In this document: in pieces, positions 1-64,000 of the stretch
Position numbering within the stretch: position 1 is the stretch's first letter
How the letters are laid out: every line of letters begins with the position of its first letter
Assembly (NCBI RefSeq): GCF_000264455.2
Contig: NC_017966.1
Span: 62,001-126,000 of the forward strand
From: Tistrella mobilis KA081020-065
GTDB lineage: Bacteria; Pseudomonadota; Alphaproteobacteria; Tistrellales; Tistrellaceae
DNA length: 64,000 bases
Direction: 5' to 3'
Translations under genes and position numbers: made by a program
Notes under the pieces: model-generated
The model's database searches: none
Told to the model about the DNA's origin: nothing
What the model saw: only the letters and a program-made list of their open reading frames with translations

Positions 1-932
1 CCATCCTGTCCGGCCTGCTGCACGACGCACCCGACCGCCATGCCGCCCTGGCCGCGGCGGCAGACGTGCCGGGGCTGATCGAGCGGCGCGGCGTGCTCTA
101 CGTCTACCCCGACCGTGCCGCCTTTGCGGCCGAAGCCCTGTCCTGGCGGCTGCGGCGTACGGCCGGTGTGGTCTGGCGGGAGCTGGACGCGGCGGATCTG
201 CAGGCCTTCGAACCCGCCTTGTCCCCCGCCTACCGCTTCGGTATCCACGTGCCGGCAGCGGCGAATTGCGCCGATCCGGGGGCCTATGTCGCGGCCCTGG
301 CGGCTCATGGTGAACGTCTCGGCGTCCGCCGGGTCACCGCACAGGCCACCGGCTTCACCTTCGAGGGTATGAAACTGCGGGCGGTCGAGACCGATCAGGG
401 GCCGATCGCCTGCAACCGGGTGGTGGTGGCGGCGGGCATGGCCTCGGCACGGCTTGCCGCCGCGGCGGGGGACCGTGTTCCGCTGGAGGCCGAGCGCGGC
501 TATCACGTCCAGCTGACCGGCGGTGCCCCGGGCGGGCCGCATCTGCCGGTGATGCCGAGCGACGGCAAGATGGCGAATATCGTCACGCGCGAGGGGCTGC
601 GCGCGGCGGGGCAGGTGGAACTGGCGGGGCCCGGTGCGCCGCCGGACTGGCGCCGGGCGGAGATCCTGCTGCGCCATCTCTACGCCACCTGGCCGGGGCT
701 TTCCCGCGATCTGCCGGTGCGCCGCTGGATGGGCAACCGCCCTTCCACCCCCGACGGGCTGCCGGTGATTTCGGCCGCCCGCCGCAGCCCCGATGTCTTC
801 TACGCCTTCGGCCATGGCCATGTCGGCCTGGCCGCCGGCCCCAAAAGCGCGGCGCTGGTCGCCGCCCTGGTCACCGGATCCACGCCACCCCTGTCGCCCG
901 CGCCGTTCGCTGCGACGCGCTTCCGGTGGTGA
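1..932 (+). CDS. FAD-dependent amino-acid oxidoreductase (DadA/DAO family), 5'-truncated
   Basis: The frame is open from base 3 to the stop at 932, so the N-terminal part, including the GxGxxG FAD-binding motif, lies outside the window. The visible C-terminal part has the DAO-family features: the stretch VVVAAGMAS near base 420 (second FAD contact), a substrate-domain ending in WMGNRPSTPDGLPVI, and the FYAFGHGHVGL segment of D-amino-acid dehydrogenase-like enzymes. It resembles the FAD enzyme at 36035-37276 in the same positions. Such proteins oxidise amino acids or imino acids and pass electrons to the respiratory chain. The following ThDP enzyme starts 39 bases downstream on the same strand, so the two are probably co-transcribed. 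The substrate cannot be read from this fragment. Confidence 0.85.
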   Translation, partial: ILSGLLHDAPDRHAALAAAADVPGLIERRGVLYVYPDRAAFAAEALSWRLRRTAGVVWRELDAADLQAFEPALSPAYRFGIHVPAAANCADPGAYVAALAAHGERLGVRRVTAQATGFTFEGMKLRAVETDQGPIACNRVVVAAGMASARLAAAAGDRVPLEAERGYHVQLTGGAPGGPHLPVMPSDGKMANIVTREGLRAAGQVELAGPGAPPDWRRAEILLRHLYATWPGLSRDLPVRRWMGNRPSTPDGLPVISAARRSPDVFYAFGHGHVGLAAGPKSAALVAALVTGSTPPLSPAPFAATRFRW

Positions 933-970
933 CCGGTCCCGCGATGACCCTTGCCTCAAAAGGATCGACG

Positions 971-2722
971 ATGCGTGGTGCAGACATTCTGGTCGAGATG
1001 CTGATCGGTTACGGCGTCGACACCATCTTCGGCGTGCCCGGCGACACCAATGTGCCGTTCTACGAGGCGCTGCAGCTGCGCGCCGACGAGATCCGCCATG
1101 TGATGGCGCGCGACGAACGCTCCGCCGGTTTCATGGCCGATGCCTATGGCCGCTTCACCAACCGGCCGGGCGTGTTCGAATGCCCCTCGGGCGCCGGGGC
1201 GATGTATTCGCTGCCGCCGGTGGCGGAAAGCAACGGATCTTCGGTGCCGGTGATCCTGCTGACCATCGACATCCCGCTGCCGGGCGAGGGCCGGGGCGTG
1301 CTGACCGAGCTTGACTGCGCAAAGCTGTTCGAGCCGGTCACCAAGCTGTCGGTGCAGGTGAAGTCGCCGGAAAAACTGCCCGAGATCATCCGCCGCGCCT
1401 TCCGTGCCGCCTGTTCGGGCAAGCCCGGCGCGGTGCATCTCCAGATCCCCGAGGACATGCTGCTGGCCGAGGTCGATCCGGCCCGGATTTCGCTCCATGT
1501 CGAGGAGGAATGCCGGACCTTCCCGGCCTATCCGACCCTGCCGCCCGAGACCAAGTTGACCCGTCTGCTGGAACTGATCGCCCGCGCCGAGCGGCCGCTG
1601 ATCATCGCCGGCGGCGGCGTCAACCGCGCCGATGCCGGCGACGTGATCACCAGCTTCGCCGAGCGCCACGATATCCCGATCTGCACCACCATGACCGGCC
1701 AGGGCTCGATCCCCGACGATCATCGCCTGGCGATCGGGGTGATCGGCGACAACGGCTATCACCCCCATGCCAATCTGGCGCTGGAGAAATCCGACCTCGC
1801 GATCTTCGTGGGCTCGCGCATCGGATCGGTGGTCACCATCGGCTGGACCTTCCCGCAGGTGACGCTGAACCGCCGGCTGGTCCAGATCGACATCTCGCCC
1901 GAGGTGATGGCCAACAATTACGAAAACCTGCTCTCGGTGCAGGGTGATGCGAAGCTGGTCTTCCAGCGCTTGTTGCAGATGGAAACCGACACCAACCCCG
2001 CCCGGCGCAGCGGCTGGGTGGATGAGCTGAACGCCGACCGCGCGCGTTTCTGGGAGAGCGCGGCACCGCTGCTGACCGACGAGCGGGTGCCGCTGCGGCC
2101 CGAACGCGCCGTGCATGCCTTCAATCGCGCGCTCGAAGCCTCGGGCCGGCCGGCGCTGATCTATTCCGATGCCGGCACGCCCACGCCCTATATGACCCGT
2201 TTCCTGAAGATCAACGACCGCGAGACCCGCTTCGCCATCCCGCGCGCCTTCGGCGGGCTGGGTTCGGCCTTGCCGGCGACGGTGGGCGCCTGGGCGGCGG
2301 ATCCCGCCAAGCGGCCGATCGGCCTGTTCGGCGACGGCTCGTTCGGCATGAGCGTGGGCGAGCTTGAGACGCTTGTCCGCCTTCAGGTGCCGGCGATCCT
2401 GATCCTGTTCAACAACGGCACCTATGGCTGGATCAAGGGGCTGCACCGGCTGAAGGGCCACAATCAGTGTTTCGGCGTCGACTTCCTGCCGCCGGAAGGC
2501 CAGGCCATCGCTGAAGCTTTCGGGCTCAAGGCCTGGACGGCACGCACGGGTGCCGAACTCGACGAGGCGCTGGCCCTGGCCTTCGCCTGGAAGACCGGGC
2601 CGTGCTTCATCGACCTCAGGATCGAATCCCTGGCGGAGCGGGTGCCGCCGGTCTATTCCTGGCTGCGCCGGCGCGGTGAGGATCCAATGGCGCTGGACAG
2701 CGCCGATCACGGATACCGCTGA
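971..2722 (+). CDS. Thiamine-diphosphate-dependent enzyme, acetolactate synthase/decarboxylase family
   Basis: This 583-residue protein has the three-domain plan of the acetolactate synthase-like ThDP family: an N-terminal PYR domain with a conserved glutamate in ARDERSAGFMADAYGR, a central nucleotide-fold domain, and a C-terminal PP domain with the ThDP/Mg motif GDGSFG (about residue 454) and NN (about 481). I chose the ATG at 971 because AAAAGGA lies eight bases before it; an in-frame GTG at 926 would overlap the upstream gene but has no ribosome-binding site. It probably cleaves or condenses a 2-keto acid. Downstream of an amino-acid oxidoreductase, a role in processing the resulting 2-keto acid is plausible. 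Specific function (acetolactate synthase, 2-ketoarginine decarboxylase-like or other) is not resolved. Confidence 0.85.
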   Translation: MRGADILVEMLIGYGVDTIFGVPGDTNVPFYEALQLRADEIRHVMARDERSAGFMADAYGRFTNRPGVFECPSGAGAMYSLPPVAESNGSSVPVILLTIDIPLPGEGRGVLTELDCAKLFEPVTKLSVQVKSPEKLPEIIRRAFRAACSGKPGAVHLQIPEDMLLAEVDPARISLHVEEECRTFPAYPTLPPETKLTRLLELIARAERPLIIAGGGVNRADAGDVITSFAERHDIPICTTMTGQGSIPDDHRLAIGVIGDNGYHPHANLALEKSDLAIFVGSRIGSVVTIGWTFPQVTLNRRLVQIDISPEVMANNYENLLSVQGDAKLVFQRLLQMETDTNPARRSGWVDELNADRARFWESAAPLLTDERVPLRPERAVHAFNRALEASGRPALIYSDAGTPTPYMTRFLKINDRETRFAIPRAFGGLGSALPATVGAWAADPAKRPIGLFGDGSFGMSVGELETLVRLQVPAILILFNNGTYGWIKGLHRLKGHNQCFGVDFLPPEGQAIAEAFGLKAWTARTGAELDEALALAFAWKTGPCFIDLRIESLAERVPPVYSWLRRRGEDPMALDSADHGYR

Positions 2723-2734
2723 GGTCGGATCATC

Positions 2735-3673
2735 TCAGGCAGCCGGATCATCTCGGGCGGTGGGGCGCGGCGCGGGCAGCAGGTTCCGCCGCCGCGCCTC
2801 GGCCAGGAACCAGCGGCGGAAGGCGGCGACGCCGTTCTGGCTCATGAAGGCTTCCGGGCAGCACATGTAGAAGCCTTCGCCTGAAGAGCAGCGCTGGGGG
2901 AAGGCGGGCTTCAGCCGGCCGTCGGCCAGTTCGGCCAGGACATAGCTTTCCGGCACCACCGCCAGCCCCATACCGGCGATCGCCGCCTCGATGATCATGT
3001 CGGTGACCGAGAAGCGCGGCCCCAGGATCGGCCCGGTGAACGGGATGTCGGCCGCGCGCAGCCAGTGCATCCACAGGCTCGGCCGCGAGACGTTCTGGAT
3101 CAGGGTGATCCGCCGCAGATCGTCTTCGGCGAGGAAGCCTTGGGCCGGCAGCAGGGCCGGGGCGCCGACCACCACGAGGTCTTCTTCAAACAGCAGATGG
3201 CTGCGGCAGGCGGCCCAGTTGCCCACACCGCGCAGGAAGAACAGATTGGCGTCGAAATCCGCCGGATCCTGGGTATTGGGGCAGGCCACCACCTCGAACA
3301 GGATCTCGGGCTCGGCATGTGCGAAATGTTTCAGCACCGGCAGGGCCCAGCGCCGTGCCAATGTGGGTGACATGCCGATGCGCAGGAAGTCTTCGGTGGT
3401 CCGGCCGCGCACCGCATCGATGGAGACTTCCTCCATCCGGTCGAGCAGATGCGAGATTTCTTCGTAATAGGCCCGGCCGGCTGCGGTCAGGATGATGCGC
3501 GGGCCGGCGCGTTCGAACAGGGTGACGCCCAGAAACTCTTCCAGATTGCGGATCTGGCGGCTGATGCCGCTCTGGGTGACGCACAGATCCTCGGCCGCCT
3601 TGGTAAAGCTCAGATAGCGCACCGCCGCATCGAAGGCGTGGAGGGCAGACAGGCTGGGCAGGAAGCGGCGCAA
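2735..3673 (-). CDS. LysR-family transcriptional regulator, GcvA-like
   Basis: A 312-residue LysR protein. The N-terminal winged helix-turn-helix (about residues 7-65) carries the GcvA-type sequence LSALHAFDAAVRYLSFTKAAEDL followed by VTQSGISRQIRNLE. The rest is the periplasmic-binding-protein-like effector domain. It ends 12 bases after the convergent ThDP gene and starts 16 bases downstream of the NTF2-like gene, on the same strand. GcvA-like regulators often control amino-acid oxidation genes, so the convergent FAD oxidase and ThDP enzyme are possible targets; this is inference. The effector is unknown. Confidence 0.9.
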   Translation of the reverse strand: MRRFLPSLSALHAFDAAVRYLSFTKAAEDLCVTQSGISRQIRNLEEFLGVTLFERAGPRIILTAAGRAYYEEISHLLDRMEEVSIDAVRGRTTEDFLRIGMSPTLARRWALPVLKHFAHAEPEILFEVVACPNTQDPADFDANLFFLRGVGNWAACRSHLLFEEDLVVVGAPALLPAQGFLAEDDLRRITLIQNVSRPSLWMHWLRAADIPFTGPILGPRFSVTDMIIEAAIAGMGLAVVPESYVLAELADGRLKPAFPQRCSSGEGFYMCCPEAFMSQNGVAAFRRWFLAEARRRNLLPAPRPTARDDPAA

Positions 3674-3688
3674 GCTCGTCTCCGGCGG

Positions 3689-4126
3689 TCAGAACCCGGC
3701 CGGGCCGGGTATCGGTGCACCGACCGGTGCCACCACCAGCCGGCCGATGCCGTCGGCCGCCAGCGTGAAGCGCAGCAGAATGACCACCGGGTCGGGCAGG
3801 CCGGTCGGGTCGAAATCGCCCGCCACCGCCACCCTGACCGCAACCTCCGCCCCGGCTTCCTGCCAGTCGATCGGGGTGAAGCGCAGGCGGATGGCGAAGA
3901 TCTCGTGCGCCGCCCAGGCGCCGATCGACGGCCGGCCATGGATCAGCCGGTCGCCCCGGACCACCTCGGCGCCTTCGGTGAACAGCTGGCGGAAACTGTC
4001 GAAATCATCCTCGTTCACGGCCTCGATCCAGTCGAGGACAAGGGGCGTCGCCAGGTTGGACAGGCGGGACATCAGCGGTGCATCGGGCATGACGGTCGGT
4101 CCGGGCAGCGATCGGTTTCGTGGCAT
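3689..4126 (-). CDS. NTF2/SnoaL-like small protein
   Basis: The recognisable part starts with SNLATPLVLDWIEAVNEDD and continues with a cone-shaped alpha+beta pattern typical of NTF2-like (SnoaL/ketosteroid isomerase fold) proteins. No catalytic residue set identifies a reaction. The start is uncertain: candidates are 4180, 4126, 4090 and 4072, and none has its own ribosome-binding site. I chose 4126 because it lies two bases after the stop of a very well initiated eight-codon ORF and could be translated by re-initiation, giving 145 residues. The LysR gene follows after 16 bases. The function is unknown; homologues act as isomerases, hydratases or ligand-binding subunits. Confidence 0.65.
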   Translation of the reverse strand: MPRNRSLPGPTVMPDAPLMSRLSNLATPLVLDWIEAVNEDDFDSFRQLFTEGAEVVRGDRLIHGRPSIGAWAAHEIFAIRLRFTPIDWQEAGAEVAVRVAVAGDFDPTGLPDPVVILLRFTLAADGIGRLVVAPVGAPIPGPAGF

Positions 4127-4128
4127 GG

Positions 4129-4191
4129 TCACATCTGATGGACGTGGACGGACATGATGCCGGTCACCTCCTGACGACATTCCGTCAGGAG
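4129..4191 (-). promoter_or_regulatory. Leader with SD-containing hairpin and 8-codon upstream ORF
   Basis: On the minus strand a nine-base perfect inverted repeat (4183-4191 and 4168-4176, six-base loop) is followed by the Shine-Dalgarno sequence AGGAGGTGA (4172-4164), which shares five bases with the 3' arm. Eight bases later an ATG (4155) opens an eight-codon ORF, MSVHVHQM, whose TGA (4131-4129) is two bases before the ATG of the NTF2-like gene. If the hairpin forms, the best ribosome-binding site is masked. This looks like a translational switch with re-initiation. The sequence facts are direct; the function is inference. Confidence 0.5.
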
Positions 4192-4327
4192 CCGGACAAA
4201 AACCGCGATCCGCCCCGCATGATGCAGCGATGATCGGGCCGGCGGCGCTCAGGTGATTGGCTGTTTCCCCCCAGCCGGTAAGCCTGCGCCTGCGTGGGTG
4301 ATCACGTCAAGACCGGTCTTCGATGTT

Positions 4328-5350
4328 TCACGTTGCAGTCCGCACGATCCTGGCCACCAGCCCGTGCAGCTCGTCGACATAGCCGGTGCGCCCGGATGGC
4401 GTGTCGGGGTCCGAGGTGATCACGACGACCATGTCGATGCCGGGCAGCAGATAGAGCAGCTGGCCGCCATAGCCCCAGCCATAGACCGCCGGCCGGACGC
4501 CCGTCTCACGCAGGAACCAGCCATAGCCATAGGCATCGCCGGTGAAGGGCGAGGTGGTGCGGGGCGTCCACATCTCGCGGATCCACCCCTCCGACACCAG
4601 CCGGGTTCCGTCTGCCGCAACCCCGCCCCGGCGGAGCATCTCGCCGATGGCAAGCAGGGCGCGGGGCGACAGCACCATCTGGTTGCCGCCCATATAGACG
4701 CCCTGCGGATCGCGGGTCCAGGGCGGGATGGTGATGTCGAGCGGATCCCCCAGCCAGTCGCGGGCCAGCGCCAGCGTGCTCTCGCCGCTGGTGCGGGTCA
4801 GGATCGCCGACAGCAGATGCGAATTGCCGGTGGAATAGAGCATCCGCCCGCCGGGCTCCGCCACGAAGGGCCGGGAGAGCGCCGTGCGCACCCAGTTCCG
4901 GCTTTCGACCCAGGCGCCGTAATAGGGGCCGGAGGTCCGCTCCAGCCCGGCCTGCATCGACAGAAGATGGCCGATGGTCAGCCGGTCCAGCCGCGGATCG
5001 GGATCATCCGGCAGGTCGGCGGGCAGCAGGTCCGCCACTTTCTGATCCGTGCCGGTCAGCACGCCCCGATCGATCGCGATGCCGGTGAGCAGGGCGATGA
5101 TGCTTTTCGACAGCGATTTGACGTTCACCGGTCGCGTGGCCGGCGGGCCGCGATAGACCCGTTCGGCCAGAACCTCGCCCGCCTGCGCCACGATCAGCGT
5201 GTGCAGGCCGGTCAGGTGCCGGGCATCGTCGAGCAGCCGGTCGAGCGCGGGCGCCGCCGCCCGCCCGGCCCGCGGGGCGATGGCGGTGACGGCGGCGAGC
5301 GCGAGGCCGCCGGTGATCAGCCGGCGGCGGGAGGGCAGATATCCGGTCAT
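4328..5350 (-). CDS. Tat-exported serine hydrolase (beta-lactamase / class C-like family)
   Basis: This 340-residue protein begins with a twin-arginine signal (SRRRLITGG followed by an Ala-rich hydrophobic core ending near AGRAAAPA), so it should be exported folded. The penicillin-binding-type active site is visible: SxxK in KSLSKS (about residue 80) and a YSTGN motif in LYSTGNSHLL, corresponding to the Tyr-x-Asn element of class C beta-lactamases and EstB-type esterases. Known relatives are esterases or D,D-peptidases rather than true resistance enzymes, and the substrate cannot be assigned. An open frame extends upstream into catB, but ATG 5350 at the Tat signal is clearly the start. It lies 54 bases downstream of catB and after a strong hairpin. 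Confidence 0.85.
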   Translation of the reverse strand: MTGYLPSRRRLITGGLALAAVTAIAPRAGRAAAPALDRLLDDARHLTGLHTLIVAQAGEVLAERVYRGPPATRPVNVKSLSKSIIALLTGIAIDRGVLTGTDQKVADLLPADLPDDPDPRLDRLTIGHLLSMQAGLERTSGPYYGAWVESRNWVRTALSRPFVAEPGGRMLYSTGNSHLLSAILTRTSGESTLALARDWLGDPLDITIPPWTRDPQGVYMGGNQMVLSPRALLAIGEMLRRGGVAADGTRLVSEGWIREMWTPRTTSPFTGDAYGYGWFLRETGVRPAVYGWGYGGQLLYLLPGIDMVVVITSDPDTPSGRTGYVDELHGLVARIVRTAT

Positions 5351-5367
5351 GGAACTGGAGTTGGGGC

Positions 5368-5397
5368 GATGCCCGGCCGGATCAACGGCCGGGCATC
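5368..5397 (-). terminator. 12-bp perfect GC hairpin between catB and the serine hydrolase
   Basis: A perfect 12-bp inverted repeat (5368-5379 with 5386-5397, six-base loop GATCAA on the plus strand) lies just after the catB stop codon and before the next start. There is no T tract on either side, so it is not a classical intrinsic terminator. It may attenuate read-through or protect the 3' end of the catB message. Confidence 0.45.
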
Positions 5398-5403
5398 CTG
5401 TGG

Positions 5404-6054
5404 TCACGCCTGGCGTGTGTTTCGCCACAAGCCGTAGAGCCCCGCCACATCGCCCGAGCAGAGCAGCGGCATGGCCTGCCGGATCTCGTCCAGTGGCCAG
5501 TCCCACCACGCCATCTCCAGCAGCATGGCGACGGCATGCTCGTCGAAGCGCTGCCGCACCGGCCGGGCCGGATTGCCGGCGACGATGGTGTAGGGGGCGA
5601 CGTCGCGGGTCACCACCGCGCGGGTTGCGATCACCGCGCCATGGCCGATGGTGATGCCCGGCATGATCACCGCTTCGGCACCGATCCAGACATCGCTGCC
5701 GACCACCGTATCGCCCGCCGGCCGGTAGCCGTTCTCCGCCCCGGCGAAGGCGGGTTCCCCCGTCCACCAGAAGAAGGGGAAGGTGGAGACCCAGTCGGCG
5801 CGGTGGCCCTGATTGCCGGCCATGATGAAGGCGGCACCCGTGCCGATGGAGCAGAACGAGCCGATGATCAGCCGGTCGACATCATCGCGATCGGGCACCA
5901 GATAGCGGGCGCAATGGTCGAAGCCATGGCCATGATACCAGCCGGAATAATAGCTGAACCGGCCGGCCGTGATGTTGGGGTTGGTGATCTGGTCGCGGAT
6001 CTCGCGGCCCTTGAACGGGCTCTCGAAGGCATTGGTCAGAAAGGGTGTGGTCAT
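5404..6054 (-). CDS. catB: CatB/Vat-type xenobiotic (chloramphenicol) acetyltransferase
   Basis: The protein (216 residues from ATG 6054) follows the CatB hexapeptide-repeat acetyltransferase family almost block for block: [10 protein letters not shown], the long stretch [43 protein letters not shown] containing the catalytic His, [15 protein letters not shown] in the left-handed beta helix, and [21 protein letters not shown] at the C-terminus. These enzymes are cytosolic trimers that transfer acetyl from acetyl-CoA to chloramphenicol or related hydroxyl groups. The start at 6054 is chosen by family length; an in-frame ATG at 6096 would add 14 residues that do not look like the family. Chromosomal copies of this type are common, so clinical-level resistance should not be assumed. 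Codon use matches its neighbours, with no mobile-element signature nearby. Confidence 0.92.
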
Positions 6055-6234
6055 TGATTGAGCATTCCGCTGCGCGTCGTCCTGTATTTCCGCCATGCGC
6101 CGGGCATGACGATAGGACAGCCTTGAACGATATGTTCAGGCTGGAAACAGGTTCGCGCTGGGTCTGGCGGCCATGATGCTCATGGGGCGGGATGTTAGGT
6201 CAGCGGCCATGCCGGGGCAAGGCTTTCCCGCCCG

Positions 6235-7656
6235 TCAGACCAGCCGCCGGATCGGGCGCTTCTTCCAGATCAGGTGATAGAGCGCCGACTGCCCCGCCGC
6301 CAGCAGGCAGAAGGCGACCGGGTACGACATCCACACCCCTTCGATGCCGATCCGCGCCGACAGCGCCCAGCCGACCGGCAGGCCGATGGCGAGAATGGCG
6401 GTGCCCGAGACCAGGGTCGGCAGCAGCACCATGCCGCTGGCCCGCATCAGGCTGGAGGTGGCCATGCCCATGCCATAGATCACCAGCGCCCAGACCACGA
6501 TGTGCAACAGGGTGCGGGCTTCCGCGACCACGGCCGGGTCGGCCAGGAACAGGCCGAGCAGGGGGCCTGAAAACGCATAGACCAGCGCCACCAGACTGCC
6601 GGTCAGCACGAGGTTGAAGGTGAGCGCGGTGCGCAGGATTTCGGACAGCCGGTCGGTGCGCCCGGCACCGATCGCCTGGGCGCCGAAGATCGAGGCGGTG
6701 ATGCCGATCGAGATCGCCGGGAACTGGACATAGTTCACGATCTGGGTGATCGCGCCATAGGATGCGGTCGCATCCGAGCCGAAGCGGTTGACCAGCGACA
6801 GGATCAGGATTTCGGAAAGCGAGATCAGCACCAGCATGATGCCGGTGGGCAGGCCGATGCGCAGCACCTTGGCGAGCAGCACGCGGTTGAAGCCGAGCGC
6901 GCGCAGGAACGCGCCATCCGGCGCCAGCGGATGGTTGCGGCGGCGCAGATGGATCACCATCCAGGTGGTGGCGATGGTCATGGAGACGATCGAGGCCCAG
7001 GCCGGCGAGGTGACCCCCATCTGCGGCAGCCCGGCCCAGCCGCGGATCAGCGCCGGGGTCAGCACCATGCCGATCAGCGTGGCGAGGCCAAGGGTGAAGA
7101 GCGGCGTGATCGTGTCGCCCACGCCCCGCAGCATGGATGTCGCGAGCAGATAGAGGAAGATGCCGGGGGTTGCGATCAGCATGATCCGCGCATAGGCCAC
7201 CGCCTGCGGCAACACATCGGGCGGCGTGCCCAGCAGGCTGAGGATCGCGGTGGTGGCCGTGCCTCCGAAGATGGCCACCAGCAGCCCGGCCGCCACCACC
7301 ACGCTCAGCGTCGTGGCCGCGATCGCCTTGATCTGCCCGGTCTCGCCGGCACCGAAGGCCTGCCCGATCAACACCGCCGCGCCTGCGCCCAGCCCGATGA
7401 TCAGCGAGATCATGAAGAACATCAGCGGAAAATACGACGTCACCGCCGCCAGCGCCGACACCCCCAGCATCTGCCCGACATAGATGTTGTTGAGGCTGCC
7501 CGACGCCGCCTGCAGCAGATTGCTGCCGATCATCGGCACCAGAAACGCCAGATAGGGCTTCCACAACGGCTGTACCGGCGCCTTGGGCGAGAAGGGCGAC
7601 ACCCGCGGCTTGCCACGGCCGGCCGGCGCCGGAGAACGGGGGGAGGGGGCAGACAT
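6235..7656 (-). CDS. MATE-family multidrug/sodium antiporter
   Basis: A 473-residue inner-membrane protein with twelve hydrophobic segments in two repeats, the usual MATE length. Family features include the first-helix PMIGSNLLQAASGSLNNIYVG and the later FGAQAIGAGRTDR cytoplasmic loop motif. It would exchange cationic compounds for Na+ or H+. CGGAG is placed about nine bases before ATG 7656. The first 30 residues are Pro/Ser/Arg-rich and probably cytoplasmic. It is a single gene, diverging from the RND pump genes, with 274 bases between them. The substrate is unknown. Confidence 0.93.
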   Translation of the reverse strand: MSAPSPRSPAPAGRGKPRVSPFSPKAPVQPLWKPYLAFLVPMIGSNLLQAASGSLNNIYVGQMLGVSALAAVTSYFPLMFFMISLIIGLGAGAAVLIGQAFGAGETGQIKAIAATTLSVVVAAGLLVAIFGGTATTAILSLLGTPPDVLPQAVAYARIMLIATPGIFLYLLATSMLRGVGDTITPLFTLGLATLIGMVLTPALIRGWAGLPQMGVTSPAWASIVSMTIATTWMVIHLRRRNHPLAPDGAFLRALGFNRVLLAKVLRIGLPTGIMLVLISLSEILILSLVNRFGSDATASYGAITQIVNYVQFPAISIGITASIFGAQAIGAGRTDRLSEILRTALTFNLVLTGSLVALVYAFSGPLLGLFLADPAVVAEARTLLHIVVWALVIYGMGMATSSLMRASGMVLLPTLVSGTAILAIGLPVGWALSARIGIEGVWMSYPVAFCLLAAGQSALYHLIWKKRPIRRLV

Positions 7657-7841
7657 CGGGGGCGCTCCGGGGCAGGCGTGCGGGATGGGGCTGGCACTCT
7701 AGCAGGGGGCGGGGTGGGGGGCTATGGGCAGAGCGGGGGTGGTGGGATGGGGGGACAGGGAACGCGTGGCCGGCTCTGATCCGCCCTTCCGTATCTGCCG
7801 CCGCCGGACCTCGTGCGCAACAGCCGGTCAGTCATCTGCAT

Positions 7842-7854
7842 GTTGCGCTGCAAC
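7842..7854. promoter_or_regulatory. Small inverted repeat in the MATE / RND divergent promoter region
   Basis: GTTGC-GCT-GCAAC is a perfect inverted repeat about 77 bases before the RND adaptor start, in a 274-base divergent spacer without a gene. It could be an operator for the pump genes, but repeats this short occur by chance. Nothing else recognisable was found in this spacer. Confidence 0.25.
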
Positions 7855-7930
7855 GTTTCGTAACACGACAAAACATGGGGAAAGTCAGGCGGCTGCTATT
7901 TTATGACCGATTGAAGCAACAGGTTGGGTC

Positions 7931-9175
7931 ATGGCCAGGAAATCCCGCTCAGGAAAGGTCTCTCTGCGCCTGATGGCTCTTCTGGTGTCGGTCATACCGT
8001 CTCCCTGCATAGTCATTGCGGCCGCAGGGGCGCAGGAGATGATGTCGGTCTCTGTCGTCGTTGCGAGAGAAGGCCTGCTCACGGACCAGATCTCCATCGT
8101 CGGAACGCTGGTGCCGCGAGAGGAGGTGGAAGTTCATCCTCTCGTCTCGGGCCAGCCGATCACGCGAATTCTTGCGGAGACAGGGCAGTACGTTGAAGAA
8201 GGGCAGGCGCTGGCCATGCTCGATACCACCGATGCGCAGATGCTGCTCGACAAGAACGCCGTCGGCACCCTGCGGGCAGAAGCCGCTGTCGCCGTCGCGC
8301 GCAGCCGGGTGGATGTGGCGCTGGTTGCCGAAGCAGAAAGCAGACGAAGGCTGGAGCGTAGTCGTGCCCTGCAACCCAAGGGTGCCGTGTCCCTGCAGCT
8401 TCTGGATGAACATCAGAATGCTCATGCTCGGGCGGTCGCGGAGCTTGCTCTGGAGCGTCAGTCGCTCGCACTTGCCGAAGCCGAGGCGGACCTCGTGATC
8501 CATGAGCGCCGGGAAATAGAACTCAGGATCCAGCGTGGCACGCTCATAGCCCCGACGGCGGGGGTGATCCTCGACCGCAGGGCCCGACTCGGCGCCCTGG
8601 CGTCGGATGCAGGTGATGCTCTTTTCTCGATTGCGGAGAACGGTCTGGTGGAGGTCGTCGCACAGGTCGTGGAAACGGATTTTGTCCGGCTTCGCGACGG
8701 AATGCATGCCGAGATCAATCTGCCGGGACGGAGCGATCCGGCGACGGGCACGCTCAGGATGAAAGCTGCGCAGATGGATCCGGTGACCCGCAGTGGCGAG
8801 GTGCGGATCCGACTGGATGAGAATGATCGCGTCACGCCGGGCATCTTTGCGCGCGGCCACATAAAAATCGCCGAAAGACGCGGCATTCTGCTGCCGGGCA
8901 CGGCGGTCAGAAGCCGCAGCGGTGAGGATATGGTCTATGTGGTGGCGAACGGGGTCGTGGATGTCCGCCCGGTGATGGTCGGGCTCCGGCGGGACGGGTT
9001 GGTGGAAATCACCGGCGGCCTGTCCGCGGGCGAAATGGTGGCTCTGAAGGCCGGCGGCTTCCTGAAGGATCGGGAGAAGGTTCACCCCGTGATTGCCGGC
9101 ACGGATGCTGCGCCGAAAGACGAGCTGGCCGTATCACCCCCGACGGACGATGCACGGGGGCGCATGCGCGAATGA
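7931..9175 (+). CDS. RND efflux periplasmic adaptor (HlyD/MFP family)
   Basis: This 414-residue protein starts with a signal sequence (MARKSRSGKVSLRLMALLVSV...) and then shows the adaptor plan: a first lipoyl half (VEVHPLVSGQPITRILAETGQYVEEGQAL), an alpha-helical hairpin of about residues 105-180 rich in Ala, Glu and Arg, a second lipoyl half (RGTLIAPTAGVILDRRARLGA), then beta-barrel and membrane-proximal domains. It would bridge the inner-membrane pump to an outer-membrane channel. Its stop overlaps the pump start (ATGA), so the two are translationally coupled. No outer-membrane factor or regulator gene lies beside the pair, so a TolC-type channel must come from elsewhere. Confidence 0.93.
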   Translation: MARKSRSGKVSLRLMALLVSVIPSPCIVIAAAGAQEMMSVSVVVAREGLLTDQISIVGTLVPREEVEVHPLVSGQPITRILAETGQYVEEGQALAMLDTTDAQMLLDKNAVGTLRAEAAVAVARSRVDVALVAEAESRRRLERSRALQPKGAVSLQLLDEHQNAHARAVAELALERQSLALAEAEADLVIHERREIELRIQRGTLIAPTAGVILDRRARLGALASDAGDALFSIAENGLVEVVAQVVETDFVRLRDGMHAEINLPGRSDPATGTLRMKAAQMDPVTRSGEVRIRLDENDRVTPGIFARGHIKIAERRGILLPGTAVRSRSGEDMVYVVANGVVDVRPVMVGLRRDGLVEITGGLSAGEMVALKAGGFLKDREKVHPVIAGTDAAPKDELAVSPPTDDARGRMRE

Positions 9176-12100
9176 ATACAAATATCTCCGCATGGGCCAT
9201 ACGCACGCCGCTGCCGTCCATTCTGCTGTTCGTGGTTCTGACCATCATCGGGCTCTACAGCTTTGTACGCCTGCCGATCACGTATTTTCCAACGGTCATC
9301 ACGCCGTCGGTCCGCGTCACCATTGAACAGGCAGGTGCATCTCCCGCAGAACTTGAAATCCAGGTGACGCGGCTTGTGGAAAACGCCATAGCCTCGCTGC
9401 CAGCGATCCGACGGCTGGATTCCATGATCGATCAGGGGCGTTCCGTGACGACCGTGGAATTCGAACTGGGTCTGGTGACGCCGGACCGTGCCGTGGACGA
9501 TGTGCGGGACGCGGTCTCCAGGATCAGGAGCGACCTGCCGGCCATGGCAGATGAGCCCTTGATCGAAAGGCTGGAAGAGGATTCCACATCCCTCGTCACC
9601 TATGCAGTCCTGAACCCCGATATGACGGTGACGGAACTGTCCTGGTTCATCGATGACACCGTGACCCGCGCTCTTCAGGGTCTTCCGGGTGTCGGGCGTA
9701 TCGAGCGTGTCGGCGGTGCCGATCGCGAAATACATGTTGAACTGGATGTGGAGCGGTTGCAGGCCCTGTCGCTCACCGCCGGAACGGTCAACGACATGCT
9801 GCTGCAGACGCAGCTTGAACGTTCGGGCGGCCGTAGTGAGGTGAACGGCAACGAGGAGGTCGTGACCACGGCTGCCGCGGCCGAAACGATCACCGAACTG
9901 GCCGGGCGGCGTCTGGCGCTCGATGGTGAAAGCTCGGTCCGGCTTTCAGACATTGCACGGGTCCGCGATGCGAATGCCGAGCCCCGGGCCTTCGCCATGC
10001 TCGACGGTTCCGAGATCGCAGGCTTTTCCGTCTATCGCTCGGGCGGAGCGGGCGAAGTGGCCGTCGCTACCGCTGTCGCGGGCGCGCTTGAGGAGATCAG
10101 GACCGCTTATCCGGACCTGCAGTTCCGCCTGGTCGACGACAATGTGTCCTATACCGTCGGCAACTACCATGCGGCCATGAGCAGCCTGTTCGAGGGGGCG
10201 GCCCTGTCGGTCATCGTGGTGTTTCTGTTCCTGCGTGACTGGCGGGCAACCATCGTCGCGGCCGTGGCCCTGCCACTTTCGATCATCCCGACGTTCTTTG
10301 TGATCGGGCAGCTCGGGTTCTCGCTGAACATTCTCAGCATGCTTGCGATCACGCTGGTGACCGGCATCCTGGTCGATGACGCCATCGTCGAGATCGAGAA
10401 TGTCGTGCGCCATCGCAACATGGGCAAGTCGGCCCGCCGTGCCGCGCTGGATGCCTCCGACGAGATAGGGCTCGCCGTCATCGCGATATCGGCGACGATC
10501 ATCGCGGTATTTGCGCCGGTCGGGCTCATGAGCGGCGAGGTCGGGCTCTATTTCCGTGAATTCGGGCTGACCGTCGCCATTGCCGTCTTCTTCTCGCTGC
10601 TCGTCTCACGGCTGATCGTGCCCGTACTGGCGGCGTATTTCATGACCGCGGGGCCCCCGAAGGATGAGGAAAACGGGCGGCTGATGCGGTCTTACGAATA
10701 CCTGCTGAAGATGAGCCTCAGGCACCCCCTGCTGACCGTCGGCACGGCTCTGGGGCTGTTCGCGATCGCGATCGTGTCGTTGGCGTCGCTGCCCACCGCC
10801 TTTCTGCCCGAAGAAGACATGGGGCGACTGACGCTTACGGTCGAACTGCCGCCGGGCGCCACCCTCGACGACACCCGGGCGGCAACCGATGACATTGCGG
10901 ACCGCCTTCGCGGTTTCGAAGAGGTTCGGGGCGTTTTCGTCCGCGCCGGGGCGAGCATGACCGGGCAGGAGGATGTGCGTCACGCGATCGTGCTGATCAA
11001 TCTCGTTCACAAATCGCAGCGCGAGAGGTCATTGTCGGCGATCGAGGCCGATCTGGAAAGAATGCTGGCAGCGTTTCCGGATCTGCGTCTGCGCTTCCTC
11101 AACAATCGGGGCAGTCGTGACGTTTCCTTTGCGCTGCTGGGCAGCGACGGCGATGCCGTTCAGGCGGCGGCGAATGCCGTCCTGCGTGAGATGTCGGCCG
11201 ATGGCGACTTCGTCGACCCGTCCAGCGACAACATCGCCATGCGCCCGGAATTGCGGGTGATCGTCGACACCGACAGGGCCGCGATGCTCGGCGTGTCGCC
11301 GGCGATGATCGCCGAGACCATCCGCGTGTCCACCATCGGCGAGGTCGACAGCAGGCTGGCGGATTTTCTCGACGGGTCCAGAAAGATCCCGATCCGGGTC
11401 ATCATCGATCCGGTTTTCCGGGGGAATCTGCCGGCCTTGCAGTTGTTGACCCTTCCGGCAGCCGGCGGCGGTCAGGTCCCGTTGTCGGCGGTGGCCGGGA
11501 TCCGTTTCGACGAAACGGCTGCCGTGATCAATCGCATGGACCGTCTGCGTCAGATCGAGATGGGAACGGACATGGCCGCAGGCATGACCTCGGGGCAGGG
11601 TCTCGAAAAGCTGATGACGCTCGACAGCGTCCGCAACCTCCCCGATGGCATACACATACGGACAACGGGCGATTCCGACAGCGAGGGCGATGTCTTTGAA
11701 AGCTTCGTGCCCGCCATGGGCGCGGGGATCCTGCTGGTCCTGATCGTCCTGATTCTGCTGTTCGGCAGCGTGCTTGCGCCGTGGACGATCCTTGCGTCGC
11801 TGCCTCTCTCGATTGCCGGGGTCACCCTCGGGCTTGTGCTGGGCGGGCATGCCGTGTCCCTGCCGGTCGTCATCGGCATTCTGATGCTGATGGGCATCGT
11901 GACGAAGAACGCGATCATGCTGGTTGATTTCGCCATCGAACGCGAGGCGCAGGGGCTTGGCCGGATGGAGGCCATCGTCGAGGCGTGCTCCAGCCGCATC
12001 CGCCCGATCGTCATGACCACGCTGGCCATGGTCGGCGGCATGATCCCGTCGGCGATCGGCATTGGCGACGGCGGCGAGTTCCGGGCCCCGATGGCCATCG

Positions 12101-12234
12101 CCGTCATCGGTGGGCTTCTGGTGTCCACCCTTCTGTCCCTGATCGTGATCCCGTCGCTGCACCTGATCATGTCGACTCTGGGTGACCGCCTGACCTGGAT
12201 TTTCCGGCGGGTTTTTCAGTCGGCCGGGGGCTAG
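9172..12234 (+). CDS. RND efflux pump, inner-membrane permease (AcrB/MexF superfamily)
   Basis: At 1020 residues this is a full-length RND pump with twelve transmembrane helices and two large periplasmic loops. The N-terminus SAWAIRTPLPSILLFVVLTIIGLYSFVRLPITYFP is typical of helix 1. Helix 4 has the proton-relay residues in GILVDDAIVEIENV (adjacent Asp pair), and the second half has MGIVTKNAIMLVDFA. It exports drugs, solvents or other amphiphiles using the proton gradient, as a trimer with the adaptor encoded just upstream. Start ATG 9172 overlaps the adaptor stop. The substrate is not predictable. Confidence 0.95.
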   Translation: MNTNISAWAIRTPLPSILLFVVLTIIGLYSFVRLPITYFPTVITPSVRVTIEQAGASPAELEIQVTRLVENAIASLPAIRRLDSMIDQGRSVTTVEFELGLVTPDRAVDDVRDAVSRIRSDLPAMADEPLIERLEEDSTSLVTYAVLNPDMTVTELSWFIDDTVTRALQGLPGVGRIERVGGADREIHVELDVERLQALSLTAGTVNDMLLQTQLERSGGRSEVNGNEEVVTTAAAAETITELAGRRLALDGESSVRLSDIARVRDANAEPRAFAMLDGSEIAGFSVYRSGGAGEVAVATAVAGALEEIRTAYPDLQFRLVDDNVSYTVGNYHAAMSSLFEGAALSVIVVFLFLRDWRATIVAAVALPLSIIPTFFVIGQLGFSLNILSMLAITLVTGILVDDAIVEIENVVRHRNMGKSARRAALDASDEIGLAVIAISATIIAVFAPVGLMSGEVGLYFREFGLTVAIAVFFSLLVSRLIVPVLAAYFMTAGPPKDEENGRLMRSYEYLLKMSLRHPLLTVGTALGLFAIAIVSLASLPTAFLPEEDMGRLTLTVELPPGATLDDTRAATDDIADRLRGFEEVRGVFVRAGASMTGQEDVRHAIVLINLVHKSQRERSLSAIEADLERMLAAFPDLRLRFLNNRGSRDVSFALLGSDGDAVQAAANAVLREMSADGDFVDPSSDNIAMRPELRVIVDTDRAAMLGVSPAMIAETIRVSTIGEVDSRLADFLDGSRKIPIRVIIDPVFRGNLPALQLLTLPAAGGGQVPLSAVAGIRFDETAAVINRMDRLRQIEMGTDMAAGMTSGQGLEKLMTLDSVRNLPDGIHIRTTGDSDSEGDVFESFVPAMGAGILLVLIVLILLFGSVLAPWTILASLPLSIAGVTLGLVLGGHAVSLPVVIGILMLMGIVTKNAIMLVDFAIEREAQGLGRMEAIVEACSSRIRPIVMTTLAMVGGMIPSAIGIGDGGEFRAPMAIAVIGGLLVSTLLSLIVIPSLHLIMSTLGDRLTWIFRRVFQSAGG

Positions 12235-12242
12235 AGCCTGCG

Positions 12243-12596
12243 TCAGGCAGGCTCGTTGGTGTGGCCGGTTTCCCCTGACACCCACTTCTCCATCACCACC
12301 CGCGGCACCGCCTGATACCCCACCTTTTCATAAAACGCCTTCACCGCCGTATTCGTCTCGCGGATCATCAGCAGCACCTTGCGCACGCCGTGGCGGCGCA
12401 GCCAGTCTTCGCCGGCGGTGACGATGTCGGTGCCGAGGCCCTGCTGGCGGCAGGTCGGGTCGACGGCGACGTAATAGAGCCAGCCGCGGTGGCCGTCATG
12501 GCCGGCCATGACCGAGGCGACCAGCCGGCCGTCGAGCCGGCCCGCCAGCACCTCGGAATGGGAGCGGCCGCGCGCGAAGGCGATGTCGTCCAGCGG
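12243..12596 (-). pseudogene. 5'-truncated duplicate of the GNAT acetyltransferase gene
   Basis: This fragment encodes the C-terminal two-thirds of a GNAT acetyltransferase, including the acetyl-CoA loop RQQGLGTD and the ending AFYEKVGYQAVPRVVMEKW. It is a near copy of the intact gene at 16055-16513, aligned without gaps from 12287 to 12596, then the homology stops abruptly where an IS481 remnant begins. The N-terminal part is missing, and the C-terminus was changed to a different tail (VSGETGHTNEPA). An internal ATG at 12551 leaves 102 residues open, but without the first strands of the fold it is unlikely to work. Confidence 0.85.
12287..12596. repeat. 310-bp direct repeat, copy 1
   Basis: Pairs with 16066-16375 at a constant offset of 3779 bases without gaps. 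The copies differ at scattered positions (for example GCCTGATACC versus GCGTTATACC), so the duplication is not recent. The repeat bounds the AT-rich island and its IS remnants. Confidence 0.9.
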
Positions 12597-12601
12597 TACG
12601 A

Positions 12602-13075
12602 CTGATCAAGGCTGGCATCCGGGTGGAGCGGATCGAGCCCGGTAAGCCGCAACAGAACGGGCGACATGAGCGGATGCATCTGACGCTTCAGGAAGAAACG
12701 GCCTCGCCGCCGGCCCGGAGCCTGAAGGAGCAGATGCAGCGGTTCCGGGACTTCCGCCAGAGCTTCAACCACGAGCGCCCGCATGAAGCGCTGGATTATG
12801 AGGTACCCGCCGCGCGCTACCAGCCCTCGCCACGGCGTTTTGACGGCCGGCTGCGATCGCCGGACTATCCGCATGACGCCGAGATCCGGAGAGTGCGCAG
12901 GACCGGAGAGATCAAATGGCGAAACCGAAACCTGTTTCTGACCGAGGTGCTCTCAGGCGAGCCGGTCGGGCTGTTCCTGATCGGCCCCGAGACCTGGCTG
13001 GTGAAATACGGGCCTGTTGCGCTGGGCTCGATCAGGGGGAAAGCGGGCTTTGAAAAGTTTGGTGCGGGATCGTGA
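12602..13075 (+). pseudogene. IS481-family transposase, C-terminal fragment
   Basis: The frame reads LIKAGIRVERIEPGKPQQNGRHERMH..., the integrase-core segment that carries the third catalytic acidic residue (the Glu in NGRHERMH), followed by the FNHERPHEALDYEVPA motif and the C-terminal domain common to IS481-type transposases. The first two catalytic Asp residues and the DNA-binding domain are absent, because the frame is cut at about 12597 by the junction with the GNAT fragment. It cannot transpose on its own. The 3' end of the coding frame at 13075 and the flanking terminal repeat are intact. Confidence 0.85.
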
Positions 13076-13105
13076 TCCCGCACCAAACCAAGGCCGGAAC
13101 CGGGG

Positions 13106-13131
13106 TGAGCTGTTACCTATGTCGCCGGTCT
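13106..13131. repeat. Terminal inverted repeat of IS481 remnant A
   Basis: TGAGCTGTTACCTATGTCGC continues into CGGTCT and agrees with 16006-16031 at 21 of 26 bases. It marks the element's right boundary; DNA to the right of 13131 is not IS sequence. Confidence 0.75.
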
Positions 13132-13314
13132 GAAGTGTTACCCGTCTTTCCGGTTGCTCAGGGCCGCAGCATGATTTGAGATCCGTGCGTATCGGGGCAA
13201 AACCGGCGCCAGATGACCGGTTATCTGCGCGCCAAGCCAACACGCTATCTTCCCTTCTGGGCGGGCGAGACATCACCCCTCAGGATCTGAAGTCGAAACA
13301 AAAGCCTCCGAAGG

Positions 13315-13354
13315 TTGACGAGGTGTCTTCTAACTGCTAATGATTCTCATTATC
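13315..13354 (+). promoter_or_regulatory. Promoter with Fur box for the AT-rich island operon
   Basis: GCTAATGATTCTCATTATC (13336-13354) matches the classical 19-bp Fur box at 16 of 19 positions and contains the perfect inverted repeat TAATGA-TTC-TCATTA. A possible -35 (TTGACG, 13315) with an 18-base spacer puts a -10-like AATGAT at 13339-13344 inside the box, so a bound Fur protein would block RNA polymerase. The first gene begins 45 bases downstream. The motif is read directly; iron repression is inferred from it. Between the IS end at 13131 and this promoter (about 180 bases) I see nothing else. Confidence 0.75.
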
Positions 13355-13369
13355 AAAATGGAGCGGAGA

Positions 13370-13402
13370 ATGTCTGATAACCATCTGGAGCAAAGCGGAT
13401 GA
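13370..13402 (+). CDS. 10-codon leader ORF overlapping the next start
   Basis: ATG 13370 is preceded by GGAGCGGAGA, a good ribosome-binding site, and encodes MSDNHLEQSG. Its TGA overlaps the ATG of the 72-residue gene (ATGA at 13399-13402). The overlap and the strong initiation site suggest that it sets translation of the operon by coupling. No amino-acid run suggests classical attenuation. It may also be chance. Confidence 0.35.
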   Translation: MSDNHLEQSG

Positions 13403-13617
13403 AACCCGGCACAGCCGAGGCGGCACTGCGCGTCTGCATGATCGGGCTCCCCGCCACCTGCGCCGTTTTCGGCGGCAGCATCATCCTTGACCATCTGGCT
13501 GATCTTGGCAGGCCCGAATGGCAGCAGGCGCTCGTCTCCATCACTGCAGGGGCTGTAATCGGTGGAGTCGTGGGATTCCTATTGGTGATTGTGAAGAAAT
13601 TTATGATCAAGGACTAA
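13399..13617 (+). CDS. Small two-helix membrane protein of unknown function
   Basis: The 72-residue product has two hydrophobic segments, about residues 10-32 and 43-64, separated by a short polar loop, and a basic tail (VKKFMIKD). This gives a holin-like topology with both ends probably cytoplasmic. GGAG lies eight bases before the ATG. It is the first substantial gene after the Fur box and ends five bases before the barrel gene, so it belongs to the same operon. I do not recognise a family. Its base composition is closer to the chromosome than that of the next three genes, so the junction of foreign DNA may lie within or after it. Confidence 0.6.
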   Translation: MKPGTAEAALRVCMIGLPATCAVFGGSIILDHLADLGRPEWQQALVSITAGAVIGGVVGFLLVIVKKFMIKD

Positions 13618-13621
13618 TCGT

Positions 13622-14551
13622 ATGATCACCAGAGATTATGGGCTGCATCGACTTCATATTTGTATGGCATTATTATTGGCGGCGATATTCATATCAATTT
13701 CCAATTCATCTGAAGCCTCGCAAATTTCGAAGAACTCGGCAAAAGAGAATAGGAATATTGTTGAAATAGAAGATTTTTTGCCGGGTACGGGAGATGTCAC
13801 AGTCTCAATAGGGGCAGATTTTTCTTATTTGAACCAGGACTCGAACACGTTCGCATTCGGGCTTGCGCCACAAGGTAACGTGATAACACTCGTCCCCTTC
13901 TCAGTTCCGTCAAATCGCCAGACTTATTCGTTTTCCGCCGCAGCAGCAGTGACCTATGGAATCACCGAAAGATTATCACTCGGGGCACGCATACGAGGAA
14001 CGGCCGAGTTTACTGAGATCCAGACAGGCGGCCACTACACAAAAAGAGACGATAAATATGAAATATCTGACATTTCCCTAACTGGAAATTACAAAATTAC
14101 ACCCATCACAGAGAGTCCTTATTATTATATATTTGGAGAATATCGATTTCTGGAAATGGAAGATGATGTATCTATCGGTCACTCTTATGCCTTTGGCGCA
14201 GGCATCGGATGGCTGGAAGATCCTATTCTCATTTCTCTGGGACTCGCCTTCTCCTCGGTGGATGTCCGAGATCCAGAATCTTCTCTGAATTTCTCTGGGC
14301 GGTACATGATGGCATTTCCAGCAATAGCCTTCTCTGTCAACGAAAAGATCAATCTGACGTCCGGTGTGAGCCTTGGGTACATGCTCGACGACATGCCACA
14401 CGGCGCAGGAGGATCATCGTTTAGCAGCGCCATGGCCTTCGGGCTCTCCTACCGCATGAGCCGCCAGACGGCGTTGAATCTCAACACCCGTTTTGGCTTG
14501 GCGGATAACGAGAGTGTCGGCATGCATGGCACGTGGATTTATAGGTTCTGA
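13622..14551 (+). CDS. Outer-membrane beta-barrel protein, transporter-like
   Basis: This 309-residue protein has a signal peptide (hydrophobic stretch MALLLAAIFISISNSS, cleavage probable near residue 33), then alternating amphipathic strands rich in aromatic and Gly/Ser residues, and it ends in TWIYRF. A terminal Phe with aromatic residues at alternating positions is the outer-membrane insertion signal of beta-barrels. Repeated turns such as NEKINLTSGVSLGYMLDDM and RQTALNLNTRFGLADNE resemble the porin-like 'MetA-pathway' and FapF-type barrels, but I cannot assign a family with certainty. It is clearly more AT-rich than the surrounding chromosome. Together with the C39 peptidase downstream it may export the glycine-zipper protein encoded next. 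Confidence 0.7.
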   Translation: MITRDYGLHRLHICMALLLAAIFISISNSSEASQISKNSAKENRNIVEIEDFLPGTGDVTVSIGADFSYLNQDSNTFAFGLAPQGNVITLVPFSVPSNRQTYSFSAAAAVTYGITERLSLGARIRGTAEFTEIQTGGHYTKRDDKYEISDISLTGNYKITPITESPYYYIFGEYRFLEMEDDVSIGHSYAFGAGIGWLEDPILISLGLAFSSVDVRDPESSLNFSGRYMMAFPAIAFSVNEKINLTSGVSLGYMLDDMPHGAGGSSFSSAMAFGLSYRMSRQTALNLNTRFGLADNESVGMHGTWIYRF

Positions 14552-14563
14552 AAGGAGAATAGC

Positions 14564-15004
14564 ATGAGGAAGCTACGGGCAATCTCTGGAATAGTGGTCC
14601 TGTTGTCGATCATGATCCACCCGGCATTTGCGTTGGAACAAGATCAGTCAGCAAAAATATTTGGACCGAAACACCGAGAACTCTACACTCGCGAATTAAC
14701 AGAAGAAGAGCGTAAAAACATAACAGGAGCGATCCACCCAGTCATTATAGCGGTCGGGTGGGCCGCGGGCGCCGGAGGGGCAAGCATCGTCTATCAGTAT
14801 GCCGCCAATGGTCAGGTCGACTGGTGGGAAGTAGCCACCAACGCTACGGGGGCCTTCGTCGGAGCACTTACCGGCGGAGCCCTGACTCCGTATATCGGAC
14901 AAGTCGGCTCCGCCGTAGTAGGCGGAGCAGCAGGAATGATATCTTATTATGGAATGAATAATCATATGAACATCGGTTCTGTGTGCTCCACATGCCACCA
15001 GTGA
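14564..15004 (+). CDS. Secreted glycine-zipper protein ending in CxxCH
   Basis: The 146-residue product has a Sec signal (residues 1-23, cleavage after HPAFA), a charged helix (REL-TRELTEEERKN, residues 38-52), then two hydrophobic glycine-zipper segments: G65xxxG69, and G96xxxG100xxxG104 ... G120xxxG124. Such patterns occur in membrane-inserting peptides, class IIb bacteriocin-like proteins and amyloid-type fibre subunits. The last six residues, CSTCHQ, contain C141-S-T-C144-H145, the canonical haem c attachment motif. The ribosome-binding site AAAGGAG is seven bases before the ATG. It lies between a barrel and an exported C39 peptidase in an operon with a Fur box. It is probably the exported substrate of this system. 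The family is not recognised. Confidence 0.65.
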   Translation: MRKLRAISGIVVLLSIMIHPAFALEQDQSAKIFGPKHRELYTRELTEEERKNITGAIHPVIIAVGWAAGAGGASIVYQYAANGQVDWWEVATNATGAFVGALTGGALTPYIGQVGSAVVGGAAGMISYYGMNNHMNIGSVCSTCHQ

Positions 15005-15015
15005 TTGCGGACGAG

Positions 15016-15606
15016 ATGATCAGATATTACGCTTTATCGGTTCTGGTATTTTCTGTGCCCACAGATGTTTTGGCACAGGAAGCCACATTTCCATTTTTTC
15101 CGGGAGAGGTGATCAAGCCATTCAATATTCAGAAGTATAACAAAATAACGACACAAGTATTTGATAGCTCCTGCGGGGCAGCTTCGGTTGCAAACATAAT
15201 CAGCGAATACTACAGGATACCGACAAATGAACTGGTAATTCTAGCAAACATGAATATACATGGGGATAGATCCGAGTATTCATTTGAAGATCTAAGATAT
15301 GGGGTTGAATTTCACAATCTAACGCCCGTATACGTCGCGACTAATTATGAGGCACTTCTGGAGCTCAAGATTCCAGTGATCGCACATCTACGATTGCTTG
15401 ACGGTAATCACTTTTCTGTAATAAGAGCTGTCACTGAAAATTACATATTTTTAGCTGATCCCGCCTGGGGGAATGTAAAATTGACGCGCACACAATTCGA
15501 AGAGAAATGGTTGAGTGATACAAATGAAGGTCATATCATGGCTATAATTTCTGAAAACAACATAAACACTTCTGATGAATATTTCGGTCTAAAAAAATAT
15601 CGATAA
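15016..15606 (+). CDS. Exported C39-like cysteine peptidase (FapD-like), not fused to an ABC transporter
   Basis: This 196-residue protein has a short signal peptide (MIRYYALSVLVFSVPTDVLA) and a complete C39 active site: oxyanion Gln47 and nucleophile Cys53 in QVFDSSCGAAS, catalytic His in GNHFSVIRA, and Asp in LADPAWG. C39 domains usually sit on ABC exporters and cut double-glycine leaders in the cytoplasm. Stand-alone periplasmic forms are known from functional-amyloid (FapD) systems. I placed the start at ATG 15016, 12 bases after the previous stop, because this gives a proper signal peptide; ATG 14983 would overlap the upstream gene and add 11 polar residues. Its likely partner is the glycine-zipper protein immediately upstream. 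Strong AT bias supports horizontal origin. Confidence 0.75.
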   Translation: MIRYYALSVLVFSVPTDVLAQEATFPFFPGEVIKPFNIQKYNKITTQVFDSSCGAASVANIISEYYRIPTNELVILANMNIHGDRSEYSFEDLRYGVEFHNLTPVYVATNYEALLELKIPVIAHLRLLDGNHFSVIRAVTENYIFLADPAWGNVKLTRTQFEEKWLSDTNEGHIMAIISENNINTSDEYFGLKKYR

Positions 15607-15619
15607 ATCAATCTATATG

Positions 15620-15645
15620 ATATTTCATGATTTTAGATGAAATAT
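15620..15645 (+). terminator. AT-rich hairpin after the C39 gene
   Basis: ATATTTCAT (15620-15628) and ATGAAATAT (15637-15645) form a nine-bp stem 14 bases after the stop codon. No clean T run follows. A second hairpin, AATATCT-TTAT-AGATATT, is at 15692-15709. Either could end the operon transcript. The rest of 15607-15840 is AT-rich with no gene. Confidence 0.4.
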
Positions 15646-15839
15646 GGGTATGTATTTATTAATACAAAATCAGCTTATTGGTAGTATTCTGAATATCTTT
15701 ATAGATATTATATTGTGAATCAATCCGTTCAAAATTGCTCGTGAGCTAGAAATTCATGCGTAATTTCTTCCATCATGTTCTATTCTATATTCCGCAAACT
15801 GTCGTGCACATTCTAAATATAATCATGCCCGACTCACTC

Positions 15840-15955
15840 CTGCATCGAGAAGCATGTCTTCGATGGCGCAACTCCGAGATGTTGTCACCGCCTTCAAGGC
15901 ACGCCGACACGAAACACAACCTCTCATCCATCACACAGGTCTCTTGCCACGCCAT
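15840..15955 (-). pseudogene. IS481-family transposase, N-terminal fragment
   Basis: From ATG 15955 the frame reads MAWQETCVMDERLCFVSACL and then EGGDNISEL, the usual IS481 transposase N-terminus just before its helix-turn-helix. After SELRHRRH the sequence no longer matches the expected CRRFGISRKTGYKW helix, and the frame runs on into unrelated AT-rich DNA. It is the counterpart of the C-terminal fragment at 12602-13075, but in the opposite orientation. Confidence 0.7.
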
Positions 15956-16005
15956 GGTCGCACCTCCGCGACCATCTTGCACACCTGTCACCCATGTCAG
16001 CGGGC

Positions 16006-16031
16006 TGAACTGTTACCTATCTAAGCGGTCT
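16006..16031. repeat. Terminal inverted repeat of IS481 remnant B
   Basis: TGAACTGTTACCTATCTAAG continues into CGGTCT and pairs with 13106-13131 (21 of 26 identical). The stop codon of the intact GNAT gene lies only 24 bases beyond its outer edge. Confidence 0.7.
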
Positions 16032-16054
16032 GGACCGACCGGTCTGGCCCCCCC

Positions 16055-16513
16055 TCACAACCACCTCTCCATCACCACCCGCGGCACCGCGTTATACCCC
16101 ACCTTTTCATAAAACGCCTTCACCGCCGTATTCGTCTCGCGGATCATCAGCAGTACCTTGCGCACGCCGTGGCGGCGCAGCCAGTCTTCGCCGGCGGTGA
16201 CGATGTCGGTGCCGAGGCCCTGCTGGCGGCAGGTCGGGTCGACGGCGACGTAATAGAGCCAGCCGCGGTGGCCGTCATGGCCGGCCATGACCGAGGCGAC
16301 CGGCCGGCCGTCCAGCCGCCCGACCAGCACCTCGGAATGCGAACGGCCGCGGGCGAAGGCGATGTCGTCCAGCGGGTCGTTATAGGGCATCACCAGATTG
16401 CAGGCCTGCCACAGCGCCACCAGCGCCGGCAGTTCGGCATCGTGGACGGGGCCCACCGTCAGGCGGGGCCGGTCGGGCCGGTCGTCGGGATCGGTGGCAT
16501 CGGTGCTGTCCAT
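16055..16513 (-). CDS. GNAT-family N-acetyltransferase (YpeA-like)
   Basis: A 152-residue cytosolic acetyltransferase. The GNAT fold is complete: the strand/helix start LTVGPVHDAELPALVALWQAC, the acetyl-CoA loop with the R/QxxGxG/A pattern in CRQQGLGTD, and the C-terminal FYEKVGY motif. ATG 16513 is chosen because AAAGGA stands nine bases upstream; the open frame extends further to 16720 but without a ribosome-binding site. It is the parent of the truncated copy at 12243-12596. The start region contains an unusual Asp/Pro/Arg-rich tract (DSTDATDPDDRPDRPR). The substrate is unknown; YpeA-like proteins have no firmly assigned role. Confidence 0.88.
   Translation of the reverse strand: MDSTDATDPDDRPDRPRLTVGPVHDAELPALVALWQACNLVMPYNDPLDDIAFARGRSHSEVLVGRLDGRPVASVMAGHDGHRGWLYYVAVDPTCRQQGLGTDIVTAGEDWLRRHGVRKVLLMIRETNTAVKAFYEKVGYNAVPRVVMERWL
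16066..16375. repeat. 310-bp direct repeat, copy 2
   Basis: Lies inside the intact GNAT gene and matches 12287-12596. The match ends at CAGCGG (16370-16375), exactly where copy 1 joins IS481 remnant A. Confidence 0.9.
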
Positions 16514-16823
16514 CGGCGTGGTCCTTTCGTTGCGGGGCGGCGTGCGGGCCATGCGGTTTCGTGGCCGCAGATCAGCAGAGATCCATGACCACAGAATGAC
16601 AAAACCGCAGCGCCAGGGGCCAGCCTGTGGAGCAGCCGCTTGACTCGTCGGTAACCAGCTATTACGGATGGAAAACCCATGAGTTTTTCTTTCGGCCAAT
16701 CCGGTTTCCGTATGCGTCACCCCCTATGCCGGGTGGCGTGACGTCCGGGGCCGGGTCGGAGGGAAAGCCGGGGCAAGCCCGGCGGCGGAATCAGACCGGG
16801 CGGAACCGAACGGGAGGAAGCCC

Positions 16824-16871
16824 ATGTCGATGGATGTCGCGGGCCCCGCCATCAGGGCGGTGCCGGCATGA
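16824..16871 (+). CDS. 15-codon leader ORF overlapping the TRAP small-permease start
   Basis: ATG 16824 follows GGGAGGAAG, a near-perfect ribosome-binding site, and encodes MSMDVAGPAIRAVPA. Its TGA overlaps the permease ATG (ATGA at 16868). The permease has no ribosome-binding site as good as this, so translation may be coupled. It could instead be a remnant. In 16514-16823 I see no gene. Confidence 0.35.
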   Translation: MSMDVAGPAIRAVPA

Positions 16872-17398
16872 CGGGCGAGGTGCGGGCACCGGCCGGGGGC
16901 CTGCTCCGCCTGGCCGATCTGCTGAACACGGTCGTCGCCCGGATCGTGGTCTGGCTGGTGCCGGTGATGGTGGTGGTGACCATCATGGATGTGGCGCTGC
17001 GCCTGTTCGCCGGGCGGGCCACGCTCTGGGCCTTCGATGCCACGGTGCAGTTCTACGCCGCCCATTTCCTGCTGCTCGGCGGTTTCACCCTGCTGCGCGG
17101 CGGCCATGTCGGGGTCGATATCCTGCGCGAGCAGGCGGGGCCGCGCACCGGGCTGGTGATGGATGTGGCGTCCTGGATCGCCTTCTTCTTCCCCTTCGCC
17201 ATCGTGATGGTGCTGTGGAGCTGGGATTTCATGATCGCCTCGTGGGCGATCCATGAAACCTCGCCCGGGGTTGCGGCGCTGCCGGTCTATCCGATCAAGA
17301 CCCTGTTCTTCGCCGGCAATCTGCTGCTGCTGATCCAGGGCGTGGCGGAATTTCTGCGGGTGCTCGCCGGCGGTTTCAGCCGGCTGAAGGGGGCGTGA
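16868..17398 (+). CDS. TRAP transporter small permease (DctQ family)
   Basis: A 176-residue membrane protein with four hydrophobic segments, the DctQ plan. The motif GRATLWAFDATVQFYAAHFLLLGGFTLL corresponds to the second and third helices, and RGGHVGVDIL is the typical loop. With the large permease and the periplasmic binding protein it forms an Na+-driven tripartite importer for organic acids. The large-permease gene starts five bases downstream. The order here is small permease, large permease, binding protein. Confidence 0.92.
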   Translation: MTGEVRAPAGGLLRLADLLNTVVARIVVWLVPVMVVVTIMDVALRLFAGRATLWAFDATVQFYAAHFLLLGGFTLLRGGHVGVDILREQAGPRTGLVMDVASWIAFFFPFAIVMVLWSWDFMIASWAIHETSPGVAALPVYPIKTLFFAGNLLLLIQGVAEFLRVLAGGFSRLKGA

Positions 17399-17402
17399 CG
17401 CC

Positions 17403-18728
17403 ATGCATCTCTCCCCCGAACTCTTCACCATCCTGATGTTCGCCGGCCTGCTGGTCGGGCTGCTGCTCGGCCATCCGCTCGCCTTCGTGCTGGGCGGGCT
17501 GTCGGTGATCTTCGCCATGCTCGGCCCCGGTATTCCCGCCTTCGGCATCGTGATCAACCGGGTCTGGGGCCTGGCCGACAATTACGTCATGGTCGCGATC
17601 CCGATCTTCGTGTTCATGGCCCGGCTGCTCAGCGACAGCGGCATCACCGACCGGCTGTTCCACACGTTGCGTCTGCTGTTCGGGCCGGTGCCGGGCGGGC
17701 TGAACTTCGCGGTGATCATCATCTCGGTGCTGCTGGCCGCCGCCACCGGCATGGTCGGCGCGTCGCTGGCCGTGATGGGCGTGCTGGCCCTGCCGGCGAT
17801 GATCTCTTACGGCTATCGCAAGGAAACCAGCACCGGCGCCATCGCCGCCGGCGGCAGCCTGGGCATTCTGATCCCGCCCAGCATCATGCTGGTGGTGATG
17901 GGCGGCTATGCCCAGCTGTCGGTCGGCAAGCTGTTCGCGGCGGCGCTGGTGCCGGGCCTGCTGCTGGCGGTGTGCTATGCGCTCTATACCGGCATCCTGT
18001 GCTGGATGAAGCCGCAATACGGGCCCCCGGTCACGGCCGAGGAACGCGCGCAGACCTCTACCGGCGCGCTGCTGCTGATGCTGCTGAAAGAGGTGGCGCC
18101 CACCCTGGCGCTGATCCTGGGCGTGCTCGGCTCCATCTTCACCGGCATCGCGACCGTCACCGAGGCGGCCTCGATCGGTGCGGCCATCGCCTTCCTGATC
18201 ATCCTGGCCTATCGCCGGTTTTCATGGGCGATGCTGCGCACCGCGGTGATCGAAACCGGCATCACCACCGCCATGGTCATGTTCGTGGCGATCGGCGCCA
18301 CCGCCTTCACCGGGATCTTCGTCGCCGGCGGCGGCATGGGGGTGGTGCAGTCCTTCTTCACCGGGCTGGAGATCGGCCGCTGGGGCACCTTCGCCCTGCT
18401 GATGTTCGCGGTGTTCATCGCCGGCATGTTCCTCGACTGGCTCGGCGTGATCATGATCTGCTTCCCGATCTTCCTGCCGATCGCCGCCGCCCTCGGTTTC
18501 GACAAGCTGTGGTTCGTGATGATGATCGCGGTCTGCCTGCAGACCTCGTTCCTGACACCCCCGGTCGGCTATGCCCTGTTCTACCTGAAGGGCGTGGCGC
18601 CGAAGGGGGTCACCACTATGCACATCTATCGCGGCGTCGTGCCCTTCGTGCTCATCATCCTGGGCGTGATCGGGCTGTGCGCGCTGTTCCCCGGCATCGT
18701 CACCTGGCTGCCCACCCGTGTGGGCTGA
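17403..18728 (+). CDS. TRAP transporter large permease (DctM family)
   Basis: This 441-residue protein has about twelve hydrophobic helices with the DctM features: GGSLGILIPPSIMLVVMG in the first half, its counterpart LQTSFLTPPVGYALFYLKG in the second, and IFTGIATVTEAASIGA with the conserved TEA. It is the translocation channel of the TRAP importer. It sits between the small permease and the binding protein. Downstream genes for an acyl-CoA ligase and an enoyl-CoA hydratase suggest that the substrate is a carboxylic acid that is then activated with CoA. Confidence 0.95.
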   Translation: MHLSPELFTILMFAGLLVGLLLGHPLAFVLGGLSVIFAMLGPGIPAFGIVINRVWGLADNYVMVAIPIFVFMARLLSDSGITDRLFHTLRLLFGPVPGGLNFAVIIISVLLAAATGMVGASLAVMGVLALPAMISYGYRKETSTGAIAAGGSLGILIPPSIMLVVMGGYAQLSVGKLFAAALVPGLLLAVCYALYTGILCWMKPQYGPPVTAEERAQTSTGALLLMLLKEVAPTLALILGVLGSIFTGIATVTEAASIGAAIAFLIILAYRRFSWAMLRTAVIETGITTAMVMFVAIGATAFTGIFVAGGGMGVVQSFFTGLEIGRWGTFALLMFAVFIAGMFLDWLGVIMICFPIFLPIAAALGFDKLWFVMMIAVCLQTSFLTPPVGYALFYLKGVAPKGVTTMHIYRGVVPFVLIILGVIGLCALFPGIVTWLPTRVG

Positions 18729-18800
18729 TACCGGCCAGGCCGAAGAAACATCCCAACGACCAGACACGTCCGCATGAACGGACGGCGCGGAGGAAACATC

Positions 18801-19931
18801 ATGCCCAGTATCACCATATCCGGGATGGCCAGGGTCGCCGGCCTCTCAGCCGGTCTGGCACTCTCAGCCGGTCTGGCACTCGCAACCGGTACCGCCCTTG
18901 CGGCCGACGCCACCATGCGCATGACAACCACCTGGACCAGCGGCATCAACCTGATGGAGGGCGACAAGAAATTCGTCGAGATCGCCAATGCGATCACCGG
19001 CGATGCGCTCAAGATCGAGTTCTTCGAAGGCGGCACGCTGGTCCCGCCGACCCAGGTCTTCGATGCGGTGCAGAGCAATACCGTCCAGGCCTCGGCCGAC
19101 TGGCCGGGCTATTGGGCGGGCAAGAATTCGGCCTTCGGTCTGCTCGGCAGCTACCCCATGCTGTTCACCGCCGCCGACTATATCCTCTGGACCAAGCAGT
19201 GGGGCGGGTTCGAGGCCTTCCAGGAAGCCTATGGCCAGTTCGGCATGGTCTATCTGCCCTATGCCGTGGTCTCGATGGAATCGGGTCTGCGCGGCCGCAA
19301 CCCGATCCCGACGATCGCCGATATGGAAGGCAAGCGCATCCGCATGTCCGGCCGCGCCCAGGGCGAGATCCTGAAGCGGCTGGGCGCCGCCCAGACCCAG
19401 ATCGCCGGCGGCGAGGTCTATCAGGCGCTGGAGCGCGGCGTGGTCGATGCCGCCGAATTCTCCGGCCCCGGCGTCGACTGGGGCATGGGGCTGCAGGAGG
19501 TCTCCAAATACTGGATGCCCCCGGGCTGGCATCAGCCGGGCTCGATGAGCGGGGTGATGATCAACAAGAAATTCTGGGACGGGCTGCCCGAAGAGGTTCA
19601 GACCAAGCTGAAGATCGCCGCCGACGCCACCCTGTCCTGGTCGATCGCCTATTACGAGCATGACGCGGTCGAGGCGGTGCGCAAGTTCAAGGAGGCCGGG
19701 ACCGAAGTCGTGCAGCTGCCGGCCGAGGACGTGGCGAAGCTGCAGGAGATCTCCAACCAGGCTCTGGTCGACGAGGCCTGCGCCAACCCGCTCTTTGCGA
19801 AGATCGCCGCCTCGCAGGTCGAATACATGGCAGACTATGCCGAATGGCGCGGCATGGCCGGGGATTTCGCCATGGGGCGCAATCTCTCCAAACTGCCTGA
19901 TGTCGCGAAGCTGAAATCCTGCGCCGGCTGA
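18801..19931 (+). CDS. TRAP transporter periplasmic substrate-binding protein (DctP family)
   Basis: From ATG 18801, preceded by GGAGGAAA, the protein has 376 residues with a signal peptide ending near GTALAAD. DctP-family features include the region FEGGTLVPPTQVFDAVQ, the conserved arginine segment MEGKRIRMSGRAQGEILKRLG, and EVYQALERGVVDAAEFSGPG. The binding arginine suggests a carboxylate ligand. An in-frame ATG at 18774 lacks a ribosome-binding site. The hydrophobic core of the signal peptide contains an exact 18-bp tandem duplication (18843-18878) encoding repeated LSAGLA. Ligand unknown. Confidence 0.93.
   Translation: MPSITISGMARVAGLSAGLALSAGLALATGTALAADATMRMTTTWTSGINLMEGDKKFVEIANAITGDALKIEFFEGGTLVPPTQVFDAVQSNTVQASADWPGYWAGKNSAFGLLGSYPMLFTAADYILWTKQWGGFEAFQEAYGQFGMVYLPYAVVSMESGLRGRNPIPTIADMEGKRIRMSGRAQGEILKRLGAAQTQIAGGEVYQALERGVVDAAEFSGPGVDWGMGLQEVSKYWMPPGWHQPGSMSGVMINKKFWDGLPEEVQTKLKIAADATLSWSIAYYEHDAVEAVRKFKEAGTEVVQLPAEDVAKLQEISNQALVDEACANPLFAKIAASQVEYMADYAEWRGMAGDFAMGRNLSKLPDVAKLKSCAG
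18843..18878 (+). repeat. 18-bp tandem duplication inside a signal peptide
   Basis: CTCTCAGCCGGTCTGGCA occurs twice in a row without a mismatch, encoding a repeated Leu-Ser-Ala-Gly-Leu-Ala unit. It lengthens the hydrophobic core of the TRAP binding protein's signal peptide by six residues. Confidence 0.9.
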
Positions 19932-19953
19932 CATCGCCTCCGGAGGCTGCCCG

Positions 19954-21537
19954 ATGACCACCGACACGCCGTCCTCTCCCATCCTTCCGGAGGTGACCGC
20001 CGCGGGCGGCCTCACCATCGACCTGCTGTTCGCGCGCCAGGCCCGCGCCACCCCCCAGGCACCGGCCCTGGCCGATGCCGGGGGCGAGGTCGCCTTCACC
20101 TATGGCGCGCTCTTCGCCCGGGTGTCGCGGCTCGCCGCCTGGCTGACCGGCCCGGCCGGGCTGAGGCCGGGCGACCGTTTCGCGGTACTGGCCGAAAACC
20201 GCACCGAATATGTCGAACTTCTGCTCGCGGCCGCGATGAGCGGCACCATCCTGGCCGCGATCAACTGGCGGCTGGCACCGCCCGAGGTCGCCCATTGCCT
20301 GCGCCTGGTCGAACCCGGGCTGATCGTGGCGAGCCCCCGCCATGCCGGGCTGCTGGATGCGGCAGCTGTCGGCGATGTGCCGCATCTGCTCTTCGGCCCG
20401 GATTTCGAGGCGATCGCCACCACCGGCCCGGTGCCGGATCTGCCCGCGGTGACCGGGCCCGAAAGCGGGCTGGTCATTCTCTACACCAGCGGCACCACCG
20501 GCCTGCCCAAGGGCGCGCTGATCAGCCACCGGGCCGAGATCGCCCGGACGCAGGTGATGGCGATCGACCATGCCATTCCGCCCGGGCGCGGTTTCGTCGC
20601 CTGGGCGCCGCTCTTCCACATGGTTTCGGCCGATCAGGTGCTGGGCACGCTGATCCGTGGTGGCAAGGTGACGGTGGTCGACGGCTACGACCCCGAGGCC
20701 ATCATCCGGGTCGTAGCGCGCGAAAAGATCGGCTGGCTGGTGCTGATGCCGGGCATGATCGAGGATTTCCTGGCCCATCTGGCGGAAGCCGGGCCGATCG
20801 AGCCCGATGTGATGGTGATGGGCTGCATGGCCGATCTGGTGCCGCTGGCCCAGATCCAGGCGGTGACCCGGGCCTTGAACGCGCCCTATCTCAACAGCTT
20901 CGGGTCGACCGAGACCGGCGCCGCCCCCGCCTCTGCCGCGGTGATCGGCGTGGGGGAGCTGCCCGCCGGCCTGTCCAAGCGCCAGAGTTCCGGCTGTGCG
21001 GTGCGCCTGGTCGACTGGGACGATACGGAAGTGCCCGACGGCATGCCGGGCGAGGCGACGATCCGCTCGCCCTCGCTGTTCTCGGGCTATTGGAACAATC
21101 CGGAGGCCACTGCCGAAGACTTTCGCGGCGGTTGGTTCCATATGGGCGACATGTTCGTCCGCAATCCGGATGGCAGCCTGGATTTCGTCGACCGGCGCAA
21201 ATACCTGATCAAATCGGGTGGTGAGAACGTCTATCCCGCCGAGATCGAACGGCTGATCCTGGCGGGCGCCGACATCCGCGAGGCGGTGGTGGTGCGTGCG
21301 CCCGATGCGCGCTGGGGCGAAGTGCCGGTGGCGGTGGTCGCAGCCGCACCCCACGTAACGCGCGAAGACGTGCTCGGCCGCTTGCATGGCCGGCTCGCGC
21401 GGTACAAGCTGCCCAAGGCGGTGGTGTTCCTGGATTACGACGCCTTTCCCCGCTCGACCACCGGCAAGATCAAGCGTCACGACGTCGAAACCCTGCTCGA
21501 CAGTCGGGGCCAGCTCAAGGGAGATCCCGCCCCATGA
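19954..21537 (+). CDS. Acyl-CoA synthetase / AMP-forming carboxylate-CoA ligase
   Basis: A 527-residue adenylate-forming enzyme: P-loop LYTSGTTGLPKGALISH, A5 motif NSFGSTETG, and the C-terminal GGENVYPAEIERLI hinge region with catalytic lysine in STTGKIKR. It activates a carboxylic acid with ATP and CoA. It lies 22 bases after a TRAP binding protein and overlaps the next gene (ATGA), so an uptake-activation-hydration unit is likely. The substrate (medium-chain, alicyclic or aromatic acid) cannot be told from motifs alone. Confidence 0.93.
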   Translation: MTTDTPSSPILPEVTAAGGLTIDLLFARQARATPQAPALADAGGEVAFTYGALFARVSRLAAWLTGPAGLRPGDRFAVLAENRTEYVELLLAAAMSGTILAAINWRLAPPEVAHCLRLVEPGLIVASPRHAGLLDAAAVGDVPHLLFGPDFEAIATTGPVPDLPAVTGPESGLVILYTSGTTGLPKGALISHRAEIARTQVMAIDHAIPPGRGFVAWAPLFHMVSADQVLGTLIRGGKVTVVDGYDPEAIIRVVAREKIGWLVLMPGMIEDFLAHLAEAGPIEPDVMVMGCMADLVPLAQIQAVTRALNAPYLNSFGSTETGAAPASAAVIGVGELPAGLSKRQSSGCAVRLVDWDDTEVPDGMPGEATIRSPSLFSGYWNNPEATAEDFRGGWFHMGDMFVRNPDGSLDFVDRRKYLIKSGGENVYPAEIERLILAGADIREAVVVRAPDARWGEVPVAVVAAAPHVTREDVLGRLHGRLARYKLPKAVVFLDYDAFPRSTTGKIKRHDVETLLDSRGQLKGDPAP

Positions 21538-22376
21538 CCACCGCATCCGGATCCGCAGCTGACGTCTCAACCAATGGTTATGTCCACGGCTTCGCCGAAG
21601 GCGCCGTGCTGCTGGAGCGCCGCGGCCCGGTTGCCTGGGTGCGGATGAACATGGCCGAGAAGCGCAACGCCATGTCGGAAGCGCTGGTGCAGGGCCTTGC
21701 CCGCGCCGTCGATGCGGTGGAGGCCGACCCGGCCTTCCGGGTGATGGTCATCACCGGCTCGGGGCCTGCCTTCTCAGCCGGCGGCGACCTCGCCCTGTTT
21801 CAGCGGCTGGTCGGCAGCGGCACGCTCGATACCTTCGACACATATCTTGAGCGCGGCCGGGCGATGTTCACCCGGATCGAACAGTTCCGCCGCCCGGTGA
21901 TCGCCGCGGTCAACGGCGTCACCGTCGCGGGCGGGCTGGAGCTGATGCTGACCGCCGATCTGGTCTATGCGGCGGAAAGCGCCCGGATCGGCGACGGCCA
22001 TGTGAAGTTCGGCGTGATGCCCGGCGGCGGCTCCACTGCCCGGCTGTCGCGGCGGCTGCCCTTCAATGTGGCGAGCGAGCTGCTGCTGACCGGCCGTCTC
22101 GCCGACCCCCGCGAGCTTGCCGCCCATGGCCTGGTCAATGCCGTGCTGGCCGACGACGCGCTGGAGACCCATGTCCAGCAGGTGGCCGAAACCATCGCCC
22201 GCCACAGTTCCGACGGTATCGCCCGGATCAAGGCCCTGCATGCCCGCGCCCGTGACCGCAGCCTGGACGACGCGCTCGCGACCGAGGTCCGCGCCCTGCT
22301 GGATTATGCCCGCGGCCCGGATCTGCTCGAAGGGCTGACCGCCTTCGTCGAGAAGCGGGCACCGCGGTTCAGGTGA
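21534..22376 (+). CDS. Enoyl-CoA hydratase/isomerase family protein
   Basis: This 280-residue crotonase-fold protein has the oxyanion-hole segment GPAFSAGGDLALF and the second conserved region AAVNGVTVAGGLELMLTADLVYA, with LLLTGRLADPRELAAHGLVNAV following. Its start overlaps the ligase stop, indicating translational coupling. It probably acts on the CoA thioester made by the upstream ligase, as hydratase, isomerase or hydrolase. One catalytic Glu expected in many true hydratases is not obvious, since the segment reads HVKFGVMPGGGS, so another crotonase reaction is possible. First about 20 residues are poorly conserved. Confidence 0.88.
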   Translation: MTTASGSAADVSTNGYVHGFAEGAVLLERRGPVAWVRMNMAEKRNAMSEALVQGLARAVDAVEADPAFRVMVITGSGPAFSAGGDLALFQRLVGSGTLDTFDTYLERGRAMFTRIEQFRRPVIAAVNGVTVAGGLELMLTADLVYAAESARIGDGHVKFGVMPGGGSTARLSRRLPFNVASELLLTGRLADPRELAAHGLVNAVLADDALETHVQQVAETIARHSSDGIARIKALHARARDRSLDDALATEVRALLDYARGPDLLEGLTAFVEKRAPRFR

Positions 22377-22395
22377 GCCGCCGCGCTCTCTGCTA

Positions 22396-22433
22396 CCCCT
22401 ACGCCCGATGATGCCCCCTACGCCCGATGATGC
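22396..22433 (-). repeat. 19-bp tandem duplication at the 3' end of the AraC gene
   Basis: CCCCTACGCCCGATGATGC is repeated exactly twice. Read on the minus strand it contains the last four codons (His-His-Arg-Ala) and the TAG stop of the AraC regulator, so the stop codon and its context are duplicated just past the gene. Confidence 0.9.
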
Positions 22434-23298
22434 TTCGGGGGCAGGCCGTAGGTCTTCTTGAACGCGGCGGTGAAGCTGGTCGGGCTGGTATAGCCGGCGA
22501 TCCAGGCCGCCTGGGCGATCGGCACGCCGTCGCGTTCAAGGGCCGCCCGGGCGGCCTCCAGCCGCTTCAGGCGGATGAATTCATAGACCGTCATTCCCAG
22601 ATGTTCCTTGAAATGGCGCTGGATCGACGAGGTGCTGAGGCCCATTTCGCGGGCGATGCCCTCGACGGTCAGCGGCCGGCCCAGATTCTCAAGAATATGG
22701 TCGTGGATGCGGGCGATCTGCCGGCGGCTCATCTCCACCGGTTTCGGCGTATCGTCGCCGGTGGCGTCCAGCATCTGCAGGCAGGCTTCGCACATCAATT
22801 GCAGGGCGTGCGACTTGCGATAAAGCGTGCGCAATTCGCCCTGCATCGGCACCGGCGGTTCCAGAATGCGTTCGGCAAGCTGGATCAGCGCCGGCCGGGC
22901 TCGAAGCTGAACCGGTTCAGATGGCCGGCGAAGAAGCGGCGCAGCGCCGGCATGCCGTTTTCGGGGCAGCTGCGCATCAGATCCTGCATCCAGGGCAGGG
23001 GCGCTGAGACCATCACCTTGCGCATCGCCACATCGCTGTCGTTCACGAAGCGGACCAGGCAGGGCCGGGCGACGTTGAGCAGGAAGACCTGCGGCACCGA
23101 GATGTCGGAATCGCCGGCATCCAGGCGGAAATGCTCGCCATCCATCACGAAATGCTGCGCGCCCTGCAACAGCACGATGACCATGAATTTCGGCCAGACC
23201 TGATGCAGCTCCTCGTCGGGCGTGCAGGTCGCAAGGCCGGTCATCGTGCCGACGAACAGGTCATGTGGAATGCCCAGGGCGGGCGCAGTTTCCTGCAT
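22418..23298 (-). pseudogene. AraC-family regulator (PchR-like) split by a one-base frameshift
   Basis: Two adjacent frames make one gene. The first (23298-22885) encodes a cupin-like sensor part ending SFEPGRR; the second carries ALIQLAERILEPP, then the regulator's two helix-turn-helix units (PLTVEGIAREMGLSTSSIQRHFKEHLG and AQAAWIAGYTSPTSFTAAFKKTYG). The second frame is open through the junction, so adding one C in the GGCCGG run near 22893 would restore a continuous protein of about 293 residues. It adjoins a TonB receptor gene and is divergent from it, like PchR-type siderophore-sensing activators. Either it is a fresh inactivating mutation or an assembly error. The DNA-binding part could be made separately from ATG 22852. 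Confidence 0.8.
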
Positions 23299-23428
23299 GT
23301 GAACACCTTGATCACGCTTGGGTCGGGTCAGGTGTCCTCACGACGCTGCCATCGTGCCTGCGCAGGTCTTTGCCGCTTTTGAAGAGGTCATGTCGCACGA
23401 CAGCGCCGACACCCTAGCCCTAAACATC

Positions 23429-23447
23429 GGAAAGTCAATGGACTTCC
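23429..23447. promoter_or_regulatory. Inverted repeat upstream of the TonB receptor, possible AraC operator
   Basis: GGAAAGTC-AATG-GACTTCC is a near-perfect inverted repeat 52 bases before the receptor start, in the spacer between the AraC gene and the receptor. It could be the activator's site. I see no convincing Fur box in this spacer (23299-23498). Confidence 0.35.
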
Positions 23448-23498
23448 ACCGCCCTGGCAGGGGGCGGAGGGGTGTTCGCGTATGTCGGAGAAAAACAT

Positions 23499-25691
23499 AT
23501 GGCACGCATGGCGTATCGGGCAGGCGCGGGAAAATGGGCGTTTTCCGTGTCCTGGGCAGCACTTCTGGCCGCAGGGCCGGCCGTGGCGGAAGACGCGGTC
23601 CGGCTGGACGTCCTGAAGGTTGAAGAACGGGCGACCGAGAACGGCACCGGCCCGGTCGGCGGCTATGTCGCCCGGCAGAGCCGGACCGGTACCAAGAGCG
23701 ATACGCCGATCGCAAAAACGCCGCAGAGCGTGTCGGTCGTCAGCCGGGAACAGATGCAGGCCCAGCAGGTCGAAAGCGTCGCTGAGGCGCTGCGCTACAC
23801 CCCGGGTGTCTTTGCCGAATATCGTGGCGCGTCCAATCTGCGCGATGAGATCTTCGTTCGCGGCTTCTATTACGTGCCGAAATATCTCGACGGGCTGTTC
23901 CTGGGCGGCGACCTCTCTTACGCCAAGATCGAGCCCTATCTGCTGGAACGGGTGGAAATGCTTGCCGGCCCGTCCTCGGTGCTCTACGGCCAGGCCAATC
24001 CGGGCGGGCTGGTCAACATGGTCAGCAAGACGCCGACCGATATGCCCCTCTACGAAACCGAGGTCTCGATCGGCACCGGCAATCACTACGGCGCCGCCTT
24101 CGACCTGTCGGACCGGCTGACGACCGATGGCCGCTGGGCCGGCCGGCTGGCCGTCACCGGGCTCAATCGCGATCTTCAGGAAGACGGCGCCGAACGCCGC
24201 GCCTTCGCGGTGGCGCCCTCGCTGCGCTGGACCGATCACGAGACCACCAGCCTCACCATCCTCGGCGGCTATCAGAACGAGCCCGATGCCGGCTATCGCA
24301 ACTTCCTGGATGCGGCCGGCACCATCGTGCCGATCCCGGGCTATGGCTATGTCCCCCGCGACTTCTTCGTCTCCGATACCGGTTTCGAGAAGTTCGAGCG
24401 CGAACAGCTCTGGATCGGCTATCAGCTGGAGCATGCGGTCTCGGATGCGCTGACCCTGCGCCAGAATGCCCGCTATCATCAGGTCGAGACCACGCATCAT
24501 ACCCTGATCTATGGCAGCGCCAGTGCCAGCCCGACCACCGGGGCCGCCACCATCTACAGTCGCAGCCTGACCGGCGGGGCCGACGACTGGCGGCAGTTCG
24601 CGATCGACAACCAGGCCGAATACCGCTTCGGCACCGGTGCGGCGGCCCATACCCTGCTGGCCGGCCTGGACTATCGCCACCGCACCCGCGACTACATCTG
24701 GGGCCGCAACCGCAATGTGCCGTCGATCGATGTCGCCAATCCGGTCTATGGCAATTTCGACTTCTCCTCTCTGGACCTCACCACAACCGATGATCAGGAT
24801 CTGACGGCGGAACAGTTCGGGCTCTATCTGCAGGACCAGATCGAGATCGACGGTTTCAGCCTGCTGGCCGGTCTGCGGTATGATCGCGCCTCGACCGATA
24901 TCGACGACAACTTCAACGACCTGTCCTATTCCTACGACGACAATGCGCTGACCTGGCGGGTGGGGGCGCTCTACACCTTCGATAACGGCATCGCGCCCTA
25001 CGTCTCGTATTCGACCTCGTTCGAACCGTCGCTTTACGCCCCCGAAGCGGGGCAGCCGGCCTTCGACCCCACCACCGCCCGGCAGGTCGAACTCGGCGTC
25101 AAATACGCGCCCGAGGGGACCGGCCTGCTGCTGACCGCCGCGGTCTATGATCTGCGCCAGAAGGATGTGGTGATGAGCGCCTGGGATCCCGACCTCGGCC
25201 GGTCGGTCTATTCCCAGGTCGGCGAGGTCCATAATCAGGGGCTGGAGCTGTCGGCGAAGGCTGAACTGGACGAGCACCTCTCGATGGTGGCGAGCTATTC
25301 CTATATCGACTCGACCATAGAGGACTCGGTGACCGCCGCCGAGATCGGCCGGACGCCGGCGCGGGTGCCTGCCCATACCGCGTCGCTCTGGGCCGATTAC
25401 CGATTCACCGACGGTGCCGTGCAGGGGCTGGGTCTTGGCGCGGGCGTGCGCTATATCGGCACCAGCCAGGGCAACAACACCAATGACTTCGAGGTGCCGG
25501 CCGTGACCCTGTTCGATGCCTCGGCCAGCTATGATTTTTCGGCCCTGGGCGGCAGCTGGCAGGGCGTGTCGGTGCAGGTCAACGCCAAGAACCTGACCGA
25601 CGAGACCTATGTCGCCTCCTGCGCCAGTGCCTATGCCTGCTTCTATGGCGAAGGGCGGACGGTGGTCGCGACCCTGAAGAAGCGCTGGTGA
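23499..25691 (+). CDS. TonB-dependent siderophore receptor (FhuE/FpvA/FoxA type)
   Basis: This 730-residue outer-membrane receptor has a signal peptide, a plug domain (TPQSVSVVSREQMQAQQVESVAEALRYTPGVF; FVRGF; YGQANPGGLVNMVSKTP) and a 22-strand barrel ending in VVATLKKRW, the terminal aromatic insertion signal. The plug sequence style is that of ferric hydroxamate/mixed siderophore receptors. I chose ATG 23499 because GGAG lies nine bases before it; a frame start at 23472 would add residues before the signal peptide. The N-terminus is too short for a signalling (FecA-type) domain, so regulation probably comes from the divergent AraC gene. An esterase gene follows directly, fitting ester-linked (catecholate) or hydroxamate siderophore use. 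Confidence 0.95.
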   Translation: MARMAYRAGAGKWAFSVSWAALLAAGPAVAEDAVRLDVLKVEERATENGTGPVGGYVARQSRTGTKSDTPIAKTPQSVSVVSREQMQAQQVESVAEALRYTPGVFAEYRGASNLRDEIFVRGFYYVPKYLDGLFLGGDLSYAKIEPYLLERVEMLAGPSSVLYGQANPGGLVNMVSKTPTDMPLYETEVSIGTGNHYGAAFDLSDRLTTDGRWAGRLAVTGLNRDLQEDGAERRAFAVAPSLRWTDHETTSLTILGGYQNEPDAGYRNFLDAAGTIVPIPGYGYVPRDFFVSDTGFEKFEREQLWIGYQLEHAVSDALTLRQNARYHQVETTHHTLIYGSASASPTTGAATIYSRSLTGGADDWRQFAIDNQAEYRFGTGAAAHTLLAGLDYRHRTRDYIWGRNRNVPSIDVANPVYGNFDFSSLDLTTTDDQDLTAEQFGLYLQDQIEIDGFSLLAGLRYDRASTDIDDNFNDLSYSYDDNALTWRVGALYTFDNGIAPYVSYSTSFEPSLYAPEAGQPAFDPTTARQVELGVKYAPEGTGLLLTAAVYDLRQKDVVMSAWDPDLGRSVYSQVGEVHNQGLELSAKAELDEHLSMVASYSYIDSTIEDSVTAAEIGRTPARVPAHTASLWADYRFTDGAVQGLGLGAGVRYIGTSQGNNTNDFEVPAVTLFDASASYDFSALGGSWQGVSVQVNAKNLTDETYVASCASAYACFYGEGRTVVATLKKRW

Positions 25692-25699
25692 GCCGACCG

Positions 25700-27295
25700 A
25701 TGATCCGTCCGACGCGCGCCGTCGTGCTTCCCCTCCTGATCCTGCTCGCCTCCCCGGCCGCCGATGCGGCCGGGGGGCAGGCGGTCGGCGGTAGGCTTGC
25801 CGCCGGTGAGACGGCTCTGATCGATCCTGCGGCGGCGCCGGGCGATTATCTCCGCGGTCGCCTCACCGTCGACGGCGGCCGCTTCGATCTCGATCTGGTC
25901 GATGGCGCAGGTGTGCCGCTCCGCCATTTCGGCAGCGACATCCCGACCGTCCGCAGCTTCCACCATGTCATGGGTGACACGGGCGAGCGGTTGCAGATCC
26001 GTGCGGTTGAGCCGGGCGGCTGGCGGATCGAGCTGGACCCGCCGGTCCCGGCTGCCGCCCAAAAGGCGCCTGACCCGGAACCGTTGAGCCCGACCATCGC
26101 AGCCCTTGCGCGCGATCTCGCCCGCGGCGGCGATACCGCCGGCTTCTGGGCGGACATGGCCGCGCGCGGCACGCCGCTGGTCGAGCCCGCCGACCGCCCC
26201 GACCGGCGGATCGTAACCTTCCTCGCCCGCGGTGCCCGGCACAACGTCCGGCTGTTCGGCGGGCCCGGCACCGGCCATGACGAGTTGCAGCGTCTGGGCA
26301 ACGCCGATGTCTGGTATCGCAGCTATGTTCTGTCCTCGGACACGCGGCTCGCCTATCAGCTGGCCCCGGACGTGCCCGATTTCGCCGGCACGGCGCGCGA
26401 ACGCCGGGTGGCGGTGCTGGCCACCGCCGCGGCAGATCCGCTCAATCACCATCCCTGGCCGGCCGATGCGCCCGACGTCTGGGCACGCGATTCCCTGCTG
26501 GTGCTGGATGATGCGCCGGATCAGCCCTGGGCGGATGCCGGGGCCTCCGTGCCGCGCGGCCGGCTCGATCACCTGCGGCTGACCAGCCGCCGTCTCGGCA
26601 ATACCCGCGACATCACCCTTTACCGCCCGGCCGGTTTCGATCCGGCGCGGCCGGACACCGTGCTGCTGATTCTGTTCGACGGCCGGGAGTATCAGCGGAA
26701 GGTGCCGGTGCCGCGGATTCTGGACGCGATGATCGCGGCCGGTGCCATTCCGCCGGTGGTGGCGGTGCTGGTCGACAGCCTGGACCAGGACACCCGCGGC
26801 CGCGAACTGCCGGGCCATCCGGATTTCGCCGACATGCTGGCGGAAGAGCTGCTGCCGATGGTACGCGCCGCGGCCGGCTTCGCCCCCGATCCGGCCCGCA
26901 CCGTGCTTTCGGGGTCGAGCTTCGGCGGTCTGGCCGCGATGACCGCGGCGCTCCGCCATCCGGACATTTTCGGCAATGTGCTCTCGATGTCGGGCTCGTT
27001 CTGGTGGAGCCCGTCCGGCACGCCCGAAACCGGGCGGGAATGGGTGGCCGGCCGGGTTGCGGCGGCGGCCATGCCGCCGCCGCTCCGGGTCTTCCTCGCC
27101 GCCGGGATCTACGAGACCTCGGGCGATGGGGTGACGGCGTCGATCCTCGACACCAACCGCCATCTGCGCGATGTGCTGATGGCGAAGGGCGTCTGGGTGC
27201 GCCACCGCGAATATGCCACCGGCCATGACTATGTCGCCTGGCAGGGGGTGCTCTCCGACGGGCTGGTCGCTCTGTTCGGGCGCGACCAGCCCTGA
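25700..27295 (+). CDS. Enterochelin esterase-like hydrolase (esterase D/Fes family), exported
   Basis: About 531 residues with a signal peptide (RAVVLPLLILLASPAADA). The N-terminal half is beta-rich with poorly conserved sequence; the C-terminal half is an alpha/beta hydrolase of the Fes/IroD type: strand LLILFDGREYQRK, nucleophile Ser in VLSGSSFGGLAAM, and catalytic His in GHDYVAW. It would cleave ester bonds of a ferric siderophore in the periplasm. It follows the receptor at once: a GTG at 25688 overlaps the receptor stop and ATG 25700 is nine bases after it. I prefer 25700; the difference is four residues. Exported Fes homologues (IroE-like) are known. Confidence 0.85.
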   Translation: MIRPTRAVVLPLLILLASPAADAAGGQAVGGRLAAGETALIDPAAAPGDYLRGRLTVDGGRFDLDLVDGAGVPLRHFGSDIPTVRSFHHVMGDTGERLQIRAVEPGGWRIELDPPVPAAAQKAPDPEPLSPTIAALARDLARGGDTAGFWADMAARGTPLVEPADRPDRRIVTFLARGARHNVRLFGGPGTGHDELQRLGNADVWYRSYVLSSDTRLAYQLAPDVPDFAGTARERRVAVLATAAADPLNHHPWPADAPDVWARDSLLVLDDAPDQPWADAGASVPRGRLDHLRLTSRRLGNTRDITLYRPAGFDPARPDTVLLILFDGREYQRKVPVPRILDAMIAAGAIPPVVAVLVDSLDQDTRGRELPGHPDFADMLAEELLPMVRAAAGFAPDPARTVLSGSSFGGLAAMTAALRHPDIFGNVLSMSGSFWWSPSGTPETGREWVAGRVAAAAMPPPLRVFLAAGIYETSGDGVTASILDTNRHLRDVLMAKGVWVRHREYATGHDYVAWQGVLSDGLVALFGRDQP

Positions 27296-27300
27296 CCGGC

Positions 27301-28248
27301 TCAGCGGCCGACCGGCTCCCAGCCATAGGCTGCACCATCGCTGCCCGGCGTCACCCGGCCGATGCCGGGGAAGGTGATATGGGCCCCGGCCACCAGATAG
27401 CCCTTCGCGGCGGCATCCTTCATGGCCTCCAGCCGGCTCCGGCGGGCGGCGTCCTGGTCGACGTCGAAGTCGATGGTGACCTCGGGGTCGGCGAACTGCA
27501 CGAATTCGCCATGGGTGATGTCGCCCCAGACCACCAGCGTCTCACCCTGATCGCTGACCACGATCGAGGAATGGCCCGGGGTGTGGCCGGCGCGCAGGAT
27601 CGACTGCAGCCCCGGCACCGGGTCGGCGCCATCGGCGAAGGTCGCAAAACGGCCGGTCTCGCGATAGGGGGCCGTCATGGCGACCGCCTCGTCGAAGCCG
27701 CGCCGGGCGGCCTCGGGGGCGGCGGCGCGGGCCTTCTCGCTCAGCCAGTAGGCGGCATCGCGTTCGGCCACATGCAGCCGCGCCTTCGGGAACACGGCCT
27801 TGCCGTTGCGGGTCAGCCCGCCCGAATGGTCGGCATGGATATGGGTCAGCACGATGTCGTCGATCTCGTCCGGCGTATGGCCCGCCGCCTTCAGGCTTTC
27901 AGGCAGATGGCCGAGCTTCGGCCCCAGCAGGTCGCCGGTGCCGGTATCGATCAGCACCAGCCGGCCATCGGGCATGGCGACCAGATAGGTGTTCACCGCC
28001 AGCGTCACCGGCGACTGCTTGCCGGCGCGGGCCAGTGCCGCTTCGATCTGGGGCTTGGGTTCGCCGCGCATGATATCGGCCAGCGGCACCGGGATCTGAC
28101 CGTCGGACAGGGCGGTGACGCCGATCCGGCCGATGTCGATGTGATAGGGGGCGGAGAGCGGGTCATCCGCAGCGGCGGGGCCGGCGAGGACCGAAAGGCC
28201 GAGCAGGCTGGCGAAAGCGAGCGAGGCGGCGAGGGGGGTCTTCGACAT
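27301..28248 (-). CDS. Exported metallo-beta-lactamase-fold hydrolase
   Basis: This 315-residue protein has a signal peptide (MSKTPLAASLAFASLLGLSVLAGPAAADD) and the binuclear zinc site of the MBL fold: THIHADHSGG (HxHxDH), GHTPGHSSIVV, and WGDITHGEF. Length and sequence resemble lactonase/alkyl-hydrolase-type MBL proteins rather than true beta-lactamases. A lactone is a reasonable guess for the substrate, but not proved. It ends five bases after the convergent esterase gene. Divergent LysR gene starts 84 bases from its start and probably controls it. Confidence 0.88.
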   Translation of the reverse strand: MSKTPLAASLAFASLLGLSVLAGPAAADDPLSAPYHIDIGRIGVTALSDGQIPVPLADIMRGEPKPQIEAALARAGKQSPVTLAVNTYLVAMPDGRLVLIDTGTGDLLGPKLGHLPESLKAAGHTPDEIDDIVLTHIHADHSGGLTRNGKAVFPKARLHVAERDAAYWLSEKARAAAPEAARRGFDEAVAMTAPYRETGRFATFADGADPVPGLQSILRAGHTPGHSSIVVSDQGETLVVWGDITHGEFVQFADPEVTIDFDVDQDAARRSRLEAMKDAAAKGYLVAGAHITFPGIGRVTPGSDGAAYGWEPVGR

Positions 28249-28331
28249 GGGAAGAGGTCTCCGTGATCATCGGGACGGGCTTGCCCCGGACGCCGCTTCA
28301 GGTATCTATGGTCAGGTCAGCAATCAAATCG

Positions 28332-29285
28332 ATGCGGATCATGGAGACTATCGATCATTTCAATCTGCGCGCCTTCGACCTCAACCTGCTGGTCGCCTTC
28401 GACGCACTGATGGAAGAGGGCAGCGTCACCCGGGCGGCCCGGCGGCTGAAGATCGGCCAGCCGGCGATGAGCCATGCGCTGTCGACCCTGCGCATGCTGC
28501 TGGATGACGAACTGTTCGTGCGGGTGGGGCAGGCGATGCAGCCCACCGCACGTGCCGTCGCCGTGGCCGGCCCGGTACGCACGGCGCTGATGCAGGCCCA
28601 GGCGGCGCTGGGGGCGCGGGAAAGCTTCCGCCCCGAAACCGAACGCCGCATCTTCCGCCTGGGCATGTCGAGCGAGCTGGAACTGCTGCTTCTGCCCGCG
28701 CTCACCTCGCGTCTGGCGACGGAGGCGCCTGGCATCCGCCTGCATGCCCGCATGGCGCCGTCCACCCAGGTCGAGACGATGATCGACACCGGCGTGATCG
28801 ATCTTGCGGTCGGCTGCTCGCTGGAGCCGGCCAGCCGGCATCGCGGGCTGGACCTCTTCCCGGCCGGGGTGTCGTGCTGCTTCAACCCGCAGCGCCTGGC
28901 GCTGGATGTGCCGGTCGGGCTGGATGACTATCTGGCCGGCCGTCATGCCGTCATCTCGCAAAGCGAGAGCCTGCATGGCTGCGTGCACGAGGCGCTGGAG
29001 CGGATCCGCACCGATCTCGACGTGGTGATGGCGGCGCCGGATTTCCTGACCGTGCTGTCGGCCGCGGTCGAGGCGCCGGTGATCGCCACCATCTCGACCC
29101 GCGTTGCCCGGCGCTTCGCCCCGCCGCTGGGCCTGGCCGTCTCTCCGGTGCCGCTGGATCTGGTGTTCCCGCCGGTGCGCATGGTCTGGCCGGTGCGGCT
29201 GGATCGCGACCCGGCGGCGGCCTGGCTGCGCGACCGGATCATCGAGACGCTGGGCCTCGACGTGGTGCATGATCGGGCGGCATGA
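28332..29285 (+). CDS. LysR-family transcriptional regulator (NodD/PcpR-like subgroup)
   Basis: About 317 residues. The helix-turn-helix is FDLNLLVAFDALMEEGSVTRAARRLKIGQPAMSHALSTLRMLLDDELFVR, the pattern of the NodD/LinR branch, followed by an effector domain with ISTRVARRF near the C-terminus. ATG 28332 or 28341 is a better start than the frame's first codon at 28263, because the domain begins right after. Neither has a strong ribosome-binding site. It is transcribed away from the MBL hydrolase gene, which is its probable target. Confidence 0.9.
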   Translation: MRIMETIDHFNLRAFDLNLLVAFDALMEEGSVTRAARRLKIGQPAMSHALSTLRMLLDDELFVRVGQAMQPTARAVAVAGPVRTALMQAQAALGARESFRPETERRIFRLGMSSELELLLLPALTSRLATEAPGIRLHARMAPSTQVETMIDTGVIDLAVGCSLEPASRHRGLDLFPAGVSCCFNPQRLALDVPVGLDDYLAGRHAVISQSESLHGCVHEALERIRTDLDVVMAAPDFLTVLSAAVEAPVIATISTRVARRFAPPLGLAVSPVPLDLVFPPVRMVWPVRLDRDPAAAWLRDRIIETLGLDVVHDRAA

Positions 29286-29309
29286 CGATGACCGTCACCG
29301 GGGGGAGAC

Positions 29310-29993
29310 ATGACGACATCCTTCGCCGCAGTCCTGGACCGGGCCACCCGCCATCATGGCGGGTCCGGCGGGCTGGAGGCCCGCCTTGCCGCCACGCCCT
29401 GGGCGGCTCGCACGGCCGACGAACTGCGCGCGGTGCCCGACGATCGCTTCCTGGCTGAGGCCACCCGGGTGATCTTTCAGGCCGGTTTCGACTGGGCGGC
29501 GATCGATCGTCGCTGGCCGGAGTTCGAGGCGGCATTCGAAGGCTTTGACCCTGCCCGCTGGTCGCTGATGTCGGATGACGATCTCGACCGGCTGATGGCG
29601 GCGCCCGGCATCGTGCGCAACGCCGCCAAGCTGCGCTCGGTCGGCGGCAATGCCGCCTTCTTCTCCGATGTCGCCCGCAGCCATGGCTCGGTCGCGGCCT
29701 GGATCCTGACCTTCCCGGCCGGGCGCTATATGGAGCTGGTGCGCGAGCTGAAAACGCGCGGCGACCGTCTGGGCGGCAAGACCGGCCAGCTGCTGCTGCG
29801 CCGGATGGGCGTGCCCTCGCTCATCTGCTCCGATGACGTGGTCAAGGCGCTGATCACGGCGGATGTGGTTTCGAAAGCGCCGTCATCGGCGAAGGACTTC
29901 GCCGCGGTCCAGGGTGCCCTGGACCGCTGGCAGGCGGAAACCGGCTTCGATCTCACCCGGATCAGCCGCATTCTGGCGTTGTCGGTGGGCTGA
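29310..29993 (+). CDS. tag: DNA-3-methyladenine glycosylase I family protein
   Basis: The 227-residue product matches the Tag-like family: a helical HhH-GPD-type fold with the signature ATRVIFQAGFDWAAIDRRWPEFEAAFEGFDP, and AAPGIVRNAAKLRSV. It removes 3-methyladenine from alkylated DNA. GGGGGGAG before ATG 29310 is a strong ribosome-binding site. The gene follows the LysR gene by 24 bases, perhaps by chance. The zinc-binding Cys/His residues of E. coli Tag are not all visible, so this is a Tag-like paralogue of slightly different type. Confidence 0.85.
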   Translation: MTTSFAAVLDRATRHHGGSGGLEARLAATPWAARTADELRAVPDDRFLAEATRVIFQAGFDWAAIDRRWPEFEAAFEGFDPARWSLMSDDDLDRLMAAPGIVRNAAKLRSVGGNAAFFSDVARSHGSVAAWILTFPAGRYMELVRELKTRGDRLGGKTGQLLLRRMGVPSLICSDDVVKALITADVVSKAPSSAKDFAAVQGALDRWQAETGFDLTRISRILALSVG

Positions 29994-30005
29994 TCTCCCG
30001 GCGCT

Positions 30006-30830
30006 TCATGTGCCGCCGACGATCGCCGGCCGGACCAGTGCCGCCAGCGCCGATCGCATCGCCTGGGGGTCGGTCACCCGGCGCGGGAAGCGGATGCGCA
30101 GATCCCCGTCGGGGGAGGTGAGGTCGATACCCTCGGGATCGATGCCCGCCGCGCGCCAGCGTCCGGCATCGCCGCCGCCATGCAGCCGGGCCAGGCGCCC
30201 GGGCAGGTCCTCGCCCCAGGGGCCGTTCAGCCGCTCCACCTCGTCGGCCTCGGCGGCGAGCAGGGCCTCGGCGCCGGCAAGATCGGTCAGGAAATGCGCC
30301 ACCTGCGGCTCGCCCGCATTGCGCCGCGGTCCGCCGGCGACGCGCAGATCCGCCATCTCCAGCCGGTAGAGGCCGATATCCGGCAGGGTCATATAGAGCT
30401 TCGTCTTCGGATGCCGGGCCAGATAGCGCCGGCGGACCGCTTCCAGCCTTGCCGGATCGGTTACCTGCACCACCCGTCCGACGATGGTCATCCGCACCCC
30501 CGCCAGCACATCGGTAAGCCCCGGCTCGACCAGGGTCAGCGACGCGCGCGGATCGGCCGCCAGATTGCGGGCATGCAGCGCCAGCCCGGCCATGATGAAG
30601 ACCGGGCTACCGTCGTGATCGGTCGCCAGATTGGTGGCGGCGCCATAGGGATAGCCGCTTTCCGGGTCGAGCGTCGACAGGGTGCCGAACCGCGCGGTGC
30701 GCAACAGCCGCCGGCCGTGATCTTCGGCATCGAAGGGCAGGGCGGCATCCAGGCGCAGCTCCCGGCCGCGCGGGGTGATGACGGGGGCGCCGTCGGTCGG
30801 CGTGTCGACAGAGGGGGCGGGCGTGGTCAT
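30006..30830 (-). CDS. hugZ: HugZ-family haem-degrading/PNPOx-like protein
   Basis: A 274-residue protein with an N-terminal split beta-barrel (FMN-binding PNPOx-like) domain: TARFGTLSTLDPESGYPYGAATNLATDHDG, and a C-terminal DUF2470-type helical domain (EVERLNGPWGEDLPGRLARLH ... GIDPEGIDL). This two-domain order is that of HugZ, which breaks down haem to release iron. Typical iron-uptake role fits with the siderophore genes 3 kb upstream. ATG 30830 has GGAGAG nine bases before it; the open frame runs far upstream without other signals. Some members of this family lack haem oxygenase activity. Confidence 0.82.
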   Translation of the reverse strand: MTTPAPSVDTPTDGAPVITPRGRELRLDAALPFDAEDHGRRLLRTARFGTLSTLDPESGYPYGAATNLATDHDGSPVFIMAGLALHARNLAADPRASLTLVEPGLTDVLAGVRMTIVGRVVQVTDPARLEAVRRRYLARHPKTKLYMTLPDIGLYRLEMADLRVAGGPRRNAGEPQVAHFLTDLAGAEALLAAEADEVERLNGPWGEDLPGRLARLHGGGDAGRWRAAGIDPEGIDLTSPDGDLRIRFPRRVTDPQAMRSALAALVRPAIVGGT

Positions 30831-30882
30831 GGCGGTCTCTCCGGGCTGGCGGTCGCGCAGCCGAAGGATGGGCGTCCTTTTA

Positions 30883-30903
30883 TGAGAATGCAAGTCAATC
30901 GCA
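30883..30903 (-). promoter_or_regulatory. Weak Fur/Irr-like motif between hugZ and gntR
   Basis: TGAGAATGCAAGTCAATCGCA lies 53 bases before hugZ in an AT-rich patch. Its first half matches one arm of a Fur box (TGAGAAT) but the second arm is poor. It could be an iron-responsive site for hugZ or a partial site for the neighbouring GntR protein. Confidence 0.25.
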
Positions 30904-31009
30904 ATAAAGGAGCCATGTGCGGCCGCCGCATCTTTTCCGCCACCCGGCCTTTCCAGGCGCGAGGCCGTACCGTAGCATCCAAGCCCGAAAACAGGCCCTC
31001 GCGGCCGTC

Positions 31010-31039
31010 TCTTATGTGCCAGTATCTTATGTGCCAGTA
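31010..31039. repeat. 15-bp tandem direct repeat before gntR
   Basis: TCTTATGTGCCAGTA occurs twice in a row without a mismatch, ending 12 bases before the gntR start and adjoining its ribosome-binding site GAGGAAG. It could be a regulator site or a slippage duplication. The frame through it is open and would add YVPVS repeats, but the real start is after it. Confidence 0.8.
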
Positions 31040-31051
31040 CGAGGAAGACCG

Positions 31052-31756
31052 ATGGCCGATCCGAAGCCCACTGCACTGCCCGAGCGCCGGCGCGGCTCTG
31101 GTGTCAAGATGGTCTATGACCTTCTGCGCGATGAAATTCTCGATCTGAAACTGGCACCGGGCAGCACGGTCGACGAGGCGCAGCTGGCCGAGCGGTTCAA
31201 GATGTCGCGCACGCCGATCCGCGAGGCGCTGGTCCGCCTTGCCGGTGAGGGGTTGATCGAGACGCTGCCGAACCGCTCGACCATGGTGTCGAACATCGAT
31301 TTTCTCAACCTCAGCACCTTCTTCGATGCCCTGGTGCTGATGTACCGGGTCACCACGCGGCTGGCCGCGCAGAACCATCGGCCGGAAGATCTGCCGGTCA
31401 TCCGCCGTCATCACCAGGATTACGCGGCCGCCGTCGAGGCGCGCGACGCGCTGGCGATGATCGCGACCAACGCCGCCTTCCACGCCGCCATCGCCGAGGC
31501 CGGCCGCAACCCCTATTTCACCAGCCTTTTCATAAGGTTGCTGAGCGAGGGGCGGCGCATTCTCCGGCTTTATTACCGGTCCTATGAGGAGCAGTTTCCC
31601 CAGCGCTTCGTGGACGAACACGCCGAGATGATCGCCACGATCGAAGCGCGCGACGTGGAGCGGGCCGACCAGCTGGGCAAGGCTCATGCCGAGCAGATCG
31701 TGGCCCAGGTGCAGAAGCTGTTCACCCGCAATGGCGGGCTCGACATCCCGCTCTGA
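31052..31756 (+). CDS. GntR-family regulator (FCD subgroup), probable hydroxyproline-catabolism regulator
   Basis: From ATG 31052 (GAGGAAG upstream) the protein has 234 residues. The N-terminal winged helix (DLLRDEILDLKLAPGSTVDEAQLAERFKMSRTPIREALVRLAGEGLI) is GntR, and the C-terminal all-helical FCD domain has the metal-binding His residues in NAAFHAAIAEAGRNPYF and FVDEHAEMIATIEARD. It precedes the hydroxyproline genes directly, and a palindrome ending in the FCD-type core TTGTCGACAA lies between them, so autoregulation and control of the downstream genes are likely. Effector is probably a pathway intermediate. Confidence 0.92.
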   Translation: MADPKPTALPERRRGSGVKMVYDLLRDEILDLKLAPGSTVDEAQLAERFKMSRTPIREALVRLAGEGLIETLPNRSTMVSNIDFLNLSTFFDALVLMYRVTTRLAAQNHRPEDLPVIRRHHQDYAAAVEARDALAMIATNAAFHAAIAEAGRNPYFTSLFIRLLSEGRRILRLYYRSYEEQFPQRFVDEHAEMIATIEARDVERADQLGKAHAEQIVAQVQKLFTRNGGLDIPL

Positions 31757-31792
31757 GTTTGCATTTTCTTTGTCGACAATAAAAATGCAAAC
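31757..31792. promoter_or_regulatory. 36-bp palindromic operator between gntR and the deaminase gene
   Basis: An almost perfect palindrome starts with GTTTGCATTTT (31757-31767), ends with its complement AAAATGCAAAC (31782-31792), and has the ten-base perfect palindrome TTGTCGACAA (31770-31779) in the centre. 16 of 18 base pairs match. The centre fits the FadR/FCD GntR operator pattern. It begins one base after the gntR stop and is 83 bases before the deaminase start. Confidence 0.7.
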
Positions 31793-31874
31793 TGCCATCA
31801 TGACCATGGCAGAGGGGGAGGACAGCTGCGTCCTGCCGGCGGACTGCCGATCGAACGGCTGGAAGGAAACGAAG

Positions 31875-32837
31875 GTGAAGGCGACGATTTTCTCCGGTGT
31901 GATCCCCGCCCTGATGACCCCCTGCAAGCCCGACCGGACTCCGGATTTCGCTGCGCTGGTCCGCAAAGCTTGGGAGTTGATCGATGCCGGCATGTCGGCG
32001 GTGGTCTATTGCGGCTCCATGGGCGACTGGCCGCTGCTGACCGATGCACAGCGCATGCAAGGCGTCGAACGTCTGGTGGAGGCCGGGATTCCGGTGATCG
32101 CCGGCACCGGCGCCGTCAACACGGCCTCTGCGGTTGCACACGCCGCCCATGCGCAGAAGGTGGGCGCGCAGGGGCTGATGGTCATTCCCCGCGTGCTGTC
32201 GCGCGGCACGGTCGTCGCGGCGCAGCGGAACCATTTCAAGGCCATTCTGTCCGCGGCACCGGATCTGCCGGCGGTGATCTATAACAGCCCCTATTACGGC
32301 TTCGCCACGCGTGCCGATCTGTTCTTTGCCCTGCGCGCCGAACATCCCAATCTCGTCGGCTTCAAGGAATTCGGCGGCCCCGACGACATGCGTTATGCGG
32401 CCGAGAACATCACCAGCTGCGACGACGACGTCTCGTTGATGATCGGCGTCGATACCTGCGTGTTCCACGGCTTCGTGAATTGCGGTGCCACCGGTGCCAT
32501 CACTGGCATCGGCTGTGTACTGCCGAAGGAAGTGCTGCACCTCAGCAACCTCGCCCAGGCGGCGGCGAAGGGGGATGCCGATGCCCGACAGCGCGCGCTG
32601 GAACTGGAATCGGCGCTGGGCGTGCTCTCCTCCTTCGATGCGGGGCCGGACCTCGTTCTGTATTTCAAGTACATGATGGTCCTGAAGGGCGACGGCGAAT
32701 ACGCGCTGCACTTCAACGAAACCGACGAACTCACCGAAAGCCAGCGCGGCTACGTCACCACCCAGCTGAAACTGTTCGACACCTGGTATGCGGAATGGAG
32801 CCGGCTTCCGGGGGCCGTGCAGACATACAAGGCGTAA
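31875..32837 (+). CDS. lhpC: Pyrroline-4-hydroxy-2-carboxylate deaminase (DapA superfamily)
   Basis: A 320-residue Schiff-base aldolase-fold enzyme. Motifs: FSGVIPALMTPC at the start, YCGSMGDWPLLTDAQR (the GSMGDW in place of GTTGE of DapA), YNSPYYG with the conserved Tyr, and GFKEFGGP with the Schiff-base Lys. This motif set is typical of the enzyme that converts delta1-pyrroline-4-hydroxy-2-carboxylate to alpha-ketoglutarate semialdehyde in trans-4-hydroxy-L-proline breakdown. The start is GTG 31875 after GGAAGGAAA; the open frame extends upstream to 31686 through gntR. A strong terminator follows. Presence of the epimerase and an oxidase 4 kb downstream supports the assignment. Confidence 0.88.
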   Translation: MKATIFSGVIPALMTPCKPDRTPDFAALVRKAWELIDAGMSAVVYCGSMGDWPLLTDAQRMQGVERLVEAGIPVIAGTGAVNTASAVAHAAHAQKVGAQGLMVIPRVLSRGTVVAAQRNHFKAILSAAPDLPAVIYNSPYYGFATRADLFFALRAEHPNLVGFKEFGGPDDMRYAAENITSCDDDVSLMIGVDTCVFHGFVNCGATGAITGIGCVLPKEVLHLSNLAQAAAKGDADARQRALELESALGVLSSFDAGPDLVLYFKYMMVLKGDGEYALHFNETDELTESQRGYVTTQLKLFDTWYAEWSRLPGAVQTYKA

Positions 32838-32861
32838 GGCAGAGCCGTCCGGCCTGCAAAC

Positions 32862-32887
32862 GGCCCTCCCTCCGGAGGGCCTTTTTT
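32862..32887 (+). terminator. Rho-independent terminator after the deaminase gene
   Basis: GGCCCTCC-CTCC-GGAGGGCC is followed by TTTTTT (32882-32887): an eight-bp GC stem with a perfect T tract, 25 bases past the stop codon. It separates the gntR-deaminase unit from the transporter operon. Confidence 0.95.
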
Positions 32888-32989
32888 ATGGACCTGTCGC
32901 CACCGGCACACGGTCCGCGCGCCTGTGCAGCCCATCCGGTGATGCGGCACAAGTGCCTGTTCTGCCAGTCAGATTTTTTCTCGAAGCTT

Positions 32990-33020
32990 ATATATTTTTT
33001 GTATTTTTCTTGTATCCTGA
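32990..33020 (+). promoter_or_regulatory. AT-rich promoter region of the ABC transporter operon
   Basis: A sharply AT-rich stretch (TATATATTTTTTGTATTTTT, then CTTGTATCC) about 70 to 100 bases before the binding-protein start is the only promoter-like DNA in this GC-rich spacer. TTGTAT is repeated directly at 32999 and 33010. Individual -35/-10 boxes are not certain. Confidence 0.4.
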
Positions 33021-33091
33021 ATAGGGGGTTTTCGCCGTTCGGCGTGGGAGGGGCCTTCGCCGGCGAGGATCACTGCTGATGGGAGACAACA

Positions 33092-33901
33092 GTGAACAAG
33101 GCTTCAATTTTCGCTGTCGGACTGATGGCCGCTACCGTCCTGGGGGGCACGGCGCATGCGGACAAGCTGGACGACATCATCGGCTCGGGCACGCTGCGCT
33201 GTGCGGTGGTGCTGGACTTCCCGCCGATGGGGTCGCGCGATGCGAACAACACGCCGATCGGCTTCGACGTCGACTATTGCAACGATCTGGCGAAGGCGCT
33301 GGGCGTGACCGCCGAGATCGTCGAGACGCCGTTCCCTGAGCGGATTCCGGCGCTGATGTCGGGCCGTGTCGATGTCGGCGTCGCCTCGACCTCGGATACG
33401 CTGGAACGGGCGAAGACCGTGGGCATGACCATCCCCTATTTCGCCTTCGAGATGGTGGTCACCGCGAACGGCAAATCCGGCGTGACGTCCTATGACGGCA
33501 TGAAGGGCAAGGTGGTGGGCGCCACCGCCGGCACCTACGAGGCGATCGCGCTGGAGAACCAGGTGAAGGCCTGGGGCGAGGGGTCCTTCCGGCCCTATCA
33601 GACCCAGGCCGATGTTTTCCTGGCGCTGGCCCAGGGCCAGATCGACGCCACGGTTTCCACCTCGACGGTGGCACAGGCGAATGTGAAATCGGGCAAGTTC
33701 GCCGGGCTGTCGGTGGTCGGCAGCGCGCCCTTCGACACCGATTACGTCGCGCTGTTCACCAACCGCGAGGAATACGGCCTGATCAACTACCTGAACCTGT
33801 TCATCAATCAACAGGTCCGCACCGGCCGCTATGCCGACCTCTACGAAAAATGGGTGGGCGGCACGGCGCCGGATCTCACCGTCGGCAGCGTCTATCGCTG
33901 A
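33092..33901 (+). CDS. Polar amino acid ABC transporter, substrate-binding protein
   Basis: This 269-residue protein has a signal peptide (MNKASIFAVGLMAATVLGGTAHA) and the family-3 binding-protein fold: GTLRCAVVLDFPPMGSRDANN, GFDVDYCNDLAKALGV, RIPALMSGRVDVGVASTSDTLERAKTVGMTIPYF. It delivers an amino acid to the membrane permeases encoded next. GTG 33092 is the start, after GGGAGA. With hydroxyproline enzymes on both sides, hydroxyproline is the most likely ligand (inference). A strong hairpin separates it from the permease genes. Confidence 0.92.
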   Translation: MNKASIFAVGLMAATVLGGTAHADKLDDIIGSGTLRCAVVLDFPPMGSRDANNTPIGFDVDYCNDLAKALGVTAEIVETPFPERIPALMSGRVDVGVASTSDTLERAKTVGMTIPYFAFEMVVTANGKSGVTSYDGMKGKVVGATAGTYEAIALENQVKAWGEGSFRPYQTQADVFLALAQGQIDATVSTSTVAQANVKSGKFAGLSVVGSAPFDTDYVALFTNREEYGLINYLNLFINQQVRTGRYADLYEKWVGGTAPDLTVGSVYR

Positions 33902-33915
33902 TTGACCCGGCCCGG

Positions 33916-33946
33916 CCGTGGCGGCCGGCAGATGCCGGCGCCACGG
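33916..33946 (+). terminator. Strong intra-operon hairpin between binding protein and permease genes
   Basis: CCGTGGC-G-GCCGGCA, then GA, then TGCCGGC-GCCACGG: two seven-bp stem blocks with one bulged G and a tight loop, without a T tract. At this place, hairpins commonly stabilise the upstream binding-protein mRNA and reduce permease transcription. Confidence 0.6.
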
Positions 33947-33989
33947 CTTCCGTCAGGAATGTGACCTGCCTCGGGTCCGGGAGACGGGG

Positions 33990-34655
33990 ATGTTCACCTA
34001 TACTTTCCACTGGAATCAAGCGCTTAAAGCGCTGCCGCAGATGCTCGACGGCGCGCTGGTCACCCTTCAGATCGCCGTGCTGTCGATGGCGATCGGTCTG
34101 GTCTGTGCCATCGCGCTGACGGCCTTTCGCCTGTCGGGCAACCGGTCGCTGTCGGCGGTGGCGGCGGTCTGGGTCGAGATTGCCCGCAACACGCCGGCGC
34201 TGTTTCAGATCTATATGGCGCATTTCGGCCTGGGCAATTTCGGCATCCATCTCAGCCCCTATGCGGCACTTCTGGCCGGCATCGCCTTCAACAATGCGGG
34301 CTATCTGGCCGAGAATTTCCGCGGTGCGCTGAAGGCGATCCCCGATACCCAGACCCGCACCGGCCGTTCCCTGGGCATGACCCGGCTGCAGACCTTCCGC
34401 TTCATCGTGCTGCCGCAGATGCTGCGCATCGGCTATCTGCCTGCGACCAATCAGATGATCTGGGCGATCCTGATGACCTCGCTGGGCGTCACGGTCGGGA
34501 TGAACACCGATCTGGCCGGCGTGACCCAGGATCTGAACGCGCGATCCTTCCGGACCTTCGAATTCTTCGCCATCGCCGCGGTGATCTACTACCTGATCGC
34601 CAAACTCGTGACCCTGGCCGCGCGGGCGCTCGCCTGGCGTCTGTTCCGCTACTAG
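33990..34655 (+). CDS. Amino acid ABC transporter permease (HisM/GlnP type), first subunit
   Basis: A 221-residue membrane protein with the binding-protein-dependent permease domain: MLDGALVTLQIAVLSMAIGLV near the start, EIARNTPALFQIYM, and the EAA loop FRGALKAIPDTQTRTGRSLGMTRLQTFRFIVLPQ. About five transmembrane helices. The start ATG 33990 follows GGGAGACGGGG. The frame is open upstream from 33918, through the hairpin, but without a ribosome-binding site. It forms a heterodimer with the next gene's product. Confidence 0.93.
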   Translation: MFTYTFHWNQALKALPQMLDGALVTLQIAVLSMAIGLVCAIALTAFRLSGNRSLSAVAAVWVEIARNTPALFQIYMAHFGLGNFGIHLSPYAALLAGIAFNNAGYLAENFRGALKAIPDTQTRTGRSLGMTRLQTFRFIVLPQMLRIGYLPATNQMIWAILMTSLGVTVGMNTDLAGVTQDLNARSFRTFEFFAIAAVIYYLIAKLVTLAARALAWRLFRY

Positions 34656-34666
34656 GAGGGCCGGAG

Positions 34667-35320
34667 ATGTTCGATACCGCCCTGACCTGGAACGATCTGG
34701 CCTTCCTCGGCCAGGGGGCCCTGATGACCCTGGCCGTGACCGCCGTCTCCGTGGCCGCGGGCACGGCGATGGGGATCGTCTTCGGCGTGATCCGCTTTCA
34801 GGCCGGACCGGTCTGGTCCCTGCCGCTGATGTTCTTCCTCGACATCTTCCGGTCGGTGCCGCTGCTGATCCAGCTGGTGCTGGGCAATGCCCTGCAGTCG
34901 ATCGCAAAGCTGGGCTGGCCGCCGTTCACCACCTCCTGCGTGGTGCTGTCGCTCTATACCGCCGCCTATTGTACCGAGATCGTCCGCGGTGGCATCGCGG
35001 CCGTGCCCGTCACCACCCGCCGCGCCAGCCGGTCGCTGGGGATGACCTGGTGGCAGGATATGCGCCACATCGTGGCGCCGCTGGCGGTGCGGGTGTCGAT
35101 CCCGGCCTGGATCGGGCTCACGCTCGGCGTCATGAAGGATTCGGCGCTGGTGCTGTGGCTTGGGCTGATCGAACTGCTGCGCGCCTCGCAGATCCTGGTG
35201 ACCCGCCTGCAGGAGCCGCTGTTCATCCTGCTGATCTGCGGCGTCATCTACTTCATCATAAGCTTCCCGATTGCCCGGCTCGGCGGCTATCTCGAAAGAC
35301 GGTGGTCCCCCTATGATTGA
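34667..35320 (+). CDS. Amino acid ABC transporter permease, second subunit
   Basis: The 217-residue partner permease, with [38 protein letters not shown] and the EAA loop [33 protein letters not shown] (visible as IVRGGIAAV...). Preceded by AGGAGGGCCGGAG. It ends eight bases inside the ATPase gene, so the two are coupled. Confidence 0.93.
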
Positions 35321-36035
35321 GATCGAAAACGTCCGGAAGTCCTTCGGCAGTCTGGAGGTGCTGAAGGGCATCGACCTCACCGTCGAGAAGGGCGAGGTGG
35401 TGACGATCATCGGCGGGTCGGGCTCGGGCAAATCCACCCTTCTCGCCTGCATCAATGGTCTGGAGCCGATCAATGCGGGCGTGATCCGCATCGACGGCAC
35501 CCGGGTTCATGACCGGACGACGGATCTGAACCGGCTGCGCCGCAAGGTCGGCATCGTCTTCCAGCAATGGAACGCCTTCCCGCATCTGACGGTGCTGGAG
35601 AATGTGATGCTGGCGCCGCGCAAGGTTCTGGGCCTGTCCCGGCAGCAGGCCGAAGAGATCGCGGTCCGGCAGCTCACCCATGTCGGGCTCGGGGAAAAGC
35701 TGTCGGTCTATCCGAACCGCATGTCCGGCGGGCAGCAGCAGCGCATGGCCATTGCCCGCGCGCTGGCCATGTCGCCCGAATACATGCTGTTCGACGAGGT
35801 GACCTCGGCGCTCGATCCCATGCTGGTCGGCGAGGTGCTCGACACGCTCAAGATGCTGGCCGAAGAGGGGATGACGATGATCTGCGTGACCCACGAGATG
35901 GGGTTTGCGCGCGACGTCTCGGATCGGGTCGCCTTCTTCCATCAGGGGGCGATGGCGGAGATCGGCCCGCCCGATCAGATCTTCGGCGCGCCCCGGCAGC
36001 CCGAAACCCAGGCCTTTCTGGGGAGTGTGCGCTGA
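35313..36035 (+). CDS. Amino acid ABC transporter ATPase (GlnQ/HisP family)
   Basis: This 240-residue cytosolic ATPase carries Walker [11 protein letters not shown]-loop [10 protein letters not shown], signature [15 protein letters not shown], Walker [14 protein letters not shown] and the switch His in [12 protein letters not shown]. It powers the two permeases encoded upstream. ATG 35313 overlaps the permease stop by eight bases; its own stop TGA shares one base with the ATG of the FAD oxidoreductase (TGATG). This ties transport and oxidation genes into one operon. Confidence 0.95.
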
Positions 36036-37276
36036 TGACCGGGCCGGAGGTCGTCGTCATCGGGGCGGGGGTGATCGGCCTGTCGGCGGCGATTGCCGTT
36101 CAGTCGCGAGGCTTTCCGGTCACGGTGCTCGACCGCGAGGGGCCGGCGGCCGGTGCCTCGGCCGGCAATGCCGGCGCCTTCGCCTTCACCGACATTCTGC
36201 CGCTCGCCTCGCCCGGCATCCTGCGCAAGGCGCCCGGATGGCTGCTCGACCCGCTCGGGCCGCTGTCGGTGCCGCCGGCCTACGCGCTCAAGATCGCGCC
36301 CTGGATGTACCGTTTCTGGCGGGCCTGCGCGCCCGAGCGCGTTGCCGCCGCCACCGATGCCCAGGCGGCCCTGATGGATCTCTCCCGCGCCGAGCTGGAA
36401 CCCTTCCTGCAACAGACCGGCACGCGCGGCATGTTGCGCAAGGACGGCAATCTCCAGGTCTATGAAAGCCGCGCGGAATTCGAGGCCGCGCGGCCCGGCT
36501 GGGCGGCACGCGAACGGCACGGCATCGATTTCCGCCATGTCGATCCCTCAGAGATGGCCGCGATCCAGCCGGGGCTCTCGTCGCGCTTCACCCATGGAAC
36601 CTTCACCCCCGGCTGGTACTCCATCGCCGACCCCCGGCTCTACACCCTGGCGCTTGCCGATCATCTCCGGCAGCGGGGCGGCAGGATCGAGCGGGCCGAG
36701 GTCACCGCACTCCGGCCCGAGGCAGCGGGTGTCGGGATCGTCACGGCCGACGGGACGTCGCGGCGCGCGGCCCGGGTGGTGCTTGCCGCCGGCGCCTTCT
36801 CGCACCGCATCGCCCGCACCCTCGGCGACGCCATCCCGCTTGAAACCGAGCGCGGCTACAACACCACCCTGCCGCCCGGTGCCTTCGATCTCAGAACCCA
36901 GATCACCTTCGGCGGGCATGGGTTCGTGATCAGCCGCCTGTCCACCGGCATCCGCGTCGGCGGTGCGGTCGAACTCGGCGGGCTGGATCTGCCGCCGGAT
37001 TACCGGCGGTCGCGGGCCATGCTCGGCAAGGCGCAGGCATTTCTCCCCGGGCTCGTCGCAAAAGGGGGCGTCGAATGGATGGGCTTCCGGCCGTCCTTGC
37101 CCGACAGCCTGCTGGCGATCGGCCGGGCCGGCAGCCAACCGCGCGTGATCTATGCCTTCGGCCACGGCCATCTCGGCCTCACCCAATCGGCCGGGACCGC
37201 CCGGCTGGTCGCCGACCTGCTGACCGACGAACCATCGCCCATCGATCTCTCGCCCTTTTCGCCTCACCGCTTCTGA
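36035..37276 (+). CDS. FAD-dependent D-amino-acid oxidoreductase, probable D-hydroxyproline dehydrogenase
   Basis: A 413-residue DAO-fold flavoprotein: N-terminal FAD motif VVVIGAGVIGLSAAI, then a substrate domain, and the C-terminal RPSLPDSLLAIGRAG, IYAFGHGHLGLTQS. Start ATG 36035 overlaps the ATPase stop by one base. It lies between an amino-acid importer and hydroxyproline 2-epimerase, so the likely reaction is oxidation of cis-4-hydroxy-D-proline to delta1-pyrroline-4-hydroxy-2-carboxylate, with electrons going to the respiratory chain. That role comes from context, not from motifs. It is the single-subunit DadA-like type. Confidence 0.88.
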   Translation: MTGPEVVVIGAGVIGLSAAIAVQSRGFPVTVLDREGPAAGASAGNAGAFAFTDILPLASPGILRKAPGWLLDPLGPLSVPPAYALKIAPWMYRFWRACAPERVAAATDAQAALMDLSRAELEPFLQQTGTRGMLRKDGNLQVYESRAEFEAARPGWAARERHGIDFRHVDPSEMAAIQPGLSSRFTHGTFTPGWYSIADPRLYTLALADHLRQRGGRIERAEVTALRPEAAGVGIVTADGTSRRAARVVLAAGAFSHRIARTLGDAIPLETERGYNTTLPPGAFDLRTQITFGGHGFVISRLSTGIRVGGAVELGGLDLPPDYRRSRAMLGKAQAFLPGLVAKGGVEWMGFRPSLPDSLLAIGRAGSQPRVIYAFGHGHLGLTQSAGTARLVADLLTDEPSPIDLSPFSPHRF

Positions 37277-37280
37277 CAGA

Positions 37281-38291
37281 GTGAACGCCATGGCCTGCTT
37301 CACATTCTCGTGCATCGACGGGCATACCTGCGGCAACCCGGTCCGCCTGGTCTCGGGCGGCGGCCCGCGTCTTGAGGGCGCGACCATGCTTGAAAAGCGG
37401 GCGCATTTCGTCAGGGAGTACGACTGGATCCGCACCGGGCTGATGTACGAGCCGCGCGGCCACGACATGATGTCGGGTGCGATCCTCTACCCGCCGACCC
37501 GGCCGGATTGCGATGTCGCGGTGCTGTTCATCGAAACCTCGGGCTGCTTGCCCATGTGTGGCCATGGGACGATCGGCACCATCACCATGGGCGTAGAGAA
37601 CGGCCTGATCACGCCGCGGGCGCCGGGCAGGCTGTCGATCGATGCCCCGGCCGGTAAGGTCGACATCACCTACCGGCAGGAAGGGCGTTTCGTCGAAGAG
37701 GTGCGGCTGACCAATGTCCCGGCCTTCCTCTATGCCGAAGGCCTGACCGTCGAGGTCGAGGGGCTGGGCGAGGTGGTGGTCGACATTGCTTATGGCGGCA
37801 ATTTCTACGCCATCGTCGAGCCGCAGACGGCCTTCCGCGACATCGCCGATCACACCGCCGGAGAGCTGATCGGTTGGAGCCCGAAGCTCAGGGCCGCGCT
37901 CAACGAGAAGTACGAGGTCGTCCATCCGGAGCATCCCGAGATCCGCGGCCTCAGCCACATCCTGTGGACCGGGGCGTCGACGCAGCCGGGGGCCCATGCG
38001 CGCAACGCCGTCTTCTACGGCGAAAAGGCCATCGACCGCTCGCCCTGCGGCACCGGCACCTCGGCGCGGATGGCGCAGCTTGCGGCCAAGGGAAAGCTGA
38101 AGGTCGGCGACGATTTCGTCCATGAATCGATCATCGGCTCGCTGTTCAACGGCCGGGTGGAAGCGGCGGCCACGGTTGCCGGACGTGATGCCATCATCCC
38201 CTCGATCGCCGGCTGGGCGCGCATGACCGGCATCAACACGATCTTCATCGATGACCGCGATCCCTTTGCGCATGGCTTCGTCGTCAGGTGA
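37281..38291 (+). CDS. lhpA: 4-Hydroxyproline 2-epimerase (proline racemase family)
   Basis: The 336-residue protein has both catalytic cysteines of the racemase/epimerase type: Cys93 in SGCLPMCGHGTIG and Cys256 in RSPCGTGTSARMA. A Thr in place of the first Cys would indicate a dehydratase instead. CIDGHTCGNPVRLVSGG at the N-terminus and LEKRAHFVREYDWIRTGLMYEPRGHDMMSG are also typical. It interconverts trans-4-hydroxy-L-proline and cis-4-hydroxy-D-proline as the first step of breakdown. The start is GTG 37281 or ATG 37290, three residues apart; neither has a strong ribosome-binding site. Five-base gap to the FAD enzyme gene shows one operon. Confidence 0.92.
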   Translation: MNAMACFTFSCIDGHTCGNPVRLVSGGGPRLEGATMLEKRAHFVREYDWIRTGLMYEPRGHDMMSGAILYPPTRPDCDVAVLFIETSGCLPMCGHGTIGTITMGVENGLITPRAPGRLSIDAPAGKVDITYRQEGRFVEEVRLTNVPAFLYAEGLTVEVEGLGEVVVDIAYGGNFYAIVEPQTAFRDIADHTAGELIGWSPKLRAALNEKYEVVHPEHPEIRGLSHILWTGASTQPGAHARNAVFYGEKAIDRSPCGTGTSARMAQLAAKGKLKVGDDFVHESIIGSLFNGRVEAAATVAGRDAIIPSIAGWARMTGINTIFIDDRDPFAHGFVVR

Positions 38292-38362
38292 CGGGGATGG
38301 GGGCAGGAGTGCGTCTGCGATTGAGGATGAACCTCTCGGCCTGAAGACAAGGAAGCTGACTG

Positions 38363-38992
38363 ATGGTGAAACCCGCATCCAGGGCCGGGGCGCGCCCGCC
38401 TGTGCGCTCCGCTGTAGTCAGGGCGATCGTGGCTGCCTCGGAAGGCGTGCTCGTGGCTGAGAAGGTGCTGGTGGCGATGCTGATGGCATTGCTTCTTGGC
38501 CTGATCCTTCTGAACGTCGGCACCCGCTATGCGGGATCGTCGCTCTACTGGGTCGACGAGGCTGCGGTCTATGCAATGGTCTGGCTGACCTTCATCGGCG
38601 GGTCGGCCCTGACCCGGCTGCGGCTCGATTTCGCCATGACCCTGGTCAGCGACAGGCTGTCGGCGGCGAATGCGACACGGCTGAAGGCGTTCGCCCATGT
38701 CATCGCCTGTCTGTTTTCGCTCGGCCTCGCGGTCATGTGCTGGAACTGGATGGATCCGCCAGGTATTGCGGCGGCCGGTTTCGATGCGCGGAGCTATGCC
38801 GGCGACAGCTTCAATTTCCTCTACACCGAATACACCCAGACGCTCGAATGGCCGGTATGGATGATCAGCCTGGTTATTCCGATCTTCTCCGTGACCATGA
38901 CCCTCCATACGCTGGCCAATATCGTGGAGGAAATCGGGCTGTCGCCGAAGAGACTGCACCCCGGCTTCGGTTCGGCGGAAGGGGTCAATTGA
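38363..38992 (+). CDS. TRAP transporter small permease (DctQ family)
   Basis: This 209-residue protein has four hydrophobic segments and the family features YWVDEAAVYAMVWLTFIGGSALTRLRLDFAM. It is somewhat longer than usual due to a polar N-terminus (MVKPASRAGARPP) and a loop after helix 3. The large-permease gene starts two bases downstream. It lies 71 bases after the epimerase gene on the same strand, so it may be part of the hydroxyproline regulon and import a related acid or amino acid. Confidence 0.9.
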   Translation: MVKPASRAGARPPVRSAVVRAIVAASEGVLVAEKVLVAMLMALLLGLILLNVGTRYAGSSLYWVDEAAVYAMVWLTFIGGSALTRLRLDFAMTLVSDRLSAANATRLKAFAHVIACLFSLGLAVMCWNWMDPPGIAAAGFDARSYAGDSFNFLYTEYTQTLEWPVWMISLVIPIFSVTMTLHTLANIVEEIGLSPKRLHPGFGSAEGVN

Positions 38993-38993
38993 G

Positions 38994-40262
38994 ATGATCA
39001 CATCCGCGGCCTTTCTTCTCGTCATGCTCGTCGGCGTCCCCATCGGGCTGTGCCTGTGCATTGCCGCCGCCGTCTATATCTGGGCCAGCGGCGACACGCT
39101 GCTGTTTCAGACTTTTCCGGCACAGCTCTTCGGCGGCGTCGACAATTACGGTCTGATTTCGATCCCGCTGTTCGTCTTCATCGGCGAGGTGATGAATGGC
39201 GGCGGGATCACGCGACGCATCATCAACATGACGATGGCGCTGATCGGGGCGATGAAGGGCGGCCTCGCCTATGTGAACCTGATCGCCAACATGTTCGTCT
39301 CCTCGATCCTGGGCTCGGCCACGGCCCAGGTCGCCATCATGGCGCAGATGATGGTGCCGGAGATGGAAAAGACCGGCTATGACAAGACCTTCGCCGCGGG
39401 GCTGACCGCCTATGCCGGCATGCTCGGGCCGATCATTCCGCCGTCGATCATGTTCGTCGTCTATTCGGTTCTGGCGCAGGTGCCGGTGGGCGACATGCTG
39501 GCGGCCGGTATGGTGCCGGGCATTCTGCTCACCATCATCTTCTGCACCGTCATCGCCGGCATGGGCTGGTTCGTCTACGACTATCCGAGAGGCGAGCGTC
39601 TCACGGTCCGCGCGCGGCTGCGGATTATCCTCGGCGCCCTGCCGACGCTCTCGATCCCCATCGTCATCGTGGGGTCGATCCTGTCCGGCATCGCCAACCC
39701 GACCGAAGCGGCGGCCGTCGGCGCGGTCGCGGCGGTGCTGGTCGGGCGGTTCTGGATCGGCGAACTCTCCGTCGCTCAGCTGCCGCGGATGCTGCTGCGT
39801 GCCGGCATCTATTCGGCGGTCGTGCTGATGCTGGTCGCTGCGGCTGCGGTTTTCTCGTGGGTGCTCGTCTACGGCATGGTGCCGCAGCGCGTGGCGGCAT
39901 GGGTGCAGACGATCGCCACCGACCCGATCACCTTCATGCTGCTCGTCAACGTCATCCTGCTGGTCATCGGCACGGTCATCGACGGCGCGCCGGGACTGAT
40001 CATGACGGTGCCGATCCTTCTGCCGATCGCGACCGGGATCTATGGCATCGATCCGGTCCATTTCGGCGTGGTCGTCGTCATCAATCTCGTGCTGGGTTTC
40101 CTGTCCCCGCCCGTCGGTCTCAGCTTCTTCGTCGCCTCGGCAGTCACGGGGGCGAAGCCCGGCCGGATGTTCGTCGTGACACTGCCCTTCTTCTTCGCGG
40201 CTTGCAGCCTGCTGATCCTGCTGTCGATCTTCCCCGCAATCTCCACCGCCTTCGTCAAGTAA
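38994..40262 (+). CDS. TRAP transporter large permease (DctM family)
   Basis: A 422-residue channel subunit with about twelve helices. Features: AGMLGPIIPPSIMFVVYSVLAQV (with PPS), GIANPTEAAAVGAV with conserved TEA, and LGFLSPPVGLSFFVASAVTG (with PPVG). Together with the small permease and the Tat-exported binding protein it forms a complete transporter. ATG 38994 lies one base past the preceding TGA. Confidence 0.94.
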   Translation: MITSAAFLLVMLVGVPIGLCLCIAAAVYIWASGDTLLFQTFPAQLFGGVDNYGLISIPLFVFIGEVMNGGGITRRIINMTMALIGAMKGGLAYVNLIANMFVSSILGSATAQVAIMAQMMVPEMEKTGYDKTFAAGLTAYAGMLGPIIPPSIMFVVYSVLAQVPVGDMLAAGMVPGILLTIIFCTVIAGMGWFVYDYPRGERLTVRARLRIILGALPTLSIPIVIVGSILSGIANPTEAAAVGAVAAVLVGRFWIGELSVAQLPRMLLRAGIYSAVVLMLVAAAAVFSWVLVYGMVPQRVAAWVQTIATDPITFMLLVNVILLVIGTVIDGAPGLIMTVPILLPIATGIYGIDPVHFGVVVVINLVLGFLSPPVGLSFFVASAVTGAKPGRMFVVTLPFFFAACSLLILLSIFPAISTAFVK

Positions 40263-40296
40263 CCGCCGCCCCATCATGCCTCCAGAGGACAGACCC

Positions 40297-41304
40297 ATGA
40301 CGATCTCGCGCAGGACATTCCTCCGTAACACGACGCTTGCGGCTGCCGGTGCGGCCTCGGTCGGCACGCTGTTTGCGCCCAACATCCTGCGGGCGCAGGA
40401 GGCGAAGACCTTCCGTCTCGGCATCACGACGCCGCCCGGCCATCCGTGGAACAATGCGGCCCTGAAGGTCGGGGAGATGCTGAAGGCCGAAACGAAGGGC
40501 CGCCTGGATCTTGCCGTCTTCCCCGCAAATCAGCTGGGCACGGAAGCGGTGATGTTGCAGCAGATGCAGGCCGGCTCGCTCGATTTCGGCTGGATCATGA
40601 CGGCGGAACTCGGCTCCCGCATCCCGTCGATCGCCGCGATCAACGCGCCCTATATCGTCGATTCCACCGCCAAGGTGGCGAAGCTGGTACGCGATCCCCT
40701 GGTGATGAAGATGCTGGACGTCCTGCCGAGGGAAACCGGCACGCTGGGGCTGGCCTGGGGCATCACCACCATGCGTGTCGTGTTCTCGGCCAGGGAAATC
40801 GGCGGGCTCGACGATCTGAAGGGCATGAAGCTGCGGATCAACACCACCCCTGCCTATCGCGATTTCTATCAGCTGCTCGGCGCCGCGCCGACACCGATCC
40901 CGACGCCGCAGGTGTTTGATGCCATGTCCAACGGCCAGGTGGACGGGCTTGAGGCCGATCTCGATTTCTCGTGGAACCAGCGCTTCGACAAAGTGTCGAA
41001 GACCATGCTGAAGATGAACGCCATCTTCATGCCCTGTGTCGCGCTCGCCTCCGGCCGGGTCTGGAAGGATGTCCCGGCTTCCGACCGTGAGCTTGTCACC
41101 CGGCTGACGCGCGAGGCGCTCGACGCCCAGATCGATGCCACCGTCGCCAACGAGGCGCGGCTGCTCGAAGAGTTCCGGAAGGTCATCACGGTGAAGGACG
41201 TCCAGGTCGCGGATGCCGGCAAGGTCATTGCCGAGTACGATCAGATCTGGCTGCCGAAGGCCCCGGTTCTGGCCGATCTGCGCGCGCTCGGCGCCACGCT
41301 CTGA
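40297..41304 (+). CDS. TRAP transporter binding protein (DctP family), Tat-exported
   Basis: From ATG 40297 (GAGGA upstream) the protein has 335 residues. It begins MTISRRTFLRNTTLAAAGAAS, a twin-arginine signal (SRRTFL), unusual among TRAP binding proteins, which mostly use Sec. This suggests cytoplasmic folding or a cofactor/ligand bound before export. Binding-fold features: LGITTPPGHPWNNAALKVGEML, the conserved Arg region DLKGMKLRINTTPAYRDFYQLLGA, and PTPIPTPQVFDAMSNGQVDGLEADL. The ligand is unknown; the operon position suggests hydroxyproline or a derivative. Confidence 0.92.
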   Translation: MTISRRTFLRNTTLAAAGAASVGTLFAPNILRAQEAKTFRLGITTPPGHPWNNAALKVGEMLKAETKGRLDLAVFPANQLGTEAVMLQQMQAGSLDFGWIMTAELGSRIPSIAAINAPYIVDSTAKVAKLVRDPLVMKMLDVLPRETGTLGLAWGITTMRVVFSAREIGGLDDLKGMKLRINTTPAYRDFYQLLGAAPTPIPTPQVFDAMSNGQVDGLEADLDFSWNQRFDKVSKTMLKMNAIFMPCVALASGRVWKDVPASDRELVTRLTREALDAQIDATVANEARLLEEFRKVITVKDVQVADAGKVIAEYDQIWLPKAPVLADLRALGATL

Positions 41305-41350
41305 CGCGCCGGCCCCAGCCATCGGCCCAGGGCGTCAGCCACAAAATAAA

Positions 41351-41376
41351 GGGGGCCACCCTTCCGGATGGCCCCC
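41351..41376. terminator. Bidirectional terminator between the TRAP operon and the glycerol operon
   Basis: GGGGGCCA (41351-41358) and TGGCCCCC (41369-41376) form an eight-bp stem with a ten-base loop. Read on the minus strand it is followed by TTTATTTTG, so it is a good terminator for the glpV end of the glycerol operon; on the plus strand it follows the DctP gene by 46 bases but has a weak T tract. Confidence 0.85.
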
Positions 41377-41434
41377 TCTCCGTCACACCCCCTTCCCCCG
41401 AAGGCGATGCATCGGTCCGGCGGTCACGCGCGCA

Positions 41435-43174
<1,740 letters not shown>

Positions 43175-43284
43175 AAGTACCTCCCTCTTGATCAGCTGCG
43201 GATGCCGGCACGGGGCATCCGTCGTTCGAAGCAAGCCTCGATTGGTCTTCAGTCACCCGCCGCGCAGGGCCCCGGGCAGTGGGG

Positions 43285-43572
43285 TCAGACGAAGCGGAAC
43301 ACCAGGATTGCGTAGATCACCGACAGCCCCGTCGCCCACCACAGGCTGGCATCCACAAGCCCCAGCCAGCCCAGATGGATGAAGGCGCTGCCCAGCAGCG
43401 AGATGAACAGGCGGTCGCCGCGCGTGGTTTCGAAGCGCAGCAGGCCGACCTTCGGCGCCCCACCGGGACGGGCGTATTCCCAGACCCCCATGCCCAGCAG
43501 CAGACAGGCGATGACGACGAAGAAGATGACCGTGGGCCAGGTCCAGGCCATCCACGAGAAGTCGAACGACAT
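43285..43572 (-). CDS. glpU: Small membrane protein of the glycerol ABC transporter (GlpU/DUF2160 type)
   Basis: A 95-residue protein with three hydrophobic segments (AWTWPTVIFFVVIACLLLGM, FISLLGSAFIHLGWLGL, LWWATGLSVIYAILVF). It corresponds in size and place to GlpU of glycerol importers, a subunit of unknown function. The segment RFETTRGDRLF is charged and probably cytoplasmic. ATG 43572 lies 14 bases after the glpQ stop. Confidence 0.85.
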   Translation of the reverse strand: MSFDFSWMAWTWPTVIFFVVIACLLLGMGVWEYARPGGAPKVGLLRFETTRGDRLFISLLGSAFIHLGWLGLVDASLWWATGLSVIYAILVFRFV

Positions 43573-43586
43573 CGGTGCGGCCTCCC

Positions 43587-44468
<882 letters not shown>

Positions 44469-44469
44469 G

Positions 44470-45336
<867 letters not shown>

Positions 45337-45340
45337 GGGC

Positions 45341-46411
45341 TCAGGCTCCCGTGTCGACGCGCCAGGCGTCGGCATAGAGGTTGATGCCGCGCGGGTCGAA
45401 GGTGATCCGCGCCTCGGCCGGGATGTCGCCGTCTTCCGGCACCACCGCCGCGATCTCGTGCCCGGCCAGATCGGCATGCACGATGCGGTGGCGGCCGATA
45501 TCCTCGACCTTGGTGATGGTCGCGGGCAGGCCCGTGCGACCCAGGCGGACGAATTCCGGCCGCACGCCCAGTTCCAGCTTCGCCCCCGGCGTCGTCGCCG
45601 GTGCGGCACCGATGCCGATCGCATGGGTTCCCAGCCGCGCCGTTGACCCGTCCAGCGTCACGGGCAGCACGTTCATGCCGGGCGATCCGATGAAATAGCC
45701 GACGAAGGTATGGGCCGGGCGCTCGAACAGCTCGTCCGGGGTGCCGATCTGCACGATCTGGCCCTGATACATCACCACCACCTTGTCGGCGAAGGTCAGC
45801 GCCTCGGTCTGGTCGTGGGTGACGTAGATCATGGTGTGGCCGAAGCGCTTGTGCAGCTGCTTCAGCTGGGTGCGCAGCATCCACTTCATATGCGGGTCGA
45901 TCACGGTCAGCGGTTCGTCGAACAGGATGGCGCTGACATCGTTGCGCACCAGGCCGCGGCCCAGCGAGATTTTCTGCTTCAGGTCGGCGGTCAGGCCGCG
46001 CGCCTTCTTTTTCGCCCGATCGGCCAGGTCGATCATCTCCAGGATCTCGCGGACCCGGGCATCGACCTCCCGTTCGGGCACGCCGCGATTGCGCAGCGGG
46101 AAGGCGAGGTTGTCGTAGACCGTCATGGTGTCGTAGACCACGGGGAACTGGAACACCTGGGCGATGTTGCGTTCCTCGGTCGACAGCCCGGTGACGTCGC
46201 GGCCGTCGAACAGGATCCGGCCTTCCGACGGGCGCAGGAGCCCCGAGATGATGTTGAGCAGTGTGGTCTTGCCGCAGCCGGAGGGACCGAGCAGCGCATA
46301 GGCGCCGCCGTCATCCCAGCGGTGATGCACTTCCTTCAGCGCGTAGTCATCGTCCGATTTCGGCGCCGGGCCATAGGAATGGCGGATATGGTCGAGGTCG
46401 ATCAGGGCCAT
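45341..46411 (-). CDS. glpT: Glycerol ABC transporter ATPase, with degenerate signature motif
   Basis: A 356-residue ATPase with C-terminal OB-fold regulatory domains (MalK type). Walker A GPSGCGKTT, Q-loop VFQFPVVYD, Walker B AILFDEPLTVIDP and switch His YVTHDQTEAL are intact. The ABC signature, however, reads LTADLKQKISLGR in place of LSGGQxQRxALAR, so the site that this motif completes, on its partner, should be weak. The start is ATG 46411 at MALIDLDHIRHSYG; the frame continues upstream into glpS. In rhizobial homologues I recall the same kind of substitution, but did not check it here. Confidence 0.92.
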   Translation of the reverse strand: MALIDLDHIRHSYGPAPKSDDDYALKEVHHRWDDGGAYALLGPSGCGKTTLLNIISGLLRPSEGRILFDGRDVTGLSTEERNIAQVFQFPVVYDTMTVYDNLAFPLRNRGVPEREVDARVREILEMIDLADRAKKKARGLTADLKQKISLGRGLVRNDVSAILFDEPLTVIDPHMKWMLRTQLKQLHKRFGHTMIYVTHDQTEALTFADKVVVMYQGQIVQIGTPDELFERPAHTFVGYFIGSPGMNVLPVTLDGSTARLGTHAIGIGAAPATTPGAKLELGVRPEFVRLGRTGLPATITKVEDIGRHRIVHADLAGHEIAAVVPEDGDIPAEARITFDPRGINLYADAWRVDTGA

Positions 46412-46430
46412 GTGTTCCGTCCTCCCCGGC

Positions 46431-47522
46431 TCAGACCGCTTGCGCCCGAAGACCGGCGGCAAGCTGCACCGCGCGGCCCGTGGCGTCGAAGAACATCAGG
46501 TGGCGCGGCTCCAGATACAGGTTCAGCATCTCGCCGATCTCGTGGTCATGGATGCCGGGCGCGATCATCACCCAGCGCTCGCCGGCGAAATCGACATGCA
46601 CGAAACTCTCCGAGCCGTTGAACTCGGTCACGAAGGCGCGCGCTGCAAAGGCGATCGCGTCGCTGCCGCCCGGCGCCACCGTCAGATGATGCGGCCGGAA
46701 GCCGGCGGTATAGCGGCCATCGGGCAGCCGGGTCATGCCGCCCGGCACCGCCAGCGTCTGGCCGTCGGCCAGGCGGAAGACCGGCCCCGCCTTGGTCAGC
46801 GCCAGCGTGTTCAGCGGCGGGTCCGAGAAGGTGGTGGCGGTGATCAGGTCGGCGGGGTTGCGGAACACCTCGATCGTCGGGCCGAACTGGGTGATGCGGC
46901 CCTCGTGCAGGGTGGCCGTATTGCCGCCCAGCAGCAGCGCTTCCGAAGGTTCGGTGGTCGCATAAACGAAGATCGCGCCCGATTCCTGGAAGATCTTGGG
47001 CAGTTCGGTGCGCAGTTCCTCGCGCAGCTTGTAGTCCAGATTGGCCAGCGGCTCGTCGAGCAGCACCAGCCCCGCCTTCTTCACGATCGCGCGGGCCAGC
47101 GCCGTGCGCTGCTGCTGGCCGCCCGACAGGTTCAGCGGCTGGCGGTCCAGATAGGGGGTCAGCTTCAGCAGCTCGGCGGCCTGGCGGACCTCGCGGTCGA
47201 TGGTCGCGCGGTCGGCACCGGCCAGACGCATCGGCGAGGCGATGTTGTCATAGACAGTCATCATCGGATAGTTGATGAACTGCTGGTAGACCATCGCGAT
47301 GTTGCGCTTCTGCACGGGCACGCCGGTCACGTCGCGGCCGTCGAACCAGAGCGAGCCGCGGGTCGGGCGGTCCAGCCCGGCCATCAGCCGCATCAGCGTG
47401 GTCTTGCCCGAGAGGGTGGGGCCGAGAAGCACGTTCAGCGTACCGCGCTCCAGTGTAAGCGTGGCCTCGCCGATGTGGGTCTCGTCGCCCACCTGTTTGG
47501 AAACGCCTTTGAGTTCAAGCAT
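46431..47522 (-). CDS. glpS: Glycerol ABC transporter ATPase, with altered switch region
   Basis: The 363-residue partner ATPase: Walker A GPTLSGKTT, Q-loop VYQQFINYP, intact signature LSGGQQQRTALARAI, Walker B LVLLDEPLANLD. The switch region reads YATTEPSEALLL, so the histidine normally found in VTHD is replaced by Thr. GlpT has His but no signature; GlpS has signature but no His. Hence one composite ATP site would be complete and the other degenerate. It starts 63 bases after the glpD stop. C-terminal domain is of MalK type. Confidence 0.92.
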   Translation of the reverse strand: MLELKGVSKQVGDETHIGEATLTLERGTLNVLLGPTLSGKTTLMRLMAGLDRPTRGSLWFDGRDVTGVPVQKRNIAMVYQQFINYPMMTVYDNIASPMRLAGADRATIDREVRQAAELLKLTPYLDRQPLNLSGGQQQRTALARAIVKKAGLVLLDEPLANLDYKLREELRTELPKIFQESGAIFVYATTEPSEALLLGGNTATLHEGRITQFGPTIEVFRNPADLITATTFSDPPLNTLALTKAGPVFRLADGQTLAVPGGMTRLPDGRYTAGFRPHHLTVAPGGSDAIAFAARAFVTEFNGSESFVHVDFAGERWVMIAPGIHDHEIGEMLNLYLEPRHLMFFDATGRAVQLAAGLRAQAV

Positions 47523-47585
47523 CGCGGTGTTCCATGTCTCGCGGTCGGCTCGCTTTCGGGACGATGTGGGTCCGGGCTCGGGTCG

Positions 47586-49127
47586 TCATTCTGCGGCGGC
47601 AATGCCGGTGACGGGCAGGCTGTGCATGAAGTCGTCCACGGCTGCCCGCTGGTCTTCCGACAGATGCAGGCCGCGCTTGGTGCGCCGCCACAGAACATCG
47701 TCGGCCGTCCGCGCCCATTCGTGGGTCACCAGATAGCGGATTTCGCTTTCGGTCAGATCCGCACCGAAATCGCGCCCCAGATCCGCCTTGCTTCGCGCGG
47801 ATCCAAGGATCATCCGCGCCCGTGTGCCATACAGCCTCACCAGTCTGCGGCCAAAACCGTCGTCCAGGAAGCCGTATTCGGCACGCAGCCGGGCAAGCTC
47901 GGCCTCGAAACCGGTGGCGGGGAAGTCGCCGCCGGGCAGGGTGGCGGTGGCGGTCCATGCCGGGCCGCGGGCGCCCAGCTCCGCCTCGATCTTCTCCAGC
48001 GCCGCCTCGGCCAGGCGCCGATAGGTGGTGATCTTGCCGCCGAAGACGTTCAGCATCGGCGCGCCGTTGCCGGGCGCGTCCGGCCCGTGCTCCACCTTCA
48101 GCACATAGTCGCGCGTGGCTTCCTGCGCCTTCGACGCGCCGTCGTCATAAAGCGGCCGCACGCCGGAATAGGTCCAGACGATGTCCTCGCGCCGCACTGG
48201 CTCGGCGAAATACTCGCTGGCCGCGGCACAAAGATAGTCGATCTCGCCTTCGGTGATCCGGATGTCCTTCGGGTCGCCCTTGAAATCCTGGTCGGTGGTG
48301 CCGATCAGGGTGAAGTCGTCTTCATAGGGGATGGCGAAGATGATCCGGCCGTCGGAATTCTGGAAGAAGAAGGCGCGCGGATCGTTGAACTTCGCACGCA
48401 CCACGATGTGGCTGCCCTGAACCAGGCGGACATTGTGGACGTCGTTGCGGGCCAGCGTGCCCTGCAGCACCTGATCAACCCAGGGGCCGGCGGCATTGAT
48501 CAGCATGCGCGCACGAAAGCTGCGGGTCACCTCCGGATGGTCGACGCTCTGGACGGTCACGATCCAAAGCTCGCCCTCGCGCCGCGCCGAGGTCACGCGG
48601 CTGCGGACCATCAGCTCCACGCCGCGGGCGGCGGCATCCATGGCGTTCAGCACCACCAGCCGGGCATCGTTCACCCAGCAGTCGGAATATTCGAAAGCGG
48701 TTCGGAACAGCGGCTTCAGCGGTTTCGCGGCGGGATCGCTGCGAAGATCCAGCGTCCGGGTCGCGGGCAGCTGCTTGCGGCCGCCGATATGGTCGTAGAG
48801 GAACAGGCCCAGCCGCAGCAGCCAGCGCGGCCTGAGCCCCTTGTGATGGGGCAGCACGAAGCGCATCGGCCAGATGATGTGCGGGGCATTGCGCCACAGC
48901 ACCTCGCGCTCCATCAGCGCCTCACGCACCAGCCGGAATTCATAATGTTCCAGATAGCGCAGCCCGCCATGGATCAGCTTGGTGGAGCCGGAAGAGGTGC
49001 CCGAGGCGAGATCATTCATCTCGGCCAGCGCGACCGAATAGCCGCGCCCGGCAGCATCACGCGCGATGCCGCAGCCGTTTATGCCGCCGCCGATGACGAA
49101 AATGTCATGGACCGGATCGCCCGTCAC
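47586..49127 (-). CDS. glpD: Glycerol-3-phosphate dehydrogenase, FAD-dependent
   Basis: This 513-residue flavoprotein starts with the FAD motif HDIFVIGGGINGCGIARDAAGRGYSVALAE and has GTSSGSTKLIHGGLRYLEHYEFRLVREAL, typical of GlpD, plus the C-terminal domain ending near FMHSLPVTG. It oxidises sn-glycerol 3-phosphate to dihydroxyacetone phosphate at the membrane with quinone as acceptor. I chose GTG 49127, because GGAGGGA precedes it by eight bases; a TTG at 49154 has no ribosome-binding site. It heads the glpDSTPQUV operon. Glycerol kinase and the regulator are not in the window. Confidence 0.95.
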   Translation of the reverse strand: MTGDPVHDIFVIGGGINGCGIARDAAGRGYSVALAEMNDLASGTSSGSTKLIHGGLRYLEHYEFRLVREALMEREVLWRNAPHIIWPMRFVLPHHKGLRPRWLLRLGLFLYDHIGGRKQLPATRTLDLRSDPAAKPLKPLFRTAFEYSDCWVNDARLVVLNAMDAAARGVELMVRSRVTSARREGELWIVTVQSVDHPEVTRSFRARMLINAAGPWVDQVLQGTLARNDVHNVRLVQGSHIVVRAKFNDPRAFFFQNSDGRIIFAIPYEDDFTLIGTTDQDFKGDPKDIRITEGEIDYLCAAASEYFAEPVRREDIVWTYSGVRPLYDDGASKAQEATRDYVLKVEHGPDAPGNGAPMLNVFGGKITTYRRLAEAALEKIEAELGARGPAWTATATLPGGDFPATGFEAELARLRAEYGFLDDGFGRRLVRLYGTRARMILGSARSKADLGRDFGADLTESEIRYLVTHEWARTADDVLWRRTKRGLHLSEDQRAAVDDFMHSLPVTGIAAAE

Positions 49128-49188
49128 CCGTCTTCCCTCCCCAGGCTTTCGCAACGCAGCATTCTCTGTGCCGCTCGAAAGTCTGTGA

Positions 49189-49217
49189 AGCGTAATGTGA
49201 AGGTAATACGAATGTCA
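49189..49217 (-). promoter_or_regulatory. Putative promoter of the glycerol operon
   Basis: On the minus strand TTGACA (49217-49212) is followed after 17 bases by TACGCT (49194-49189), in an AT-richer patch 62 to 90 bases before the glpD start. TTTCG occurs close to it (49224-49220 and near 49178), and DeoR-type GlpR operators contain such repeats. The assignment is tentative. Confidence 0.45.
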
Positions 49218-49332
49218 AACGAAACTCGCGGCGCGCCGGCCGCGTGTGCAGGGCGCATGGACCGCCCAGGGGCTAGAACGCAAGAAGCCCCCTCCGCACG
49301 GAGCAGAGAGGGCCGACGATCACGGACAACTC

Positions 49333-49414
49333 CCGGATCTGCGGATGGGCCGGATCTGCGGATGGGCCGGATCTGCGGATGGGCCGGATCTGCGGATGGG
49401 CCGGATCTGTGGAA
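49333..49414. repeat. 17-bp tandem repeat array
   Basis: CCGGATCTGCGGATGGG is repeated four times without a mismatch (49333-49400), followed by a partial, diverging fifth unit. The array lies 21 bases after the stop codon of the ImmA-like gene, between it and the glpD promoter. The 307-base spacer holds no gene. Confidence 0.95.
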
Positions 49415-49434
49415 GGTTGTGGGGAGACAGGCGC

Positions 49435-50676
49435 CTATGCCGCAGCTCGGATCTGCCCTTCGTTCGTGATCTGGTGATTGATAACCTCTTCGGAAACGCC
49501 GAACTTCTCCGCCATGGCGAGTGCATCATTGCCCTTGAGGCGAAGCTCTGTGATTTCGTTGATCGGCGCGAGAAATTCAGCGGCAAAGGCCCGGCTCGCC
49601 GCCTGTCGATACACATTGCGAAGATCGTTGAGGGACGCCCGCCCGTTGCCGGGAAAGCAGATCACATCACCGACGGCGCGGGCAAAACTGAACAATTCAG
49701 CGGCAGAGTGGCCGTGACGACGCAGATGGATGCGTGCTGTCTGGCCGTCGACTGACCGCACGGCTCTGAGGCCTGCGACAGAACCTGCATCGGAGAATGC
49801 GGCGCTGGCGCCAAGACGTGCCGCGAGGCTGGGCAGGGGCCCGACCTCTCCGCTGAGATCCAGCTTCGACCGCAGGATTTGCGCGCGGCGATAGCCCAAT
49901 GACCATGGGCGTTCATTGCTGCGAGGGGGCGCTGATACTGCAATTGAGTGCGCGTGAGCCGCCAGATCGTCGAGCCGGCAGGTATTATCCGGCCGGCTTT
50001 CAGCTGCAGAGATCCATGACAGTAGCTCGGTGTGTTTCCGGGCGGTGGCCGCGCCAGCGAGGAACTCCAACAGGGCCTCGCCGCTGAAGAATCCTTCCGC
50101 GTTCTCGATGAACGAAGCCGAAGCGTCGTCGATCTGATATGGGTCTAACCCGAACGCGCCTGCGGCTTTGCAAAAGGCAGTCTCTGCGGGGTCTTCCAAA
50201 GATTGGCGGACGCGAGCCCAGCGAAGTTGCATTGCCGAGCCGGAGATCCTTTTTGATCGAAGCCTCTGATCGACGGTATCGAGGAAATTCCGGAAGTGGT
50301 CCTCTATATTTTGTGGAGTCAGGATCTCGCTGGCTTCTGTGAGGAAGGTGATACCTTCCTGCTCTGACGGCTGAACGTGAACGGTGAAGGTCTGTCCATC
50401 GAAATCGAAACGGATGTCGGGCACGATATATCCGCTGCGCCAACGCCTCAGTGACACGGGCAGGTCGTGGGGCGTGAAGACCCGCCACCAGTCATGCACC
50501 AGCCCTTCCGCAAGAGCGTACGCAACGACAGTTATGTTCTTGACCACCTTGCCCTTCGGCAGGCTCGCCAGGGTCGCATTACGGCCGCCGACGTGAAGGG
50601 CGAGCGCGGCCACGGTCGCGCGTTCCTCGGGAACCGCGTTTTCCGCATCATCAATCCACGCGATGTCAAACTTCAT
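49435..50676 (-). CDS. Uncharacterised protein with degenerate ImmA/IrrE-like C-terminal domain
   Basis: A 413-residue protein (start ATG 50676, or 50688 with four more residues). The N-terminal 150 residues are a beta-rich region (FDIAWIDDAENAVPEERATVAALALHVGG, VVAYALAEGLVHDWWRVF) of no known function. The C-terminal part follows the ImmA/IrrE pattern: a metallopeptidase-like helix LFSFARAVGDVI, then RAFAAEFLAPINEI, then LAMAEKFGVSEEVINHQI. In active family members the first is AHELGH; here Arg333-Ala-Val-Gly-Asp337 replaces HExxH, so no zinc can bind. The upstream 122-aa gene overlaps it by 11 bases. This looks like a two-gene regulatory, toxin-antitoxin or defence pair; not known to me as a characterised system. 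Confidence 0.7.
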   Translation of the reverse strand: MKFDIAWIDDAENAVPEERATVAALALHVGGRNATLASLPKGKVVKNITVVAYALAEGLVHDWWRVFTPHDLPVSLRRWRSGYIVPDIRFDFDGQTFTVHVQPSEQEGITFLTEASEILTPQNIEDHFRNFLDTVDQRLRSKRISGSAMQLRWARVRQSLEDPAETAFCKAAGAFGLDPYQIDDASASFIENAEGFFSGEALLEFLAGAATARKHTELLSWISAAESRPDNTCRLDDLAAHAHSIAVSAPPRSNERPWSLGYRRAQILRSKLDLSGEVGPLPSLAARLGASAAFSDAGSVAGLRAVRSVDGQTARIHLRRHGHSAAELFSFARAVGDVICFPGNGRASLNDLRNVYRQAASRAFAAEFLAPINEITELRLKGNDALAMAEKFGVSEEVINHQITNEGQIRAAA

Positions 50677-51034
50677 CGTGCTCGTCATCCTGCAGAGGCC
50701 AACCTTTATAGGTGCCCAGGGTCGTGTTTATGCAGCGCCCCTGCCAAGCCTTTTTATCGCCAACGATGCGCCAGATAAAGTGGGGGTAGATGTCGTCTCC
50801 TTCCTTAAACTCGTACCATCCCTTGATAAGAGCTTCTTGTACCCAGCATGTGGCCTGGTCCCGCTCGTCCGGCGTCCGCATCGGACAGATTGTTGCAGGC
50901 GGGGCTTTCCTGTGGCGGGGGAGTCCATTCCACCATCGCTTATTCTTATGTTCCGGGCTGCCTTCATAGCGGGCTGCTCCAATTTCACCTTGCGTCAGGC
51001 CACGGCGACGCGGGATCTGTTTCGGGTGGCGCAT
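50666..51034 (-). CDS. Uncharacterised 122-aa partner of the ImmA-like protein
   Basis: From ATG 51034 the protein has 122 residues, is basic at the N-terminus (MRHPKQIPRRRGL), and has YEGSPEHKNKRWWNG, ICPMRTPDERDQATCWVQEAL, and KGWYEFKEGDDIYPHFIWRIVGDKKAWQGR. The order (short basic segment with HK, then CP, then a W/F-rich beta region) appears in small proteins I remember next to genes like the following one; this is unverified. There is no transmembrane segment or helix-turn-helix. Its stop overlaps the ImmA-like gene. The open frame extends to 51193 but no start there is convincing. The reading is lower in GC than neighbours, suggesting acquisition. Confidence 0.65.
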   Translation of the reverse strand: MRHPKQIPRRRGLTQGEIGAARYEGSPEHKNKRWWNGLPRHRKAPPATICPMRTPDERDQATCWVQEALIKGWYEFKEGDDIYPHFIWRIVGDKKAWQGRCINTTLGTYKGWPLQDDEHDEV

Positions 51035-51102
51035 TGTCGTCTCTCTGTCGCAGGTATGTATGCCGCCCGAAAATATATCATGGGTAGATTTTTGTGCTTC
51101 GG

Positions 51103-51246
51103 CTAATGTGCAGACAACCAAAACTTGATCACCAACCCCACCACCCCGGTAACCGCCACCCCCGCGGCCCAGAGGCCCAGGAACCACAGCCACTGGCGCG
51201 GGCGGGGGAGGTGGTGATGGCGGCGGGGGTTGTCTTGCTCTGCCAT
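51103..51246 (-). CDS. Small cytochrome bd-associated membrane protein (DUF2474-like)
   Basis: The 47-residue product has a polar start (MAEQDNPRRHHHLPRPRQW) and one transmembrane helix (LWFLGLWAAGVAVTGVVGLVIKFWL). Proteins of this size, with this RQWLWFLGLW pattern, lie just after cydB in CIO-type operons and are counterparts of CydX. It starts two bases after the cydB stop. It probably stabilises the oxidase. The longer frame from 51297 overlaps cydB and is not used. Confidence 0.85.
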   Translation of the reverse strand: MAEQDNPRRHHHLPRPRQWLWFLGLWAAGVAVTGVVGLVIKFWLSAH

Positions 51247-51247
51247 C

Positions 51248-52258
51248 TCAATGATACCCTTCATGGCCGGTCTTGCCGCGGAACACCCAATAGGCATAGG
51301 CGGTGTAGCCCAGGATGATCGGGATCAGCACCGCGGCGCCGACCAGCATGAAGCCCAGGCTCGCCGCGGGGGCGGCCGCCTCCCAGATCGTCACCGCCTG
51401 CGGGACCACATGCGGGAAGATGCTGACGCCGAGGCCTGCGAGGCCGAGGGCGAACAGGGCCAGCGCCATCAGGAAGGGCGTGTAGTCGTGGTCGCGCTTC
51501 AGGCTGTAGAAAAAGGCGGCCGAGCAGATCAGCACCAGCAGCGGCACCTGCGCCGTGAACAGCACCCGCGGCCAGGCGAACCAGGCCTCGTAATAGGCGC
51601 CCGACAGGAAGGGCGTCGCCGCACTCACCGCCGCCATGCAGACGAGCGTTGCGATGCCCAGCCGGAGCGCCAGGCTGCGGCATTGCAGCTGCAGCACGCC
51701 GTCGGTCTTCATCACCAGCCAGGTGGCGCCCAGCAGCGCATAGCCGATCACCAGGCTGACGCCGACCAGCAGGCTGAAGGGGGTGAGCCAGTCCCACCAG
51801 CCGCCGGCATAGCTGCGCCCCTCGACCGCGATGCCCTGGAGCAGCGCGCCGAGGGTGATGCCCTGGGCCAGCGTCGCCACGATCGATCCGGCGGTGAAGG
51901 CGAAATCCCAGGCCCGGCGATGGCGGGCGTCGCGCCAGCGGAATTCGAAGGCGACGCCGCGGAAGATCAGCGCCAGCAGCATGGCGATGATCGGGGCATA
52001 AAGCGCCGGCAGGATGATCGCATAGGCGAGCGGGAAGGCCGCCATCAGCCCGCCGCCGCCCAGCACCAGCCAGGTTTCGTTGCCGTCCCAGACGGGGGCG
52101 ACCGAATTCATCACCCGGTCGCGCTGGGGCCCCGGCGCGAAGGCCGGAAACAGGATGCCGAGCCCCAGATCGAAACCGTCCATGACCACATAGGCGAAAA
52201 CGGCGAAGGCGATGACGAAGGCCCAGATGGTGGGCAGGTCGAAGAAACCGGTCATCAT
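51248..52258 (-). CDS. cydB: Cytochrome bd-type (CIO) quinol oxidase subunit II
   Basis: This 336-residue membrane protein has nine hydrophobic helices and the CydB features VVMDGFDLGLGILFPAFA, NSVAPVWDGNETWLVLGGGGLMAAFPLAYA and FEFRWRDARHR. ATG 52258 follows GGAGAGGTGATCCG. It pairs with CydA in the terminal oxidase that reduces oxygen with quinol. The order is cydA, cydB, small protein, on the minus strand, with four bases between cydA and cydB. Confidence 0.95.
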   Translation of the reverse strand: MMTGFFDLPTIWAFVIAFAVFAYVVMDGFDLGLGILFPAFAPGPQRDRVMNSVAPVWDGNETWLVLGGGGLMAAFPLAYAIILPALYAPIIAMLLALIFRGVAFEFRWRDARHRRAWDFAFTAGSIVATLAQGITLGALLQGIAVEGRSYAGGWWDWLTPFSLLVGVSLVIGYALLGATWLVMKTDGVLQLQCRSLALRLGIATLVCMAAVSAATPFLSGAYYEAWFAWPRVLFTAQVPLLVLICSAAFFYSLKRDHDYTPFLMALALFALGLAGLGVSIFPHVVPQAVTIWEAAAPAASLGFMLVGAAVLIPIILGYTAYAYWVFRGKTGHEGYH

Positions 52259-52262
52259 CGGA

Positions 52263-53738
52263 TCACCTCTCCTCGCGGGTGGGTGAGGCATGGGTGCCGG
52301 GGCCGTGACGGCTACCGATCGCGCGGCCGGCATGGACGGCGGGTGCCGGCGTGATCCCGGCGGCGCGCACCGGCTGGTGTTCCTCCGTCTCGTCGTCGCG
52401 GGTCTGATCGGGGGTGGCCGTCTGCGGCGCCTTGTGCATCAGCTTCAGGATGTAGAGCGTGCCGCTGCCGAAGACGATGAAGTAGACCAGGATGAAGATC
52501 AGCAGCGAGGTTGCCACCGCAGGTGCTTCCAGCGGCGAGGCGGACTGCGCCGTGCGCAGCAGGCCATAGACGGTGAAGGGCTGGCGGCCGACCTCGGTGG
52601 TCACCCAGCCGGCGATCACCGCCACGAAACCCGACGGGCCCATGGCCAGGGCAAAACGGTGCAGCGCGCGCGAGCTGTGCAACCGACCGCGCAGCCGCTG
52701 GACCAGGGCGAAGCCGCCCAGCGCCAGCATCAGGAAGCCCAGCCCGACCATGATGCGGAACGACCAGAACACGATCGGCACATAGGGCCAGTCCTCGCGC
52801 GGCAGCGTCTCCAGCCCGTCGAGGGGCGCATCCGGATCATGCTTCAGGATCAGCGACGACGCCTTGGGGATGGCGATCTGGTGGCGCACCTCGCCCGCCT
52901 CCTGATCGGGAATGCCGAACAGGATCAGCGGCGCGCCATCGGGATGGCTTTCGAAATGGCCCTCCATGGCCATCACCTTGGCGGGCTGGTGTTCCAGCGT
53001 GTTCAGCCCGTGCATGTCGCCGGCGAAGATCTGGATGGGCGCCGCCACCATCACCAGCCCGGTCGCCATCGAGAACATCACCCGCGCCGCCTCGTTGCGG
53101 CGGTCGCGCAGCAGATGCCAGGCGCCGACGGCGCCGACCACCAGCGCGGTGGTCAGATAGGCGGCAAGCACGGTGTGGGCCAGCCGGTAGGGGAAGGAGG
53201 GGTTGAAGATGATCTCCAGCCAGCTTTCCGGCACGAACTGCCCGACCTCGTTGATCGAGAAACCGGCCGGAGTCTGCATCCAGCTGTTGGCCGAGAGAAT
53301 CCAGAAAGCCGAGATGAAGGTGCCGATCGCGACCATCAATGTCGCCGCGAAATGCAGGCCGCGACCGACGCGGTTCATGCCGAACAGCATCACGCCCAGG
53401 AAGCCTGCCTCCAGGAAGAAGGCGGTCATCACCTCATAGGCCATCAGCGGCCCGATCACCGGTCCGGCCTTGTCGGAGAACACCGACCAGTTGGTGCCGA
53501 ACTGGTAGGACATCACGATGCCCGACACCACGCCCATGCCGAAGGCGAGGGCGAAGATCTTCAGCCAGTATTTGAACAGGGTGAGATAGACCGTGCGCCC
53601 GGTCTTCAGCCACAGCGCCTCCAGCACCGCCAGATAGCTGGCGAGGCCGATGGAGAAGGCGGGGAAGATGAAGTGGAACGACACGGTGAAGGCGAACTGG
53701 ATGCGCGCCAGGAGAACGGCGTCGGCCTGATCAAACAT
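52263..53738 (-). CDS. cydA: Cytochrome bd-type (CIO) quinol oxidase subunit I
   Basis: The 491-residue haem-bearing subunit starts MFDQADAVLLARIQFAFTVSFHFIFPAFSIG, including the axial His region, and has the Q-loop-like ETVKM-region AGDMHGLNTLEHQPAKVMAMEGHFE and the second haem region PYVPIVFWSFRIMVGLGFLM. The quinol-binding Q-loop is of the short CIO type, as in cyanide-insensitive oxidases. ATG 53738 follows GGAGGCGG. A C-terminal extension after the last helix (about 50 residues, Pro/Thr/His-rich) is longer than usual. Low-oxygen expression is suggested by the FNR box upstream. Confidence 0.95.
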   Translation of the reverse strand: MFDQADAVLLARIQFAFTVSFHFIFPAFSIGLASYLAVLEALWLKTGRTVYLTLFKYWLKIFALAFGMGVVSGIVMSYQFGTNWSVFSDKAGPVIGPLMAYEVMTAFFLEAGFLGVMLFGMNRVGRGLHFAATLMVAIGTFISAFWILSANSWMQTPAGFSINEVGQFVPESWLEIIFNPSFPYRLAHTVLAAYLTTALVVGAVGAWHLLRDRRNEAARVMFSMATGLVMVAAPIQIFAGDMHGLNTLEHQPAKVMAMEGHFESHPDGAPLILFGIPDQEAGEVRHQIAIPKASSLILKHDPDAPLDGLETLPREDWPYVPIVFWSFRIMVGLGFLMLALGGFALVQRLRGRLHSSRALHRFALAMGPSGFVAVIAGWVTTEVGRQPFTVYGLLRTAQSASPLEAPAVATSLLIFILVYFIVFGSGTLYILKLMHKAPQTATPDQTRDDETEEHQPVRAAGITPAPAVHAGRAIGSRHGPGTHASPTREER

Positions 53739-54193
53739 AGCCGCCTCCGTCGGATGATGCCTGGCCGCGATCGGCGGGGCGGCGGCGCGGCAGATCGGTC
53801 GATGCCATGACACTCCTCCTCGGAAGATGGTCCCGGGCTCGAACGGGCGGTGAGACATCGTCGGAACGACGCCTGGACCATAAGGTTGCCCGCGACAGGG
53901 CGTCGGCAAGGTCGGGTGAGGCAGCCTGTCGCGGCAGCGCCATCCAAGACCCGCCGGCGCCCATGCCTCAACCGCAGCAATGTCGCAGCCCTGTCGCAGG
54001 CATCCGCTACCCGGGGTGGAGAAAACCGGCCGGCCGCGCGATGCGTCATCCGGTCGCGCTCATGGGCAACTGCTTGAGAGCATGCGGTGAATTCTTCCGG
54101 CGATGCCATCGCAACCTTCCCGCCATCATGCCGCAGGGTCGGCAGACATGGCCTTTACCAAACGCGCATTTGCGACGTCAGGCCGCGATATTT

Positions 54194-54207
54194 TTGATCT
54201 GGATCAA
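54194..54207. promoter_or_regulatory. Perfect FNR/ANR box
   Basis: TTGAT-CTGG-ATCAA is a perfect match to the FNR-type consensus (TTGAT-N4-ATCAA). It lies 456 bases upstream of cydA and 114 bases upstream of the acyl-CoA ligase gene, which diverge. CydAB is the more natural target of oxygen control, which would imply a leader of about 400 bases; the ligase is possible too. The remaining spacer, 53739-54193, holds no gene I can support. Confidence 0.8.
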
Positions 54208-54243
54208 AGCGCGGGCACGGGTTTCGTGAGAGGCTGGCGGTTC

Positions 54244-54260
54244 CATACCAAGAGGTATTG
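54244..54260 (+). promoter_or_regulatory. Shared 17-bp motif, copy 1 (ligase promoter)
   Basis: CATACCAAGAGGTATTG, with perfect inverted repeat ATACC-AAGA-GGTAT, 60 bases before the ligase start. The motif recurs at 55951 and 58899, in front of the next two transcription units. Confidence 0.7.
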
Positions 54261-54320
54261 ACTCGTAGCCGGCGCCACGGTACTTCCTTGTGCAACGAAC
54301 AGCGACGCAGGGAGGACGAA

Positions 54321-55895
54321 ATGACGTCGCAGGCTCCGGTCGTTCACGGCCGTGGCGAGCCCCGGCCGGCCTTCGGGTCCGTGCTGGCGGCCTTCGACCA
54401 CGCCGTCACCCAACATGCTGAAATAACGGCACTCATCCACCGCGGGCGCAGCCTGGATTATGCGGCCGAGGGCCGCGCGGTGGCGGAACTCGCAGGCTGG
54501 ATCGAGGAAGCGGGTTTTGGTGGCCGTAGCGTGGTGCTGCTGATCCCCAACGGGATCGAGTATCACATCGCATACTTTGCGGTCTTGTATGCCGACGCCA
54601 CGCCGGTGCTGCTGAACCCGCTCTACCCCGCGCCGGCGCTGGAGCCGCTGTTCGCCGATGCCGAGCCGGCGCTGGTGCTGACGGTGCCCGAGACGGCCGA
54701 GGCCGCCCGCGCGCTGATGCCGCGGTTCGGCCATCAGGTGCTGGTGCTGGGCGAGGGCGATTTCACCCCCGAGGCCCTGGTCGCCCGCGGGCCGGCGGTC
54801 TGGGTGCCTCGCCAGGCCTCGCCCGAGGCGCCGGCCGCGCTGATGTTCACCGGCGGCACCACCGGCATTTCCAAGGCGATCGTCCACAGCCATCGGGCGA
54901 TGATGGATGCGATCCTGCGCATCGACTGGGGCTGGCCGACCCGCGCCCGGGGCGAGGTCTGGCTGCCGGTCGCGCCGATGTTCCACATCTATGGCTGGCT
55001 GTTCGGGGTTGGCAATCCCGTCCATGCCGCGGCGACCCTGATCATCCCCGATCGCTTCCAGCCCGATCATGTCGTCGATCTGATCGCGCGTCACCGCGTG
55101 ACGGTCTTCGGCGGCGGGCCGCCGGCGATCTACCAGGGGCTGATGGCGGCGCAGGATTTCGAGACCGCCGACCTCTCCTCGCTTGTGGTCTGCGGCGGCG
55201 GCGGCGCGCCCTTCCCGGTGGAGGTGCTGAAGCGCTGGAAAGACCGGACCGGGGTCGATATCGCCGAAGGCTATGGCATGACCGAGATCGCGCCGATCGC
55301 GGTCAATACCGACAGTTTCGGCCGCAAGGCGGGCTCGGTCGGCAAGCCGGTGCCGGATGTCGACATCCGCATCGCCGATCTGAACGACTGGTCGCGGGAA
55401 CTACCGATGGGTGAGGCGGGCGAGGTTTGCGTGCGCGGGCCGCACGCGCTGACCGAGTACCGCAATCGCCCCGATGAGACCGCGGCCACCATCCGCGACG
55501 GCTGGGTTCTGACCGGCGATATCGGTTTCGTCGATGCCGAGGGCTTCCTGACCATCACCGACCGCAAGAAAGACGTGATCCTGGTCAAGGGCTTCAACGT
55601 CTTCCCGCGCGAGGTGGAAGAGGTCATCCACCAGCATCCGGATGTGCGGGGCGTCGGCGTGGTCAGCCTGCCCGATGCGCGGTCGGGTGAACGGATCATC
55701 GCCTTCGTGGTGGTCGATCCCTATACCGAGACCGGTGTGGCCGACCTCATGGCCCATTGCAAGGCACGGCTGGTCGCCTACAAGGTCCCGGCCGAGATCC
55801 GCCTGATCGAAGATCTGCCGCTGACCCCGGCCCGCAAGCTGGACCGCATCGCGCTCCGCCGCCAGGCGGCGGAAGCGGCCGAAGCTGCGGCCTGA
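54321..55895 (+). CDS. AMP-forming acyl-CoA ligase of the aromatic cluster
   Basis: A 524-residue adenylate-forming enzyme from ATG 54321 (GGGAGGACGAA upstream). P-loop MFTGGTTGISKAIVHSH (FTGGTTG in place of the common TSGTTG), A5 motif GYGMTEIAP, DGWVLTGDIGF and the C-terminal catalytic Lys in LTPARKLDR. It activates a carboxylic acid as CoA thioester. The presence beside a Rieske dioxygenase system suggests the substrate is an aromatic acid or the acid released by ring cleavage. First gene of the aromatic cluster, with its own copy of the 17-bp motif. Confidence 0.92.
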   Translation: MTSQAPVVHGRGEPRPAFGSVLAAFDHAVTQHAEITALIHRGRSLDYAAEGRAVAELAGWIEEAGFGGRSVVLLIPNGIEYHIAYFAVLYADATPVLLNPLYPAPALEPLFADAEPALVLTVPETAEAARALMPRFGHQVLVLGEGDFTPEALVARGPAVWVPRQASPEAPAALMFTGGTTGISKAIVHSHRAMMDAILRIDWGWPTRARGEVWLPVAPMFHIYGWLFGVGNPVHAAATLIIPDRFQPDHVVDLIARHRVTVFGGGPPAIYQGLMAAQDFETADLSSLVVCGGGGAPFPVEVLKRWKDRTGVDIAEGYGMTEIAPIAVNTDSFGRKAGSVGKPVPDVDIRIADLNDWSRELPMGEAGEVCVRGPHALTEYRNRPDETAATIRDGWVLTGDIGFVDAEGFLTITDRKKDVILVKGFNVFPREVEEVIHQHPDVRGVGVVSLPDARSGERIIAFVVVDPYTETGVADLMAHCKARLVAYKVPAEIRLIEDLPLTPARKLDRIALRRQAAEAAEAAA

Positions 55896-55950
55896 CCGCC
55901 GACGATCGGCCATGGCGCACCCCATGTGGTGCGCCGCTTTCTGCCCTCAA

Positions 55951-55967
55951 CATACCAAAGAGTACTG
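55951..55967 (+). promoter_or_regulatory. Shared 17-bp motif, copy 2 (TRAP promoter)
   Basis: CATACCAAAGAGTACTG, 29 bases before the binding-protein start. It matches copy 1 in the outer positions CATACC and GTAyTG, and is the least symmetric of the three copies. Confidence 0.65.
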
Positions 55968-55995
55968 TGGGCATCAGCAACAGGGGGGACTGTCC

Positions 55996-57045
55996 ATGAA
56001 GATGCAAGGTCTCAAACGCGCCGGCCTCAGACTTGGTCTCGCTACCGCCGGCGCCGTGATCGCGATGACCGCGGCGGCCATGGCCGAGCCGGTGGTGCTG
56101 CGCTACAACCAGTGGTTCCCGACCGGCCATTGGTCGCAGACCGAGGGTCTGTATCCCTGGTTCGCCGAAATCGAGGCGGCCACCGAAGGCCGGGTGAAGG
56201 TGGAGCCCTCGGCCAAGCCGATCGCGCCGCCGAACCGCAATTATCAGGCGGTGGTCGACGGGGTCGCCGATCTTGCCTGGGGCCCCCACGGCTACACACC
56301 CGGCGTGTTCCCGCTGACCGAAATGGTGGAACTGCCCTTCATCACCGAGGATGCCGGCAAAAGCTCGGTCGCTTTCTGGCGGCTCTGGGAGAATTTCTTC
56401 GCCCCGACCGGCATGCAGGGCGATGTCGTGACGCTGGCGATGCACGTCACCTCGGGGGGCAACATCCATATGCGGGAGACCGGGGTCGAAAGCCTGGCCG
56501 ACCTCAAGGCGCAGAAGATTCGCGTGCCCACCCCCACCGTCGGCCGGGTGCTGAAGGATGTGGGCGCGGTGCCGGTTTCGGGCTCGCTGGGTGAACTGCG
56601 CGAGATGCTTTCCCGCGGCATCATCGACGGCACGGCGATTTCCGACGAGCTGGTGACCGGTTTCAAGGTCGAACAGTATGTGAAGCATGTCACCCGCATC
56701 CCCGGCGGGCTTTATTCCAACGCCGCCTTCGTGATCGTCAACAAGGCGAAGTGGGAGAAGATCTCGGAAGCCGACCGTGCCGCCATCCTGAAGCTGTCGG
56801 GTGAGACGCTGTCGGAAAAGATGGGCGCCCTCTGGCATAAGCATGATCTGATCGCGCGTGAGGCCATCAAGGCCGAGCTGGGCGATGCCTATCGCGATGC
56901 CAGCCCGGCCTTCCTCGCCGAGTTGAAGGCCGCCTTCCAGCCGGCCGAGGTGGCGTGGCTGGAACAGGCCGCGAAGCTCGGCATCGACGGCGGCGGCGCG
57001 CTCAACTTCTACCGCGCCGAACTGGCCCGCAGCGGGGGCAATTGA
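55996..57045 (+). CDS. TRAP transporter binding protein of the aromatic cluster (DctP family)
   Basis: A 349-residue periplasmic protein with signal peptide (MKMQGLKRAGLRLGLATAGAVIAMTAAAMAE). Binding-fold features: LRYNQWFPTGHWSQTEGLYPWF, and the Arg region DLKAQKIRVPTPTVGRVLKDVGAVPV, REMLSRGIIDGTAIS. Preceded by CAGGGGGGAC. First gene of a TRAP set in the order binding protein, small permease, large permease. The ligand is presumably an aromatic acid, since ring-hydroxylating genes follow. Confidence 0.93.
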   Translation: MKMQGLKRAGLRLGLATAGAVIAMTAAAMAEPVVLRYNQWFPTGHWSQTEGLYPWFAEIEAATEGRVKVEPSAKPIAPPNRNYQAVVDGVADLAWGPHGYTPGVFPLTEMVELPFITEDAGKSSVAFWRLWENFFAPTGMQGDVVTLAMHVTSGGNIHMRETGVESLADLKAQKIRVPTPTVGRVLKDVGAVPVSGSLGELREMLSRGIIDGTAISDELVTGFKVEQYVKHVTRIPGGLYSNAAFVIVNKAKWEKISEADRAAILKLSGETLSEKMGALWHKHDLIAREAIKAELGDAYRDASPAFLAELKAAFQPAEVAWLEQAAKLGIDGGGALNFYRAELARSGGN

Positions 57046-57049
57046 GGCC

Positions 57050-57565
57050 ATGACCGCCCTGATCCGCATGGTGCGCGGCCTGACCGACCGGATCGCCATG
57101 GCCACGCTGATGCTCATGGCCCTGGTCACCTTCGTCGACGTCGCCGGCCGGGTGCTGTTCAACGAGCCGCTGGGCTTCGCCTACGAGATGATCGGCGTGC
57201 TGCTGGGCCTTGCCACCTATGCCGGGCTCTACGCCACCCAGCTGCATCGCGGCCATATCGCGATCGACCTGCTGGAGGATCGCTATCGGCGCTGGCCGCG
57301 GTTCGATGCGGTTCGGGGCGCTCTGGTCTGGCTGGTGGAGGCGCTGTTCTGGGGGCTGGTCGCCGCCTGGATCACCCGCCAGGCCGGCACCTCCATGGCC
57401 TATGGCGAAACCTTCCTCTTCCTGCCGGTTGCGAAGCATGTGCCGCTCTATGCGCTGGCGGTGCTGGCCTGGCTGGCCTTTGCCGGCCATCTCGCCCGCG
57501 GCTGGCTGACCGTCACCGGCCGTAGCCTCGCACCCGGGGCCGGCAAAGCGGAGCAGGTCGGATGA
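57050..57565 (+). CDS. TRAP transporter small permease (DctQ family)
   Basis: The 171-residue small subunit with four hydrophobic helices: IAMATLMLMALVTFVDVAGRVLFNEPLGFAYEMIGVLLGLATYAGLY, and the loop HRGHIAIDLL. It starts five bases after the binding protein gene and overlaps the large-permease start (ATGA at 57562). Confidence 0.92.
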   Translation: MTALIRMVRGLTDRIAMATLMLMALVTFVDVAGRVLFNEPLGFAYEMIGVLLGLATYAGLYATQLHRGHIAIDLLEDRYRRWPRFDAVRGALVWLVEALFWGLVAAWITRQAGTSMAYGETFLFLPVAKHVPLYALAVLAWLAFAGHLARGWLTVTGRSLAPGAGKAEQVG

Positions 57566-58851
57566 TCGTCACCATCGCCTTCCTGATCCTGTTCGCGCTG
57601 CTGCTGCTGCGCACGCCGATTGCGGCCGCCACCGGCCTGGTCGGCATCGGCGGGCTCGCGGTCTATCAGGGCATCGGCCCGGCGCTGTCGCAGATCGGCA
57701 TCATCGCGACCGAAACGGTGCTCACCTATGAATTCGCGGTCATCCCGCTGTTCATCCTGATGGGCGCCTTCATCAGCCGCTCGGGCATCGCCGAGGAACT
57801 CTACCGGGCCTGCCATGCCCTGGTCGGCCATCGCCGCGGCGGGCTCGCGGTCGCCACCGTCGTCGCCTGCGGCGGCTTCGGGGCGGTCTGCGGTTCCAGC
57901 CTCGCCACCGCGGCCACCATGTCGCGGGTCGCCTATCCGCCGATGAAGAAATACGGCTACAGCGATGCGCTGGCCTCGGGCTCGATCGCGGCCGGCGGCA
58001 CGCTCGGCATCCTGATCCCGCCCTCGATCGCGCTGGTCTTCTACGGCATCCTCACCGAGACCGATATCGGCCAGCTGTTCATCGCCGGGCTTCTGCCGGG
58101 TGTGGTCGGCATCCTGCTCTATGCGGCGGCGGTCGTCGCCGTCACCACCCTCGACCGCAAGGCCGGGCCTGCGGCGGAGCGGATGCCGCTGCGCGATCGG
58201 CTGAAGGCGCTGCGCGATGTCTGGGCCACGGGGCTGCTGTTCGTCATCGTGATGGGCGGCATCTATGGCGGGTTCTTCTCGCCCACCGAAAGCGCCGGCA
58301 TCGGCGCGGTCGGCGCCCTGCTGATCACCGCCGCCCGCGGCCGGGCCAGCCTGGCGATGGTCCGCGATGCGCTGACCGATGCCGCCCACACCACCGTTGC
58401 CCTGATCGCGATCCTGATCGGCGCCTTCCTCTTCGCCAATCTGATCAATGTCGCAAGCGTTCCCCAGGCGCTGGTCGCCTGGATCGGGGCCATGGATGTG
58501 CCGCCGCTGGTGGTGATCCTGGCGATCATCGGCGTCTATCTGGTGCTGGGCTGCGTGCTGGAAAGCATGTCGATGATGCTGTTGACCGTGCCGGTGTTCT
58601 ATCCCCTGGTCGCGAGCCTCGGCTACGACCTGATCTGGTTCGGCATCGTGGTGGTCGTCGTGACCGAAATCAGCCTGATCACCCCGCCGATCGGCCTCAA
58701 CGTCTTCGTGCTGCGCGCGGTATTGCCCGATGTCCGGCTGGCCTCGGTGTTCCGCGGGGTCATGCCCTTCATCACCGCCGATGTCGTCCGTCTCGCCCTC
58801 ATCCTGTTCGTGCCCTGGCTGTCGCTGGCCCTGCCGCAGCTGATGCGCTAG
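57562..58851 (+). CDS. TRAP transporter large permease (DctM family)
   Basis: This 429-residue channel subunit has GGTLGILIPPSIALVFYGILTE, TESAGIGAVGALL (TES in place of TEA), and ISLITPPIGLNVFVLRAVLPD. It completes the transporter. The next unit (hydrolase onward) has its own motif 48 bases after this stop. Confidence 0.94.
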   Translation: MIVTIAFLILFALLLLRTPIAAATGLVGIGGLAVYQGIGPALSQIGIIATETVLTYEFAVIPLFILMGAFISRSGIAEELYRACHALVGHRRGGLAVATVVACGGFGAVCGSSLATAATMSRVAYPPMKKYGYSDALASGSIAAGGTLGILIPPSIALVFYGILTETDIGQLFIAGLLPGVVGILLYAAAVVAVTTLDRKAGPAAERMPLRDRLKALRDVWATGLLFVIVMGGIYGGFFSPTESAGIGAVGALLITAARGRASLAMVRDALTDAAHTTVALIAILIGAFLFANLINVASVPQALVAWIGAMDVPPLVVILAIIGVYLVLGCVLESMSMMLLTVPVFYPLVASLGYDLIWFGIVVVVVTEISLITPPIGLNVFVLRAVLPDVRLASVFRGVMPFITADVVRLALILFVPWLSLALPQLMR

Positions 58852-58898
58852 CCGACCCGTCTTCTCCCATGCCCACAGGCACGGGACTCTGCCTTATC

Positions 58899-58915
58899 CA
58901 TACCTTCAGGTACTG
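58899..58915 (+). promoter_or_regulatory. Shared 17-bp motif, copy 3 (hydrolase/dioxygenase promoter)
   Basis: CATACCTTCAGGTACTG, with near-perfect inverted repeat ATACC-TTCA-GGTAc, 15 bases before the hydrolase start; the following GAAAGGA is the ribosome-binding site. A bound regulator here would sit at or just past the transcription start. Confidence 0.65.
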
Positions 58916-58930
58916 AAAGGAATCCCTGAC

Positions 58931-59773
58931 ATGAACGCCCAGGCTCCCGCCGCCATTCAGGTCGTCACCCGCACCATCCAGGCCCATGATCATCGCACCA
59001 ATCTGCACGAGGCTGGCCAGGGCCGCCCGGTGGTGCTGCTCCACGGCTCGGGCGCCGGGGTTTCGGCCGCGGCCAACTGGTCGAAGGTGATCCCGGAACT
59101 GGCCCGCAATTTCCATGTCGTCGCCCCCGATATCGCCGGCTTCGGGATGACCGAACTCAAGCCCGATGCGCGCTATGACATCAAGCTCTGGGTCGCGCAT
59201 TTCATCGGCATCCTGGACGCGCTGGGCCTGGAGAAGGTCGGCGTGGTCGGCAATTCCTTCGGCGGCGCGCTGGGCCTTGCCACCGCGCTGTCGCATCCGA
59301 CCCGCATCGACCGGCTGGTGCTGCTCGGCACCCCCTGCGGTGAATTCCCGATGACCGACGGCCTGCGCGCCCAGCTGGAGTTCGACGGCACGATCGAGGG
59401 CATGCGCCACGCGGTCAGCTTCTTCCCCCATGACGACAGCATCATCACCGACGAGCTGATCCAGCGCCGGTTCGAGGCCGCCACCCAGCCGGGTGCGCTC
59501 GAAGCCTTCCGCAAGCTGATGCCGGCGCCGGCCGGTGACGAGCGGCCCACCGTGCGCGGCATTCCACTCAAGGCGCTGGCGACCCTGCCGCACCGTGCCC
59601 TGATTCTGCATGGCCGCGAAGACCGGGTGGTGCCGTTCGAACGCGCGCTCGACATGCACCGCTCGGTGCCGAATTCGGAGCTGCATTCCTTCGGCCAGTG
59701 CGGCCACTGGGTGCAGATCGAGCGCGAGGCCCGTTTCCTGGATCTCGTCACCGAATTCATGGCCCGCGACTGA
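58931..59773 (+). CDS. Meta-cleavage product hydrolase (BphD/XylF/MhpC family)
   Basis: A 280-residue alpha/beta hydrolase. Oxyanion segment LLHGSGAGVSAAANW is typical of meta-cleavage product hydrolases; nucleophile Ser in VVGNSFGGALGLA; acid Asp in HGREDRVVP; catalytic His in CGHWVQIE. It cleaves the C-C bond of a 2-hydroxy-6-oxo-dienoate made by extradiol ring opening, giving 2-hydroxypenta-2,4-dienoate and an acid. The gene leads the operon of ring-cleaving and hydroxylating enzymes. The released acid might be activated by the CoA ligase at 54321 (inference). Confidence 0.92.
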   Translation: MNAQAPAAIQVVTRTIQAHDHRTNLHEAGQGRPVVLLHGSGAGVSAAANWSKVIPELARNFHVVAPDIAGFGMTELKPDARYDIKLWVAHFIGILDALGLEKVGVVGNSFGGALGLATALSHPTRIDRLVLLGTPCGEFPMTDGLRAQLEFDGTIEGMRHAVSFFPHDDSIITDELIQRRFEAATQPGALEAFRKLMPAPAGDERPTVRGIPLKALATLPHRALILHGREDRVVPFERALDMHRSVPNSELHSFGQCGHWVQIEREARFLDLVTEFMARD

Positions 59774-59798
59774 TCCGGCGTGAAGGAGGGCCATGCCC

Positions 59799-60113
59799 AT
59801 GAGCCGCGACGTGCTCGAAAAGCTGCTCTACGACCTGTCGACCAGCCGGCAGAACCGCGAGGCCTTTGCCGCCGATGCCGACAAATACCTCGCCCGCTAT
59901 CGGTTGAGCGCCGGGGAAAAGGCGCTGGTGCGCGACTACGACGTTCGCGCGCTGGCCGATCTGGGCGTCAACACCATGCTGACCTGGGGCTTCTGGCTCC
60001 AGGCCGGCCGGCGCAACCCCGACTACATTCGCGCGATGCAGGGGCGCGCCATGCAGGGCCGCGCCGTGCAGAACCGGAACAGCGCCACCCCGACCGAAGG
60101 AGCCCCGTCATGA
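59799..60113 (+). CDS. LigA-type small subunit of extradiol dioxygenase
   Basis: About 104 residues, helical: LEKLLYDLSTSRQNREAFAADADKYLARYRLSAGEKALVRDYDVRALADLGVNTMLTWGFW. This corresponds to the LigA (protocatechuate 4,5-dioxygenase alpha) family, which caps the active site of LigB. GGAGG is three bases before ATG 59793 and nine before ATG 59799; the second has better spacing. Near the C-terminus a 15-bp imperfect tandem repeat encodes AMQGR-AMQGR-AVQNR. Its stop overlaps the LigB start (ATGA). Confidence 0.88.
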   Translation: MSRDVLEKLLYDLSTSRQNREAFAADADKYLARYRLSAGEKALVRDYDVRALADLGVNTMLTWGFWLQAGRRNPDYIRAMQGRAMQGRAVQNRNSATPTEGAPS

Positions 60114-60937
60114 GCCGGATCGTCGGCGGTTTCGTCGTCCCCCACGACCCCGTGATGTATGCCGCCCCCAAGGCTGCGAGCGAGGCCGAGGCGGCCGCGG
60201 TCTATGGCGCCTATGCCGCGATCGCCCGCCGGATCGGCGAGCTTCAGGCCACCACCGCCATCGTCATCGGCTGCGACCACTACATCCTGTTCGGCACGGA
60301 TTGCCTGCCGCAATACGTCATCGCGACCGGCGAGGTCGACGGCCCAATCGACCAGCTGCCCGGGCTGAAGCGCGGCCCGATCGAGAACCATAGCGGCCTC
60401 GCCCGCCACATCGCGGAACAGGGCTTCGCCGAGGGCTTCGACTGGACGGTGGGGCGGTCGATGCAGGTCGACCATTCGATCGCCATCCCGCACCAGCTGC
60501 TGGTGGCGCCCAATGAGGGCGTGAAGACCGTGCCGGTGATGCTGGCCTGCGGCGTCGACCCCTATATCCACAAGCGCCGCGCCTTCGATCTGGGCCGCCA
60601 GATCGGCCGGGCGATCGAAAGCCATGACGGCGACGAGCGGGTGGTGGTGATCGGCTCGGGTGGCATCTCGCACTGGGTCGGTACCGCCGAGATGGGCCGC
60701 ATCAACCCCGATTTCGACCGGATGGTGCTGGATTGCGTCGCCCGCGGCGATGCCGAGGCGCTGATTGCGCTGGATGACGCCACGATCCTGGAACAGGGCG
60801 GCAATGGCGCCATGGAAATCCGCACCTTCATCTGCGCCATGGGCGCGGTGGGCGCCAGCCAGGCCCGGGTGATCGATTATCTGCCAGTCCCCGGCTGGAT
60901 CACCGGCCTCGGCTTCGCCGAACTCGCCGCCGCCTGA
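60110..60937 (+). CDS. LigB-type class III extradiol ring-cleavage dioxygenase, catalytic subunit
   Basis: The 275-residue protein starts MSRIVGGFVVPHDPVMYAAP with a likely iron-ligand His, and continues with IVIGCDHYILFG, DHSIAIPHQLL, and VVVIGSGGISHW, in the order of LigB-superfamily ligands and catalytic His. It opens the ring of a catechol next to the hydroxyl groups with O2 and Fe(II). Start ATG 60110 follows AAGGAG and overlaps the LigA stop. Here it works with a LigA partner and a BphD-type hydrolase, an unusual combination compared with single-subunit MhpB in phenylpropionate pathways. Confidence 0.88.
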   Translation: MSRIVGGFVVPHDPVMYAAPKAASEAEAAAVYGAYAAIARRIGELQATTAIVIGCDHYILFGTDCLPQYVIATGEVDGPIDQLPGLKRGPIENHSGLARHIAEQGFAEGFDWTVGRSMQVDHSIAIPHQLLVAPNEGVKTVPVMLACGVDPYIHKRRAFDLGRQIGRAIESHDGDERVVVIGSGGISHWVGTAEMGRINPDFDRMVLDCVARGDAEALIALDDATILEQGGNGAMEIRTFICAMGAVGASQARVIDYLPVPGWITGLGFAELAAA

Positions 60938-60950
60938 GGAGACGCACCCC

Positions 60951-61274
60951 ATGACCGATACCACCCTGATCCGTCTTTGCGATGCGGCCGATCTTGCCGA
61001 AGGCGAGGTGCTGAAGATCGAGATCGACGGCCGCAAACCGCTGGCCGCCACCCTGGTCGACGGCGTGGTCCATGTCTTCGACGACACCTGCCCGCATGCC
61101 GAGGAATCGCTGTCCAAGGGCTGGGTAGAGGATGGCCGGGTGGTCTGCCCTGTCCATTTCGCCGAATTCGACCTGGCCGATGGCAGCGTCCACAACGCTC
61201 CGGCGGGCTGCGGAAAGCTCCGCGCCTATGCGGCCGAACTGCGCGACGGCGCGGTTTTCGCCAGCCTCGGCTGA
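60951..61274 (+). CDS. Rieske [2Fe-2S] ferredoxin of the dioxygenase system
   Basis: The 107-residue protein has both Rieske halves, CPHAEESL and CPVHFAEFDL (C-x-H ... C-x2-H), and FDDTC before the first. It carries electrons from a reductase to the terminal dioxygenase. Usual family residues around the cluster (CTHGxxxL / CPxHxxxFD) are kept with small changes. GGAGACGC precedes the ATG. No ferredoxin reductase gene is visible in the window. Confidence 0.92.
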   Translation: MTDTTLIRLCDAADLAEGEVLKIEIDGRKPLAATLVDGVVHVFDDTCPHAEESLSKGWVEDGRVVCPVHFAEFDLADGSVHNAPAGCGKLRAYAAELRDGAVFASLG

Positions 61275-61350
61275 CCGGTCCCGATACGCGCGCCTGCGCC
61301 ACAAAAAACACAAGCTCTCCCATTCGGTCCGCCCTTCGGAGGAACAAGTC

Positions 61351-62739
61351 ATGTGCGACGCCAAGGCGCGCCCCGACATGCAGCCGGTCTACCCCAAGGC
61401 CGGCAGCTATCCCGATTTCGCCGATCTGGTCGACGACAGCCGCGCCCAGGTCGATCGCCGGGTCTTCATCGACCGCGCGATCTATGAAGCCGAGCTGCGG
61501 CAGATCTTCGGCCGGGCCTGGCTGTTCCTGGCCCATGAAAGCCAGATCCCCAATCCCGGCGATTTCGTGCGCACCTATATGGGCGAGGACGACGTCATCG
61601 TCGTCCGCCAGCGCAATGGCCGCATCGGCGCCTATCTGAATTCCTGCCCGCATCGCGGCAACCGGGTGTGCATGGTGGACAGCGGCAAGAAGGCCCGCGG
61701 CTTCATCTGCAATTATCACGGCTGGTCCTTCGGCATCGACGGCCGGTTGAACGGTACCGACGGCAAGGTCTATGACAAGGATCCTGGCTTTCAGAAATCC
61801 GAGATCGGCCTGACCCCGGTCGCTCAGGTCGCGAGCTACCAGGGGCTGGTCTTCGGCACCTTCGATCCCGAGGCGCCGTCGCTCGAAGAATATTTCGGGC
61901 CGTTCACCTGGTATCTCGACGTCATGCTCGACAATGACGAGGGTGGCACCGAATTCATCGGCGGCTGCGTGAAGTCCACCGTCGAGTGCAATTGGAAGTT
62001 CCCGGCCGAGAACTTCGTCGGCGATATCCTGCATGCCTTCTGGACCCATCAGTCGGGTGCCGAGGCGATTCTGGGCGGGGCCGTCGATCTGGGCTCGCGC
62101 TATGACGAACGCGCCTTCCAGGCCAGCGTCTACGGCCATGGCATCGAAACCAATCTCGACAAGGTCGGCAACACCCGCACGCTGGGTTTCCCCGAGCTGA
62201 ACGATTACGTGCTGGGCCGCTACGAGGCGGTAAAGGCGCGGCTGGGCGAGGTCAGGGCGCGGATGGTCGGCGCGGTGTCGTCCTGTACCGTTTTCCCCAA
62301 TTTCTCCTTCCTCCCCGGCCAGGCGACTTTCCGCGTCTGGCATCCCAAGGGGCCGGACCGGATCGACCTCTACACCTGGACGCTGGTGAACAGGAATATG
62401 CCCGAGCGGATCAAAGAGCTTTACCGCAAGGGCACCATGATCACCTTCTCGCCGGGTGGCGTGTTCGAAATGGACGATGGCGAGAACTGGGAATACTGCA
62501 CCAAGGCCAATCAGGGCTGGGTGACCCGGCATCAGAAGCTGCATTACGGCCTGGGCCAGGACAGCGGCTGGGCCGAGTCAAGCCTGCCCGGCCATATCCA
62601 TCGCGGCTCGCTCAACGACGCCAATCAGCGCCAGTTCTACAGGCGCTGGGCCGAGTTCATGCGCTTCGACAGCTGGGGCGATCTGCAGCGCGCCGAGACC
62701 GCGCCGCCGGCCAAACCGATGACCCGGGCAGCCGAGTGA
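61351..62739 (+). CDS. Aromatic ring-hydroxylating dioxygenase, alpha subunit
   Basis: The 462-residue protein, from ATG 61351 with CGGAGGAAC before it, has the Rieske motif SCPHRGNRVCMVDSG ... CNYHGWSFG and the mononuclear iron site in ENFVGDILHAFWTHQSG (two His ligands), with the bridging Asp in that helix region (GD). It adds both atoms of O2 to an aromatic ring to form a cis-dihydrodiol. Size and pattern are those of biphenyl/phenylpropionate-type alpha subunits. The beta-subunit gene starts 12 bases downstream. Exact substrate cannot be stated; C-terminal GHIHRGSLNDANQRQFYRRW is typical of the family. Confidence 0.94.
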   Translation: MCDAKARPDMQPVYPKAGSYPDFADLVDDSRAQVDRRVFIDRAIYEAELRQIFGRAWLFLAHESQIPNPGDFVRTYMGEDDVIVVRQRNGRIGAYLNSCPHRGNRVCMVDSGKKARGFICNYHGWSFGIDGRLNGTDGKVYDKDPGFQKSEIGLTPVAQVASYQGLVFGTFDPEAPSLEEYFGPFTWYLDVMLDNDEGGTEFIGGCVKSTVECNWKFPAENFVGDILHAFWTHQSGAEAILGGAVDLGSRYDERAFQASVYGHGIETNLDKVGNTRTLGFPELNDYVLGRYEAVKARLGEVRARMVGAVSSCTVFPNFSFLPGQATFRVWHPKGPDRIDLYTWTLVNRNMPERIKELYRKGTMITFSPGGVFEMDDGENWEYCTKANQGWVTRHQKLHYGLGQDSGWAESSLPGHIHRGSLNDANQRQFYRRWAEFMRFDSWGDLQRAETAPPAKPMTRAAE

Positions 62740-62750
62740 GGGAGGCGAGG

Positions 62751-63293
62751 ATGACCGTGCAAACCGTTCCCATGCTCGACGAAATCCCCGTCGCCGACGA
62801 GCTGCTCCGCCGCATCGAGCGCTTCTATTACCGCGAGGCGCGGCTGCTCGACCGCGAGGCCTATGCCGACTGGCTGACCCTGCTCGACCCCGGCATCCGC
62901 TACTGGATGCCGGCCATGGAGACCCGCAAACGCGGCGATCAGCGCGGGCCCTGGACCGATGGCGAGATGTCCTATTTCGACGATGATTTCGCCATGCTCA
63001 GGGTCCGCGTCGCCCGCTATGAACAGCCCTCGGCCTGGGCCGACAACCCGGCGACGCGGCATCTGCACATCGTCACCAACATCGAGGCGATCGAGACCGG
63101 CACCCCCGGTCTGGTGCGGGCGTTCTCGTGCTTCGAGAACGTGCGCAATCGCAACGAAAAGGACCAGGACATCATCCATGGCCGCCGCGAAGACCTGCTG
63201 AAGGTCGGGGACGGGCGGATCACCATCGCCGAACGGCGGATCCTGATCGTGCAGAACATCCTGTTGTCCAAGAACCTCAACACCTTCTTCTGA
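62751..63293 (+). CDS. Aromatic ring-hydroxylating dioxygenase, beta subunit
   Basis: This 180-residue protein has the NTF2-like fold of dioxygenase beta subunits: RIERFYYREARLLDREAYADWLTLLDPGIRYWMP, MSYFDDDFAMLRVRVARYEQPSAWADNPATRHLHIVTNI, and the C-terminal ILIVQNILLSKNLNTFF. It has a structural role in the alpha3beta3 complex. I chose ATG 62751 after GGGAGGCGAGG; a GTG at 62736 would overlap the alpha-subunit stop. It closely resembles 3-phenylpropionate dioxygenase small subunits in the last 30 residues. Confidence 0.92.
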   Translation: MTVQTVPMLDEIPVADELLRRIERFYYREARLLDREAYADWLTLLDPGIRYWMPAMETRKRGDQRGPWTDGEMSYFDDDFAMLRVRVARYEQPSAWADNPATRHLHIVTNIEAIETGTPGLVRAFSCFENVRNRNEKDQDIIHGRREDLLKVGDGRITIAERRILIVQNILLSKNLNTFF

Positions 63294-63326
63294 CAAAACT
63301 CATCCAACCTTTGGGAGGACGGCGTG

Positions 63327-64000
63327 ATGACGGGCAGGGCCCTGGAAGGCGAGGCGGCGCTGGTCACCGGCGGCGGCAAGGGCATCGGCCGGGCGGTCGT
63401 CGACCGTTTCGTGGCCGAGGGTGCGCAAGTCGGCGTACTCGTGCGTTCTGCGGCCGATGCCGATGATCTGGTGGCGGCGCATGGCGACCGGGTGGCCCCG
63501 GTGATCGGCGATGTCCGGTCCTGGGACGACAATCTCCGCGCGGTGACCACCGTCGTCGAGCGCTTCGGCAGGCTGGACGTGCTGGTGCCCAATGCCGGCG
63601 TCTACGACTTCTCGGTGCCGTTCGAAGACCAGACCGGCCCCGAGATCGCCGCGCGTTTCGACGAGCTGATCGCCGTCAACGTCAAAGGCTATCTGCTCGC
63701 CGCGCGGGCGGCGCTGGAACCGCTTCGGGCCATGCGCGGGTCGATCGTCTTCACGCTGTCCTCCTCGTCCTTCTATGCCGGCGGCGGCGGGGTGCTCTAC
63801 GTCACCTCGAAACATGCCCTGGTCGGCACGGTGCGCCAGCTCGCCTTCGAGCTGGCGCCCGAGATCCGGGTCAATGCCGTCGCCCCCGGCGGCACCCGTA
63901 CCGGACTTGGCGGTCTCGCCTCGGCCGGGGCGGAGGCCACCCGTCTGGATGCGATCGAGGGCTTCGACCGCATGGTGGCCAAAACCGTGCCGCTGGGCTT
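63327..64000 (+). CDS. cis-Dihydrodiol dehydrogenase (SDR family, BphB/HcaB-like), 3'-truncated
   Basis: The frame is open from ATG 63327 (or GTG 63324; GGGAGGAC upstream) to the end of the window, giving 224 residues without a stop. It has the NAD site LVTGGGKGIGRAVVDRF, NAG in LVPNAGVYDF, the catalytic Ser in TLSSSSFYAGGGG and YVTSK. The Gly-rich GGGGVLY segment next to the Tyr is characteristic of cis-dihydrodiol dehydrogenases (HcaB/BphB). It oxidises the dihydrodiol to a catechol, the substrate of the LigAB dioxygenase. Probably 40 to 55 C-terminal residues are missing. Confidence 0.92.
   Translation, partial: MTGRALEGEAALVTGGGKGIGRAVVDRFVAEGAQVGVLVRSAADADDLVAAHGDRVAPVIGDVRSWDDNLRAVTTVVERFGRLDVLVPNAGVYDFSVPFEDQTGPEIAARFDELIAVNVKGYLLAARAALEPLRAMRGSIVFTLSSSSFYAGGGGVLYVTSKHALVGTVRQLAFELAPEIRVNAVAPGGTRTGLGGLASAGAEATRLDAIEGFDRMVAKTVPLG

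What the first reader, a model, noticed from the sequence alone, without database searches (positions are those of the whole stretch)
14564..15004. Secreted glycine-zipper protein with a terminal haem-c-like CxxCH
The mature protein has a charged N-terminal helix, two zipper segments (GxxxG repeats at residues 65-69, 96-104 and 120-124) and then CSTCHQ as its last six residues. A haem c motif at the extreme C-terminus of a small hydrophobic protein in an operon with a Fur box is odd. It could bind haem or metal, form a disulfide, or be a recognition tag for the C39 peptidase or for the barrel.
Basis: partly seen in the sequence, partly recalled or inferred. Interest (0 to 1): 0.72.

Follow-up and report, generated by a model that had tools for sequence, protein, structure and literature searches.

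The report
Fur-regulated bacteriocin with conserved CxxCH tail
The gene most likely makes a small bacteria-targeting toxin that is trimmed and exported by its operon neighbours, and it ends in a haem-binding-type CxxCH motif that its closest relatives in E. coli, Vibrio and Burkholderia-like bacteria also keep, so the motif is not an accident and may carry haem or another iron-linked tag.

Summary
The 146-aa ORF (14564-15004) ends GSVCSTCHQ. It is a Sec-exported pre-peptide with a double-glycine-type leader (LTEEERKNITGA), so the mature peptide is probably residues 57-146; the 'charged N-terminal helix' is the leader that the neighbouring C39 peptidase should remove. The operon's barrel models as a FapF-type polypeptide exporter. 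The architecture is that of hemocin and Neisseria Nap: barrel, C39 peptidase, GG-leader peptide, small immunity-like membrane protein.

Operons of the same branch on three kinds of E. coli plasmid, a Vibrio plasmid and a Burkholderia-like genome all end their peptide in or near CxxCH or CxxxCH (6 of 6 distinct peptides), although identity is only about 20-30%. Most have a strong Fur box upstream. Cousin branches using the same export route have Cx6C or no cysteines, so the tail is a branch-specific module, not a general export signal.

Most likely this is a Fur-regulated bacteriocin with a C-terminal targeting or modification module. Covalent haem c is my leading but unproven chemistry (about 0.4); a disulfide is the main rival. 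A sibling genome lost toxin and peptidase but keeps the 72-aa protein unchanged, as expected of an immunity gene.

The parts
13336..13354 (+). Fur box, GCTAATGATTCTCATTATC
   Evidence: 16/19 to GATAATGATAATCATTATC, best site in the window; 0 of 500 simulations as good; 17/19 at the same place in sibling genome G002
13370..13402 (+). 10-codon ORF MSDNHLEQSG whose stop overlaps the next start (ATGA); possible leader peptide
   Evidence: sequence; same codons in L080
13399..13617 (+). 72-aa protein with two hydrophobic segments; candidate immunity protein
   Evidence: hydropathy; protein identical in G002, where the bacteriocin and peptidase genes are lost
13622..14551 (+). FapF-like 12-strand outer-membrane barrel, candidate polypeptide exporter
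   Evidence: Pfam PF13557 E=2e-5; model pLDDT 67; best PDB matches 5o67/5o65 FapF, E about 1e-12
14564..15004 (+). precursor of the glycine-zipper bacteriocin-like peptide (146 aa)
14564..14632 (+). predicted Sec signal peptide, residues 1-23 (end is a judgement from the AFA motif)
   Evidence: sequence; no signal predictor was available
14633..14731 (+). GG-type pro-leader, residues 24-56, ending LTEEERKNITGA; predicted cut by the C39 peptidase after A56
   Evidence: E49 and G55 invariant in all six relatives
14732..15001 (+). predicted mature peptide, residues 57-146, with GxxxG segments
14984..14998 (+). C-terminal CSTCH motif (C141, C144, H145)
   Evidence: invariant columns across six distinct peptides
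14983..15606 (+). stand-alone C39 peptidase; probable start ATG 15016 with its own signal peptide; catalytic Cys (SSCGAAS), His (GNHFSV) and DPAWG present
   Evidence: PF03412 E=6e-17; alignment; sequence
12272..12596 (.). duplicated fragment of the GNAT gene, left flank of the acquired island
   Evidence: 95.7% identical to 16051-16375
16051..16375 (.). the matching stretch in the intact GNAT gene, right flank
   Evidence: collinear in G001 and G002

Best explanation
The gene encodes the precursor of a bacteriocin-like peptide of the hemocin/Nap kind. Under iron starvation Fur releases the operon. Sec moves the precursor to the periplasm. The stand-alone C39 peptidase cuts the GG-type leader after ITGA, and the FapF-like barrel lets the 90-residue glycine-zipper peptide out. 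The 72-aa membrane protein protects the producer. The conserved C-terminal CxxCH is a functional module, most likely for modification and/or receptor targeting, in the position where class II microcins carry their uptake determinant. My leading chemistry for it is covalent haem c attached in the periplasm by the Ccm system (about 0.4), which would make it an iron-linked Trojan-horse bacteriocin. Shown by computation: operon anatomy, leader pattern, barrel fold match, Fur box, tail conservation, retention of the 72-aa gene. Inferred: killing activity, order of processing, immunity, haem attachment, receptor.
For: Same operon layout with GG-leader peptides in E. coli, Vibrio and a Burkholderia-like genome and in the known bacteriocin hemocin. 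Peptidase is a C39 family member. Barrel model matches FapF best; FapF and periplasmic C39 FapD are needed for polypeptide export (PMC5557850); NapF and NapP are the same pair beside GG-leader bacteriocin-like peptides (PMC11798529). Tail C-x2/3-C-H invariant in 6 of 6. Fur boxes at 16-17/19 in the window and all E. coli operons, 0 of 500 simulations as good. The 72-aa protein is kept unchanged in G002 after loss of the toxin. C-terminal uptake modules and C-terminal siderophore attachment are known in class II microcins (PMC10233263). C-terminal haem tags behind a Sec signal are matured in E. coli (PMC6962350). CcmE present in G000 and G568.
Against: No activity data for any member of the branch; Nap peptides showed no killing of competitors but promoted autolysis (PMC11798529). 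The E. coli pSCU-111-4 peptide has CxxxCH, not the canonical haem motif. The Burkholderia-like peptide has 28 residues after the motif and no Fur box; the Vibrio box is weak (14/19, 11 of 500). Cx6C without His in a sister branch suggests a disulfide there. The peptide's own model is poor (pLDDT 47).
Confidence: 0.62

Rival explanations
1. Same bacteriocin, but the two Cys only form a C-terminal disulfide that stabilises a receptor-binding loop, as in microcin V-type peptides; no haem is attached.
For: Class IIa microcins may carry disulfides (PMC10233263). The sister branch ends in Cx6C with no His. The spacing varies (CxxCH, CxxxCH). Periplasm and outside are oxidising.
Against: The His right after the second Cys is kept in 6 of 6 divergent peptides, which a plain disulfide does not need.
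Confidence: 0.3
2. The tail is a recognition tag read by this branch's own barrel or C39 peptidase during export.
For: It tracks one barrel/C39 branch. FapC, whose export needs FapF, also has a conserved CxxC that lies outside the fibre core (PMC6173800).
Against: Cousins with the same kind of barrel and peptidase export GG-leader cargo without Cys; the leader already serves the peptidase.
Confidence: 0.15
3. The operon is not antibacterial: the peptide acts on the producer population (programmed lysis as for Neisseria Nap) or builds a surface structure as in Fap.
For: Nap peptides have no detectable killing of competitors and promote autolysis (PMC11798529). FapF-type barrels export amyloid subunits (PMC5557850).
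Against: Immunity-like gene kept after toxin loss in G002, toxin scars with small membrane ORFs on E. coli plasmids, and diversified cores behind a constant leader (43% core identity against 93-100% for signal and leader between two E. coli alleles) are bacteriocin-like; no amyloid repeat protein in the operon.
Confidence: 0.15
4. The motif is a chance CxxCH with no function.
For: No family model matches the peptide and homologues are few.
Against: 6 of 6 distinct branch members keep it at or near the C-terminus.
Confidence: 0.02

Closest known systems
Hemocin (Haemophilus/Avibacterium hmc locus)
   Same: HmcD barrel, stand-alone C39 peptidase, Sec-signal plus GG-leader peptide, immunity gene (L012).
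   Different: Hemocin core has two internal CxxC pairs and no terminal CxxCH; the hmc locus has an ATPase gene; no Fur box found upstream of the Avibacterium locus.
Neisseria nap island (NapF, NapP, NapA-C, NapI)
   Same: FapF-like channel, periplasmic C39 peptidase, GG-leader bacteriocin-like peptides, low-GC acquired island (PMC11798529).
   Different: Naps are cationic and reported to promote autolysis; no conserved CxxCH tail or Fur box is reported.
Fap amyloid secretion (FapF/FapD)
   Same: 12-strand FapF-type barrel and periplasmic C39 peptidase; FapC has a conserved CxxC (PMC6173800).
   Different: No amyloid repeats; operon lacks FapA/B/C/E genes; cargo has a GG-type leader, whereas Fap proteins lack canonical C39 sites (PMC5557850).
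Class II microcins (MccV; siderophore microcins H47, M, E492)
   Same: GG/GA leader, small hydrophobic core, C-terminal uptake module; iron-linked targeting (PMC10233263). Fur control of such microcins is from my own knowledge.
   Different: Exported through the periplasm by Sec and a barrel, not by a PCAT/MFP/TolC T1SS; the tail is CxxCH, not a Ser/Gly-rich siderophore site.
Pectocins M (ferredoxin-bacteriocin fusions)
   Same: Precedent for a bacteriocin that carries an iron cofactor domain and parasitises iron uptake (PMC4671253, PMC5095587, listed; detail from own knowledge).
   Different: Large protein with an N-terminal [2Fe-2S] domain; no homology.

Membership tests
hemocin/Nap-type exported peptide system | GG/GA-type leader behind a Sec signal | tested here: met
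   Leader pattern invariant at E(-8) and G(-2); the signal peptide was judged by eye only
hemocin/Nap-type exported peptide system | stand-alone (not ABC-fused) C39 peptidase in the operon | tested here: met
   PF03412 over residues 54-176 of a 207-aa ORF, no ABC domain
hemocin/Nap-type exported peptide system | FapF/HmcD-type barrel in the operon | tested here: met
   Best PDB match FapF; aligns with HmcD
hemocin/Nap-type exported peptide system | immunity gene | tested here: inconclusive
   72-aa two-segment membrane protein retained in G002; function untested
hemocin/Nap-type exported peptide system | antibacterial or autolytic activity | not testable with these tools
   needs experiment
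class II microcin | double-glycine leader and core below 10 kDa | tested here: met
   90-residue mature peptide; the E. coli relatives are longer (about 150 residues)
class II microcin | PCAT/MFP/TolC export genes with the microcin | tested here: not met
   none in the operon; barrel and stand-alone C39 instead
class IIb siderophore microcin | Ser/Gly-rich C-terminus and siderophore-linking genes | tested here: not met
   C-terminus is CSTCHQ; no such genes in the operon
c-type cytochrome | CxxCH motif in a Sec-exported protein | tested here: met
   window and 4 of 5 relatives CxxCH; one CxxxCH
c-type cytochrome | cytochrome c domain | tested here: not met
   no cytochrome match in Pfam or NCBIfam
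c-type cytochrome | covalently bound haem | not testable with these tools
   needs haem stain and mass spectrometry
Fap functional amyloid | FapD equivalog and amyloid-repeat FapB/C genes | tested here: not met
   FapD model 55 bits against a cut-off of 330; no repeat protein in the operon

The most novel reading that the evidence does not exclude
A bacteriocin that carries a covalently attached haem c on a C-terminal CxxCH tag, put on in the periplasm before FapF-type export, and uses it under Fur control to be taken up through haem or iron receptors of competitors: a haem counterpart of the siderophore microcins.
Probability: 0.35. Interest if true: 0.92.

Novelty: new variant of a known kind. 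Interest (0 to 1): 0.7.

Why it matters
It defines a small, testable branch of FapF/C39-exported bacteriocin-like peptides, present on E. coli plasmids from people, in which the C-terminal CxxCH is one of the very few features that all members share, usually under Fur control. If the tail carries haem, it is a new way to build a Trojan-horse antibacterial, and because export passes through the periplasm it would link cytochrome c maturation to bacterial competition. Even if the tail is only a disulfide, the branch gives candidate functions to operons now annotated as 'hypothetical protein' and a natural substrate for periplasmic stand-alone C39 peptidases, whose targets are mostly unknown.

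Tried and rejected
Direct homology search with the peptide alone found nothing useful: plasmids, IMG/VR, 385 Alphaproteobacteria with only marginal chance-like hits at E 0.002-0.01, and GTDB contigs with a 3-sequence alignment. A degenerate DNA pattern for the barrel motif EDFLPxKxxWT in GTDB contigs gave 4 hits, all in unrelated phyla and judged random. The C39 peptidase and the barrel profile were the probes that worked.

The structure of the peptide gave no usable model (pLDDT 47).

Considered and rejected: Cdz-type contact-dependent glycine-zipper system (recalled to need its own type I exporter; none in this operon); anti-phage system (no PADLOC match); true cytochrome (no domain). 'Universal barrel or peptidase tag' was lowered because cousin cargo lacks Cys. 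The C39 tree puts all CxxCH operons on one side, but the split against all rows is weak (51/86), so a single origin is not claimed.

Not examined: the sequence of FapC itself and where its CxxC lies relative to the C-terminus.

Full report
Observation. The ORF at 14564-15004 (+) is as described: 146 aa, GxxxG at 65-69, 96-100-104 and 120-124, and CSTCHQ as the last six residues. It sits in a tight, same-strand operon: a 72-aa protein with two hydrophobic segments (13399-13617), a 309-aa barrel (13622-14551), this gene, and a C39 peptidase. The peptidase ORF is open from GTG 14983 but probably starts at ATG 15016 with a signal peptide. The operon has lower GC (about 0.30-0.55 against 0.61-0.72 around it). 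It is flanked by a 325-bp duplication of the end of a GNAT gene and an IS481/IS3-type transposase fragment, so it looks like an acquired island. The same-species genome G001 has no match to the peptide and a different gene beside the GNAT gene.

Fur box. GCTAATGATTCTCATTATC at 13336-13354 matches the consensus at 16 of 19 positions. It is the best site in the window, and none of 500 simulations reached 16. The sibling genome G002 has GATAATGATTCTCATTATC, 17 of 19, at the same place.

What the protein is. Pfam and NCBIfam give no family above cut-off. The neighbours gave the lead. tblastn with the C39 peptidase found plasmid operons with the same layout, among them the hemocin plasmid p250 of Avibacterium: HmcD barrel, C39 peptidase, ATPase, hemocin with a Sec signal and a GG leader, immunity protein. 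The window peptide has the same two-part N-terminus: a Sec signal, then a charged leader ending LTEEERKNITGA. The Glu at -8 and Gly at -2 are invariant in all relatives of the branch. The barrel was modelled with 12 strands (pLDDT 67), and its best PDB matches are the FapF polypeptide transporter structures (E 1e-12, TM about 0.6). FapF works with FapD, a periplasmic C39 peptidase whose active-site Cys is needed for secretion (PMC5557850). The Neisseria nap island has the same set: NapF, NapP, GG-leader peptides (PMC11798529).

The tail test. Operons of the same barrel branch ([IV]EDF[LF]P-type N-terminus; the Burkholderia-like one reads IDDFAP) were read out. Their peptides end: E. coli pSCU-111-4 NNCQSSCH*; Vibrio coralliilyticus ACGSCHVSN*; E. 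coli MSB1_4I NKCTQCH* and pSCU-387-3 QKCTSCH*, with near-copies in pN51a, AF3 and AF10; Burkholderia-like G568 GCSGCH followed by 28 further residues. With the window's VCSTCHQ* that is six distinct peptides, all C-x2/3-C-H, at 21-28% identity to the window protein. Both Cys and the His are invariant columns. Sister operons in G755, G786 and G792 end KCGAAGLAC*, Cx6C without His. Wider cousins with IEDLLT-type barrels carry GG-leader glycine-zipper peptides with no Cys (L053, L055; L067). So the tail is a conserved feature of one branch, not of the export route. A C39 tree keeps the CxxCH operons together, but the split against all rows is weak (51/86).

Fur boxes across the branch. They score 16/19 (pSCU-111-4), 17/19 (the other E. 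coli operons), 14/19 (Vibrio; 11 of 500 simulations as good) and none in the Burkholderia-like genome. The hemocin, Campylobacter and L053 operons are at chance level; two operons of the Cx6C branch are borderline at 12-13/19.

Immunity. In G002 the island front survives: Fur box, 10-codon ORF and an identical 72-aa protein (2 of 219 nt differ, both synonymous). The barrel gene is broken off after about 30 codons, transposase genes follow, and the peptide and peptidase are gone. Keeping an immunity gene after losing its toxin is the usual explanation. Two differences in 219 bp, against about 5% divergence over the whole 559-bp match, suggest selection. E. coli F plasmids show a parallel: 466 of 5426 genomes match the E. 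coli query, most of the listed hits only in the stretch between peptide and peptidase. pUTI89 keeps a scar of the peptide's tail (EKEITNKCTQCH*) with small membrane ORFs and no intact toxin.

Mechanism. The best-supported account is a Fur-controlled bacteriocin-like peptide exported by Sec, a C39 peptidase and a FapF-type barrel. The tail is then best read as a targeting or modification module. In class II microcins the last 11-32 residues decide receptor use, and siderophore microcins are modified at the C-terminus (PMC10233263). CxxCH behind a Sec signal is what the Ccm system recognises, and a flexible C-terminal haem tag has been matured in E. coli (PMC6962350). CcmE is present in G000 and G568. 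This makes covalent haem the leading chemistry, at about 0.4. Against it stand the CxxxCH member, the Cx6C sister branch and the lack of any experiment. A disulfide (0.3) and a branch-specific export tag (0.15) remain. FapC has a conserved CxxC of unknown role (PMC6173800), which keeps the tag idea alive. No paper in the library was found that combines bacteriocins with CXXCH or c-type haem; the library is open-access only.

Verdict. The protein is a bacteriocin-like precursor of the hemocin/Nap kind, a new variant because of its conserved terminal CxxCH and, in most members, Fur control. Whether the tail binds haem is open and directly testable.

Noticed in passing
L080 1427-1984 (sibling genome G002): The front of the island survives with an identical 72-aa protein and a better Fur box, while barrel, peptide and peptidase are lost behind transposase genes: an orphan immunity-like locus.
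   Followed up: yes
L030 5001-5975 (pUTI89) and other E. coli F plasmids: 466 of 5426 E. coli genomes match this E. coli bacteriocin locus, most of the listed ones only in a scar: small membrane ORFs plus a degenerate copy of the peptide's CTQCH tail, without an intact toxin.
   Followed up: partly
L018 3405-4679 (pIncF-MU4), L019: A truncated GZ-peptide remnant ending NGQSSCH lies just upstream of a colicin-like coiled-coil/pore-domain ORF and an E1-type immunity gene; looks like a recombined bacteriocin locus.
   Followed up: no
L044 4847-5386 (N. gonorrhoeae), L011 3298-3765 (Acinetobacter), L070 (reverse strand, 5240-5857): The same barrel-type operons also carry GG-leader proteins with toxin-like C-terminal ends (PHYH/THYH/THFH motifs), so the route may export several kinds of toxin.
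   Followed up: no
L079 (G1475, reverse strand, 3483-6487): A complete hemocin-like locus (barrel, hemocin-like peptide, immunity, ATPase, C39) in a genome of the Burkholderia-like family, outside Pasteurellaceae.
   Followed up: no
L022, L025, L026 (Campylobacter plasmids): HmcD-like barrel plus C39 with divergently encoded GG-leader proteins (VKGG) of unknown function.
   Followed up: no
window 22418-25691: AraC-type regulator divergent from a TonB-dependent siderophore-receptor-like gene, about 7 kb from the island; probably an unrelated iron-uptake locus.
   Followed up: no
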